Virus record (IMG/VR): IMGVR_UViG_3300008263_000003
Span: 1 to 40,339 of that record
Length of the DNA stretch: 40,339 nt
Source of the DNA: a virus
Reading direction: 5' to 3' (one strand)
In this document: piece after piece, positions 1-40,339 of the stretch
Position numbering within the stretch: position 1 is the stretch's first letter
Layout of the letters: each line of letters begins with the position of its first letter
Notes under the pieces: model-generated
What the model saw: the letters and a program-made list of their open reading frames with translations, nothing else
Told to the model about the DNA's origin: nothing
The model's database searches: none
Program-made: the position numbers and the translations under genes

Positions 1-114
1 GAGATAGCGGCGGATAAAGCCTTCGGATATTTCGACGTTCCGGAGCTTGGTGAGAACGTACTTCCAGCGAGTTAACGAAGGGACTACAGGAGAGCGGTAG
101 AACTCGCGGATGGC
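1..114. repeat. Terminal direct repeat, left copy (circular join)
   Basis: The first 114 bases are identical to the last 114 (40226-40339). Joining the copies restores one uninterrupted 153-codon gene on the minus strand, so this is the overlap of a circular assembly. It fits a circularly permuted or terminally redundant phage genome. The sequence alone cannot say whether a physical 114-bp terminal repeat exists; the length would also suit an assembly k-mer overlap. Confidence 0.95.
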
Positions 115-216
115 AAACTCACCATCTTCGAACCGCTTGATGTCGAGTTGTGGCACGCCAAGCTCAACAAAGATGTGGTGGTATTCGCTGCACATGTAAG
201 AGAAAGGTTCGTTCAT
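1..216 (-). CDS. Late-operon protein of unknown function, 5' part (gene crosses the join)
   Basis: This is the N-terminal part of a 153-residue protein that continues at 39980-40225 on the other side of the circular join. ATG at 216-214 overlaps the stop of the upstream Rha-like gene by four bases (ATGA), so the two are translationally coupled. The protein starts MNEPFSYM. Its first half is aromatic-rich and mixed in character. Its second half (about residues 84-140) is strongly charged and helical, with many E, R and K residues. No family is recognised. Its place between the head-tail adaptor and nozzle genes suggests a role in virion assembly, but that is context only. Confidence 0.85.
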   Translation of the reverse strand, partial: MNEPFSYMCSEYHHIFVELGVPQLDIKRFEDGEFAIREFYRSPVVPSLTRWKYVLTKLRNVEISEGFIRRYL

Positions 217-857
217 GCTTTCCCCAGCAAAGGAAACAGTTCCTCACTTGCCTTGATGGCAGACGTGTGGACGACTTCCTGAATCTCGGTCGCTGTCTTC
301 TGTTGCGACTTCCCACACCCTTCAACCACGCGACCAATGTGATGCGCCTTGTAGGTCAACAGGGTGAGCTTTGGCACGGCGTCTGCGCGCACTTTGCGCC
401 TACGGGGGCCTATAGTTTTGCCCCAAAGACCATCAACCTCTTCGGCAACGTCAATGGTTGACACTTTCGGTTGAGGTAAGGACTTGACTGCGAGTTTTTG
501 CTTTAGGTCGGCAATTTCTGCTTGAAGAGCCGGAACAATTTCCAACGCGATGCGCTCACAGGCCAACAGGAACCGAAGGTAAGCGCGGCCAATGGCGTTC
601 TGATAGGTGGCAACGACCATTTTGGAATCTTGAACGTTCAAAATGAACATCTCGACTGGACGCCCGCCTGTCTGGACTTTTGCGGTCTGAACCCAAAAAG
701 CCTGATCTTCTTCGGAAATACGACGGATGCTGTCTTTTACGTCTCTGTGTTCGGCGCCTAGAGCCTTGGCAATCTCAACGCTCGTAAGACCTTCTTGTCC
801 ATTTAAGGCTTTTTGAGGTTGAGGCTTGACGAAATTTTGGACAACAGATGGAAGCAT
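213..857 (-). CDS. Rha-like phage regulatory protein (winged-helix N-terminus)
   Basis: The 214-residue protein has an N-terminal segment (about residues 24-100) resembling the Rha/antirepressor domain: a helix-turn-helix reading LTSVEIAKALGAEHRDV, then a GRPVEMFIL strand and a helical stretch with a conserved-looking CERIALE. About residues 108-125 form a coiled coil. The basic C-terminal half (IGPRRRKVR) is not recognised. Rha-type proteins regulate phage gene expression and normally sit with early or lysogeny genes. Here the gene lies inside the late structural operon, between the adaptor and an unknown protein. The ATG has a good GGAG site. A hairpin (868-910) lies just upstream and could influence its translation. 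It may instead be a DNA-binding morphogenesis protein. Confidence 0.6.
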   Translation of the reverse strand: MLPSVVQNFVKPQPQKALNGQEGLTSVEIAKALGAEHRDVKDSIRRISEEDQAFWVQTAKVQTGGRPVEMFILNVQDSKMVVATYQNAIGRAYLRFLLACERIALEIVPALQAEIADLKQKLAVKSLPQPKVSTIDVAEEVDGLWGKTIGPRRRKVRADAVPKLTLLTYKAHHIGRVVEGCGKSQQKTATEIQEVVHTSAIKASEELFPLLGKA

Positions 858-867
858 GGTGACTCTC

Positions 868-910
868 CTCTCTCAGTGGAAGATTTCTCCTCCACCCTCG
901 GCCGAGAGAG
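868..910 (-). promoter_or_regulatory. Two-tier hairpin ahead of the Rha-like gene
   Basis: CTCTCTC (868-874) pairs with GAGAGAG (904-910), and inside it GTGGA (876-880) pairs with TCCAC (891-895). In minus-strand RNA the structure ends beside the GGAG ribosome binding site of the 213-857 gene, so it could modulate translation or mark an RNA-processing site. There is no U-tract, so it is not a typical intrinsic terminator. Its function is inferred from position only. Confidence 0.35.
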
Positions 911-930
911 AAGAGCTGACCAACACCCTA

Positions 931-1581
931 TCAGAACCTAAAATCCTTGACAAACTTAGGCTTCTTGATGCGGGCCGTAATCATGGACTCCATGACGTTG
1001 TACCACTCGCCCTCTTTTTGTTGCCATTCAGGGCTAGGATTCCCTACAGCCATCACGAGAAGAGACGCTGTGCGGTAAATCAAATACCACTCAAGCGCGT
1101 TGGTAAACTGCGTGGGAAGGGTGTCTGTGCCTGTGGTCAAAGCCGCGGGGAACTTCGTTACCTTGAGCTGGAGATAGTTCGTCCCGACGATGGATGGCAC
1201 CGGGTTGAACACGATGCTTCCGCCAATGAGCTCGTACCGCCAAGGAAAGGCGACTTGCACGTCCGTAGGAAGCCACGCTTCGTCAACGGCTTCGATAGGG
1301 CGCAAAGGGATATACACATCTCCCGAAAGATATCGCACTTCTCGCACGAGAGCGGTGCCGCTTGGGAGTGCGTAGGAAGCTGTTGCCGCCGTTGTCGTAA
1401 TGTAGGTGAGCTCTTGAAACCACCCTTCTCCCATCTCGTGCATGGCTCTAGCTGCGATGTAATCCATCGACTCGTTGATGCCCTGTTCGAGCTTCGAGTC
1501 GGTGTAAAACCCTTGGTAGCTGGTTTCTTTTTGAAGAATATTGAGAATCTTGGTCTTAAGAGAGGCGAGAGAGAGCGCCAC
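931..1581 (-). CDS. Head-tail adaptor (connector) protein, gp4/adaptor-like
   Basis: This 216-residue protein would sit under the portal and link the filled head to the tail. After an N-terminal helix it has LQKETSYQGFYTDSKLEQGI, then a helical stretch ending GEGWFQELTYITT. A beta-rich middle (YALPSGTALVREVRYL, then IPLRPIEAVDEAWLP) follows, with a helical end around EWYLIYRTASLLVMA. This is the usual layout of podovirus adaptor-type proteins. The frame stays open upstream to 1704, but that part is antisense-like filler. GTG at 1581 has a GGAGG site and overlaps the terminase end by 26 bases; ATG at 1608 is the alternative. The gene directly follows the terminase gene. Confidence 0.7.
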   Translation of the reverse strand: MALSLASLKTKILNILQKETSYQGFYTDSKLEQGINESMDYIAARAMHEMGEGWFQELTYITTTAATASYALPSGTALVREVRYLSGDVYIPLRPIEAVDEAWLPTDVQVAFPWRYELIGGSIVFNPVPSIVGTNYLQLKVTKFPAALTTGTDTLPTQFTNALEWYLIYRTASLLVMAVGNPSPEWQQKEGEWYNVMESMITARIKKPKFVKDFRF

Positions 1582-2881
1582 GTCGGAGAGCCTCCATTTT
1601 GGACGCATTGTCCGAGGCCTTGAGAACCTTCGGCGCGTCGGCTTCGTGATGTTTGAACCCACGGACAAGGTACCGTAGTGCCGCCTCTCCGTCATAGTGC
1701 CCATAGTTGCAGTTTTTGTAGTCTATCTCGCCTTCCTTCTTCGGGTCCCACTGCGCCTTGTTGAGGTCCCGAATCAGGTACTCACATCTCGGGTGGATGT
1801 AGAGCATGTTATTCTTAAGCAGAGTCTTTATCTCAAGCCTATTGCCGTAAACGTTGAGCTTATCGACAGGGGTCACGAGGATGCCTTGAATCTCAAGCTC
1901 CTTGTTCGACCGAGGGTCATGGTCGGCAACACCAGCAACAAAGCGAAGCTGCCATTGGCCCATCTTCTGACGAATTTTCGATTGTATTTCGTCGAGAAGC
2001 ATTTCTGTTCCGTAAATCTCATCAAAGACGCACACTCGGCCATCGAGCACATATCCAAACAAAACACACGTTGCAGAGGGGTTGTAACCCCAGTCAATGG
2101 CGAAGAACGTGCGCTGCCAGTGTTGCGGAGGAGGCATCTCTGCCCAGACCATGTGCGGCATAAACTCGGGGTACGCGCGGCCTTGGAATGAGACAAACTG
2201 GCATTCGTATTCCTGCAAGAACTCCAAGTCTGGCATGGTGTTTTTGAGGAATTCGTACTCTTCTTTGGTTCGAAACCCCATTTCAACAAGCTTCGAAAGA
2301 GGGAACACAAGACGCTTGTAGCCCGTCCCTGGGTTGTCTTCGTCTGGCAAAGGGTATTGCTCTGTGTCTTCCCACATCTCCTTCCAGCCATTGGAGCCGT
2401 TTGGCGTGCTCTCAAGGAAGGAATACCCACGGGTGGCACGAAGGGTAGGACGCAGAATCTTGTGGTTCACGTCATGGACAGTCACGCCCATATCGAACTC
2501 GGAAAACGCGACTTCCGCCCAGTTGATAAGGTGATAAGTGCCGCCTCGAAGCTTGTCAGGGCGCTTGTCCACAGAGTCTATGAACATGACGTTTGTAGGC
2601 ATGTTCTTGTTGACAATGATTTCTGTGTTTACTTGGAAGTCTTCTGGCTCGAAGATGCGAGAGAACTTCTCCCTTGTCATCTTCTTTGCTGCCTCTTTGC
2701 TCTTTGTGAGAAAGATGGCCTGCCTTGTCTCGTGCGTGTTCGCGATGCAATGCCTATCAATACGAACGCCAAGCTCTGTCTTTCCCTCTTGGCGAGGGAG
2801 CATGAGCATGACGTGTTTGTAATGGAAGAACGCAGACGCGACGAGAGACTGGATAGGCCGAAGGTCCCAAGGGGAAATCAT
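1556..2881 (-). CDS. terL: Terminase large subunit (packaging ATPase/nuclease)
   Basis: This 441-residue packaging motor protein cuts concatemers and pumps DNA through the portal. The Walker A-like PRQEGKT is at residues 29-35. A Walker B-like LINWAEV at 118-124 has its acidic residue at E123 instead of the usual D-E pair. The coupling motif FLESTPNG lies at about 155-162. The RNase H-fold nuclease carries D263 (AIDWGYNPSA), D320 (GVADHD) and D397 (HYDGEAALRYL). The length is slightly short of many family members but both domains are complete. It overlaps the upstream 294-residue gene by four bases and the downstream adaptor by about 26. Its place in mid-operon, far from the portal gene, is unusual. 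Confidence 0.95.
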   Translation of the reverse strand: MISPWDLRPIQSLVASAFFHYKHVMLMLPRQEGKTELGVRIDRHCIANTHETRQAIFLTKSKEAAKKMTREKFSRIFEPEDFQVNTEIIVNKNMPTNVMFIDSVDKRPDKLRGGTYHLINWAEVAFSEFDMGVTVHDVNHKILRPTLRATRGYSFLESTPNGSNGWKEMWEDTEQYPLPDEDNPGTGYKRLVFPLSKLVEMGFRTKEEYEFLKNTMPDLEFLQEYECQFVSFQGRAYPEFMPHMVWAEMPPPQHWQRTFFAIDWGYNPSATCVLFGYVLDGRVCVFDEIYGTEMLLDEIQSKIRQKMGQWQLRFVAGVADHDPRSNKELEIQGILVTPVDKLNVYGNRLEIKTLLKNNMLYIHPRCEYLIRDLNKAQWDPKKEGEIDYKNCNYGHYDGEAALRYLVRGFKHHEADAPKVLKASDNASKMEALRRGALSRLS

Positions 2882-3762
2882 CTGCGCCCTGGAAGCCTAC
2901 GGCTCTGCATAAATTGCTCTGCAAGAATCTGTTGGCGGAGGTTCGCGGCAATCTCAGCCCGAGACTGCGGGTCGAGGTTGTGCTTGATTTGCTGAAACTC
3001 TGACCATGCCGCGTTGAGAGTCTGCATTGTCACTGGCGTGTTGTCGTCGATTTGCTTGGCCATAGCTTGACGCGCGGTCGGCGGGATGATGCCCGTGATG
3101 TGGTGCTGAACGATTCGGCGAAGCTTGCTTGGGTCCCTGCGAATCTCTTCCCACTTGCCAGGAAGTTTTGCTTTGAGAGCCTGGATGTCGGCTGCGATGT
3201 TGGCAGCGACGGCGCGATGAAGGTTCGTCTTCGGCTCACCATAGACGCTTGTGAGCTCTTCGATGATGGCGTCGTCAATCTGGGAAAAAGCACGCTCGTC
3301 GTTCTGAACCTGCGGGTCCTGGATTTCCTGCGTCTTGTTACGAAGCTCTTGCACAAGCTCCATAAGCTGCCGCTGCTGCTCTTGGCTCTTCTTAAGCTCC
3401 CGAGCCAGGGTCGCTGTCATCGGGTGGCTCTTGCCCTCCTTCTCGAGCTCCAGGAGCATAGGAAGGAGGCCTTGCTCGTACCAATCCTGCTCTTGCGGTT
3501 CGTTGGATTCGCCTGTCACCGCTTGCTTGATGCCACCCAGCACGCCCGCAAGGCTTTGCGAGCGCTGGTCAGCCTGCGAGGCGCGCGCGTTTGCTTGCTG
3601 AATCTCACCTTGGAGCTGCCTAAGAAGCTCGGCAGTGTCCATGTCGCCGCCTTGCGACTGTCCGCGCCCGCCTCCACCGCCTTGAGTGAAAGGAGACGCA
3701 ACAGGTCCTCCGCCGCCTCCGCCATCTGCGTTCATAAGCGGAGAAGGAAGGGATACGTTCAT
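2878..3762 (-). CDS. Gly-rich/coiled-coil protein, possible scaffold or packaging accessory
   Basis: The 294-residue protein has a disordered N-terminus with two runs of glycines (residues about 13-38). A long Q/E/R-rich helical region with coiled-coil character (about 42-160) follows, then a more globular helical C-terminus containing PPTARQAMAKQ. This soluble, charged, helical composition is typical of scaffolding or packaging accessory proteins, but I recognise no family. A GAGG site lies seven bases before the ATG, and the stop overlaps the terminase start (ATGA). Scaffold genes usually lie just before the capsid gene, whereas this one lies after it in the transcript, so a different morphogenesis role is equally possible. 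Confidence 0.6.
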   Translation of the reverse strand: MNVSLPSPLMNADGGGGGGPVASPFTQGGGGGRGQSQGGDMDTAELLRQLQGEIQQANARASQADQRSQSLAGVLGGIKQAVTGESNEPQEQDWYEQGLLPMLLELEKEGKSHPMTATLARELKKSQEQQRQLMELVQELRNKTQEIQDPQVQNDERAFSQIDDAIIEELTSVYGEPKTNLHRAVAANIAADIQALKAKLPGKWEEIRRDPSKLRRIVQHHITGIIPPTARQAMAKQIDDNTPVTMQTLNAAWSEFQQIKHNLDPQSRAEIAANLRQQILAEQFMQSRRLPGRR

Positions 3763-3798
3763 GCTCTACCTCAGTCTGGGGTTGTGCGCCCCGGACCT

Positions 3799-4281
3799 TC
3801 AAAGGACCGAAGCGTAACGGGCTATTGCTTTTGCTCTGCCGCCCATGGTAGCTGCTCCGCCCAAAGCTTTCAAATCGCGCATAGCTTCTTTGAAGAAGAA
3901 ACCTGGAGACTCGGCGCCCGCGCTCTTGAGTGCTGCTTTAAAGACAGTGCGTGGCTGTTGCGCTGGAAGGCTCATGCCAGCAGCTTCGACAAACAGAGAG
4001 CCTTTCGGCTTTGCTGTCTTCGCGCCATAAGCGATTGCGCCTTGCGCAGTGCGATTCATTTCGTTTGCGTCGTCGTCCATGAACTTGTCAGGGTTGAGTC
4101 CTTGGCGAGAAGCCAAGTCGCGTACCTGGAGTTGCTTAAGGGAACGGTCAAGCTTGATGTCATCCGAGCTAATAAAACGGTCTACAAGCGCGTCACCAAG
4201 CTTGTTCGCGCTATAGAGCTTCATCGCGTAGGCGATGGCGCGCTCGTTCTCGCTTGAGGGAGTAAGGAACCACTCAATCAT
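3799..4281 (-). CDS. Unknown helical late protein, 160 aa
   Basis: No family is recognised. The N-terminal half is helical and charged (NERAIAYAMKLYSANKLGDAL, then SLKQLQVRDLASRQGL). The C-terminal half is Ala/Gly/Lys-rich and ends in a basic segment (GGRAKAIARYASVL). There is no obvious membrane segment. The ATG shares a base with the stop of the upstream glycine-zipper gene (TAATG), and the end of that gene supplies a GGAGGGG ribosome binding site. It closes the run of small genes between capsid and terminase and may work with the glycine-zipper proteins. Confidence 0.7.
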   Translation of the reverse strand: MIEWFLTPSSENERAIAYAMKLYSANKLGDALVDRFISSDDIKLDRSLKQLQVRDLASRQGLNPDKFMDDDANEMNRTAQGAIAYGAKTAKPKGSLFVEAAGMSLPAQQPRTVFKAALKSAGAESPGFFFKEAMRDLKALGGAATMGGRAKAIARYASVL

Positions 4282-4808
4282 TACATCCCCTCCATCATCT
4301 TCTGACGAAGCATCCGCTCTTTCTGCTCTCTGCTGAGATTGCGAATGAAATCCATTTGCATTCCTTCGTCAGAGCCTTGATAAGCGCCAATAGCTGCCCC
4401 ACCAGCTCCAACAGAGGCCATCGGCGCGGCAACGCCTTTCATGTTCTTTATACCGCGAGAAATGAGGCCTCCTCCAAGCTTGCTTGCAACAACGTTGCGA
4501 ACAGAAGGAATAGCCATCAAAGAGCCTAGAGCAGCCCCAGACAAACCGCCCGCAATAGCTCCACCAGCGCCAAGCCTTTTTGTATAACCAGAACCATCTT
4601 CTTCAGAGGGAGAGCCCAGCGCCTTAAGCCCAATAGCTCCGGACAAACCCGCAAGACCGCCAGACAGAGCAGAACCGATGGCTGCTGCTTTTCCTGCCGC
4701 TCGAAGGGTAGGAGCGCCGCCAAGCAAAGAGCCGACACCGCCAATAAGACCGCCAGAAACTCCGCCGGACGCTATTAGTTTAAGAAGCTCTTTGTCGTTC
4801 TCATCCAT
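4281..4808 (-). CDS. Glycine-zipper protein, 175 aa (cluster member 5)
   Basis: This is the last of five consecutive small proteins dominated by G/A-x3-G/A repeats. A short charged start (MDENDKELLKLI) precedes two blocks of glycine-zipper helices (GGVSGGLIGGVGSLLGG, then GLAGLSGAIGL). A further block (GGAIAGGLSGAALGSLMA) leads to a soluble tail rich in R, K, E and M (SREQKERMLRQKMM). Glycine-zipper helices pack tightly in membranes or oligomeric channels. In phages such segments occur in virion proteins that are injected with the DNA or span the host envelope. The ATG lies inside the last codons of the preceding gene (8-base overlap). The function is inferred. Confidence 0.75.
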   Translation of the reverse strand: MDENDKELLKLIASGGVSGGLIGGVGSLLGGAPTLRAAGKAAAIGSALSGGLAGLSGAIGLKALGSPSEEDGSGYTKRLGAGGAIAGGLSGAALGSLMAIPSVRNVVASKLGGGLISRGIKNMKGVAAPMASVGAGGAAIGAYQGSDEGMQMDFIRNLSREQKERMLRQKMMEGM

Positions 4809-5070
4809 TGACTTCTCTCTTTGCTATTTTGCGCAAGTCATTACCAAAAAATGGATATCCGCGCTCCAGAAGCATTTCGTCGAGATGGTCTTTTGCCCCT
4901 GGCATAAGGGCTTGCATAATAATCGGGTCAGGTTTTTTTTCTGCTTCTCTTGCTTTTTTGTTTCTGTAGCTATTCATGATACCAGCCCCGCCAACAACTC
5001 CGGCGGACGCACCACCAAGAGCGGACAAAAGCTTTGGATTACTTTTCAATGCTTTCAAGAGAGCATTCAT
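4801..5070 (-). CDS. Small glycine-zipper protein, 89 aa (cluster member 4)
   Basis: It begins MNALLKALKSNPKLLSAL, then a short glycine-zipper/hydrophobic stretch (GGASAGVVGGAGIM), then a soluble charged part (KKAREAEKKPDP, then LDEMLLERGYPFFGNDLRK). The start MNAL-KAL is shared with the next gene upstream (5074-5373), which suggests an old tandem duplication. A single short hydrophobic helix with a charged tail would suit a membrane-inserting or capsid-lumen protein. The exact function is not recognised. The gene overlaps its downstream neighbour and is three bases from the upstream gene. Confidence 0.7.
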   Translation of the reverse strand: MNALLKALKSNPKLLSALGGASAGVVGGAGIMNSYRNKKAREAEKKPDPIIMQALMPGAKDHLDEMLLERGYPFFGNDLRKIAKREVNG

Positions 5071-5073
5071 AAA

Positions 5074-5373
5074 TCACCCAATTCCGAGCCTTTTCAAAAG
5101 GCCGTCTTCGTCTTCTTCGTCGCCTTCTTCGTCACCCATGGCTTCTGAAAGACCATAGCCAGCGCCAAGGGCGCCAGCGCCAATGGCGCCCGCTCCGCCT
5201 TTGTTGGCAGAAAGGAGCTGTTTTATTGCCCCCATCTTGCCGCCTTGGCCCATAACAGCGCCATTTCCACCCATGGCAATCTCTTTCCCGCCTTTTGCGA
5301 TGTTTCCGACTTCAGACGCAAGGGTTTTTCCCCTCCCTCCAGCCGCAAGCAGTGCCTTCATAAGTGCGTTCAT
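5074..5373 (-). CDS. Small glycine-rich protein with acidic tail, 99 aa (cluster member 3)
   Basis: It begins MNALMKALLAAGG and is glycine-rich throughout (KGGKEIAMGGNGAVMGQGG). One glycine-zipper segment (GGAGAIGAGALGAGYGL) follows. The end is a strongly acidic tract of D and E just before LLKRLGIG. The shared start with the 4801-5070 gene points to paralogy. The combination of zipper and acidic tail is compatible with an ejected or membrane-associated virion protein. It is one base from the preceding gene's stop, so it belongs to the same transcript. Confidence 0.7.
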   Translation of the reverse strand: MNALMKALLAAGGRGKTLASEVGNIAKGGKEIAMGGNGAVMGQGGKMGAIKQLLSANKGGAGAIGAGALGAGYGLSEAMGDEEGDEEDEDGLLKRLGIG

Positions 5374-5374
5374 A

Positions 5375-5833
5375 TTAATCCTCTTTTCTCATTCCAACTT
5401 GGCCAAGCGAAGAGCCTATTGCAGCCCCAAAAGGGAGCGCGGCTGTAGCGTTTTTCATTCTTGCGCCTGGAGTTTTTCCAAGCTTTGCGAGAAGAGCTGG
5501 GTTTTTCTTTAAAGCGAGCATAAGTGCTGTCGCTCCTGCGCCTGCCCCTAGGGTTCCACCAAGAGAGCCAAGCCCCGCACCCATGGCCTGGCCTGCGCCT
5601 TCGCCCTCGGGTGCAAACGCGCCAGCACCTAGCGCGCCGCCCGCAGCGTCCCCCGCTGCGCCGCCACCTATCGCGCCCAGAAGAGCCATAAGAGCAGCCT
5701 TTTTTGGGTCGCCCTTTTTCATCCCAAGTTTAGCACCGGTCAGGGCTCCGCCGACGGCACCGACTCCGCGCCCGACCATGGAGCCCCCAGCCCCACCCAA
5801 TAAAGACCCTAAATAGTTTTTTTCTTCTTTCAT
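5375..5833 (-). CDS. Glycine-zipper protein, 152 aa (cluster member 2)
   Basis: Nearly the whole protein is small residues in zipper spacing: GSLLGGAGGSMVGRGVGAVG near the start, then ALMALLGAIGGGAAGDAAGGA, and GAGLGSLGGTLGAGAGATA further on. Short lysine-rich hinges (KLGMKKGDPKKA, LKKNPALLAKLGK) separate the blocks. Such a protein can form several tightly packed transmembrane or channel helices. The motif KKNPALLAKLGK resembles KSNPKLLSALGG of the 4801-5070 gene and KSSPDLRKKLLAAL of the 5842-6129 gene, which supports common ancestry. The role is inferred from composition and position just after the capsid gene. Confidence 0.75.
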   Translation of the reverse strand: MKEEKNYLGSLLGGAGGSMVGRGVGAVGGALTGAKLGMKKGDPKKAALMALLGAIGGGAAGDAAGGALGAGAFAPEGEGAGQAMGAGLGSLGGTLGAGAGATALMLALKKNPALLAKLGKTPGARMKNATAALPFGAAIGSSLGQVGMRKED

Positions 5834-5841
5834 TTTATACC

Positions 5842-6129
5842 CTAATCAGCGAGGTAATTTGCCGCGCCAGCCCCAGCGCCACTGCCGAGCATTGAGCCCG
5901 CAAGCGCGGCCAGAAGTTTCTTCCGCAAATCTGGGCTGCTTTTTGCCAAAACAGAAGCAAGAGCGCCGCCGCCAGCACCTCCGGCTAGAGCTCCAAACCC
6001 AGAAGCTACGCCTTTTTTGAGGCCTTGCCCTTCTTTGGCTTTCATTGCTCCGGCTGTGCCTGCGCCAATACCGCCGAAACCAGTGCCCCAAAGAGCCGCG
6101 TTTAATGCTTCGTCTTCTCTACGACCCAC
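5842..6129 (-). CDS. Small glycine-zipper protein, 95 aa (cluster member 1)
   Basis: A short charged start (MGRREDEALNAALWG) is followed by glycine-zipper segments (GTGFGGIGAGTAGAM, then GFGALAGGAGGGALASVLA). A basic hinge (KSSPDLRKKLL) and a final zipper helix (GSMLGSGAGAGAANYL) complete it. It has the same zipper-hinge-zipper pattern as its neighbours. Its start overlaps the end of the 78-residue gene by 11 bases. No enzymatic motif is visible. A membrane or ejection-channel function is plausible, not shown. Confidence 0.72.
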   Translation of the reverse strand: MGRREDEALNAALWGTGFGGIGAGTAGAMKAKEGQGLKKGVASGFGALAGGAGGGALASVLAKSSPDLRKKLLAALAGSMLGSGAGAGAANYLAD

Positions 6130-6355
6130 GATTCATTCTCCTTGGTCCTGGATGGTACTCCCCCTCCCGCCCTATGCGAGCGCGAAGGAACTTGTTTCGA
6201 ATGTCTTGCGCACGAGGAATCTCTTCAGTGTCGCTTACGCCTTCGCCAGCATGATAGAGGGGGTCAACTTCCTGTTGAAGCAAAGCCACCCACTCTTCCT
6301 TTGTGAGCTTCTTGAGCTTTGTTTCCGCCTCTTTCATTGCCTCACGCATCGCCAC
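6119..6355 (-). CDS. Small charged helical late protein, 78 aa
   Basis: This is a soluble, highly charged protein (MREAMKEAETKLKKLTKEEW, then LRARIGREGEYHPGPRR). No family is recognised. The first start is GTG at 6355, behind a GGAG site in the end of the upstream gene; ATG at 6349 is an alternative two codons in. The gene overlaps the stop of the 101-residue gene. It lies two genes after the capsid gene and may be a capsid-assembly cofactor. Confidence 0.65.
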   Translation of the reverse strand: MAMREAMKEAETKLKKLTKEEWVALLQQEVDPLYHAGEGVSDTEEIPRAQDIRNKFLRARIGREGEYHPGPRRMNRGS

Positions 6356-6647
6356 CGAAAAGCTCCTCCATCGTTGGGGGTTTGCTGCCCTTCTGAGCCT
6401 TGAACCGCTTCACCATCTTGTCCCAGCCACCCTTCTTGTTGGCTTCTCGGCGAATGGCGACATAGTAGTCGTCTTCCGGGGAGCCTTCAGGAGAGACCGC
6501 AGAAGCCATCTGCTCACGAAGAGTAACAGGAAGGCCGCCCCCGATGTTGTTCACAACGGAGGCGCCTGCCTGTTCCCTCTCAAGCTCACGAAGGATGCGA
6601 CGGCGAGCGGCTGCGACCAATTCATCATCCATGGGATTCATCGCCAC
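6342..6647 (-). CDS. Small helical protein directly after the capsid gene, 101 aa
   Basis: It starts with GTG at 6647 behind AAGGAG and reads MAMNPMDDELV. It has a charged helix (AARRRILRELEREQAG), a short loop with GGGLPVT, and a second charged part (YYVAIRREANKKGGWDKMVK) ending MEELFGG. No family is recognised. Only 11 bases separate it from the capsid stop, so it is surely co-transcribed with the capsid gene. Genes in this slot often encode head-completion or decoration proteins, but the sequence itself does not identify it. Confidence 0.65.
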   Translation of the reverse strand: MAMNPMDDELVAAARRRILRELEREQAGASVVNNIGGGLPVTLREQMASAVSPEGSPEDDYYVAIRREANKKGGWDKMVKRFKAQKGSKPPTMEELFGGDA

Positions 6648-6658
6648 GCTCGCACTCC

Positions 6659-7942
6659 TTAGATGTTCGCGGTTCCGGTCGCGAGATTCGAAATCTTACC
6701 GATAGCAGCGCGCTTGTAGCACACGGTGTTCATCCACGCGCGGTAGAAGCCTTGGTCAGCATCGAAGCCAATGCGCTTGCGGAACTCAGAGCCGTCTTCG
6801 TCTGCGATGGTGGGGCCATCGTAAAGGTCAGACGCGAGGCAGAGCATTTCGTCGTTCCAGAAGAGAATTTCGTCGAGGTCCGCATCGCGGTCTTCGAGGA
6901 TGCGGCCTTCTGTTGGCTTCTCGTTCTTCTCGTCTTCGCCCATCTTGAGAGGGTTGAACGAAAGATTCGTTGCGCCGGTCTCGAAGGAGGCCGAAGCGAA
7001 GCGACGTTGGTTGAGGAAGTTGGCAAGGTACAAACGCTTCTGATTCGAGCGGATGACAATCTTGTTTGGATAATCACCCGTGATGTCGTACATGAGGTCG
7101 TACTGTTGCTGCATGAGCGTTTCGGTGATGTTCCCGCCGCCAGCGTTCTGGTTCGTTGCGCGCCACCAAGCGTAGTTGGCAGGGTCAAGCGAGCCGTAAG
7201 CGCTGGAGTTGTCTGTGATGCGCTTGAAGCCTGCGAGGAAGCGACCGTCGGAGGGCTCGCCAGCGTCAAGCGAGCCGATGACGACAAGAACGTCACCAGA
7301 AGTCGCCGTAGCAGGGACAACGCCCGTGCCGAAGCTCGATTTGATGAAAGGCGTCTTCGAAATACGGTCAACGCCCTTGAAATCGATTTGGATTGTGCCC
7401 TTCTTGGTCGTAAGACCGGAGTCGTACCAATCAAACTTCATGCCAGGACGGATGCGCGTCGAGGTCAGAACAGTGAACGAGCCTGCGCCCGGGGTCGCGG
7501 TGTCGACTGTGGCGATGTAGCCGCGTCCGTTGCTGTAGAGAGCGTGCGAGAGGCCAGCGTTCATCGAAATGAGCGTGCCCTTCACGTAGTCGTCCATGTA
7601 ACGACCGCCCACGCGGCCATCCTTGTGACCGCGGGTAGCAGCGAACCATGTCATTTCCATGGTCGCGTAGTGAAGCTTGGGGCTCCACTGGCAGAAGATT
7701 TCCGCAGGGTAGTCAGCCTGGGGAAGCGCTTCGTTGTCGTTCTTGGCGCCAAATGCTTCGTTGTACTGGAACTGCACGGAGACGTTGAAACGCTTGCCGT
7801 CAAATTCGACTTCACCTTCGCGCGCCTTGCGGACGAACTTGAAGAGGGATGCGGCTGTGCGCTCTTGGTAATATTTGTCATCCGCGTAAAGTTCTTTGAC
7901 TCCACCGTATGCGTCGACGTCCGAACCGATAGCTCCTGCCAT
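6659..7942 (-). CDS. Major capsid protein (HK97-fold type)
   Basis: The 427-residue protein is the first gene of the late block. It has an excellent ribosome binding site (AGGAGG, seven bases before ATG). The N-terminus (KELYADDKYYQERTAASLFK) is helical. A strand-rich middle has VSVQFQYNEAFGAKND and YATMEMTWFAATRGHKDGR, followed by a helical part containing NAGLSHALYSN. A long region then alternates domain-insertion-like loops and strands, and near the end the line DADLDEILFWNDEMLCLAS precedes RKRIGFDADQGFYRAW. Length, composition and leading position fit an HK97-fold capsid protein. It assembles the icosahedral head around the portal. No protease or delta domain is evident, so maturation is probably proteolysis-free or uses unrecognised factors. 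Confidence 0.82.
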   Translation of the reverse strand: MAGAIGSDVDAYGGVKELYADDKYYQERTAASLFKFVRKAREGEVEFDGKRFNVSVQFQYNEAFGAKNDNEALPQADYPAEIFCQWSPKLHYATMEMTWFAATRGHKDGRVGGRYMDDYVKGTLISMNAGLSHALYSNGRGYIATVDTATPGAGSFTVLTSTRIRPGMKFDWYDSGLTTKKGTIQIDFKGVDRISKTPFIKSSFGTGVVPATATSGDVLVVIGSLDAGEPSDGRFLAGFKRITDNSSAYGSLDPANYAWWRATNQNAGGGNITETLMQQQYDLMYDITGDYPNKIVIRSNQKRLYLANFLNQRRFASASFETGATNLSFNPLKMGEDEKNEKPTEGRILEDRDADLDEILFWNDEMLCLASDLYDGPTIADEDGSEFRKRIGFDADQGFYRAWMNTVCYKRAAIGKISNLATGTANI

Positions 7943-7970
7943 TGTATGGCCTCCTGTGTTGGCTTATGTT
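7942..7970 (+). promoter_or_regulatory. Candidate promoter for the lone plus-strand gene (near-leaderless)
   Basis: TTGTAT (7942-7947), a 17-base spacer and TATGTT (7965-7970) resemble a weak sigma70-type promoter. Transcription would start close to the ATG at 7977, and no Shine-Dalgarno sequence is visible there, so the mRNA may be leaderless. The same bases hold the ribosome binding site of the opposite capsid gene. The match is modest and by eye only. Confidence 0.25.
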
Positions 7971-7976
7971 TTCAGC

Positions 7977-8333
7977 ATGAGCAATCACAACGGCCATAAT
8001 CAAGGGTCTGGGTCGGGACAGAAGACGATTTTCGACTATGCCGCTGAGGGCACGACGTACGACTCTCTTCCCGAGGAGAGCAGGAAAGACGTTCTCAGAG
8101 CGGACAAAGACAAAGATGCCCGGGATGCGTTGGCCGAGATTCGAGCCGACCAGCTTTTCGCCGAGGCTGCCAGCGTGCTTGTGGAGCTCATGGGCTCAGA
8201 CAACGAGAAGGTGCGCCTTGGGGCAGCTTGCGAAGTGTTTAGGCTTCGGGCCGTGACCCTCAAAGGAAACAAAAAGAGGCAGTCTGCTGAAACCGTGGCA
8301 AAGGCTATCAACGACGGCTTCAAGTTCCGGTAG
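7977..8333 (+). CDS. Small terminase subunit candidate, 118 aa
   Basis: ATG at 7977 (MSNHNGHNQG) gives a soluble, acidic helical protein. Its middle reads ADQLFAEAASVLVELMGSDN and EKVRLGAACEVFRLRA. That pattern recalls the C-terminal helices of some small-terminase-like proteins, where a helix ending LVELL is followed by D/N, K/R, VRL and AA. It lacks a clear DNA-binding helix-turn-helix. The frame extends upstream to 7896 but only over the capsid gene. It is the only plus-strand gene between 1 and 13333. It diverges from the capsid gene with just 34 bases between starts, and its end overlaps the opposing 8320-8604 gene by 14 bases. The assignment is tentative. Confidence 0.5.
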   Translation: MSNHNGHNQGSGSGQKTIFDYAAEGTTYDSLPEESRKDVLRADKDKDARDALAEIRADQLFAEAASVLVELMGSDNEKVRLGAACEVFRLRAVTLKGNKKRQSAETVAKAINDGFKFR

Positions 8334-8604
8334 GGAACTGAATGCTAGAAGAAGGCGTCTTGCTCACTACGGCGTCCTGGCCGATTGCAAGCAGAGCCTC
8401 TGCCATCTGGCCTGATTCAAACCAGTGAAGGAATCTTGCGGCCACCTTCGACTTGAGCTCGTCAAGAATGTCGTGGGTCGTGCGGTCGTCCGCCACACGA
8501 AGCCTTGCAGCTTCTGCGACTTGATGCTGAATCCGCGCGGCAGTGTCATCGACGTCTGTCCGCAGGGTGTTGACCATAGAGGCGAGGGCTACGGGAAGGC
8601 TCAT
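8320..8604 (-). CDS. Small helical protein, 94 aa, last gene of the replication block
   Basis: The protein (MSLPVALASMVNTL, then DDTAARIQHQVAEAARL and THDILDELKSKVAARFLHWF) is helical with no recognised family. ATG at 8604 overlaps the stop of the coiled-coil HTH gene (ATGA), so it is coupled to it. An in-frame ATG two codons earlier has no advantage. Its last 14 bases overlap, tail to tail, the plus-strand gene ending at 8333, so two transcripts collide here. It may partner the HTH protein encoded just upstream. Confidence 0.6.
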   Translation of the reverse strand: MSLPVALASMVNTLRTDVDDTAARIQHQVAEAARLRVADDRTTHDILDELKSKVAARFLHWFESGQMAEALLAIGQDAVVSKTPSSSIQFPTGT

Positions 8605-8990
8605 TGGCACTCCCCTAACGCACTAGAGATGTATTTCAACACCCTGCCAAGACGTTCGCCCTCTAAAGGCTTTGTCTTCGACTGTTCTAGTGCAGCTCGA
8701 ATCTCTCTAAGAGCCTGAAAAAGCTCCCCTCGGCTTTTGCTCAAAAAGCTGTTTCTTTTATTTGATTCTTCTAGCTGAGATAGCAAATAATTTACTCTTT
8801 CTCCAAGTTTCTTCACATACGCTTCTTCATCAAGGTCCTTTATCTTGGCGTCTACGGGTATCTTTATCTTCTTTCCGTCCCTGAGTGCGCCATCTATTCT
8901 GTCGTTTCTAAGGTACCAATCGACCATGGTCCTAGAAATTCCCATCTTCTTTGCAAACTGAGCGCTGTTTACATATTCTTGAACGCTCAT
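8601..8990 (-). CDS. HTH/coiled-coil DNA-binding protein (second small-terminase-like candidate)
   Basis: Of 129 residues, the N-terminal 50 form a helix-turn-helix of the excisionase/MerR or Nu1 kind: SAQFAKKMGISRTMVDWYLR, then DGKKIKIPVD. A long coiled coil follows (about 60-110, with LGERVNYLLSQLEESNKR). A DNA-binding head plus a helical oligomerisation stem is the layout of small terminase subunits such as Nu1, and also of phage regulators. It overlaps both neighbours by four bases (ATGA). Its place in the replication block, not in the late block, favours a regulator, but the small-terminase role should be weighed against the 7977-8333 gene. Confidence 0.65.
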   Translation of the reverse strand: MSVQEYVNSAQFAKKMGISRTMVDWYLRNDRIDGALRDGKKIKIPVDAKIKDLDEEAYVKKLGERVNYLLSQLEESNKRNSFLSKSRGELFQALREIRAALEQSKTKPLEGERLGRVLKYISSALGECQ

Positions 8991-9289
8991 TGCGTCACCT
9001 CTTGTGCAGGAGGCTCTGCGAAGAACGTCTGGCCATGGGATTCACACCACACCTGCGGCCTGACACACTGGACCCCGACGCGCATGACGTCACCCACGAG
9101 GGTTTGCACAACCGTCACAGCCACAAGGTCGTTCTCAATAAGCTTCTTCGCCAGAAGGAACGCGGCACGCTCTTTAAGCCTTCGCCTTTCGTTGATGTTC
9201 CACTTGTCCTTCTGCTGAATAGCCGTATCCACTTCTGTTACGACAGTGTTTTCGCCGAACCACTGCGCAAGAGCCTTCATTTCATCCAT
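8987..9289 (-). CDS. Unknown 100-aa replication-block protein
   Basis: No family is recognised. A helical, charged first half (MDEMKALAQWFGE, then NINERRRLKERAAFLLAKKL) leads into a V-rich stretch (LVAVTVVQTLVGDVMRVGVQ). The tail has two cysteines (VQCVRPQVWCESHG) that could bind metal with the adjacent histidine. It overlaps the downstream HTH gene by four bases and the upstream gene by eight. Confidence 0.62.
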   Translation of the reverse strand: MDEMKALAQWFGENTVVTEVDTAIQQKDKWNINERRRLKERAAFLLAKKLIENDLVAVTVVQTLVGDVMRVGVQCVRPQVWCESHGQTFFAEPPAQEVTQ

Positions 9290-9620
9290 GAGCTGCCTCG
9301 ATGATGCTTGAGTATCGAAGCCTTTTGATTATCCCATCTCGACGGTGCCATTCAATGGAAATAGAGCGAAAGTCAGACTCGTTGAGGTCCCATCGCCTTG
9401 CATAGAGCTTGAGATGCTGCCCCATCCGCTCTCCGCGCTTCCTTGCCTCGCTTGCGTTGTCCTCAGGAACTTCAAAGTCCTTCTGACACGCAGAGGCAAG
9501 GCCAGACGCGAATTCGAAGACAAACGCATAGGAATACGGGGGGTCGGGAAATGGAAAGACTGGCGTGCGCGGACGGTTGAAAACGATGCGATAGCCAAAC
9601 TCGTTAGTGGAGAAGCTCAT
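9282..9620 (-). CDS. Unknown 112-aa replication-block protein
   Basis: The protein begins MSFSTNEFGYRIVFNRPRT and has a proline/aromatic-rich part (PFPDPPYSYAFVFEFASG). A central helix (NASEARKRGERMGQHLKLY) and a C-terminal strand-helix part (SISIEWHRRDGIIKRL) follow. The composition looks globular and single-domain. I do not recognise it. The start overlaps the end of the preceding gene by 17 bases. Confidence 0.62.
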   Translation of the reverse strand: MSFSTNEFGYRIVFNRPRTPVFPFPDPPYSYAFVFEFASGLASACQKDFEVPEDNASEARKRGERMGQHLKLYARRWDLNESDFRSISIEWHRRDGIIKRLRYSSIIEAAHG

Positions 9621-9828
9621 CCTCGTTCATTTCCTCCACACGTTCGGCTATGGCTTGCTGCACAATGGACAGACTTTCGTAACCCTGACGAATGCGGATG
9701 CGCAAACAGGGCTCTTCAGCCGCCCTGGACTCCCATCGCATCAACGCATCTTCGACGACACCGACAATTTTCCACAGCTCGTCAAGGGGAACTTTGCGGT
9801 ACGCGGCCTTCAGAGTCTCTACGTCCAT
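9604..9828 (-). CDS. Unknown small helical protein, 74 aa
   Basis: The preferred start is ATG at 9828 (MDVETLKAAYRKVPLDEL), with GAGG nine bases upstream. The open frame begins at 9843. The protein is all-helical and charged (LWKIVGVVEDALMRW, then SIVQQAIAERVEEMNEDEL). It lies within the end of the VRR-NUC gene for about 47 bases, a longer overlap than usual in this genome. It could be a small partner of the nuclease, but nothing in the sequence proves it. Confidence 0.55.
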   Translation of the reverse strand: MDVETLKAAYRKVPLDELWKIVGVVEDALMRWESRAAEEPCLRIRIRQGYESLSIVQQAIAERVEEMNEDELLH

Positions 9829-10174
9829 GCGTGTAGTCCTCAAGATGTGCCTTCACATCATCCAAGGAGCGCGCGACGAAGGCAAGACCTCCGCTCTTGT
9901 TGACTTGGGCAATAAACGCGTCCTGGTCTTGAGATGTCTTGCCTTTGGCGCTTTTGACTTCAATAGCCAAAAAGCGCCCGTCGGGCAAAACGCCCAGAAT
10001 GTCGCAAACACCCTTCTTACTGTTTGACGCTCTATAACGACCTTTCGCTGCGTCGTATACGCCAACTGTGTTCTGTCTCCAGACAAAAAACCTCTTTGTC
10101 TGAAGCCAAGCAATGATAAGATGCTGAATATCGGCTTCAGATAAGCTTTTTAAGCTAAGATTGTCACTCGCCAA
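9782..10174 (-). CDS. VRR-NUC domain nuclease
   Basis: This 130-residue single-domain nuclease of the VRR-NUC (PD-(D/E)XK superfamily) type cuts branched DNA in the family members studied. The motif residues are visible: an N-terminal helix with Q17, D58 in GVCDILGV, E72 and K74 in FLAIEVKSAKG, and glutamine-containing TSQDQDAFIAQV, followed by GGLAFVARSLDDV. The length matches stand-alone phage VRR-NUC proteins. The start is TTG at 10174, overlapping the helicase end by 25 bases, with AGGTG nearby. Linked to an SF2 helicase, a DUF669 protein and a RecA-like ATPase, it probably resolves recombination or replication intermediates. Confidence 0.88.
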   Translation of the reverse strand: MASDNLSLKSLSEADIQHLIIAWLQTKRFFVWRQNTVGVYDAAKGRYRASNSKKGVCDILGVLPDGRFLAIEVKSAKGKTSQDQDAFIAQVNKSGGLAFVARSLDDVKAHLEDYTHGRRDSEGRVPQSSP

Positions 10175-11697
10175 AAATCACCTTCTTTCGTGGCTTGTAT
10201 TTTGCTCACGTCATATTGAAGGCGTTTTCGTTTCATGTCTATCTTCTGCTGAACGTAGGCGTTGTCCACTTTGTGAACAATAAATTCAACAACAGGCTTT
10301 TCAAACTCTTCGACAAAGTAAGAGACGACTGTCATGCTTCTCCCAGAGTTTGACACCCTGTCTTCAAACTCGACGCGAAGAACCTTGTGCTCTCCAGGAA
10401 GCGGCTGCTGAAGAGATTCTGCTGAAGTAATATCGTCTGTATGAGAGATGATAACCTCGCCGCATACATAACAACTTCGAGCCGCAGAAGGTAGAACAGC
10501 GCGGCACTTTTCACACTCTTTTGTTCCGCCTCCGCCGGATATTTTCATAAGCGCCGGGTCAATACCCATGGCGATGTATTCTTCATCAGTAAACTTTTTA
10601 CGGCTTCTTTTTTCTTTTGGCTCTTTGGGATTTTCCGGCGTCCCAAGTCGCTCAAAGTTTCCTGCGCAATCAATCATAAGAGCATTTTCTTTGCCTGGGT
10701 AAAGACGAAGAGCTCTCCCTGCCATTTGAACAAACAAAGACAAAGATTGTGTCGCCCTTAAGAACAGAAGACAATCAACGCGAGGAACATCGACGCCCGT
10801 AGTAAGAACGGCGACGTTAGCAATGTATTGATAAATTCCTGCCTTGGCATCACGCAGAATCTGCGCTCTTTCTTTGGCATCAGTTTCCTCTGTTAAAACC
10901 GCGCCGAAATAGCGCCTTTCTCCCATCATTTCATGCACAAGTTTTGCATGTTCTATTGAGCAGCAAAATATGAGCGTGAGATTTCTATCAGAAGCAAGCC
11001 TTTCCCATTGGTCCAGGCATTTGCTCACTGTTTCTCGGGATGATGATGCTTTTTCAAGCTCTTTTTGGTTAAAATCTCCCGCCGTGACTCGCACAGAAGA
11101 AGTATCAATAATTTGCTCTGAGCTTGGAAGAATGTATGGCGTTAGCATTCCTTGCTTAAAAAGCACGTTCATATCGACGTGAGCCGCACAATACTCCCAA
11201 AACTTATCAGGGCCAAAGATGCGCCCGTTTCCAAGCCTCCAAGGCGTTCCCGTAAGCCCTACCACGTACCTCGGCGCAAGCGTGTCGATGATTTTCCTGT
11301 AAACAGTTTTCTCATTCTCTGAGACAAGGTGACATTCATCAACAATGACAACTGACCTAGGGCCGCAAACCATTGGGTCGCGCCCAAGAGAGTCCCTGGA
11401 GGCATGAACAACCGACACAGACGACTCTCGCTTACCAAGACCTGCGCAGTAAATACCAGAGGACGCTACGCCGTTTTGAACACACCGCTCGTGGTTTTGC
11501 ATGAGAATATCCGATGTGTGACAAAGCACGAGAATGCGAGCGTTTTGGTCTCTCGCAAGAAGCCTTCTGGAAATCTCGGCCAAGATAACTGACTTCCCGC
11601 TTGAGGTAGGAAGCCATCCAATCACGCGCCTATGTTTCGTAAGACCTTTCGCAAGGTCGTTGACTGCTTTTTCTTGATAGTCACGAAGTTTTAGCAT
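10150..11697 (-). CDS. SF2 DEAD/DEAH-type helicase with zinc ribbon
   Basis: This 515-residue ATP-dependent helicase starts at ATG 11697 (MLKLRDYQEKAV). It shows a Q-like motif at residue 8, Walker A PTSSGKS (30-36), motif II VIVDECHLVS, motif III GLTGTPWR, a helicase-C domain with LTTGVDVPRVDC, and motif VI QMAGRALRLY. After the core comes a CxxC...CxxC zinc ribbon (CEKC, then CYVCG) and a beta-rich tail. It resembles RAD25/UvsW-like phage helicases that remodel replication and recombination forks. The open frame upstream to 11766 lacks family similarity and overlaps other genes. It sits between the DUF669 gene group and the VRR-NUC gene. Confidence 0.93.
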   Translation of the reverse strand: MLKLRDYQEKAVNDLAKGLTKHRRVIGWLPTSSGKSVILAEISRRLLARDQNARILVLCHTSDILMQNHERCVQNGVASSGIYCAGLGKRESSVSVVHASRDSLGRDPMVCGPRSVVIVDECHLVSENEKTVYRKIIDTLAPRYVVGLTGTPWRLGNGRIFGPDKFWEYCAAHVDMNVLFKQGMLTPYILPSSEQIIDTSSVRVTAGDFNQKELEKASSSRETVSKCLDQWERLASDRNLTLIFCCSIEHAKLVHEMMGERRYFGAVLTEETDAKERAQILRDAKAGIYQYIANVAVLTTGVDVPRVDCLLFLRATQSLSLFVQMAGRALRLYPGKENALMIDCAGNFERLGTPENPKEPKEKRSRKKFTDEEYIAMGIDPALMKISGGGGTKECEKCRAVLPSAARSCYVCGEVIISHTDDITSAESLQQPLPGEHKVLRVEFEDRVSNSGRSMTVVSYFVEEFEKPVVEFIVHKVDNAYVQQKIDMKRKRLQYDVSKIQATKEGDFWRVTILA

Positions 11698-11899
11698 CTG
11701 AGATGACTTTGCACAGCTTTGCGATAACGGCAACGGAGTCAAAATCCCTCTCTTTAAAGCACTCATCTATCGCCATGCAAAGATGATGAAGGGTTACTGT
11801 TTTCCCACTGTCCGTCATGCCTGATGCGTCGAAGGATTCCCGCCTCTCGCGCTTTTTCGACTCTGTTACTTGCTGCACGCATTCTTCTTGTGAGTTCAT
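11681..11899 (-). CDS. Small unknown protein, 72 aa (overlaps a second ORF)
   Basis: ATG at 11899 shares one base with the stop of the DUF669 gene, and the stop overlaps the helicase start by 17 bases. The first part is hydrophilic (NSQEECVQQVTESKKRERRE). The C-terminal half (MAIDECFKERDFDSVAVIAK, then LCKVISD) looks like a real amphipathic helix pair. A different minus-strand frame over 11763-11918 also looks coding, so only the second half (from ATG 11776) may be translated in this frame. The function is not recognised. Confidence 0.5.
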   Translation of the reverse strand: MNSQEECVQQVTESKKRERRESFDASGMTDSGKTVTLHHLCMAIDECFKERDFDSVAVIAKLCKVISDAKTS

Positions 11900-11918
11900 C
11901 AAAATGGCACGTCTCCAT
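11763..11918 (-). CDS. Possible 51-aa winged-helix-like protein in an overlapping frame
   Basis: From ATG 11918 this frame reads METCHFDELTRRM, then AASNRVEKAREAGILRRIRH and DGQW. That is close to the recognition-helix-plus-wing pattern of small phage winged-helix proteins (helix, then RV, four to six residues, AGI-RR, then DG-W). The frame is open to 12020 but overlaps the real DUF669 C-terminus there. The stop sits in ATGA, at a potential downstream start. It competes with the 72-residue gene for the same bases, and the ribosome binding site is weak. It could be chance, but the match is too good to ignore. Confidence 0.35.
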   Translation of the reverse strand: METCHFDELTRRMRAASNRVEKAREAGILRRIRHDGQWENSNPSSSLHGDR

Positions 11919-12447
11919 CTTCGCTTGTTGCAGCGCTTGTTTGACCATTTCCTCGCCCGCTTCCCAGCCCCTCCTCAATTCCTCCCCATGGAAACATTTT
12001 GACTGTTTGTTTGTCTCCACGGTGCTGGCCTTTCAGGTTGAAAAACATAGCAGCTTCGTTTTTGTCTTCTCCGGTATCGCTTCTTTTGACAATTTTAAGG
12101 TTGGCAATCACTTCTGTGTCTTGAAGCGCTTCTGATATCTCGGTGGCGGAATTGTAAGGGCGGCCGTTCTTACCTGCGGCAAAAAGCAGGTCTGCCAACT
12201 GCCGCCGACCAATCTTTTTTGCCATCTCGTTTAAGTTGTCCCAAGTGAAATAAAGGAACACCTTGCGTCCATCGTATTTGTTTCCGGCTTGCGGCTCGTG
12301 CTCTATAACCTGAAGAACCACTTGCACGCCAACGCTGTTCACGTTTTTAAAGTTTTGTTTAGCTTCAACAACAAGGCACCTGTATGCGCCTTTTGGTAAA
12401 ACCATGCTGCCGGTACTGGCTTCTTCTTCATCAGGGTTCCAGCTCAT
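11899..12447 (-). CDS. DUF669-type protein (probable ssDNA-binding/recombination partner)
   Basis: The 182-residue protein has the DUF669 pattern: LPKGAYRCLVVEAKQ, then VQVVLQVIEHEPQAGNKYDG, RKVFLYFTW, and a helical part around LADLLFAAGK. It ends in an acidic, aromatic tail (EDGDVPF) like single-stranded DNA-binding proteins. DUF669 proteins are regularly encoded next to RecA-like ATPases in phages and are thought to act in recombination or DNA binding. ATG at 12447 overlaps the upstream ATPase stop (ATGA) and has GGGAG behind it. An ATG five codons earlier has no site. Confidence 0.82.
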   Translation of the reverse strand: MSWNPDEEEASTGSMVLPKGAYRCLVVEAKQNFKNVNSVGVQVVLQVIEHEPQAGNKYDGRKVFLYFTWDNLNEMAKKIGRRQLADLLFAAGKNGRPYNSATEISEALQDTEVIANLKIVKRSDTGEDKNEAAMFFNLKGQHRGDKQTVKMFPWGGIEEGLGSGRGNGQTSAATSEDGDVPF

Positions 12448-13151
12448 TTCATTCGCTCCCATAATGTTCCATCAGGATTTTCAACACAGATTTCAAGACC
12501 AAACCTGTTACCGGCGACGAATCCGGCGCGTTCTTGGCAATAAACTTCTCTATCTCCTGAAGAGATACCAACAGAACGCTTGCCGTTTTCGCCTTTCTTT
12601 ATGCGTGTTTTCCATCGGTAATACAACACAGCATCGGTAGCGGATACGATAGAAGAGGATGCGTTTTTTGTCACATCAACTTCAATTCTGTCGTACGGGT
12701 CCACCATTGGGTCATTTGTAGGCTTTATGCGTTGATGACCGATAAGAATGACGTTCTTTCCTGCGTTTCGCATTGATTCGCACACGCCAAGAAAGTTGTT
12801 CCACATTCCTGTGAGGGCGCCATAGCCTTTTCCGTACCCAGCATCTTCCAGAGTTTTCCAGTTGTTTTCTCTCAAAAGATGCGCGGTAAAAACTCGCTCT
12901 ACCGCTGTCACAGAATCGATAACACAGGTCTTAAAATCAGGAGATTTATAAATCTCCCGTACGCCATGCATAAGCTTGTCGTACGAATCGATATTCCCTT
13001 CTACGCGAGCAACATCAAACTGAAAAGAGCCGCTTTCAACATCCAGAAACACAGGCTCTGGAGCTAGTGAGGCAAGGTGCGTCTTTCCAATCTTTGGAAC
13101 ACCGTACAGCATCACAAAGAATGGGCGCGAAAGTTTTCCTTTTGAAATCAT
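12444..13151 (-). CDS. RecA-like AAA ATPase (AAA_24 type), recombination
   Basis: This 235-residue P-loop ATPase has Walker A GVPKIGKT at residues 17-24. A Walker B-like stretch reads FKTCVIDSVTAV, and a sensor-like strand reads NVILIGHQRIK. The middle contains GYGKGYGALTGMWNNF, typical of the phage AAA_24/Sak4-like recombination ATPases. In known phages such proteins work with a DUF669 or SSB-like partner encoded next to them, exactly as here. It is the first gene of the leftward replication block. The leader contains a 13-bp-period direct repeat, and a candidate promoter lies at 13204-13232. Confidence 0.88.
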   Translation of the reverse strand: MISKGKLSRPFFVMLYGVPKIGKTHLASLAPEPVFLDVESGSFQFDVARVEGNIDSYDKLMHGVREIYKSPDFKTCVIDSVTAVERVFTAHLLRENNWKTLEDAGYGKGYGALTGMWNNFLGVCESMRNAGKNVILIGHQRIKPTNDPMVDPYDRIEVDVTKNASSSIVSATDAVLYYRWKTRIKKGENGKRSVGISSGDREVYCQERAGFVAGNRFGLEICVENPDGTLWERMK

Positions 13152-13162
13152 CGGTTCCGTCC

Positions 13163-13187
13163 ATCGTCATCGTTTATCGTCATCGTT
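13163..13187. repeat. 13-bp-period direct repeat in the leader of the ATPase gene
   Basis: ATCGTCATCGTT occurs at 13163-13174 and again at 13176-13187, one base apart. The copies lie downstream of the candidate leftward promoter and ahead of the ATPase start, where an operator would act. Two copies only, so this is not a CRISPR array. Confidence 0.55.
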
Positions 13188-13203
13188 CGTCAATACTTGC
13201 AAA

Positions 13204-13232
13204 TCTGTAGTTCTTTCTTTTCCGATAGTCAA
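13204..13232 (-). promoter_or_regulatory. Candidate leftward promoter with phage-specific motif
   Basis: On the minus strand TTGACT (13232-13227), a 17-base spacer and TACAGA (13209-13204) form a promoter-like element ahead of the ATPase gene. The longer form, TTGACTAT plus 15 bases plus TACAGAT, recurs with the same spacing on the plus strand at 15849-15878. That recurrence is the main support. The -10 element is weak for sigma70, so a phage-modified or alternative recognition is possible. Confidence 0.5.
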
Positions 13233-13235
13233 GCA

Positions 13236-13267
13236 GGTTTGCAAAACCAACCCCGGCATGCTCTAAT
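13236..13267 (+). promoter_or_regulatory. Candidate rightward promoter with overlapping palindrome
   Basis: TTGCAA (13239-13244), 17 bases and TCTAAT (13262-13267) give a reasonable sigma70-like promoter for the plus-strand block starting at 13334. The -35 lies within the imperfect palindrome GGTTT-GCA-AAACC (13236-13248), a likely operator. With the leftward promoter it forms a compact divergent switch. Confidence 0.45.
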
Positions 13268-13284
13268 CATCGAACTTTTCACAA

Positions 13285-13312
13285 CAAAAAACCCATACGT
13301 GGCGCGTATGGG
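13285..13312 (-). terminator. Hairpin with U-tract on the minus strand (also in the plus leader)
   Basis: CCCATACG (13292-13299) pairs with CGTATGGG (13305-13312) around a five-base loop. Read on the minus strand it is followed by TTTTTTG, an intrinsic-terminator layout that would stop antisense transcripts entering the leftward block. On the plus strand it is a leader hairpin without a U-tract, 21 bases before the start codon at 13334. Confidence 0.5.
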
Positions 13313-13333
13313 CTTAGATATCTCAAGGATGTC

Positions 13334-14623
13334 ATGAACATAGCAGAAATTGCAGAATCGTCAAGCGGTTTGGTTCGTGAATTGTACCGAGAAGCGTTGG
13401 GAAACAATCTGCCTTATCCGGAATTTGCAATGGCGTGCGCGTTGCATTGTGTCGGCGGGGTTGCAGCGCGTGCGTACGTTTGGCCTACAGCAACAGCGCC
13501 AACATTCTACAGCTTTATTGTAGGAGAGCCGGGCGCAGGAAAGAATGGCTATCTTAAGTTCGTCGAGTCGTACCTTTGTGCGGTTGAAGAAAAGTACGTC
13601 ATCGGCAGGCTTGTCTCGCGCGTGGGAACAGTTGCGGAGCTTTCAAGATGGCCATGCCGCACATCTATAGAGGACGAAATCGGCAACTCCTGGCTTGAGA
13701 CCTACGCTCCCAGAGCCTCCGAGGCGAAGCGCGAGATTCAAGACCTCCTGCTCACTCTCTATGGCGAAAACAAAAGTCTCGCAGGCACGGCAAACAAGAA
13801 GGTCGAAGACCAAATCAAACGCGTCTACTGGCCACGGTTCAGCATCTTTGGAGCGACCACGCGTTCAGCCACACAAGAACTTACGCAGACCAAAGCCTTC
13901 GAGAGAAGCGGCATGCTCTCTCGCTTGCTTGTCTGGGAAGCGGAGAAGACCATTCTTCCAAGAGAAGCGCCCACGCGCTGGGAGATGAGCGAGAGGAACC
14001 TGGACGCTCTCAGGCGCATCGCCAGGGCAGGGTTTAATGCCCTAGACGTTGAAACCGGCGGGGCCGAGATGAAGAAGTCACCCTCTGCGGAGGTGAGGCT
14101 GTCCCATGAGGCTAAGGACGCGCTTTTAGGCTGGCTGCGAGCCTCTTCAGACAAGCGCGCCGCTCTGTCTCCAGAGGACAGCGAGGTCTTTGGGCAGGTC
14201 TATTCTCGCGCCACAGACAACGCCTATCGCTTTGCCTACGCCCACTGCGCAGGTCGGGAGTCTATAGAGGTGTCTGAGGCCGATGCTGCATTCGGCATAG
14301 CGTTGGCCCATTACCACCTCGAGGCCACGCTGGCGCGTATGGGGAGGCTCTCTGAGGAGCAGGAGCTGATGGATCTCGTTCTGTCATGGCTGAAGAAGCA
14401 TGGGGCTATGAGCGTTCGTTCGATTGCTCGAAATGCAGACAGAAAGCTCAGACACGCGGGCAGCGCTAGAATTAGGGCTTTGCTCGAAGAACTAGCAAAT
14501 TCCGGTCTCGTGAAACGGGAAAAAGCGACTGGGGAGAAGACAGCCGAGACGTGGGCTCCTGTGGGTGGCGCCATCCGAAGGCTTCAGGTTGCCAGGGTTG
14601 CGAAGGAGGATAAACCCGTGTAA
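13334..14623 (+). CDS. DUF3987-like replicative helicase/primase-helicase protein
   Basis: The 429-residue P-loop protein has FIVGEPGAGKNGYLKF at about 61-76 as Walker A (N71 follows the lysine instead of S/T). SIEDEIG at 110-116 is the acidic motif, and RFSIFGATTR near 175 is sensor-like. The C-terminus (about 350-410) is a winged helix (MSVRSIARNADRKLRH, then IRALLEELANSGLVKREK). This layout fits DUF3987-type phage helicases. The gene is immediately upstream of an iteron-rich region, which fits an origin-loading role. The start is ATG at 13334 with AAGGA four bases before it. It opens the plus-strand block. An AAACATG-AA-CATGTTT palindrome (14623-14638) directly follows the stop codon. Confidence 0.75.
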   Translation: MNIAEIAESSSGLVRELYREALGNNLPYPEFAMACALHCVGGVAARAYVWPTATAPTFYSFIVGEPGAGKNGYLKFVESYLCAVEEKYVIGRLVSRVGTVAELSRWPCRTSIEDEIGNSWLETYAPRASEAKREIQDLLLTLYGENKSLAGTANKKVEDQIKRVYWPRFSIFGATTRSATQELTQTKAFERSGMLSRLLVWEAEKTILPREAPTRWEMSERNLDALRRIARAGFNALDVETGGAEMKKSPSAEVRLSHEAKDALLGWLRASSDKRAALSPEDSEVFGQVYSRATDNAYRFAYAHCAGRESIEVSEADAAFGIALAHYHLEATLARMGRLSEEQELMDLVLSWLKKHGAMSVRSIARNADRKLRHAGSARIRALLEELANSGLVKREKATGEKTAETWAPVGGAIRRLQVARVAKEDKPV

Positions 14624-14639
14624 AACATGAACATGTTTC

Positions 14640-15045
14640 TTTCTCCGGTTCTGTTCTGGTCGCCAAGTTGGCGACAAATTGGCGACCTTTTGGCGACAAA
14701 TTTCAGAGCGAACCGACTGGAAGGATTCATAAAATAGAGCGTGTCGCCAAAGTCGCCACGTTTGTAGAGAGTCAGGGTCTAAAACGTATATATATTATAC
14801 GTTTTAGACCCTTGCGTCTTTTTACAGGCAAAAAGCATGCCTGTGAGACCATGGAAACTAAAAAACTAGGTTCTTAACCGGCGACTTGGCGACAAGGCCT
14901 TAGTTGTTGTTCTCTCCGTAAGCTGCACCCCGTCTCCACCCGGTCGCCACCTCATTTTATAGCAAACTTATTAATTTAATAATACATGATAGTTACATAC
15001 GTTTTGCTTGTCGCCAACTTGTCGCCAAACACTTGCGACCGCACA
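14640..15045. other. Putative replication origin: iteron cluster, palindrome and AT-rich stretch
   Basis: The 531 bases after the helicase gene (14624-15154) hold no convincing gene. They hold about eleven copies of (T)TGGCGAC or its complement, near 14659, 14668, 14679, 14690, 14743, 14752, 14880, 14886, 14943, 15010 and 15021. Three in tandem (14668, 14679, 14690) and two later (15010, 15021) are spaced exactly 11 bp apart, one helical turn. Between them lie a 37-base hairpin (14775-14811) and an AT-rich stretch (about 14951-15006). Iterons, hairpin, an AT-rich unwinding segment and an adjacent helicase gene are the hallmarks of an origin. It could instead be a multi-site operator. Confidence 0.65.
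14775..14811. repeat. 16-bp perfect inverted repeat with 5-base loop
   Basis: GGGTCTAAAACGTATA (14775-14790) and its exact complement (14796-14811) flank the loop TATAT. The stem would be one of the most stable AT-centred structures in the genome. It lies in the middle of the iteron region. On the plus strand it is followed by TTGCGTCTTTTT, so it might also act as a terminator. A cruciform or priming site is equally possible. Confidence 0.85.
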
Positions 15046-15154
15046 CCGCCCTCAATAGCCCTTGCGTGGTCTTTAGGCATGGGTTACGGATTCGATACCT
15101 ATCAAACGGTGTCGTAAGTACGGTTACGTTGAACATGTAAAAGAGAACGGCAAG

Positions 15155-15427
15155 ATGAACCGCACAACCAGACAAAAGATAATCGCTTGGCTAAACGTTT
15201 TTCACGCAGGGCATCCTATCCCTGCTCATGGTCGCCCTCGGGAGATGCTTTCCGCCGTCCCTCAAGAAGCTCTGGAGACAGAGATCGAAGCCATGCTCGC
15301 GGAAGGCCTCCTGCGCGTCCGTGAGAGCGATGGGCGGGTAACCCTAGCCTCTCTCCCTCTCAAGCAGCTCCCTGAGCCCGCAGGGCGCATTTCAAGGAGG
15401 GCGGCCGATGTTCGCCTGGGTGTATGA
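15155..15427 (+). CDS. Small winged-helix-like protein, 90 aa
   Basis: The protein begins MNRTTRQKIIAWLNVFHAGH. It continues with VPQEALETEIEAMLAEGLLR and a wing-like VRESDGRVTLASL. The helix-helix-strand pattern ending in a wing resembles a small winged-helix DNA-binding protein. The C-terminus is basic (GRISRRAADVR). No specific family is named. It is the first gene after the putative origin and may bind it or regulate the small genes that follow. The ribosome binding site is weak. Confidence 0.6.
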   Translation: MNRTTRQKIIAWLNVFHAGHPIPAHGRPREMLSAVPQEALETEIEAMLAEGLLRVRESDGRVTLASLPLKQLPEPAGRISRRAADVRLGV

Positions 15428-15653
15428 GGTCCTAATAGCCCCCGAAGGCAAGCCCAAGATTCTCTGCAAGCTCGGGTTCCGTTGGGCCGAGGTTTTAGCC
15501 TTCGAAAGCTTCAAGAGCGACCCGGAAGGCGTGCTGCACGTCACGCTCTCAAGCGGTCGGCAGGCTGTTATTATGACGAGCCAAAAAGACTTCATCGAAC
15601 ATATGCACGAAAATAAGCCATTGCTGCTTGCGAGGGTTGGAAATGAAACTTGA
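15408..15653 (+). CDS. Unknown small beta-rich protein, 81 aa
   Basis: The protein MFAWVYEVLIAPEGK, then FRWAEVLAFESFK and LHVTLSSGRQAVI, looks like a compact strand-rich domain, followed by a helix (KDFIEHMHEN). It is not recognised. The start overlaps the end of the 90-residue gene by 20 bases with GGAGG shortly upstream, and the end overlaps the next start, so it is part of a coupled trio. Confidence 0.62.
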   Translation: MFAWVYEVLIAPEGKPKILCKLGFRWAEVLAFESFKSDPEGVLHVTLSSGRQAVIMTSQKDFIEHMHENKPLLLARVGNET

Positions 15654-15852
15654 AGGCAATTACGTGCCTCTTGCGGAGGCTGCGCGCTCTCTTGGAGTGA
15701 CTGCCGTTCGTTTACGCCAACTGTGCCAGCAAAATAGAATTGTTGGCGCCATGAAGATGTCTGAAACGTGGTTTATTCCTAAACCATTTAAGATTCTTAT
15801 GGAAAAGAAAGACAAAAACAGACAGAAAAAACTCCGCATGAAAGCCTCTTGA
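15643..15852 (+). CDS. Excisionase/MerR-like HTH protein, 69 aa
   Basis: From ATG 15643 (MKLEGNYVPLAEAARSLGVT) the protein shows a typical HTH_17/excisionase-like domain: AEAARSLGVTAVRLRQLCQQ as helix-turn-helix and ETWFIPKPF as wing, then a very basic tail (KKDKNRQKKLRMK). Such proteins bind DNA as small regulators; no integrase is present, so an excision role is unlikely. GAGG lies upstream, and the open frame begins five codons earlier. A promoter motif shared with the leftward block overlaps its stop codon. Confidence 0.75.
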   Translation: MKLEGNYVPLAEAARSLGVTAVRLRQLCQQNRIVGAMKMSETWFIPKPFKILMEKKDKNRQKKLRMKAS

Positions 15853-15878
15853 CTATTTTTATCGATATGAATACAGAT
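15849..15878 (+). promoter_or_regulatory. Candidate rightward promoter, same motif as the leftward one
   Basis: TTGACT (15849-15854), 17 bases and TACAGA (15872-15877); the longer match TTGACTAT plus 15 bases plus TACAGAT is shared with the minus-strand element at 13204-13232. It lies between two genes and would drive the genes from 15928 on. The inverted repeat at 15885-15902 sits at the expected transcription start. Confidence 0.5.
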
Positions 15879-15884
15879 ACGCCA

Positions 15885-15902
15885 TCACTCAGTCACGAGT
15901 GA
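15885..15902. promoter_or_regulatory. Small inverted repeat at the predicted transcription start (operator candidate)
   Basis: TCACTC (15885-15890) and GAGTGA (15897-15902) flank six bases. The position about seven bases after the -10 element of the 15849-15878 promoter suits a repressor operator. The repeat is short, so chance is possible. Confidence 0.3.
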
Positions 15903-15927
15903 CAACCTCCTGGCGGAGAATGAAGAG

Positions 15928-16119
15928 ATGCCTACATACAGAATTGAATCAATCGACAATGAGTCCCTCCCATACGGAAACCAAGACATTGCAGCGCACA
16001 CTATTGAAGACGCCGTTCTGCGAGCAATAGGAGACACTGTTTCCGTAAAACATAGCGAATCTGGCTGGGATATTATTGAGGATGATAAAATCATCGCGAG
16101 GGCGTTTTTGATTCTTTAA
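15928..16119 (+). CDS. Unknown small acidic protein, 63 aa
   Basis: The protein starts MPTYRIESIDNESL with a GGAG-type site upstream. It is acidic and mixed alpha/beta (DIAAHTIEDAVLRAIGD, then SGWDIIEDDKIIARAFLIL), likely one small domain. It is not recognised. It is the first gene after the shared promoter motif, so it may be an early protein such as a small host-takeover factor; that is inference. Confidence 0.62.
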   Translation: MPTYRIESIDNESLPYGNQDIAAHTIEDAVLRAIGDTVSVKHSESGWDIIEDDKIIARAFLIL

Positions 16120-16169
16120 CTCCGCCAGGGAGCGGCCCACCATTCGACTCGCTTTTTGGGAGGGGTTGT

Positions 16170-16574
16170 TTGGTGGGTTGGCCCTCCTTTGAAAGATTGA
16201 GACAAATGAATACTGAGCTTCTTCGCGCATTGCGCGCTAAACTTGTTTTGCAACTTGCCGCTGTCGACACCCTTCTTTCGGAAGATATTGCTGTCTCTCA
16301 GTCAGCAGAGACGCCAAGCTTTATAAAGAAAGCAAAAAGATTACAAGACGGCAAAACAATGAGAGTGTTTGTCACCAAGTTTATTGGCGAGACAATCAAA
16401 ACAAACCGTGAAATATTTGCAGAGATTCAAGAGAAAACAGGGCGAGATGCCCAAACGGCGCAAAGAACAGGAAGTTCTTTCCTCTCCAGGAATAACGACC
16501 TGTTCTTTAGCAAAGGAAACGGGCGCTGGGGCTTAACTCCGAAGGGGATTGCCATTTTTAGAAGGATGAAGTGA
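16170..16574 (+). CDS. Protein with winged-helix-like C-terminus, 134 aa
   Basis: GTG at 16170 lies behind GGAGG; ATG at 16206 (MNTELLRALRAKLV) is an alternative without a strong site. The N-terminus is a long amphipathic helix. The C-terminal 75 residues (RVFVTKFIGETIKTNREIFA, then TGSSFLSRNNDLFFSKGNGR and WGLTPKGIAIF) resemble a HARE-type or similar winged helix that recognises DNA, seen in other proteins next to nucleases and restriction enzymes. No enzyme domain is attached. A regulator or DNA-binding accessory is the likeliest role. Confidence 0.6.
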   Translation: MVGWPSFERLRQMNTELLRALRAKLVLQLAAVDTLLSEDIAVSQSAETPSFIKKAKRLQDGKTMRVFVTKFIGETIKTNREIFAEIQEKTGRDAQTAQRTGSSFLSRNNDLFFSKGNGRWGLTPKGIAIFRRMK

Positions 16575-16578
16575 ACAC

Positions 16579-16800
16579 ATGCGAGAAGTTCTCTGTGGGC
16601 AAGGAAAGTTCACACTCGACGAGGATGATGACGTTGTGACACAATACGACCATGAAGGTCGGGTTGTGGGAATCTTCAAGGCCACGGACACGCCCACGTT
16701 GCGGCAGTGGATAATCGAAAAGACACCCGTTCCTACGGGTAGACCTCTCGGGGTTGAGCCTAGGGAAAAGAAGTATTGCACTCCAAGATTTAAGTCATAA
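16579..16800 (+). CDS. Unknown small acidic protein, 73 aa
   Basis: The protein MREVLCGQGKFTLDEDDDVV, then GRVVGIFKATDTPTLRQWI, is acidic in front and basic at its end (EPREKKYCTPRFKS). No family is recognised. It starts four bases after the preceding stop. A hairpin with a U-rich tail follows it, so it probably ends the first plus-strand subunit. A longer open frame on the opposite strand shows no protein-like features. Confidence 0.58.
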   Translation: MREVLCGQGKFTLDEDDDVVTQYDHEGRVVGIFKATDTPTLRQWIIEKTPVPTGRPLGVEPREKKYCTPRFKS

Positions 16801-16817
16801 CTCCACGGTGGAGAGGG

Positions 16818-16859
16818 CCCGCACACTTGCTCGGAATGGCTGATGTGCGGGTTTCTTTT
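16818..16859 (+). terminator. Intrinsic terminator-like hairpin
   Basis: CCCGCACA (16818-16825) pairs with TGTGCGGG (16844-16851) and is followed by TTTCTTTT. The 18-base loop is large, but the GC-rich eight-pair stem and T-tract fit. A smaller hairpin, CTCCAC-G-GTGGAG (16801-16813), precedes it. It separates the regulator genes from the Acb2-like and endolysin genes. Confidence 0.6.
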
Positions 16860-16877
16860 GAATAAGGGAACACATAA

Positions 16878-17120
16878 ATGAGCAACCGATTCAGTTACGT
16901 GCGTTACGATATTCATTCTGCAAGCAAGCAAGCTATGTTTAAGAACGCTTTCGAGGCGCTTGAAGCTCTCGGCGAAGCTGAGTTGGACTCGACTCGTCAT
17001 AAGGCTCTCTTCATGACGAAGCTCGAAGAGGCTTATGCGTGCACAGGAAGGGCCATACGCGACGACCAAATTGCGCGAACTGGCAAGGTCGACGAACAGC
17101 CGGAAAGGAATGCCGAGTGA
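16878..17120 (+). CDS. Acb2-like anti-CBASS cyclic-nucleotide sponge candidate, 80 aa
   Basis: This small helical protein reads MSNRFSYVRYDIHSASKQAM, then a helix FKNAFEALEALGE. It continues with HKALFMTKLEEAYACTGRAI and RDDQIART. The second helix pattern (A-L-x-x-TKLEEA, six to eight residues, AIRDDQ) is the signature I associate with the Acb2 family (T4 Vs.4 relatives). Acb2 forms hexamers that sequester cyclic di- and trinucleotides made by CBASS and related bacterial defences. The length fits the family. It has an AAGGGA site and overlaps the endolysin start (GTGA). The assignment is by eye; the ligand-binding residues have not been aligned. Confidence 0.7.
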   Translation: MSNRFSYVRYDIHSASKQAMFKNAFEALEALGEAELDSTRHKALFMTKLEEAYACTGRAIRDDQIARTGKVDEQPERNAE

Positions 17121-18409
17121 AGACAAATAAAGCCGGATTCGACCTCATCAAGGAATTTGAGGGGTATCACAAAGCGCTTCCAAACGGAGACGCCGAGGCC
17201 TACATTGACCCCGTGGGCATTTGGACAATCGGCTGGGGCTCTATCATGCTCAACGGTCGTCCTGTGCGACGTGGTGACGTCATCTCTCGAAAGCTGGCGG
17301 ATGAACTTCTTGAAGCGGAAGTCGCAGGGTTCGAGAAAGACGTTGAGCGACTCGTCAAGGTTGAGCTGAACGAGAATCAACACGCGGCACTTGTGTCTCT
17401 CTGCTATAATATTGGCGCTGGCGCTTTTGCCGGTTCAACCGCACGTCGCTTGCTCAACGCTGGCGATTATCGTGGCTGTGCTGAGGCGTTCCTCATGTGG
17501 AACAAGGGCACAATCAACGGACAGCTTACAGAGCTTGCAGGCCTCACACGCCGTCGCAAAGCAGAGCGCGACTTGTTCTTGCGCGATGTGTCCATACCTG
17601 CACCACAAACCCCGATTGATGCGCCTGTATCGACACGGGGCAGACCCTACGCGCCGTGTCCTGTGCCGTTGCCTTGGAAGGTGACGTTGAAAAACACACC
17701 TTTACACTTCGCCTGGGGGGAGGACGTCTACTGGCTCCAATGCGCCCTCATCGAGCTTGAATACCTGCGCAAGCCAGCCAATGGCGAACTCGTTGGCGAC
17801 GTGTTCAATGAGCATGTTGAGTGGGCTATTAAGACCTTCCAAAACACAGCGTTTGGCCTTAATCACACAGACGGCATCGTCGGCCCAAAGACGCGCGCGG
17901 CCATCGAGGCGGCACTCACCAAAGCGCGTGCGCCGAAGCCGCCTGTGGACAACAGTGTGGCGACGCTGCGGTGCATCGAAGGCGAGTGGCATACAGGCCG
18001 CTGGGATGGCCTCAAGGTTCTGAACCTAGGCATCGGTAGCCAGACGTTCCGAGTCGCCTCAGGACAGCCTGGAAGGCAGCGTTTCCGCGAGGCGGGCGAC
18101 CCTAACAGCGTGCCTGGAAGTATGGAGCCTATTCCACAGGGGCTTTACACGTTCCATAAAGAGCCTGAGTTTGTGCACGGAAAGGACAACTACACAGGTT
18201 CGTGGGGCGAAGGTCTTGGCCCCGTCTGGCACGGATTAAGGAACGCGCAGTCTATGAGGCGCGGCTCTTTCGGCCTGCATTTAGACCCTCCTGGTGCCAG
18301 TGGCAGCGCTGGCTGTATTGTCTTTCGCGACGTAGATGACCTTAAGCGGTATGTGAAAGCTTGGCGTGAATTCAGGCCTAAGGAGCTTCGCGTTGACTGG
18401 AATCTCTAA
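17117..18409 (+). CDS. Three-domain endolysin: GH24 lysozyme, PG-binding, YkuD-like C-terminus
   Basis: The start is GTG at 17117, overlapping the previous stop. Residues about 5-145 form a GH24 (T4-type) lysozyme with catalytic E15 (KEFEGY), D31 (YIDP) and T37 (WTIGWG); the E-to-D spacing is longer than in T4 lysozyme. A PG_binding_1-type domain follows (about 207-275, with WLQCALIELEYL and DGIVGPKTRAAIEA). The C-terminal part ends in FGLHLDPPGASGSAGCIVF, where H388 and C400 resemble the HxxGxxGC catalytic motif of L,D-transpeptidase/YkuD-like enzymes. No signal peptide is seen, so a holin should be needed. A dual-activity lysin is inferred. Confidence 0.93.
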   Translation: MKTNKAGFDLIKEFEGYHKALPNGDAEAYIDPVGIWTIGWGSIMLNGRPVRRGDVISRKLADELLEAEVAGFEKDVERLVKVELNENQHAALVSLCYNIGAGAFAGSTARRLLNAGDYRGCAEAFLMWNKGTINGQLTELAGLTRRRKAERDLFLRDVSIPAPQTPIDAPVSTRGRPYAPCPVPLPWKVTLKNTPLHFAWGEDVYWLQCALIELEYLRKPANGELVGDVFNEHVEWAIKTFQNTAFGLNHTDGIVGPKTRAAIEAALTKARAPKPPVDNSVATLRCIEGEWHTGRWDGLKVLNLGIGSQTFRVASGQPGRQRFREAGDPNSVPGSMEPIPQGLYTFHKEPEFVHGKDNYTGSWGEGLGPVWHGLRNAQSMRRGSFGLHLDPPGASGSAGCIVFRDVDDLKRYVKAWREFRPKELRVDWNL

Positions 18410-18611
18410 CGACGAGCGCCTTCTGGCGCTTTTTGAGCCAACGCCACGTCTGCCGTTCGTCGAGATTATCAAGCGCGCAGGCATGAAACGTGGGGACCTT
18501 AACCTCACAATAACGCGCCTGCTGGATAAAGGCATCCTGCGCAAGGAACGCGTCCGCATCGATGGCGGAAAGACCTCAATCACTTATTTCGAGATTAGGA
18601 GAACACCATGA
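18393..18611 (+). CDS. Small winged-helix protein, 72 aa
   Basis: TTG at 18393 lies behind AAGGAG, inside the last codons of the endolysin gene. GTG at 18366 is an alternative without a good site. The protein shows a MarR-like winged helix (SNDERLLALFEPTPRLPFVE, then RGDLNLTITRLLDKGILRKE, and wing KTSITYFEI). It would bind DNA as a small regulator. It overlaps the next gene by four bases (ATGA). The target is unknown. Confidence 0.65.
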   Translation: MTGISNDERLLALFEPTPRLPFVEIIKRAGMKRGDLNLTITRLLDKGILRKERVRIDGGKTSITYFEIRRTP

Positions 18612-18802
18612 AGGCATTCCAGTACATCCTCATCCGCAAATTCAACGTTAAGAAGGATGAGGAGCCAAAGAAGCCTGAGCTTCTCGGCGACGTCCGGACC
18701 ATCCTCGCCAAAGACCAGGATTCCGCCCTGAAGCAGGCAGCGCGCGCCATTCCTGATGACGTTGACCTTGATGATGTGGAGATTGCCATCCGTCCTTTTT
18801 GA
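18608..18802 (+). CDS. Unknown small protein, 64 aa
   Basis: MKAFQYILIRKFNVKKDEEP begins with a strand-like stretch. Charged residues and a helix (DQDSALKQAARAIPDD) follow, then an acidic strand (VDLDDVEIAI). It looks like a single ferredoxin-like or ubiquitin-like small fold, but no family is named. It overlaps both neighbours (ATGA before, TTGA after). Confidence 0.6.
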   Translation: MKAFQYILIRKFNVKKDEEPKKPELLGDVRTILAKDQDSALKQAARAIPDDVDLDDVEIAIRPF

Positions 18803-19023
18803 CTTCCCCGGTTCAACAGACCGCAACCGGGGCAGACAATCGCTTTAGGCACCCTGAGGACAGCTTACAGAAGCAAATGGAAGCAATGCAGCACCAAAAG
18901 CTTATTGGAGCTCTTGGTGGAGTTGTCCGCAACGATAGCACTGGCAGCATCTCAAAGAACGTCATGATGGACGCTTCTCTAGGGCCGACGGTGTACATGA
19001 GCGCATCGACGGTGAAGCCATGA
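18799..19023 (+). CDS. Unknown small protein, 74 aa
   Basis: The start is TTG at 18799 overlapping the preceding stop. The polar N-terminus (TSPVQQTATGADNRFRH) leads to a helix (EDSLQKQMEAMQHQKLIGAL), then GGVVRNDSTGSIS. No family is recognised. The stop overlaps the start of a tiny membrane protein gene (19020). The gene is supported mainly by its place in an overlapping chain, so confidence is moderate. Confidence 0.5.
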   Translation: MTSPVQQTATGADNRFRHPEDSLQKQMEAMQHQKLIGALGGVVRNDSTGSISKNVMMDASLGPTVYMSASTVKP

Positions 19024-19175
19024 CCACACTCGCCATAGGCCTCCTCCTCGGAGGCTTTGTAGGCTGGTTCCTGCACGCCTTTGCGCGCAGAGAGAAGCTG
19101 TGGATGCACAGGTGGAACCGCACAAGGCAATTCACTAACGCACGGAGGGAGATAGCGCGTGGAATCGACTGCTGA
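19020..19175 (+). CDS. Tiny single-pass membrane protein, 51 aa (holin-like candidate)
   Basis: ATG at 19020 overlaps the preceding stop. It reads MTTLAIGLLLGGFVGWFLHA, one transmembrane helix, then a strongly basic tail (FARREKLWMHRWNRTRQ, NARREIARG). A short N-terminal membrane helix with a positively charged cytoplasmic tail three genes after the endolysin fits a small holin or a membrane modulator. There is no second hydrophobic segment. The 3' end overlaps the next tiny gene by 17 bases. Confidence 0.6.
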   Translation: MTTLAIGLLLGGFVGWFLHAFARREKLWMHRWNRTRQFTNARREIARGIDC

Positions 19176-19272
19176 CTGGCTCATACCTGCCGCGTATGTG
19201 AGCGGCGGCTTCATCGCTGCTGTGCTGTTTCTCTACTTGTTGGCTGTGATTAGCGGGGCGAATCGTGAGTAA
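19159..19272 (+). CDS. Tiny membrane protein, 37 aa
   Basis: GTG at 19159 lies seven bases after GGGAG and within the 3' end of the preceding gene. The product MESTADWLIPAAYVSGGFIA continues through one hydrophobic helix (AVLFLYLLAVI) to a short end (SGANRE). It is very small but has a good ribosome binding site and a clean transmembrane segment. It overlaps the following gene. Together with the 51-residue protein it may form a two-component membrane factor for lysis; this is inference. Confidence 0.5.
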   Translation: MESTADWLIPAAYVSGGFIAAVLFLYLLAVISGANRE

Positions 19273-19456
19273 TTTTGATGTTGTTGTTTCCGCTACTATC
19301 AACGTCGACGACGTTTTCAAAGAGCTTTCTCGAAAAGGGAGAATGCAAGTCGTTCTTGATTACTTCGACTGCGCGGAGCTTCTAGACCTCGCTGAGATGT
19401 CAGACAAAGTTCGGTTTGTCGAGCTGTGCAAGGAAGTCGCGGAGGCGAACAAGTGA
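19265..19456 (+). CDS. Unknown small protein, 63 aa
   Basis: GTG at 19265 overlaps the preceding stop. The protein MSNFDVVVSATINVDDVFKE, then MQVVLDYFDCAELLDLAEM and VRFVELCKEVAEAN, alternates strand-like and helical segments and is acidic. It is not recognised. A GTGA overlap joins it to the next gene, in line with its neighbours. Confidence 0.6.
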   Translation: MSNFDVVVSATINVDDVFKELSRKGRMQVVLDYFDCAELLDLAEMSDKVRFVELCKEVAEANK

Positions 19457-19779
19457 ACCTCAACACGACGAGCGAGGAGCGGGACGCGGCTGAAACCAGA
19501 CTGCGCGAATGCGTTACAGAACTACCAGATGGAGCAGTCGTGTTTGACTACATGACCGACGTCACTAGGAAGCTGCGCGCACCTGACATCCGCGCGGTAT
19601 TGGACGAACTCACCCGCGTGCGCGAGGAGCTGGAGTCGGCAATGAAGGTCGTCGCCGCCGGGCGTGAAGTTATACGGTTGCTGCACGGCAATGAGCCGCC
19701 ATTTTCGAACATAGACGCCAAGCGTGTTGCACTTTTAAACTTGGAAAATGCTCTAGGAAGATTCGGAGGCCGCGAATGA
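19453..19779 (+). CDS. Unknown helical protein, 108 aa
   Basis: GTG at 19453 has GGAGG seven bases upstream and overlaps the previous stop. The protein is helical and charged (NLNTTSEERDAAETRL, then ELTRVREELESAMKVVA), with a short strand (AVVFDYMTDV) in the middle. The C-terminal helix is KRVALLNLENALGRFG. No family is recognised. The stop overlaps the start of the homing endonuclease gene. Confidence 0.62.
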   Translation: MNLNTTSEERDAAETRLRECVTELPDGAVVFDYMTDVTRKLRAPDIRAVLDELTRVREELESAMKVVAAGREVIRLLHGNEPPFSNIDAKRVALLNLENALGRFGGRE

Positions 19780-20642
19780 CTGGCAAAGTCTGGCTGTACG
19801 AGAAATGGGAAAAAGGCAAAGGCGTAACTGAGCGATGGACAGAGGATGCGCGAATGACTGACACCATGCCGACGCCTATTCCTGGCGAGGTTTGGGAAAG
19901 CTTAAGGGGTAGGTCGAAAGGTGTTTGTATAACCGTTCAGAAAGTCGAAAATGGTCGGGTTTATTTCATCGGTCGCAACAACCGCATGACTTCCTGCTCC
20001 ATTGAAAATTTCTTTTCCAAGTATCACGGATACCGTTTCACCGGGGAAAACAGACCTCTCGCAAATTCGTTCAAGAACGAAGGTGATTACGTCGCAATGT
20101 CACTCCTCAATGGTTGCGTGTGTAAAATTGATTCGTGCGATGTTTCGGCAGTTTCTCAGCATTTATGGTATTCGTTTCCTAGACAAGGAAGTCGACGAGG
20201 CGTTATTTATGAGTATCCCGGCTTTATCGTTTGCGCCCGAATAGATAAATCGACGGCATATTTGCATCGATTTTTACTAGGCGCAAAAGGCTCGCAAATC
20301 GTAGACCATGTAAATGGGGATACACTAGACAATAGAAAATCAAACTTACGGTTATGCGATGCGTCGCAAAACGCCGCTAATTCTCAAATCCAGAGAAATA
20401 ACACGTCTGGTTACAAGGGTGTCTCGTTCTATCAACAAAAGCCATCTTGGACACCTAAATGGAAAGCCCAAATAAGTGAAAACGGCAAAAGAACAAATTT
20501 AGGGTTGTTTGATTGCCCTATTGATGCAGCAAGGGTTTACGACCAAGCAGCGCGAGCAAAATGGGGTGAATTTGCTTGTGTTAATTTTCCAAAAGAAAAT
20601 GAGCAATCGGCCATGCGCCGCAAGTGGGAGCAGAACAAATGA
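19776..20642 (+). CDS. HNH homing endonuclease with AP2 domain, fused to a small phage domain
   Basis: The 288-residue protein has three parts. Residues 1-90 are a small strand-rich domain (PTPIPGEVWESLRGRSKG, then NGRVYFIGRNN) that looks like an ordinary phage protein. Residues about 150-200 hold an HNH nuclease with AYLHRFLLG (H164), IVDHVNGDTLDNRKSNLR (D177, H178, N186). Residues about 210-272 are an AP2-type DNA-binding domain (SGYKGVSF, then WKAQISENGKRTNLG, DAARVYDQAARAKWG). The last residues (MRRKWEQNK) may be a remnant of the interrupted gene. The nuclease part is visibly richer in A/T codons than its neighbours. Homing endonucleases spread by cutting related phages that lack the gene. 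Confidence 0.9.
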   Translation: MTGKVWLYEKWEKGKGVTERWTEDARMTDTMPTPIPGEVWESLRGRSKGVCITVQKVENGRVYFIGRNNRMTSCSIENFFSKYHGYRFTGENRPLANSFKNEGDYVAMSLLNGCVCKIDSCDVSAVSQHLWYSFPRQGSRRGVIYEYPGFIVCARIDKSTAYLHRFLLGAKGSQIVDHVNGDTLDNRKSNLRLCDASQNAANSQIQRNNTSGYKGVSFYQQKPSWTPKWKAQISENGKRTNLGLFDCPIDAARVYDQAARAKWGEFACVNFPKENEQSAMRRKWEQNK

Positions 20643-20959
20643 GCTTCGAAGACCGCTTGAGAGAGTTGGCGAGCAATACGAAAATAAAAGACTGGAATTT
20701 TGCCGGACTTGATGGCGGCACTGGGGCGCGTTATGTCACGAATCTGAGGCGAGATAGCATCATTGCGGATTGCCCTTGGTCTTATGATGGCAAGCTCATC
20801 GCCTACCTCGACCCCACAACCGCCACACTCCTCGCCGATGTGCTGGCCGCTGCAAGAAGGAACAAGGAAGACACAGAATGGCGCGGAGATGATGAATATG
20901 GCCTCAACGAAGCAGTTGAAGCACTAGACGCGCACTACGCTACGAAAGAGAACAAATGA
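20639..20959 (+). CDS. Unknown protein, 106 aa
   Basis: ATG at 20639 has GGGAG eight bases upstream and overlaps the endonuclease stop (ATGA). The protein MSFEDRLRELASNTKIKDWN, then AGLDGGTGARYVTNLRRD and KLIAYLDPTTATLLADVL, is a mixed alpha/beta fold with an acidic C-terminus (DDEYGLNEAVEAL). The pattern of a date-like DPTTATLLADVLAAAR helix is common in small phage proteins of unknown function. No catalytic motif is seen. Confidence 0.65.
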   Translation: MSFEDRLRELASNTKIKDWNFAGLDGGTGARYVTNLRRDSIIADCPWSYDGKLIAYLDPTTATLLADVLAAARRNKEDTEWRGDDEYGLNEAVEALDAHYATKENK

Positions 20960-21312
20960 CGCTGCATCCCTACGACCAACACGACTGGCGCAAAGAATCC
21001 CTCACTTGCGACCTAGACGAACTTGAGCACGTCTTGCAAGCGCACATCGAGAACGACGTCGCAATCGAGGCTGTGTTGCGCCTGCCTCCGCAGACTGTCG
21101 CGGAAATCCTTCTCTCGCTGCGAGCTGATATGCGCCGTGAGCAGGTGCAGAGCATGGAAGAATGGGAAGAACAAGAGCGCACGATAGCGTGGCTTAGGAG
21201 AGCGAAGTTTAAAAACATCTACAAGCCTCATCCGAGTTCGCCTGTTTTTATTATGGCAGCGGAAGTCGAACAACACCTCGCAAGCTCGCCTCCTGAAGGG
21301 TGGAAGCCTTGA
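20956..21312 (+). CDS. Unknown helical protein, 118 aa
   Basis: MTLHPYDQHDWRKESLTCDL opens an acidic helical protein (ELEHVLQAHIENDVAIEAVL, then TVAEILLSLRADMRREQVQS and EEWEEQERTIAWLRRA). It is not recognised and has no membrane segment. It overlaps the preceding gene by four bases and the next, TTG-initiated gene by four. Confidence 0.62.
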   Translation: MTLHPYDQHDWRKESLTCDLDELEHVLQAHIENDVAIEAVLRLPPQTVAEILLSLRADMRREQVQSMEEWEEQERTIAWLRRAKFKNIYKPHPSSPVFIMAAEVEQHLASSPPEGWKP

Positions 21313-21548
21313 GTAACGCTCTATCCATTACCGCTCTCATCGTTCTGGCTATGTTTATAGGAGTTATTGGAGGTCTTTATGCTGGAGAGGAAAGTCAGCC
21401 TAAATCCATTCCCCCAAGCGCAACGCCTGAGCCTCCGTGTGACTTTTCAATGATTGCCGAGCTTACGCGCGCGTGTTCGCCTGAGGGTTCAGAAAACCTT
21501 GCATGCTTGAGCAATGCCACGCGGCTTGTTTGTCCTTGGAAGAAATAA
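21309..21548 (+). CDS. Small membrane-anchored periplasmic-type protein, 79 aa
   Basis: TTG at 21309 (overlapping the preceding stop) gives SNALSITALIVLAMFIGVIG as an N-terminal transmembrane helix. A proline-rich linker (IPPSATPEPP) and a polar domain with four cysteines (CDFSM, RACSP, LACLS, LVCPW) follow, suggesting disulphides in the periplasm. Anchored proteins at the end of lysis-containing blocks can be spanin-like, but I see no lipobox and no long coiled coil. It is the last plus-strand gene before the convergent late operon. Confidence 0.58.
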   Translation: MSNALSITALIVLAMFIGVIGGLYAGEESQPKSIPPSATPEPPCDFSMIAELTRACSPEGSENLACLSNATRLVCPWKK

Positions 21549-21579
21549 ACAGAAACGCCCCACGACAATTCGTGAGGCG
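21544..21579 (-). terminator. Minus-strand terminator of the late block (convergent junction)
   Basis: CGCC-C-CACGA (21556-21565) pairs with TCGTG-A-GGCG (21570-21579) with one mismatch around the loop CAAT. Read on the minus strand it is followed by TTTCTGTTTATTTC, a U-rich run. It lies just after the last late gene (21609-21878) and overlaps the end of the opposing plus-strand gene by five bases. Confidence 0.55.
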
Positions 21580-21608
21580 CAAGGTAAGTGCGGAACGAGA
21601 CCGGTTAC

Positions 21609-21878
21609 TTAGGCAGCAAGCTTCTTGAGTTCAGCAATCGCAAACTTGGCAAGCTCAAGACCTTCGAAAAGGTCAATGTTGCCAGCTTCTGCGCTCACTT
21701 CGTTGAGGCCTTCGACGCCAGCCTTGACTTGAGCGACAAACTCAGGAGTCAGGGCGCCTTCGACAATCTTGAGCACGTCGGCAGGCTGAAAGCCGTCGAC
21801 AAGGTGCGACTTGAGCAGGCCAGCGATAGCAAAGCCAAGAACGAGTGCCTCTTTGGTTTCCTTGATTCCTTTAGACAT
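21609..21878 (-). CDS. Small helical protein, last late gene, 89 aa
   Basis: The protein MSKGIKETKEALVLGFAIAG, then ADVLKIVEGALTPEFVAQVK and FEGLELAKFAIAELKKLAA, is entirely amphipathic helix with many alanines. No charged membrane anchor is clear. Similar small helical proteins occur at the ends of phage lysis or fibre regions, but the family is not named here. A hairpin (21902-21920) separates it from the upstream gene. It may be a membrane-associated lysis helper. Confidence 0.65.
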   Translation of the reverse strand: MSKGIKETKEALVLGFAIAGLLKSHLVDGFQPADVLKIVEGALTPEFVAQVKAGVEGLNEVSAEAGNIDLFEGLELAKFAIAELKKLAA

Positions 21879-21893
21879 AGACCAGAATCCCTT

Positions 21894-21920
21894 TCGTTAA
21901 ACCGCACCGCCATGGTGCGG
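21894..21920 (-). terminator. Weak intercistronic hairpin before the last late gene
   Basis: CCGCACC (21902-21908) and GGTGCGG (21914-21920) form a seven-pair stem with a five-base loop. On the minus strand it is followed by TTTAACG, a poor U-tract. It could attenuate or process RNA between the 21927-22163 and 21609-21878 genes. Confidence 0.3.
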
Positions 21921-21926
21921 AAGTGT

Positions 21927-22163
21927 TTATGTTCGTTCAATTCTGTCGATGCGCTCATCGTGGTTGTCGAGGCGGTCTTCGTGACGCTCAAACCGCGATT
22001 CGTGTTTCACAATGACTTCTGAGATGTATCGCATGCTCTTGCTCATCTCTCGCATGTAATACGTCATCATTGTCGCGAGGCCACCAATGCACATGAGTAG
22101 CAACGGTGAAAGCATTTTGATGGTCCTCCACATCGCCACCATGTCATGAACGTCGGTTTCCAC
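21927..22163 (-). CDS. Membrane protein with coiled-coil tail, 78 aa (holin-like/XhlA-like candidate)
   Basis: GTG at 22163. A short N-terminal segment is followed by one transmembrane helix (IKMLSPLLLMCIGGLATMM). A charged heptad-like coiled coil (HESRFERHEDRLDNHDERID) follows with strikingly regular H, E, R, D spacing. A membrane helix plus coiled coil is seen in XhlA-type phage lysis accessories, though with the order reversed. Position in the small-gene group after the tail-fibre gene supports a lysis role. The family is not certain. Confidence 0.65.
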   Translation of the reverse strand: METDVHDMVAMWRTIKMLSPLLLMCIGGLATMMTYYMREMSKSMRYISEVIVKHESRFERHEDRLDNHDERIDRIERT

Positions 22164-22169
22164 GGTGTC

Positions 22170-22340
22170 TCACTTCTCCCCTGTGTTCTGCGTTTCTGAT
22201 TCTCGCACAGGTTGAGTCCGCTTGAGAGCCTCTGCCTTCCTTCTTTCTTCGGCTGCTTTCATCGCGCGGTAACGTTCCACAGCGACGCCTCCCGCGTGAC
22301 GCACAACCTCAATGATGAGCGGCAAAAGCTTCCAGAACAT
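22170..22340 (-). CDS. Small membrane-anchored basic protein, 56 aa
   Basis: ATG at 22340 shares a base with the upstream stop (TGATG). The product begins MFWKLLPLIIEVVRHAGGVA, a short hydrophobic N-terminus. A helical basic and acidic tail follows (VERYRAMKAAEERRKAEALK, then RTQPVRESETQNTGEK). It sits seven bases before the GTG of the coiled-coil membrane protein. Three adjacent small membrane-associated proteins (22340-22588, this one, 21927-22163) may form one membrane complex for lysis. The function is inferred from context. Confidence 0.6.
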   Translation of the reverse strand: MFWKLLPLIIEVVRHAGGVAVERYRAMKAAEERRKAEALKRTQPVRESETQNTGEK

Positions 22341-22588
22341 CAGGCCACCGATGCCTTGTCGGCTGCGATAGAGGCCAACGCGAACTCGTCACCAGCGTGC
22401 AGCGACAGAGAGCCGACCTTGCCGCCTACGGCTGCGAGAGCTGCGTCCCAGGCCACGTCGAACACGGCCAAGGCGAGTGTCTCTTTCCAGCCTGAGAGCT
22501 TGTCTTTGAGGTACTGGCGGGCCTCTGCTTTGACTGGTGTGGCGTGGCTCAACAAATATGCGATGAGGACTTGCACAGCTAAGGTCAT
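22340..22588 (-). CDS. Small amphipathic/membrane protein, 82 aa
   Basis: The N-terminus MTLAVQVLIAYLLSHATPVK is hydrophobic. A charged helix (EARQYLKDKLSGWKETLALA) and a moderately hydrophobic helix (VFDVAWDAALAAVGGKVGSL) follow, ending ASIAADKASVA. It could be a two-helix holin-like protein or a membrane-associated virion protein. It follows the fibre-like gene by 24 bases and is coupled to the next tiny gene. Confidence 0.62.
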   Translation of the reverse strand: MTLAVQVLIAYLLSHATPVKAEARQYLKDKLSGWKETLALAVFDVAWDAALAAVGGKVGSLSLHAGDEFALASIAADKASVA

Positions 22589-22612
22589 TGGATGCTCCTG
22601 TGTGGTTATTTT

Positions 22613-24571
22613 TTATCCGACTCGGACTGCGCGAATTGTTGCTGGGTATCCTGTCGCTGCAATAACTTGACACCCTGTTGCTGTCGGAGTTCCTCCGTAT
22701 GTAATTGGCGCAAACCTTGATTTTATTACAGTGTTTGTTGTTATGAGTCTTCTTACACATGGACGTAAGAAACTGACAGCTTCTGGCTGAGATGCGTTGG
22801 CAATCCCACCAAGAGCTCCTGTTATGATTGCATTTGAAGAATCCGTAAGAACGAGGTGACAAGTAAATCCTTGTCCAGCTGTTCCTGTGGCTCCTTCTAC
22901 CGTGACTGTTGCAAAAGATTCCACATCCCATACGCCAGGAGTTAATGTAAGACTTAGGCCTGTTATGTCAGTATAAGAAGCACTTGTTGTAGAGCCAGAA
23001 ACGTTAGAAGTCCGAGTTGCTATAAGCTCTTCGCCTATAAATCCTTGCGGAACCGCCGTGCCTGTCGTGTCGCCGACAACCGCACGCGCAGAGACTGGCA
23101 AGATTCCTTCAGAGAGCGGGGATTGCTTGCGGACGCGCCAGCGCCATGTGTTTACCGCAGACCATGCAGCGCCTGTGCCTGAGCCAGGAGATGCGTTAGG
23201 GAATGCGCCGCCGTTGCCAAATTGAACAATAACGTCTGTTGAGGATGACGGAGATACAAAAGCGCCGTAAGTCGCAGCGGCAAAGTCCATGTGCGGCAGA
23301 CGCTCAGTCGCTTGAACCCATGTGGAAGAGCCGGAAGGAAGGAATTCAAGTCGGATAACATCTGTCGGTTGAATCGGCGACTGGAATCGGCATGTGAGAC
23401 TTGTCGAAGAGTTTCCTGTGTACGTCGCGCTGTTAAAAGAGTTAATCAAAGTACCAGCAGCGCCATTTCCGAAGCTGGAAGTGTCTGAGCCGCCTGCCGC
23501 CGTCACTGCTCCAGTATTGAACGCATACTCAGGATTCGCCGCCGCGAGGCTGGTGACGTTGCTGGACCAGTTGGCGATTGGGACATCTGCCGTCATAGAG
23601 AACGTGTCGCCGCTTACCCAAGAAATTGGTACAGTCGCGTTGTAGACAAGACCACCGTCGTCATCAAGAAATCTCAATGCTGTATTGCTGTTACCCTGAG
23701 TGACAGTGCCTTGATAATAACCAGAGCCAGCGTCTGTGACTTTAATCACACCAAATGTAGGAAACTCTGAACCACCTGGAGCTTTTGTTGTGTCAATTGA
23801 CAGTCCTGTAGGAAGCCCAACCTGCATAGTTGTTGAAGGTGCAGCATTTAAAACAGCCTGGATTCTAAGCTGCGCTACGTCTCCAACTCTGCGCCAAAAA
23901 CCTTCTAAGGCAGAAGTAGTAAATCCCGTAATGGCAGGTGTGTAAGCTTGCCAATCCGTCACGGCCGCACCGCTCAACTGCACCTGCGGCCCGACCTGGA
24001 AATTATCCGTGTCGAGTGTCCAAGCGCTCGCGTTCGTGCTCGCAACGTGCAGAATCAGCCGGTAACTCGTGCTCGTGGTGGCTACGAAGAATGCCCGGAA
24101 CGTGCCCTTGCCAGCCGCCACGTTGATTGCCGCAGGAGTGATGAGCGTCGCGTTTGTCACGTCGTAAATGTACACGCCAACGTCGTTTGACACGTATGCA
24201 GCGGATGCCAGGAAGTCGAACGCAATTGAAACAGGACGCCCAGTGTCCGCAGCGTCTATGGTGAAGTTGTAGGAAGCGCCCTGGCCTTGCCGATTCGAAG
24301 CGTCCTTGGTGAGCCTGCCTGCGTATGTTTCGCGCACCGTAGCGCCTGAAACAGCGGTAAACGTGACGTTGGGGCTTCCGCCTGTGCCGTCGACAGGTGT
24401 GGTGCCAGCAGCGTCGGCGTAGGTCGCCCAGCCTGTGGTCGTGTTGGAGGTGAACAGCGCGTTCTTGATGTAATTGATGGCAGGCGCGATAAGGAAGCCG
24501 TTTTGCGTCTCAATCGAATCACCGACGAGAAGCTTCGCGTTCGTGCCTGTGGATGGAATAACGAGACCCAT
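22613..24571 (-). CDS. Large tail fibre/receptor-binding-like protein, 652 aa
   Basis: The protein starts MGLVIPSTGTNAKLLVGDSI and is rich in T, S, A, G and beta strands with almost no charged helices, as in fibre and carbohydrate-binding appendage proteins. A carbohydrate-module-like domain occupies about 85-200 (VSIAFDFLASAAYVSNDVGV, then RLILHVASTNASAWTLDTDN). A repeat-like middle (WRRVGDVAQLRIQAVLN) leads to a C-terminal receptor-type domain (TAGQGFTCHLVLTDSSNAII). No chaperone or peptidase motif is obvious. It is the last large virion gene, before the small lysis-type genes, so it is the best candidate for the host-recognition protein. Confidence 0.78.
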   Translation of the reverse strand: MGLVIPSTGTNAKLLVGDSIETQNGFLIAPAINYIKNALFTSNTTTGWATYADAAGTTPVDGTGGSPNVTFTAVSGATVRETYAGRLTKDASNRQGQGASYNFTIDAADTGRPVSIAFDFLASAAYVSNDVGVYIYDVTNATLITPAAINVAAGKGTFRAFFVATTSTSYRLILHVASTNASAWTLDTDNFQVGPQVQLSGAAVTDWQAYTPAITGFTTSALEGFWRRVGDVAQLRIQAVLNAAPSTTMQVGLPTGLSIDTTKAPGGSEFPTFGVIKVTDAGSGYYQGTVTQGNSNTALRFLDDDGGLVYNATVPISWVSGDTFSMTADVPIANWSSNVTSLAAANPEYAFNTGAVTAAGGSDTSSFGNGAAGTLINSFNSATYTGNSSTSLTCRFQSPIQPTDVIRLEFLPSGSSTWVQATERLPHMDFAAATYGAFVSPSSSTDVIVQFGNGGAFPNASPGSGTGAAWSAVNTWRWRVRKQSPLSEGILPVSARAVVGDTTGTAVPQGFIGEELIATRTSNVSGSTTSASYTDITGLSLTLTPGVWDVESFATVTVEGATGTAGQGFTCHLVLTDSSNAIITGALGGIANASQPEAVSFLRPCVRRLITTNTVIKSRFAPITYGGTPTATGCQVIAATGYPATIRAVRVG

Positions 24572-24584
24572 GTGTCAGGCTCCT

Positions 24585-26024
24585 TTACGCGAGCGCATTG
24601 AAAGAGAATTGACCAGAAGTCAGCGTTCCAGTCTGCGCCGCGATTGAAATTCGCGTGCTGGCTGCAATCTGCAAAGGCACGTCCATTGCGTTCTCTCCTG
24701 GCATCAGGATGTATTGAACGACCTCAGACGCCGCCGCCCCTGTTGCAATAAGAATCGCAGTGCTCGAATTGTTTGTCGCAAAGAAGCGATTGATAATGCT
24801 TCCTGTGCTGGCAATGATTTGCGTGTAGCTTGTCGTAAGGTTTGCCAAAGAGAAGTCTTGGAAATAAGGCCTTCGCGACGCGCTCACAAGCTGGATTGCA
24901 GCAGCGCCGTTTCCTGAAGTGACAGGAACAGGGTTTGTCGAACTCACAGCAGAAAGTCCGACGCCAATGACAGCGGCAACTCTGACTGTATTTGCGCCTG
25001 GTGTTCCGAAATTTGTGTCTACAGTGTTGGGGAAATTTCCTGCACGAGTCACCAAATTTGCCGCAACAGTATTGACGACCTCCATTGGGCCGTTTGTTGC
25101 TCTTGCGCCATAAAAGGTAATGGTTTGTGTGCCGCTGCCGTAAGATGAGGCTCTAGCACGCAGATATCTCGCGCTGTTATTTACGACAAGAAAACCGCCT
25201 TGCGTGGACGTGGTCGTAACGACAAAACCATTTGAGAGCTCTAGGACGTCAAGAGAATTCCATGTTGAGCCATCAACGGAACATTCAAAGTTCAGCGTGA
25301 TTCCAGAGCCGCCAATAGAAACGAATATGCTCTTGGAACCGTACCCATTCACGATTCCGGTTGTAACACTCTGGCCGTTCGCCGTGATTGTTCCGGTAGC
25401 GACGACTTCTGTTAGGCTTTCGTCTTGAGCGATATTAACATCTATGCTTTGTTTTGAGCCAACAAGCGTCGAAGTTATTGCGGTTCCTGCACCGTCTTGA
25501 GTCCGCGAGGCAACAGGCACTCGCCCGCCCACAAGCGCAGGTGTTTTGGTGTCGATTGAGGTGACAGCAAGCGCAGTTGCCAGCGTATTTGTTGATGTCT
25601 CAGAAGTCTCTGTTGCGACAATAAGCTGGGTCGCTTCTGTCGCCGCGCCTGTCGGCAGAACCGACGCCGTGACTTCTACGTCAATAGGCGCTTGGTCCGT
25701 AGCGATGACGACGCGCTGGGTCGCTGCCGATGCGTTTCCCGCGTTGTAATCGATAGGACCTGCGGAGTCGCCAGCCATGAGCTCAACAGGCAGCGGACGG
25801 TTGTTCGCCGCCGTTGCAGTGTCTCTTGTGACGTTCGTCGCTGTCGCGTTCCTCGTGTACTGAAGCGGAGGAACTGTAACGATGGCGTCTACAGGGATTT
25901 TAGGGTCTGCTGGGTCAATCTCGAACATGTAGGTCGTTTCGGAAACAGGGTCCCAAAACGCCAAGGGCGCGGGCTGGGCCGTTCTGTCTCCGTCTCGATT
26001 GTATTCCTGAGCTGTCGTTGTCAT
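24585..26024 (-). CDS. Beta-rich tail/appendage structural protein, 479 aa
   Basis: ATG at 26024 (MTTTAQEYNRDGDR) has GGAAGGAG before it and overlaps the previous stop. The ORF could be read from 26045 but that would swallow the ribosome binding site. The protein is built of short T/V/A-rich strands with repeats such as VTASVLPTGAATEATQLIVA, and ends with a jelly-roll-like domain (MPGENAMDVPLQIAASTRIS). It is probably a tail spike or appendage base protein acting with the fibre-like protein downstream. No enzymatic motif is visible. Confidence 0.72.
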   Translation of the reverse strand: MTTTAQEYNRDGDRTAQPAPLAFWDPVSETTYMFEIDPADPKIPVDAIVTVPPLQYTRNATATNVTRDTATAANNRPLPVELMAGDSAGPIDYNAGNASAATQRVVIATDQAPIDVEVTASVLPTGAATEATQLIVATETSETSTNTLATALAVTSIDTKTPALVGGRVPVASRTQDGAGTAITSTLVGSKQSIDVNIAQDESLTEVVATGTITANGQSVTTGIVNGYGSKSIFVSIGGSGITLNFECSVDGSTWNSLDVLELSNGFVVTTTSTQGGFLVVNNSARYLRARASSYGSGTQTITFYGARATNGPMEVVNTVAANLVTRAGNFPNTVDTNFGTPGANTVRVAAVIGVGLSAVSSTNPVPVTSGNGAAAIQLVSASRRPYFQDFSLANLTTSYTQIIASTGSIINRFFATNNSSTAILIATGAAASEVVQYILMPGENAMDVPLQIAASTRISIAAQTGTLTSGQFSFNALA

Positions 26025-26509
26025 CCGGGAAGCTCTCCTTCCCAAAGCTGGTAGCCACCATCGACAACCATGTTTATCGTAACGACATTGGTTCCTGGTG
26101 TTGCTGCTTGAATGTACCGCGCCGCAAGGCCGCGAGCAAAGACAACGCGCACGCCGAGAAGCTTGTTCACGCCGTCAAGGTCGCCGCTAAAGTCAACAGA
26201 CCAAATAAGCCTCGCACGCGGGGGTGTGCGCGCCTGCTCTGCCAAGAGGAAAGCGTTTGTAATCGACGCTGCGGAGTTGACTTGGTTCGTTCCTGTGAGC
26301 GTACCGGCAAGGTCCCAAAGCTCGAACACACCGCCAATGCCAGCGGCAGGGACGACTTCCATTCGGCTGATGACGCCCTCGTTTGGACGCCTGCGTGTTT
26401 TCACGCCTGCCGAAGCGCTTCCTGCTTGAAGCCAGTTTGGGTAGAGCTGAGTCAAAGCGCCGCCCGTGTTTACGTTCCCGAGCGAAATCCCACCCCATGC
26501 TTGCGTCAT
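26021..26509 (-). CDS. Beta-rich virion protein, 162 aa
   Basis: MTQAWGGISLGNVNTGGALT, then VISRMEVVPAAGIGGVFELW, DLAGTLTGTNQ and the C-terminal VVTINMVVDGGYQLWEG, form a strand-rich single-domain structural protein. It resembles small tail-associated or appendage proteins by composition only. The stop overlaps the next gene (ATGA). It follows a small helical protein gene with one base between them. The function is not recognised. Confidence 0.65.
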   Translation of the reverse strand: MTQAWGGISLGNVNTGGALTQLYPNWLQAGSASAGVKTRRRPNEGVISRMEVVPAAGIGGVFELWDLAGTLTGTNQVNSAASITNAFLLAEQARTPPRARLIWSVDFSGDLDGVNKLLGVRVVFARGLAARYIQAATPGTNVVTINMVVDGGYQLWEGELPG

Positions 26510-26510
26510 G

Positions 26511-26762
26511 TCATTGTCCCCTTGTCACTTTGAGCATCTTCAAAAGCTCATCATCGCCGCCCGCACCTTCAGGGTCCAGGGGGTTCCCCCCGAGAAGCTG
26601 CGAAAGAGGCGGCTTCTTCATGCGCACGCGAAGGCCTGAAGGAAGAGTGATTTCCTCTCTCGTGCGCCCGCCTTGGAGATACGCAAGCGCTTCTTCGAGC
26701 TTCGCGTTCCTATCCTCTTTGGATGCCTGGAGCTTCGCCGCAAGCATGGCTTGGTTCATCAT
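26511..26762 (-). CDS. Small helical structural-region protein, 83 aa
   Basis: MMNQAMLAAKLQASKEDRNA starts a charged helix that continues into GGRTREEITLPSGLRVRMKK, a strand hairpin. A disordered end follows (GGDDELLKMLKVTRGQ). The pattern of a helix then LPSGLRVRMK is reminiscent of small phage head or tail assembly proteins. The stop of the upstream gene and its ATG share a base (TAATG). Confidence 0.62.
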   Translation of the reverse strand: MMNQAMLAAKLQASKEDRNAKLEEALAYLQGGRTREEITLPSGLRVRMKKPPLSQLLGGNPLDPEGAGGDDELLKMLKVTRGQ

Positions 26763-27214
26763 TAGCCGACCTCCGATTGAGCCGTTCCGTCGCCCGCAGA
26801 GCCATCAATCTTGAACCCATTGTAAATGGGCGCCTGGGAGTCTGGCACTTCGGGCTTGGTGACCTTGTAAGCGCCCAGCGGGTCGCCCTGCTCGGGAGCC
26901 GCGGAACGTGAGCGCGTCTTGGGCCCCGCCGCATCTCCGCCGGATGGCCCTTGCGGAGCATTGGCGTACGACATAGCCGCCATCAGGCGCCCTGGGTCGA
27001 TGGGTTCTGCTTCCTTCGGTGCCTTCTCCTCCATTCGAAACACCTTGCGATGCTCCGACACGTCTTTGGAGTACGCCTCTTCGAGCTCTTTCTTTCGAAA
27101 AGACGAAAGGGGGAGCTGCCGCATGGCGTCGAGAAGCACATCGGTCGGAAGGTCGTCGATGGCTCTCATTGCGACATCGCGCGTGCGCTGGCTGATGTAA
27201 GGGTTGTCCTTCAT
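26762..27214 (-). CDS. Portal-following protein, 150 aa
   Basis: The N-terminal half is helical and charged (ISQRTRDVAMRAIDDLPTDV, then RKKELEEAYSKDVSEHRKVF). The second half is disordered, rich in P, G, A, D (SYANAPQGPSGGDAAGPKTR). It overlaps the portal gene by four bases. A scaffold-like or head-assembly role would fit a helix plus flexible tail next to the portal gene, but no family is recognised. Confidence 0.62.
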   Translation of the reverse strand: MKDNPYISQRTRDVAMRAIDDLPTDVLLDAMRQLPLSSFRKKELEEAYSKDVSEHRKVFRMEEKAPKEAEPIDPGRLMAAMSYANAPQGPSGGDAAGPKTRSRSAAPEQGDPLGAYKVTKPEVPDSQAPIYNGFKIDGSAGDGTAQSEVG

Positions 27215-29625
27215 TGCATCCCCATTCCTGTGTCTCTTGCGATAGATTCGCCTCTCTGAGCCCCTGGCCCCTGCGTGGGTGGCGCGCCGGGTGGTGGCTG
27301 TCCTCCCGGAGCTCCTGGAGCGCCCTGCGGCTTGGGAGCCTGCGCTTCCATTTGGCGTGTCTGCTGGAGCGCCGCGCCCTTTTGAAGGTTTGTGTTGAGG
27401 TCATCGGGCAAATTCGCGCCTGCGACCTTCGTGAGCTGGCGGAAGTTGTGCATGGTGCCTGGGGGAATTTCGCCCTTTTGCTGCTTCTCGTAGAACCTGT
27501 GCATTTCCATGTGCAGATTCCAAACCTGAAGCGCGAATTCGTCGGTTTGGAACTCGTCGAACCGGCGAACGTATTCTGCTTCGTGCTCGTCGAGGTGAAT
27601 GACGTGGTTGTCGTTCTCGCAGACCACAGGCAGGGGCAAAAGGACGTCTGGCCCTTGTTGGCTGATGTCGATAAGGACGTCGTTTTCCTTCTTCGCTCTG
27701 TCCCTGTGGACACTAGAGCGGTCGCGCAAGACGTCTGCGTCGAACTCTTGCAAGAAGCGGTCGAGAACGTCCGCATCCTGAAGGCGCTGGGCGATGATAG
27801 GCGACTTGTTGATAAGGTCGAGATACGTGGCCTGCGCTGTCGCCTTGCTCTTTGCCTGCATGGAGCCTGGGCGAATGATGACGTCCACGCCAAACGACAG
27901 AGGCATGTCGATAAACGCCTTGATGTCGGAAGCAGAGAACCCACCTGCGCTGTTACGCATCATGTAACCAATGATGTCGGGCCCGAATCCCTTGCCCATA
28001 GCGCGAACACACGAGAGAAGCTTCTCTCCAGCGCTTCCAACAGCGCCCTCAAGAGCCCTGCGGACGTGCGTGATGCGCTTTTGCTCGCGCTCCTCAAGAA
28101 GCCTGAAGGCGTAGCCTGCTTCAACACCTGCGGGACGCTCTCCGCGCAAGGAATCTCCCGCGCCCGAGGTCTCGTAAGCGTCTTGTTTCTTCATCTCGCG
28201 CAGCTTGTCGAGAACTGGCGGGATGGGCTGGTCATCCTTGAGGATGCGCACACCATTGATGTCGTTGACGTCGATAAGCTGCCCTGGCTCTCCAAACACG
28301 GCTTGGGTGTCGAACCCGTTGCCTGTTTTGTAGAGAATCATGGCGCCCATGTTTCGCCGCATCATTGTGTCGATGAGGGAGTCTGCGTCGTCGAGCTCTT
28401 TGTTCTTGCGCGTGACGCCATCCATAGGCCCTGATGGCATAGGGGATGGGTTAATGTTCATCCACATCGCTTCAGAGAATGGATGCCAGCCGTCTATCTT
28501 GTTTGTGCGGTATTGTGGCTTTGTGATGTGCGTGCAATAGCCGTTGACGACAACAACAAGCCTGCCTTCTGGCCAATGCTGGATGTTGGGCTTGTCGTAA
28601 TGCTCGATGACCATGACTTTGGTCTTCAGGAAGTCTTGGGACAGAGCGGTTTCAGCCCTGAACCAATAAGCCATGTCGTTTTGAGGCGTGAGGAAGTTCA
28701 TTCGCATGAAATGGCGGATAGCGAAGCTGGTAGCTGCCTCGTGGATGAGCCCTGGACGCACCTTATCGAAGAATTCTGTACGGCCATCCATATCTTTGTA
28801 TTCTTCGAGGAATTCGGAGAACTCCATGATGCGAATGTCTTGGTGCCAGCGCGCGTGCTGGGCTCCTCCGCTGCAAAGCTCCCGTCTGTGTTCAAAGGGT
28901 GTGCGCGTTCGCACGCGAGGCTGTCCCATCCAGCGACGGTTAACACGAGGCTTGCCGTTCTCATCGAGGGCAGGAACGACCCGCGTCTGAGTGAGAGGCA
29001 TCCCTTCGGAGTTGTTCGCTTCGACGATGGAATTGATAAGACCAAGCGGGTCTGCTGACTGTGCTACCGTTTCATGGATAGTGACTTCGCGTTGTTCGTA
29101 CTGAGGGATTTCTTCGATTTGTCCACTTGTAAGGTCGAAGTCTGTTTTAAACGTAGAAAGGCCATAAGCCACAAGGTTCTGGACAAACCCTTTGACCTCC
29201 TTTTCCATCAAGAGCTTTTCATAGAAAGCAGCCAGCGCCTTCTCTGAAATCTCTTTAAAGCGTCGGTTCCTTGCCGCGTTGTCATCCATGGCAATCGCTT
29301 CCCAGTCAGGAGCATTGCCAAAGAGGGAAGACACGAGGCTTTCGAAGATAGTGCGAGAGATATCGGTCTGGGAGCGTGAGTTTATGCTCTTGTTTCCTCG
29401 GGAGAGGAAATCGACATCAAGCGGGAAGCCGTACTTTTGAGACCATTGGAAGCGATGGTTTCCGTAGATGAACTGAAAGTTTGTAAACCAACGCTCGTAC
29501 CACGGTCCCATGAACCGGTCATTCTTCTCAACGAAGTTCGAAATAACTCCGCCAAGCTTCTTTGGGTCGCGAGTCACCCACGGAAGGTGTCCGCAGTATT
29601 TCTCAAGCTTCAACTCATTTATCAT
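27211..29625 (-). CDS. Portal protein (podovirus-type, 804 aa)
   Basis: The dodecameric portal forms the DNA entry and exit channel at one head vertex. ATG at 29625 has GAGG upstream; the GTG at 29637 lacks a site. The N-terminus is rich in aromatics and basic residues (WYERWFTNFQFIYGNHRFQW). It continues through SLFGNAPDWEAI, clip and stem regions, and a helical part (SLRGERPAGVEAGYAFRLLE) typical of portal crown segments. The disordered tail is P/G-rich (GAPGAPGGQPPPG). The length is that of large podovirus portals. In most phages the portal gene is next to the terminase, but here it is across the genome, after the ejection proteins. Confidence 0.85.
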   Translation of the reverse strand: MINELKLEKYCGHLPWVTRDPKKLGGVISNFVEKNDRFMGPWYERWFTNFQFIYGNHRFQWSQKYGFPLDVDFLSRGNKSINSRSQTDISRTIFESLVSSLFGNAPDWEAIAMDDNAARNRRFKEISEKALAAFYEKLLMEKEVKGFVQNLVAYGLSTFKTDFDLTSGQIEEIPQYEQREVTIHETVAQSADPLGLINSIVEANNSEGMPLTQTRVVPALDENGKPRVNRRWMGQPRVRTRTPFEHRRELCSGGAQHARWHQDIRIMEFSEFLEEYKDMDGRTEFFDKVRPGLIHEAATSFAIRHFMRMNFLTPQNDMAYWFRAETALSQDFLKTKVMVIEHYDKPNIQHWPEGRLVVVVNGYCTHITKPQYRTNKIDGWHPFSEAMWMNINPSPMPSGPMDGVTRKNKELDDADSLIDTMMRRNMGAMILYKTGNGFDTQAVFGEPGQLIDVNDINGVRILKDDQPIPPVLDKLREMKKQDAYETSGAGDSLRGERPAGVEAGYAFRLLEEREQKRITHVRRALEGAVGSAGEKLLSCVRAMGKGFGPDIIGYMMRNSAGGFSASDIKAFIDMPLSFGVDVIIRPGSMQAKSKATAQATYLDLINKSPIIAQRLQDADVLDRFLQEFDADVLRDRSSVHRDRAKKENDVLIDISQQGPDVLLPLPVVCENDNHVIHLDEHEAEYVRRFDEFQTDEFALQVWNLHMEMHRFYEKQQKGEIPPGTMHNFRQLTKVAGANLPDDLNTNLQKGAALQQTRQMEAQAPKPQGAPGAPGGQPPPGAPPTQGPGAQRGESIARDTGMGMQ

Positions 29626-29845
29626 CGACAGCCTCACCCAAGTCGTTGCCGCGCTGGACGGCTGACATCATCTTTGCGTAGTTTTCACTAAATGTATCAT
29701 CGTCCACGTGCCGGGCTCTTTCGCCAACGGTTGTTATTTTACCTGGCTCTTTTGACAATAAAGAAACAGCGCCGCGAAGCGCTTGGAGTTGGTTTATTGT
29801 GCTGTCGATAAATGCAAGAAGGAGAGTGCGTTCTGCGTCTGTCAT
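29615..29845 (-). CDS. Small helical protein, 76 aa, behind a hairpin
   Basis: ATG at 29845 directly follows the 3' arm of a ten-pair hairpin (29846-29874). MTDAERTLLLAFIDSTINQL, then ALRGAVSLLSKE and FSENYAKMMSAVQRGND, form a small helical protein. No family is recognised. Upstream in-frame codons reach 29881 but lie in the hairpin and the preceding stop. The GAGGG within the hairpin arm may be its ribosome binding site, so its translation is likely controlled. Confidence 0.6.
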   Translation of the reverse strand: MTDAERTLLLAFIDSTINQLQALRGAVSLLSKEPGKITTVGERARHVDDDTFSENYAKMMSAVQRGNDLGEAVDDK

Positions 29846-29874
29846 GATGCCCTCATGGTGAGTGTGAGGGCATC
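29846..29874 (-). promoter_or_regulatory. Ten-pair perfect hairpin between structural genes, hides a ribosome binding site
   Basis: GATGCCCTCA (29846-29855) and TGAGGGCATC (29865-29874) pair exactly around a nine-base loop. In minus-strand RNA the 3' arm ends directly before the ATG at 29845 and contains GAGGG. There is no U-tract. It sits between the genes for two related virion proteins and the low-copy portal, where RNA processing or translational damping would help set protein ratios. Confidence 0.65.
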
Positions 29875-29877
29875 CTA

Positions 29878-30315
29878 TCAAACGCCGTAATTCTTGACAG
29901 GAAGCTCACCAGCTTTGAGTGAAAGGCGAACTGTCAGGGTGATGGTCGCAGGAGTCGCGTCGGTCGCGAAGAACAAGAACGCAAGAGCCGCTGGAGTCGT
30001 CGAGACGACTTCGTACTGTCCTGTTGCAGGCGTGCCGTCATAGGACTGAGCCAATGCGTTTGTGATTTGTGGCGCGTGAATCGACAGGATGTTGCGAGCC
30101 TTCCCGAGAATGCTCTTCCAGTATCCGAGCACTTCGAGTCCGAGTGCCGTGCCATCGGCATCAGCCCAAAACGTGCCTGCCACGTCGCCGATATCCAGGT
30201 CGATGTCAGACGCGCCGCGCGTGATAGTGAACTCGGCGACTTGCTCGAACTGAGCGGTGACAGCTTCGAAAGCGGCAACGGAGTAGGTTTTGAAAGCGGT
30301 TACTGCAAATGCCAT
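29878..30315 (-). CDS. Small virion protein, paralogue of the upstream gene, 145 aa
   Basis: MAFAVTAFKTYSVAAFEAVT leads into a core with ITRGASDIDLDIGDVAGTFW, and the end reads ATITLTVRLSLKAGELPVKN. The core motif (ITR, two residues, SD, D-L-D, GDV-GTFW) recurs in the 282-residue protein just upstream, so the two arose by duplication. The beta-rich composition fits capsid decoration or head-fibre proteins. Five bases separate the genes. Confidence 0.7.
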   Translation of the reverse strand: MAFAVTAFKTYSVAAFEAVTAQFEQVAEFTITRGASDIDLDIGDVAGTFWADADGTALGLEVLGYWKSILGKARNILSIHAPQITNALAQSYDGTPATGQYEVVSTTPAALAFLFFATDATPATITLTVRLSLKAGELPVKNYGV

Positions 30316-30320
30316 GGTGG

Positions 30321-31169
30321 TTACACTCCAAATTCGACTGGGCGAGTTTCTGGTTTGAGTCCTACGAGCATGAACACTCGAAGAGTTGTTGGCGCTGCCG
30401 CAGGAAGAACAATGTTTGGCTCAATGACAGGATACGTGTCGCCGTTGACCAATTGGAAGGTCCCCGCAGAAACGGGAGCAGCGCCAACGCGGTACTCGGT
30501 CGCAAACGAGTCAAAGCCAATGTTTGCAGTCACGGTGTACGCTGTCGTGCCAACGCCATCGAGGTACATTTCAATCTGGCCCGTTGTCTTGATAATGGCC
30601 ATGCCTGCGCCTGAAACAAACGACCCGTTGTTCATCTTGCGCGTGCGCACGACCACATCGGCTGTTGGGCGAAGAGCCGCAGGAAGAACTGTCGCACCAG
30701 TCAGGATGATGACCGCGCCAGGAGATGCACCCTTAGCTGCTGCTTGGTAGCCAGGAATCTGAAGAGTGACAAACTCGCCGTCATGCTGATAGCGAATGGT
30801 CTGGTTTGGAGAGTTGGCGTTGAGCGCTGTTCCGGCTGTTCCGCCAGCCCACACGGCTGTGTGCGAGCCCGTCGCGGATAGGTAAGCGTCTCCAGGAGAC
30901 TGAACGAGGAAACCCGAGTCGCTTGTGAGCTGGAGGCCTGCAAGCTCTTCGAAGTTGGGGAGCACAGAACGCCAAAGAGGCAGTGCGACGGCCCCTATTC
31001 CGCTTGCGCCAACAGCCGTCCAAAACGTTCCCGAGACATCGCCCAGGTCTAGGTCAGTGTCTGATGACGTGCGAGTGATGTGGAACTCAGCCGCCTGGAA
31101 TCCCCACTTGCGAATATGGGAAGGCGTGTCCACCTTGTAAAAGTATGCTTTAGAGAGCGCGAAAGCCAT
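30321..31169 (-). CDS. Beta-rich virion protein with core shared by the next gene, 282 aa
   Basis: The protein begins MAFALSKAYFYKVDTPSHIR and has the core ITRTSSDTDLDLGDVSGTFW near residues 30-50. A beta-rich domain follows (SDSGFLVQSPGDAYLSATGS, then DGEFVTLQIPGYQAA and GMAIIKTTGQIEMYLDGVGT), ending in APTTLRVFMLVGLKP. The mix of core and extra domain suggests a long-form capsid decoration protein next to its short form. It starts after the gene for a long ejection-type protein. No enzyme motif is seen. Confidence 0.7.
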   Translation of the reverse strand: MAFALSKAYFYKVDTPSHIRKWGFQAAEFHITRTSSDTDLDLGDVSGTFWTAVGASGIGAVALPLWRSVLPNFEELAGLQLTSDSGFLVQSPGDAYLSATGSHTAVWAGGTAGTALNANSPNQTIRYQHDGEFVTLQIPGYQAAAKGASPGAVIILTGATVLPAALRPTADVVVRTRKMNNGSFVSGAGMAIIKTTGQIEMYLDGVGTTAYTVTANIGFDSFATEYRVGAAPVSAGTFQLVNGDTYPVIEPNIVLPAAAPTTLRVFMLVGLKPETRPVEFGV

Positions 31170-31172
31170 GTG

Positions 31173-32780
31173 CTACCTCGAAAATGCCGGTGTTTTTTGA
31201 CGTGAGCGAGTCATTATCTCGTAAAGAGTTTGCGCCTCGTCTCCGCCCTGCTGCAAACCTTGGTTTAGAAGGATTCTATTTTCCCACGGCTGGGCAAAGC
31301 CAGCCCCCCTTGAAAGAAGGCGCCCGCCTTTCTCCATGCCGATTCCCGCGCCTTGAACGCCGCGAAACGCCGCTTTGGTAATGCCCTCGGCTGTTCCTTC
31401 AAGCGCTCGTCCGACGTTGCTGCCTGCCTCTGCGAGCTTGCCCGCTGTCTTGCCCGCGCCCGTAAAGTCAATGCGCCCTGGCTTGGCAGGACCAACAAAG
31501 CCGGGGCGCATCTCCATGTCTCTTGTCCGACCCAAGCGGGCGCCCACGTTCTCGTAAAAACCTCGGACAGCGCCCTTGTTGAGAGCTGCTTCTTCAGCCA
31601 TCTGCTCGACAGCGTTGACGTCCGCCGCATCGATGCCTCCAAAGATACGTCGATTAAGTCGAGAGCCTGGGGTGTTCACATTGGTTGGCACTTCGCGCGC
31701 CATGGCGTTTACTTGTGTGTTCGCCGCACGGCTTTTGATGGCCTGAGCAAGTGCTGCTTCTTCTGCGTTGAGGCCACCTTGTGTCAGTGCGTCGTCCGCC
31801 ATCCCCGACACCTTGCCCGCACCCTTGCCCACAAGTCGGTTGAGCCAAGGGGCAAGCTCACCTGCGCGCGCGAGAAGGCCCGCACCCTGCACAGTGCCAA
31901 GCCCTGGTGTAAGCGCGGTCGTGAGTCCTGTCACAAGCGGGCTTTCGGCTGCGAACTTGCCAGCCTTCGACGTGAGGGTTCCCGCGGCTTCGGATACGCC
32001 GCCCACGCCTTTGGCTGCTTGTGTCAAAAGACCTCTGTTCATGACCTTCGCAAGAGCGGGAAGGCCCGCGATGCCGCCGCCAAGCCCCGAGATGCCTGCG
32101 CTTACAAGGTCCTCAGTGCCAAACTGGCCACCCTTCTCGGACAAGACTTGATTCAACTCGGGGTCAAAGGAGCGAGCCAACGCACGAGTGAGCTGCCCAC
32201 CTGCAAGGTCGCCTGCCGCGCTTCCTGCCATGCCTCCTGCCACCGCTCCCGCAGGTCCGGCGAGCCCTGCACCTCCTGCTGCGCCAATGCCGCCACCCAC
32301 AATGCTTGCAAGCATCTGCGGAGTTGCGACCGCGCCGCCAATGAGGTCTGTCATGTCGAACCCCTTGGCATTGGTCGTGGCGTACCATTTGCCTGTGTCA
32401 GGGTTGTGGAAGTACCAATCGTCGCCCGAACCGACAACTTCGCCTTTCATGCCCATTTTTTTGAGATTGGATTCGACGTAGGCCTTGCGCACGTTGTCGT
32501 CTGAAGGAAGAGCTGCAAGCCCTGCTCGCCACGTCGGCTGCACGAAGCTCTCATCGGCTTGGATAGGCGCGATGCCTGATACCTTGTGGCCTAGCGTCTC
32601 CAGAAGAGAAGGAATCTCGTCGTCGTACGTCTCGCCGTTGATTTGGTAGCTAATGGTTTTCCCATCGGGATTCACTTGCGCGTTTTGATATCCAGCTTGC
32701 GCGAGTTGTTGCTGAATCTCGTCCGCGCCGTAGCTATTGGATTGACCATCGGGTGTTTCAACGGTGTATTGAAGACTCAT
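31173..32780 (-). CDS. Ejection/internal virion protein with glycine-zipper segment, 535 aa
   Basis: The N-terminal part (about 1-130) is soluble, with repeats of peptide-like strands (DGQSNSYGADEIQQQLAQAG, then DDNVRKAYVESNLKKMGMKG). A long G/A-rich zipper follows (about 140-230, with SIVGGGIGAAGGAGLAGPAG). Glycine-rich helices continue to the C-terminus (ALEGTAEGITKAAFRGVQGA). This structure matches internal virion proteins that are ejected and insert into the host envelope to pass DNA. ATG at 32780 overlaps the preceding stop (ATGA). It is the third of three ejection-type proteins. Confidence 0.75.
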   Translation of the reverse strand: MSLQYTVETPDGQSNSYGADEIQQQLAQAGYQNAQVNPDGKTISYQINGETYDDEIPSLLETLGHKVSGIAPIQADESFVQPTWRAGLAALPSDDNVRKAYVESNLKKMGMKGEVVGSGDDWYFHNPDTGKWYATTNAKGFDMTDLIGGAVATPQMLASIVGGGIGAAGGAGLAGPAGAVAGGMAGSAAGDLAGGQLTRALARSFDPELNQVLSEKGGQFGTEDLVSAGISGLGGGIAGLPALAKVMNRGLLTQAAKGVGGVSEAAGTLTSKAGKFAAESPLVTGLTTALTPGLGTVQGAGLLARAGELAPWLNRLVGKGAGKVSGMADDALTQGGLNAEEAALAQAIKSRAANTQVNAMAREVPTNVNTPGSRLNRRIFGGIDAADVNAVEQMAEEAALNKGAVRGFYENVGARLGRTRDMEMRPGFVGPAKPGRIDFTGAGKTAGKLAEAGSNVGRALEGTAEGITKAAFRGVQGAGIGMEKGGRLLSRGAGFAQPWENRILLNQGLQQGGDEAQTLYEIMTRSRQKTPAFSR

Positions 32781-34228
32781 TTCTTAGGACCTCCGACTTG
32801 TGCGGGTGCGACGCGCTTGCGCGCACTCTTGCTAGGCAGCGGCTGTAACCCTCCAGGGGTGACAGTGCCGCTTGCGTTTTGCTGTGGAGGTGCGCCGAAC
32901 AGACTTGGCTTGCTCGCCCCGCCGACAGCCCCGGAGCTGTCGATGGAGTTGATGCGTGTGACAAGTTCGGAGACCTTCGGGTCCTGTCTGACAGCATCAG
33001 GAAGCACGTTCATCTGGGCGCGAGCAGACGCTTTTACCTTCGCGAGAATGGTTTCCATGCGCCCTGTGAGGCCGAGTGGGTTGTCTGCGTCTCCAATGGC
33101 GCCAATGTCTACGCCTCTGCGAATCTTCTCGGCTTCCGAACTCATGCCGACACCATCGAGCATAGAAGCAAACCGCTCGCGAGCTCCATCGTCGGTAAAG
33201 AACGTGTTGGCCTTGTTGGCAGCAAGGGCCGACTCCATTTCCGCGATGGCAGAGAGGTAATTTTCTGCCTTGTCTTGCGCAGCGAATGTGCGAGCCATGC
33301 GGTCTTGATATTGTGGGCTTGCGTTGTTGACGAGTTGCTGTTGAAGGGCCTTCTGAACTTCTTGGCTTTTGATTGCGCCAATAACCTGCGCCGCGCGCTC
33401 GGGAGAGATTTCCCCGCTGTTTACCTTGGCGGCTAGATTTGGAGCCATGCGCTGCAAGTCTTCTGGCGTCGGAGCCGTTGCGATGGCTGTGAGTCGTTTG
33501 ACTTCCATGTCTTCTTTGAGCTGTGCCGTCTGCATCTGCTGGGCTTCTGTCGCTGCGCCCTGGGCTGCGATGCCAGAACGGATTTGTGCCACCTGGAAAG
33601 GGCGAAGCTCTTTGACGCTTGCGAGCTGTTCCTTCGCAAGGTCCAAGTTGGCCAAGTCTTTTTCGTCGGCTTTGCGACGCATGTAGTCTTGGTTTGTTTC
33701 TCCCACTCTCGCACCAGGCAGAGTCGATTGAGCCGAAAGGTACGCTTGCTCGCGCTCTGCGGATTTCGCCTGAACATCGGTAAGTCTTGCCGAGCCTTCG
33801 GACTGGCGAATGCCTGCTTCTTGGCCCCGGATGCCCAGTGCTGCGCGCTGCCTTGCGGTTTCTGCCTGAGCTTGGAGTTCTGGCTTGCGGAGGCCGAACT
33901 CCTCTTCCTGCATGGCTGCAACTTTGTCCGCACGGGTTTCCGCACGCGCAGCGCGTTCTTCTTCTGTCTGAAGACGCTTCTCTTGCCTAGCTTCGCGCTG
34001 GTTTTGTTTGAAGCGGTCCATGCCGCCGACGACACCCTCTTTGATGCCGCCAAGAAGGTTCGAAAGGCCTTCCTCTTCGCGAGCAAGTCTCTCTGTTTGG
34101 CCGCGCGCTCGCATGTCTTGAATGCGCCTCGTTTCCTCGTTGGTGAGGTCAGAAATGCTGCGCATCTGCTCTGCGTAGTTGGGAATCGCTGGGTTGTATT
34201 CTTCAGCCTGAAGTCTTCGAAAGCCCAT
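32777..34228 (-). CDS. Coiled-coil internal/ejection protein, 483 aa
   Basis: ATG at 34228 (MGFRRLQAEEYNPAIPNYAE) has AAAGGAG seven bases upstream. The longer reading to 34309 overlaps the preceding gene without a good site. A highly charged helical middle (about 75-170, with REARQEKRLQTEEERAARAE) suggests a long coiled coil. Helical segments continue (DLAKEQLASVKELRPFQVAQ). The P/G-rich C-terminus ends VAPAQVGGPKK. Composition and position fit podovirus internal virion proteins (gp14-16 type) released with the DNA. No lysozyme domain is visible. Confidence 0.72.
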   Translation of the reverse strand: MGFRRLQAEEYNPAIPNYAEQMRSISDLTNEETRRIQDMRARGQTERLAREEEGLSNLLGGIKEGVVGGMDRFKQNQREARQEKRLQTEEERAARAETRADKVAAMQEEEFGLRKPELQAQAETARQRAALGIRGQEAGIRQSEGSARLTDVQAKSAEREQAYLSAQSTLPGARVGETNQDYMRRKADEKDLANLDLAKEQLASVKELRPFQVAQIRSGIAAQGAATEAQQMQTAQLKEDMEVKRLTAIATAPTPEDLQRMAPNLAAKVNSGEISPERAAQVIGAIKSQEVQKALQQQLVNNASPQYQDRMARTFAAQDKAENYLSAIAEMESALAANKANTFFTDDGARERFASMLDGVGMSSEAEKIRRGVDIGAIGDADNPLGLTGRMETILAKVKASARAQMNVLPDAVRQDPKVSELVTRINSIDSSGAVGGASKPSLFGAPPQQNASGTVTPGGLQPLPSKSARKRVAPAQVGGPKK

Positions 34229-34445
34229 CCTTGAACTCCTTTGAGTACCAATCGCGTCTCTCGATATCCGAGATGTAGAATTCTGTGCCGTCTGGCCTAA
34301 TGAGAACAAGGTACGGATTTATGGGCGCATCGAAGGCCATGTCTGTTGCGTCATAAAGGCGTGTGTATCCACGAATGAATGCCTTCTTAACAACGTAACG
34401 AGTGTAACCGAACCAGAATTTCCGCTTGATGCCGACTTCAAACAT
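34203..34445 (-). CDS. Small basic protein, 80 aa
   Basis: MFEVGIKRKFWFGYTRYVVK begins a basic, aromatic-rich protein (RGYTRLYDATDMAFDAPINP), ending in a small strand-helix part (GTEFYISDIERRDWYSKEFK). No family is recognised. It sits between two ejection-type genes and overlaps the next start by 26 bases. It may be a small internal or tail-attached protein. Confidence 0.62.
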   Translation of the reverse strand: MFEVGIKRKFWFGYTRYVVKKAFIRGYTRLYDATDMAFDAPINPYLVLIRPDGTEFYISDIERRDWYSKEFKDGLSKTSG

Positions 34446-34456
34446 GAGTGTATCCT

Positions 34457-35833
34457 TTACCCGATTGTTCTGCCGGGCGAAGAATACTTGCGTTGGAGGT
34501 AATCACCAAACGGGCTTGATTGGCTTGATTGTCTTTGGGGCATGACAGCCATTGGCGTGTTGCCTTGGTTAAAGGAAGATGGTTGGGCTGCGTTAGGGTT
34601 CATCCCTTGTGCTGTTCGAGAAGCTGAAGGTGCTGCGCTTTGCGCCCCTGCCTGCCCTGAATTGCCAATCCCTTGGCCGACAGCATTCCCCGCCGCCGCC
34701 CCCGCAGGGCCTCCTGCCATGCCGCCGACGACACTTCCCACAGCCGAGACGCCAGAGCCCACCATGGACGCGTATTGCGCCTGCTCTGCGGCCATCTGCT
34801 GAAGCTTGAGCTGAATGGCTGCTTCGGATGCGCCCGCAGAGCGCATGACTTCAGCCATGCGTGCCCGTTCGATTTCCATGGCCATGCCACGGTCTTCGCC
34901 CGCCCTATTCGTCGCTCTTCCGAAGCGAGACATATCCGCTTCGCGTTCGTTCTGGCTGAATCCTTCGCGCTCCCCTCGAGAGCTGAATTCGAAGTTTCGA
35001 AACTCGTTTTCGAGCGCTCGCCTGTCTTGCAGAAGATTGCCCTGTCTGTCGCGCGCGCCCTGTCCTGCTGCGTAAGCCGCATCAGAACGGTCAAAGCCCA
35101 TCTGCAAGCCTTGGTCCCTGAGGTTTTGCATCTTGCGTTGCGCGCTTGAGTAAGCCTCGCCTGCTTGTCGTTGGTTTTGCGCTTGCAAGGCGACTTGCTG
35201 ACCAACAGTCAAAGGACCCATGCCGCCTGCCATGGTGCCTGTAGCCTGCGAGCCAAGTGCCGAGAGGACGCCAAAGTCTTGTTGTCCTCTAAGGCGCTCT
35301 TGCTCCGCTCTCTCGTCGTAAAGCCCTCGAACCGACGTAGCGACGCGGTTGTTCGGGTCCATGTACTCCCGCAGAGACATGGCATTGTTGGCGTCTTCGT
35401 TAGCTTTCTCTTGCATCGAACGGTATTGGTTCGACATGTTCCCGTAGACTTGCGAGGCGTCACGAGCAGAGTTTTGCGCCTCTCGCGTAAGCCCTCGCAC
35501 CCTGTCGCGGTAGGCCAAGTCTGTTTGGTCCATGCCAGCGAGAGCTTTGTTTCGCTCTCCTGTGTATCTTTGATTCAAAGAGCTCTGCGTTTTTAGGCTC
35601 TGCGCTGCTTCTCGGCCAATCTGTTGATTGAGAGCTTCGGCTTTGCGCGCGGCTTCCTCTTCGCCCTTCTTCTTGTCGCGCATCCCGGCGGAGATGCCGA
35701 TGGTAGACGTGTCGGTCCACCCTTTGACAAAGTTATCCCCAGCGCCCTTGAAATCGCCCTTAAAAAGGCTTTTGGCTGTGCTTGTCGTCCAGGGAACGCC
35801 CGTCGAAGCAAAAAGGTTCTTTTCCCACACCAT
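34457..35833 (-). CDS. Q/R/E-rich internal virion protein, 458 aa
   Basis: ATG at 35833 (MVWEKNLFASTGVPWTTSTA) has GAGGT five bases upstream. After a basic stretch (GMRDKKKGEEEAARKAEALN) a long helical region follows (about 70-370, with ARDASQVYGNMSNQYRSMQE and ALENEFRNFEFSSRGEREG). A short glycine-zipper segment (VSAVGSVVGGMAGGPAGAAA) leads into a disordered, Q/S/N-rich tail. This layout fits an ejected internal virion protein. It is the first gene downstream of the nozzle. Confidence 0.75.
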   Translation of the reverse strand: MVWEKNLFASTGVPWTTSTAKSLFKGDFKGAGDNFVKGWTDTSTIGISAGMRDKKKGEEEAARKAEALNQQIGREAAQSLKTQSSLNQRYTGERNKALAGMDQTDLAYRDRVRGLTREAQNSARDASQVYGNMSNQYRSMQEKANEDANNAMSLREYMDPNNRVATSVRGLYDERAEQERLRGQQDFGVLSALGSQATGTMAGGMGPLTVGQQVALQAQNQRQAGEAYSSAQRKMQNLRDQGLQMGFDRSDAAYAAGQGARDRQGNLLQDRRALENEFRNFEFSSRGEREGFSQNEREADMSRFGRATNRAGEDRGMAMEIERARMAEVMRSAGASEAAIQLKLQQMAAEQAQYASMVGSGVSAVGSVVGGMAGGPAGAAAGNAVGQGIGNSGQAGAQSAAPSASRTAQGMNPNAAQPSSFNQGNTPMAVMPQRQSSQSSPFGDYLQRKYSSPGRTIG

Positions 35834-35884
35834 GGCTCACCTCACACGTTTAGTGTCGTTTGATAGCAAGGCTTTCTCAATACC

Positions 35885-38800
35885 CTACCCCTCGAACGAG
35901 CGCAGGTAACCGCCAGACATCGGATTGCAGTGGTAAGCGAGGTACTGGAGCCTCCAGCGTGAGCCGTTGAAAAGACCCGAAGACGTTGTGATTTGAATGC
36001 TGATACCCTGGGACTCGTGATTGAGTTTCGTAAACACGATTTGGCTAAATATCTGGCACATGCCTCGGCTGTTGTCGGAAATGGTCGACGTTCTGTCGGT
36101 TGAATCTGTGCCCTGGTTCGAGCGCCATTTAAGCGTGATGGTTTGCGTTGTCGCTGGGAGCAAGTCACGCACGTCATACGCATGGTGGCAGTGAATAAAA
36201 CGCCACCATGACTGCATGGATGGGGCGTAATAGCTTGTCAGCATGTTGAAGCTAAAGCCGTGTGTCGACTCGATGAAAACAGGAAATTCCCACGTCCCCG
36301 TGGCGTCGTATGCTGTCTGTGGGTCGCCTGTAAGAGACAAAAGAGCAGCAGGCGTGCTGATGTCGATGTAGGTCGATGTGTCTGAACCTACAATCGTGAA
36401 GATTCCCGAGCACGAAAGGCCGTTGCCTGTCCATCTGCTCATCTGCGGGATGGTGACGCTTCCCGTTGTCGGAAGAGTCAAGCTTCTTGTTGTGTCAGCC
36501 CTGAACGTGAGCCTTCGGGTTGTTGCCGTTGGAGAGGTGACAGTCTGTACCATGAGGTAACGAGTGACACGCAAGTCGCCATTGTTCACGAAGTCGTCCA
36601 TGAACATAGGGCGCTGAATGCCGGTCGAAGAATCCCGAACAGACAGAAGGATGCGTAAGCCTCCCGCTGTTTCTGTGGTCACAGAGCGATTGTAGACAGC
36701 CTGGATGGTTTGAGAGTGGTCGATGAACAGTGAGTCGAATTGCCAGATATGGAACGACTCCGCTCGTCTGTTGTAAGCAAGGGCTTTTTGAACTCCTGCC
36801 TTAGAAACGTAGAACCAAATGACCTCGAATGTTCTTGGATTGTAGACAGCATGCATTCTGTCTGCTTTTTGCGGGTCTGCGTCCTTCTCAAGGAACGGGA
36901 TGATATCAAGGGACCAATCTTTCGAAGGAAGGCTGTTCCCCTCATCTCGAAAGAGACCTTGAGGGCCCCACCAGTAAAGCACGCCATCTGCGTTGACTGC
37001 GGAGCGTCCTGAGTAGGAAGTCGAGGAGGTCCAGATATCGAGGCTGAAGTCTGAACCAGGACGAGGGAACGTTGCTACAGTGTCAGAAGACACGCGCACA
37101 GCCACATCTTGAAAGAACCCATCCCCCTTGAACCTGCCAATGTAGACAGCCTCTGTGGTGAAGATGACAAGCCTCGAATCCTGGTTTGCCTGTCCTGGAT
37201 AGGCGTGCGGAATCATGCCCAGGTAAGAGCCCTTGGAGAGAGAAACGGCATTGAGAACTGGGTACGTAAAGACGTCGTTCTTGTTCGAGTAAACAAGGTT
37301 GTTTTTCGACATCCAGAAGGCGTGCCCAAGGAAGTTCTGCACGTCGAAATATTGGTCTGTCGGAAGAGAGGACGAGTCTCTGAAGCCTCCTGGCTGTGGC
37401 CCAGGAAGGCCCGCAATAGGCCTCTCCCCGAGTCGCACGTAAGGAAGCTCGCCGTTGAATCTGTAAGACGAAGACTCAAGCTCACCACAGGGAAGCCATT
37501 CGAATGTTCCGATTTCCCGATAGTAGAACTTGAACACAAGGGCGTTGAAGTTTTTCGAGCTTCCGTCTGTGGCATCCGTGTTTCCTTGGATGCCTGCTTG
37601 TTCGCACGAGAAGGGGCAGCCGCCAGACAGGGTGCCTGTCGTGGGTTTGCGATAGATGGTCATGTAAATGTTGTCGACAGCGGGCATTCTGACCTTTGCA
37701 GGCGTGCCTACGTTCGACTCAACACCCGTCGACTTGTCGAAGATGGAGTATGCAAACTCGTACGACGTGCTTGTTCGGAATATGCCCGTACCAGCAGCCC
37801 CGTAGGTGAAATGCAAAGCGCCATCTGCTGCTCCGACGTCTGCTGAAAGCCCCGTTCCGCTTCCGTAGTCGAAACCTGCGAAGTAGTCCCAGCACGTCGA
37901 GACGCTCTTGTTCGAACCTAGTCCTGTTTCGATAAGAAGGGGCCTGGATGCGCCTACTGCGCCATTTCCCTCTCGTGTCGTCTTATCCCTAGGCTGGATA
38001 TACAAAGACGTCGGGTCAGCCCATTGGACGTAGCTATTCGCAGAACCACTTGCAAACGTTGTTACTGGAAGCTCTTCATCCTTGATGATTCCAATGATAG
38101 GCTTTTCAGCCGCAACGCAAATAGCGTGGTATTTCGACGCCATCGTAAACGGAGAGCCTTGCACGTTGTAGAAACAAGTACCATCCGCAAACGTCCCGGC
38201 GGTTGTGGAAACCGTAGTCGGAGACAGAGATCCAAGGGAGAAGTCAAGGCACCTGTAGTCATCTGTCGTTGTATATGGCACAGGAGAGCCGACAATGGAG
38301 GACTTCAAGTTGACGTTTGGGAAGTTCCAGACCTTCCACGTCTTCCATATGCCCCCACTGACTGCCGTAACATACACGTTGATGGTCGAGTTCTTCTCGG
38401 GAAGGTTTTTGTAGATAAGCGTGCGAGGTATCTTGTAATCATACCCAACAGCACCACTGACTGTGGTGGTTCCCGCGACCGTAAAAAGGTCGTTTCTAAA
38501 CGTCACGATGCCGCAAGGGTATTCTCCGTTGTCCACGGAGAAGTTTGCGAACTTGATGAAGTTAGGGGTCGTTGTTTTGAACTGCGCGAGCGTTCCGCAT
38601 TGCGCCTGCTGCGTCGCAAGAGTGTTCGAGTTGCCAACGCGGTGAACCTGAAGCTGACTTGCGGTCACAAAAGAGTTGGTTGTGATTTCCGCGTCAAGGC
38701 CGCCCTTCCAGATAGCACCCTGTGCCAAGAGACCGACATCCCAGCTTACATAGTTTTGAACACTGGAACCTGCGTAGAAGTTGAACAGGTTGTAACCATA

Positions 38801-39226
38801 AACCGAGTTAAACTCTGCGCCAAGATGGACGTAGACGGTCGTCGACTTGAGCTCGTTTTGAGCTTCCGTGAGCTCATCAATGGCCTTGGGCGCCGATATC
38901 TGGAACGAAACCGTGCCGTAGTATTTCTTTCTGTCGCGGCTCACAGAGAAGTTTGGCGTCTGTTGGGCTGATGTGCGCTCACCATAAATCAGGTTTGTAA
39001 GGTACCTGCTTCCGTTTATCTGAGCGCCCGTAATCTTGTCGGCAAGGTTCCCGATGACAGGCTCCATGCCATAACGAGGGCCGACACCTTGCACCTTCTC
39101 GACAGAAACGTTGACCGTGCCCTCTTCAAACGAAAGCACGGGGTGCAACGAGCGGTAGTGGAAGTCTAACCCCGAGTCGATTTGCTCTTCGGGAACTTCC
39201 AAGACGACAAGCTTATCAGAGTTCAA
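35885..39226 (-). CDS. Tail nozzle/stabilisation-like protein, 1113 aa
   Basis: This very long beta-rich protein starts MNSDKLVVLEVPEEQIDSGL. The middle and C-terminal half show a propeller-like set of strands: YAYSIFDKS-like repeats and DQYFDVQNFLGHAFWMSKNN, then VYIGRFKGDGFFQDVAVRVS and GVLYWWGPQGLFRDEGNSLP. Such proteins close the lower end of podovirus tails (P22 gp10-like and T7 gp12-like nozzles). At over 1100 residues it is larger than these, so it may include extra domains that replace separate tail proteins. It is followed by the ejection-type genes. Confidence 0.72.
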   Translation of the reverse strand: MNSDKLVVLEVPEEQIDSGLDFHYRSLHPVLSFEEGTVNVSVEKVQGVGPRYGMEPVIGNLADKITGAQINGSRYLTNLIYGERTSAQQTPNFSVSRDRKKYYGTVSFQISAPKAIDELTEAQNELKSTTVYVHLGAEFNSVYGYNLFNFYAGSSVQNYVSWDVGLLAQGAIWKGGLDAEITTNSFVTASQLQVHRVGNSNTLATQQAQCGTLAQFKTTTPNFIKFANFSVDNGEYPCGIVTFRNDLFTVAGTTTVSGAVGYDYKIPRTLIYKNLPEKNSTINVYVTAVSGGIWKTWKVWNFPNVNLKSSIVGSPVPYTTTDDYRCLDFSLGSLSPTTVSTTAGTFADGTCFYNVQGSPFTMASKYHAICVAAEKPIIGIIKDEELPVTTFASGSANSYVQWADPTSLYIQPRDKTTREGNGAVGASRPLLIETGLGSNKSVSTCWDYFAGFDYGSGTGLSADVGAADGALHFTYGAAGTGIFRTSTSYEFAYSIFDKSTGVESNVGTPAKVRMPAVDNIYMTIYRKPTTGTLSGGCPFSCEQAGIQGNTDATDGSSKNFNALVFKFYYREIGTFEWLPCGELESSSYRFNGELPYVRLGERPIAGLPGPQPGGFRDSSSLPTDQYFDVQNFLGHAFWMSKNNLVYSNKNDVFTYPVLNAVSLSKGSYLGMIPHAYPGQANQDSRLVIFTTEAVYIGRFKGDGFFQDVAVRVSSDTVATFPRPGSDFSLDIWTSSTSYSGRSAVNADGVLYWWGPQGLFRDEGNSLPSKDWSLDIIPFLEKDADPQKADRMHAVYNPRTFEVIWFYVSKAGVQKALAYNRRAESFHIWQFDSLFIDHSQTIQAVYNRSVTTETAGGLRILLSVRDSSTGIQRPMFMDDFVNNGDLRVTRYLMVQTVTSPTATTRRLTFRADTTRSLTLPTTGSVTIPQMSRWTGNGLSCSGIFTIVGSDTSTYIDISTPAALLSLTGDPQTAYDATGTWEFPVFIESTHGFSFNMLTSYYAPSMQSWWRFIHCHHAYDVRDLLPATTQTITLKWRSNQGTDSTDRTSTISDNSRGMCQIFSQIVFTKLNHESQGISIQITTSSGLFNGSRWRLQYLAYHCNPMSGGYLRSFEG

Positions 39227-39268
39227 GGCAGCGCCCTCCAGTCATGAATGACCAAAGGCTACCACGCA

Positions 39269-39979
39269 TCATCGACCGAGCTGGAGGCCCTTCTGCTCGA
39301 TTTTGTCCATCATGCCCGAGAACTGGTCGACGACGGCGCGCATCTTCTCTGCTTCCTCGGATTCCTGTTCTGCGAGGTAGTAGGCAGCGAGATACTCCGA
39401 AGGCGAAGGGACGTAAGAGCCTCGGTTAGACTCCCTGTCCTTCTGGCGCTGGTCTTTGAGTGCTGCAACCATCTTCTTTGCCGCACGCACGCACCTGTGG
39501 TGGGAAATCTTGATGGCTCTATCGTGAGCCTCCTTTGCCTGCTTGCGCTCTTCGAGAAGGAGTTGCTCGGCAGCCCCGTCTCCGCTTGCAAGAGACGCCA
39601 CAAGCATCCCTTGAACATCGGAGCGCAGAGGGATGGCTGCAACGCCATAGCAATCCGTTTCGGTGTGAATACGGAACTCTTCGTCAAGCTGCTGGCCGAT
39701 GTCGTCGCCTGTGAGATAAACGGCAAGGTTCTTGTCATCGAGGTTCACAGGGCGGTTGAGGCGCATGTGGTACGCGCCCACAGAGCGGGGAATCTCGAAG
39801 CGCATCTGCTCATCTTCAACAATGCGTGTAGGATTCTGAAGAAGCTCTGTTTGCTTGACGCGCTTCTCCTTTGGCTTTCCATGCTCATCCAGGACGGGCT
39901 GACCCTTCTCGTCGAGAACAGGCACCCAGAACGAGGGGAGGAATATTTTGATGAGAGGCGAGAAGCAGCCGATAATCAT
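39269..39979 (-). CDS. Unknown late protein, 236 aa
   Basis: MIIGCFSPLIKIFLPSFWVP starts with a hydrophobic/aromatic segment that could insert into a membrane. A hinge with repeats of VLDEKGQP and VLDEHGKP follows. The middle is mixed (YHMRLNRPVNLDDKNLAVYL, then HTETDCYGVAAIPLRSDVQG). The C-terminal part is helical and charged (EQLLLEERKQAKEAHDRAIK, then SEEAEKMRAVVDQFSGMM). I know no family. It starts directly after the upstream stop (39980) with AAAGGA nearby. Position before the nozzle gene suggests a tail-adaptor or head-completion protein. Confidence 0.7.
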   Translation of the reverse strand: MIIGCFSPLIKIFLPSFWVPVLDEKGQPVLDEHGKPKEKRVKQTELLQNPTRIVEDEQMRFEIPRSVGAYHMRLNRPVNLDDKNLAVYLTGDDIGQQLDEEFRIHTETDCYGVAAIPLRSDVQGMLVASLASGDGAAEQLLLEERKQAKEAHDRAIKISHHRCVRAAKKMVAALKDQRQKDRESNRGSYVPSPSEYLAAYYLAEQESEEAEKMRAVVDQFSGMMDKIEQKGLQLGR

Positions 39980-40339
39980 TCACAGGTCCTTTAGCTTCCA
40001 GGGCCGTTCCGCGTGGATTTTCCGGCCAATGTTTTCGAGGTCGAACGCTGCCGGACCTATCCGACGGGCGCGCTCCATCAAGTCTTCATTCTTAGAAAGT
40101 TCTTTACCAAGCTGCATGATACGCTCGGCCTTCTCATTCTCATAATACGCGCGTGTGGACTCTCTTTCGATTCTCTCGGCCTCGTCCTTTTCCCAGAACG
40201 CCTTGGTGCGCGGGTCGATTTGCCAGAGATAGCGGCGGATAAAGCCTTCGGATATTTCGACGTTCCGGAGCTTGGTGAGAACGTACTTCCAGCGAGTTAA
40301 CGAAGGGACTACAGGAGAGCGGTAGAACTCGCGGATGGC
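39980..40339 (-). CDS. Late-operon protein of unknown function, 3' part (gene crosses the join)
   Basis: This is the C-terminal part of the 153-residue protein that starts at 216 on the far side of the join. The repeated 114 bases (40226-40339) encode the same residues as 1-114. The end of the protein is helical and basic (ENEKAERIMQLGKELSKNED, then RIGPAAFDLENIGRKIHAER). The stop is next to the start of the 236-residue gene. Continuous translation across the join confirms that the genome closes there. No family is recognised. Confidence 0.85.
   Translation of the reverse strand, partial: AIREFYRSPVVPSLTRWKYVLTKLRNVEISEGFIRRYLWQIDPRTKAFWEKDEAERIERESTRAYYENEKAERIMQLGKELSKNEDLMERARRIGPAAFDLENIGRKIHAERPWKLKDL
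40226..40339. repeat. Terminal direct repeat, right copy (circular join)
   Basis: Exact second copy of bases 1-114. See the left copy for interpretation. Removing one copy gives a circle of 40,225 bp with every gene intact. Confidence 0.95.

Follow-up and report, generated by a model that had tools for sequence, protein, structure and literature searches.

An iteron array 3' of a DUF3987 helicase gene, a probable replication origin in a tailed phage

Origins located 3' of initiator genes and the locus under study

Replication origins of the PICI satellites lie directly 3' of the initiator gene and consist of an AT-rich region flanked by two sets of iterons; they were tested on plasmids, and in 2018 their layout was described as common to no replicon except phage satellites (PMC6092414). 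In pRN1, the region 3' of the primase-helicase gene is essential, and a comparable 3' region was proposed for some phages, through a stem-loop; the alpha protein of satellite P4 binds origin repeats by its winged helix (PMC4234260).

We analyzed a virus record of 40,339 nucleotides (IMGVR_UViG_3300008263_000003), hereafter the window, over its whole length. It has a 114-bp terminal overlap, and is thus probably a complete circular contig. As in the SaPI/PICI rep-ori regions, an array of repeats sits just 3' of the putative initiator gene, iteron sets are placed around an AT-rich region, and the motif varies between elements. In contrast to these satellites, the window belongs to a tailed phage with structural genes, its candidate initiator is of the DUF3987 type and lacks a primase domain, and its array comprises more than two iteron sets and a perfect palindrome. 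The element is not itself a PICI, since genes for capsid, portal and terminase are present in the record. The likeness to pRN1 resides in the position just 3' of a primase-helicase gene, in a protein ending in a winged helix and in a stem-loop. As for P4, its helicase protein binds the origin repeats by a winged helix, and a winged helix is predicted here, but alpha carries a Toprim primase.

The candidate initiator gene (13334-14623, plus strand) codes for a helicase-type protein of 429 aa; genes for an SF2 helicase and for SSB-like and Sak4-like proteins are divergent from it. A scan of 30 window ORFs, in which small ORFs were partly covered, revealed neither polymerase, primase domain nor integrase; a phage without a polymerase of its own was also the earlier view, formed from the letters alone. 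Elsewhere in the window, we observed an endolysin (17039-18409) in which phage lysozyme and peptidoglycan-binding domains are joined to a weakly Tlde1-like C-terminus, a series of small glycine- and alanine-rich proteins, apparently paralogues (3799-6129), and an HNH endonuclease (19776-20642) that weakly matches an AP2 domain and is probably of the homing type.

The repeat array and its counterpart in a related contig

The array lies past the stop of the DUF3987 gene (14623), in the gap that extends to the next likely gene, at 15155. Within 14657-15028, i.e. about 370 bp, we found 10 exact copies of TGGCGAC and one CGGCGAC, distributed on both strands; GGCGAC is invariant in the 11 sites, and is preceded by T in 10 of them. 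The whole window contains TGGCGAC/GTCGCCA 15 times (mean of 6.6 in shuffled sequences), including 5 copies outside the array, a density that predicts 0.047 copies per 371 bp (P ~1e-20). Upon shuffling of the gap, no 7-mer was present more than 3 times, as compared to the 10 copies observed. The sequence-only reading had proposed an iteron-type origin made of about eleven such elements, facing both directions in a gene-free stretch beside the DUF3987 gene, with two groups spaced by exactly 11 bp and an AT-rich segment at 14951-15006; each of these descriptive points was borne out. It had missed the converging arrangement of the sets and the palindrome. No direct DNA relative of the array region was found in phage or plasmid collections, and a literature search, with subscription journals mostly outside its reach, returned no paper naming the motif or describing such arrays.

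Along the array, the motifs follow the order < >>> << (palindrome) >> < (AT-rich) <<. Set 1 (14659-14697, both strands) begins 35 bp past the DUF3987 stop, with a site at 14659 on the minus strand and sites at 14669, 14680 and 14691 on the plus strand, in steps of 10, 11 and 11 bp. Opposed to it, after a 45-bp spacer, is set 2 (14743-14758), with minus-strand sites at 14743 and 14752. The palindrome that follows (14774-14812) has perfect 17-bp arms and a 5-base loop (z = -8.7 for the DNA fold); it scores as terminator-like on the plus strand, and could alternatively be an extruded hairpin. Set 3 (14879-14893, plus strand) groups CGGCGAC, where only the core is present (14879-14885), and TGGCGAC at 14887, in an 8-bp step. 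A lone iteron on the minus strand (14943-14949) precedes the AT-rich segment, which reaches 79% A+T and is the candidate unwinding element, and set 4 (15010-15027, minus strand) ends the array with sites at 15010 and 15021. Exact 11-bp steps are therefore those of 14669/14680/14691 and 15010/15021, the remaining close steps being of 8, 9 or 10 bp. Two pairs of sets converge, 14669-14697 with 14743-14758, and 14879-14893 with 15010-15027, the latter pair enclosing the AT-rich segment. Phased repeats and an AT-rich region, as in iteron-type origins, are thus present, and the DUF3987 protein is the candidate initiator.

GC skew, suggested earlier as a check, is uninformative here because the cumulative minimum (13298) falls at the divergent switch of gene strand; third-codon skew by gene group gave no clear replichore signal.

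The only close relative found was a viral contig, L001, whose protein is 68% identical to the DUF3987 protein; a second search, with a two-sequence alignment, returned the same contig alone. After the helicase stop of L001, TTGCGACA replaces the TTGGCGACA of the window, and the groups succeed each other in the same order and orientation: a phased triplet, an opposed pair, a second pair, and opposed copies around an AT-rich stretch, which in the matching part of the map is located between minus-strand motifs. The layout has thus been kept while the motif changed at every site. The step from set 1 to set 2, start to start, is 52 bp in the window and 43 bp in L001. In L001, the counterpart of the palindrome showed no more folding than shuffled sequences did (z -1.1); the palindrome is thus not conserved as a structure. 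In MW202458.1, which has capsid and terminase in common with the window, no comparable array was found in the 3 gaps checked.

Gaps following primase-helicase genes in cultured phages

Cultured phages were chosen by their protein rather than by repeats, using tblastn with the window protein and with the primase-helicases of Baskent_P4_1 and of group A. The latter is a set of viral contigs (L063, L128 and others) obtained by scanning contigs for phased copies of TTGCGAC and TKGCGAC, in which a DUF3987 PrimPol-helicase gene ends at most 10 bp from the array; their proteins are more than 90% identical, and were therefore counted as one lineage. A match over most of the primase-helicase was obtained in 266 phage records. 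Among the phages fetched, the gap 3' of the primase-helicase gene was measurable in 23, being of 287-416 bp in 7 of them and of 201 bp or less in the other 16, a break between 201 and 287 bp that was noticed post hoc. Most of the primase-helicase phages sampled are thus without such a 3' gap, a point that weighs against the origin reading.

In all 7 phages whose 3' gap reached 280 bp, this gap contained a 7-mer, present on the two strands, that exceeded every shuffle. Six different motifs were counted in these 7 arrays, none being that of the window: GGGGATA in Baskent_P4_1 and Bhz54, AGGGAAA in Vibrio phage VpKK5, AGGGGAA in Vibrio 1.207.B, TATAAGG in the Halfdan variant, CGAAAAC in Achromobacter phage Axy18 and ATTAGAA in Sphingomonas phage Birtae. 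For the 16 phages with short gaps, the 450 bp that follow the stop had no comparable array, the best 7-mer occurring 2 to 5 times and the sole one to reach 5 copies being an A/T-only word; 4 of these short gaps were compared with shuffles, and none was significant. Among other gaps at the same loci, 3 of 21 reached the array level (in Seurat, R3 and MMDA13), as compared to 7 of 7 (Fisher p 1e-4, window and L001 excluded). In these three phages, the repeats may mark an origin with another location. Paracoccus phage R3 (L323:11375-11957) and Escherichia phage Seurat (L316:6307-6928) have no 3' array, and their significant two-strand repeats (ATTATAC, CCCTATA) are found at a distance of one gene from the primase, downstream or upstream of it. 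In Stenotrophomonas phage Bhz54, the repeat-bearing gap includes a perfect 77-bp tandem duplication (L306:6552-6705).

In these cultured phages, the arrays mostly consist of two opposed sets of about 2-5 copies each, many of them 7-9 bp apart, around a spacer; Birtae, for instance, has 3 copies, a 69-bp step and 3 opposed copies. Facing members of the opposed sets are separated by 69-90 bp, start to start; the steps of the window and of L001 are shorter, which also weighs against the origin reading. All seven phages resemble the window in the place of the array and in the gene module, in which SF2 helicase, SSB/DUF669 and Sak4 genes are divergent from the primase-helicase gene. They differ from it in their protein, of 740-807 aa, whose core has about 22% identity with the window protein. 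An NrS-1-type HBD domain (PF22763) was present in the 5 cultured relatives scanned, whereas the window protein gave no match to it.

Candidate readers of the iterons and competing explanations

The match of the 429-aa protein to DUF3987 (PF13148, E=5e-14) reached 52.6 bits, above the curated cut-off of 27, and a P-loop, GEPGAGKN, is present. No primase domain was found; the protein starts at the helicase part, and its match to the phrog_3022 'DNA primase' family covers only the C-terminal, helicase side of that family. No solved structure matched it by sequence. The AlphaFold2 model of the whole protein was unreliable (mean pLDDT 45.5), and the C-terminal domain was therefore used alone. This domain (14330-14620, plus strand) is predicted, with fair confidence, to be a winged helix: residues 341-410 were modelled with pLDDT mostly of 70-86 in the order H-H-H-E-E, the model matched winged-helix structures at Z 9-11, and residues 347-396 matched the transcriptional regulator family phrog_2440 (E=4e-5).

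The other protein to consider is the 90-aa product of the gene downstream of the array (15155-15427, plus strand), which had been suggested for footprinting together with the helicase. It has 44% identity over 63 aa with the L001 protein encoded at the equivalent place, and no match among 50,697 phage records; its model gave no structural match above Z 4.0. It is thus a poor candidate, and the predicted winged helix of the helicase appears to be a better candidate reader.

We then compared identities in the core and the C-terminus of the helicases. When motifs differ, the C-terminus is the more diverged, with 75% identity in the core and 43% in the C-terminus for the window and L001, and 71% and 31% for VpKK5 and Vibrio 1.207.B. 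For pairs sharing a motif, the values are 99/97 and 94/95, but these are near-identical proteins, so that the tracking of motif by C-terminus, based on few independent pairs, is at most suggestive. Faster divergence of the C-terminus may have unrelated causes, and the group A case does not fit a simple tracking, since its motif nearly matches that of the window, yet the C-termini are about 10% identical.

A first alternative is that the array is an origin whose iterons are read by the 90-aa protein, an SSB or a host protein, the helicase being recruited later. Many cultured primase-helicase phages have a gene for a small HTH protein next to that of the primase, and the winged helix of the initiator could have another role, self-reading as in P4 being a precedent and not a proof. 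However, in the window we saw no HTH gene directly upstream of the DUF3987 gene, the 90-aa protein lacks generality, and the divergence of the C-terminus roughly tracks the motif change; we regard this alternative as unlikely.

Alternatively, the repeats could form an operator array for a repressor or an activator, e.g. the 90-aa protein, which would control the rightward operon starting at 15155 or end the helicase operon, the palindrome being then a terminator. The array is indeed located between two co-directional genes, the palindrome is terminator-like, weak promoter-like matches occur at 14956-15014, one of them overlapping an iteron, and the 90-aa protein is kept next to the array in L001. 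Yet 11 sites over 370 bp exceed a usual operator, the divergent early promoter gap (13152-13333) has no copy of the motif, and promoter and terminator scans were barely above shuffles. Moreover, cultured phages with equivalent arrays have no relative of the 90-aa protein, and their arrays track the primase-helicase gene while downstream genes differ. An operator function is for these reasons rather improbable.

Specific motifs in the template determine where NrS-1 PrimPol starts (PMC8718748), and relatives of the window protein carry the NrS-1-type HBD domain (PF22763), so that the repeats might be single-stranded template signals for priming, as is TTTGGTTA for NrS-1 PrimPol; but the window protein is without the primase part, and phased, opposed double-strand arrays fit duplex binding better, which makes priming sites a very improbable explanation.

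The contigs retrieved by motif alone, which were numerous, show that a TTGCGAC array with 11-bp phasing is not diagnostic. Many bacterial matches were perfect 11-bp tandem repeats, and other arrays adjoined genes for Toprim/AAA_25 proteins, a DNA polymerase A or a replisome organiser. In three contigs, 3 TTGCGAC copies 11 bp apart were located 7-14 bp from the end of a Tn916-type integrase gene (L228:4651-4679, L285:5321-5349, L302:1287-1315), and are probably arm-type sites. The motif alone was therefore rejected as an origin marker; what marks the origin is the position after a DUF3987-type helicase gene. That the window array consists of similar arm sites for recombination or integration, as these triplets and the integrase adjoining the repeats of L021 might suggest, is scarcely credible, since no integrase or recombinase was found in the 30 window ORFs scanned and the conserved neighbour is the helicase.

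Two other kinds of arrays were observed in these scans. In some contigs, bacterial as well as viral (L238:6098-6126, L257:4538-4566, L278:1772-1800, L291:4157-4185, L164:2011-2039), phased arrays of TGGCGAC or TTGCGAC are located 6-11 bp from the end of ORFs of 403-414 aa with no Pfam match. In a family of short viral contigs (L045, L062, L068, L096, L138 and related ones), 4-10 TTGCGAC copies, many 11 bp apart and often as TTGCGACACCC, are found beside 106-aa and 260-aa proteins, the latter with no Pfam match and nuclease-like by eye.

An iteron-type origin is thus the best-supported reading, because of the same map with a changed motif in L001, the arrays of cultured phages, and the resemblance to the tested PICI origins (PMC6092414) and to pRN1. 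Very probably, the array beside the helicase gene marks where DNA copying starts. As to the full reading, in which 14657-15028 is the origin and the DUF3987 helicase-initiator binds the iterons by its C-terminal winged helix and loads there, we consider it likely. We infer that binding, melting, loading, direction and host supply would proceed as follows. The helicase, made from the gene just upstream, would bind the TGGCGAC iterons through its winged helix, and the 11-bp spacing would align these proteins along the same side of the DNA helix. Opposed sets would let two helicase assemblies face each other; these rings would melt the intervening or AT-rich DNA, 14951-15006 being the best candidate, then load and open a bubble. 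As the scan of phage ORFs revealed neither a polymerase nor a primase domain, extension of the bubble would fall to the primase and polymerase of the host, together with three phage proteins, the SSB-like one, Sak4 and the SF2 helicase.

More broadly, we hold as an evenly balanced proposition that PICI origins belong, as a single branch, to a wider tailed-phage class, in which a winged-helix helicase reads opposed iterons 3' of its own gene, reader and motif changing together by lineage. If this is true, origins would be predictable from sequence in a broad set of cultured and uncultured phages, including those of Pseudomonas, Stenotrophomonas, Vibrio, Achromobacter and Sphingomonas, and satellite and phage replicons would be linked. 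A role would also be assigned to part of the DUF3987 family, and these phages would offer naturally matched pairs of initiator domain and DNA motif, in which changes in origin specificity could be followed.
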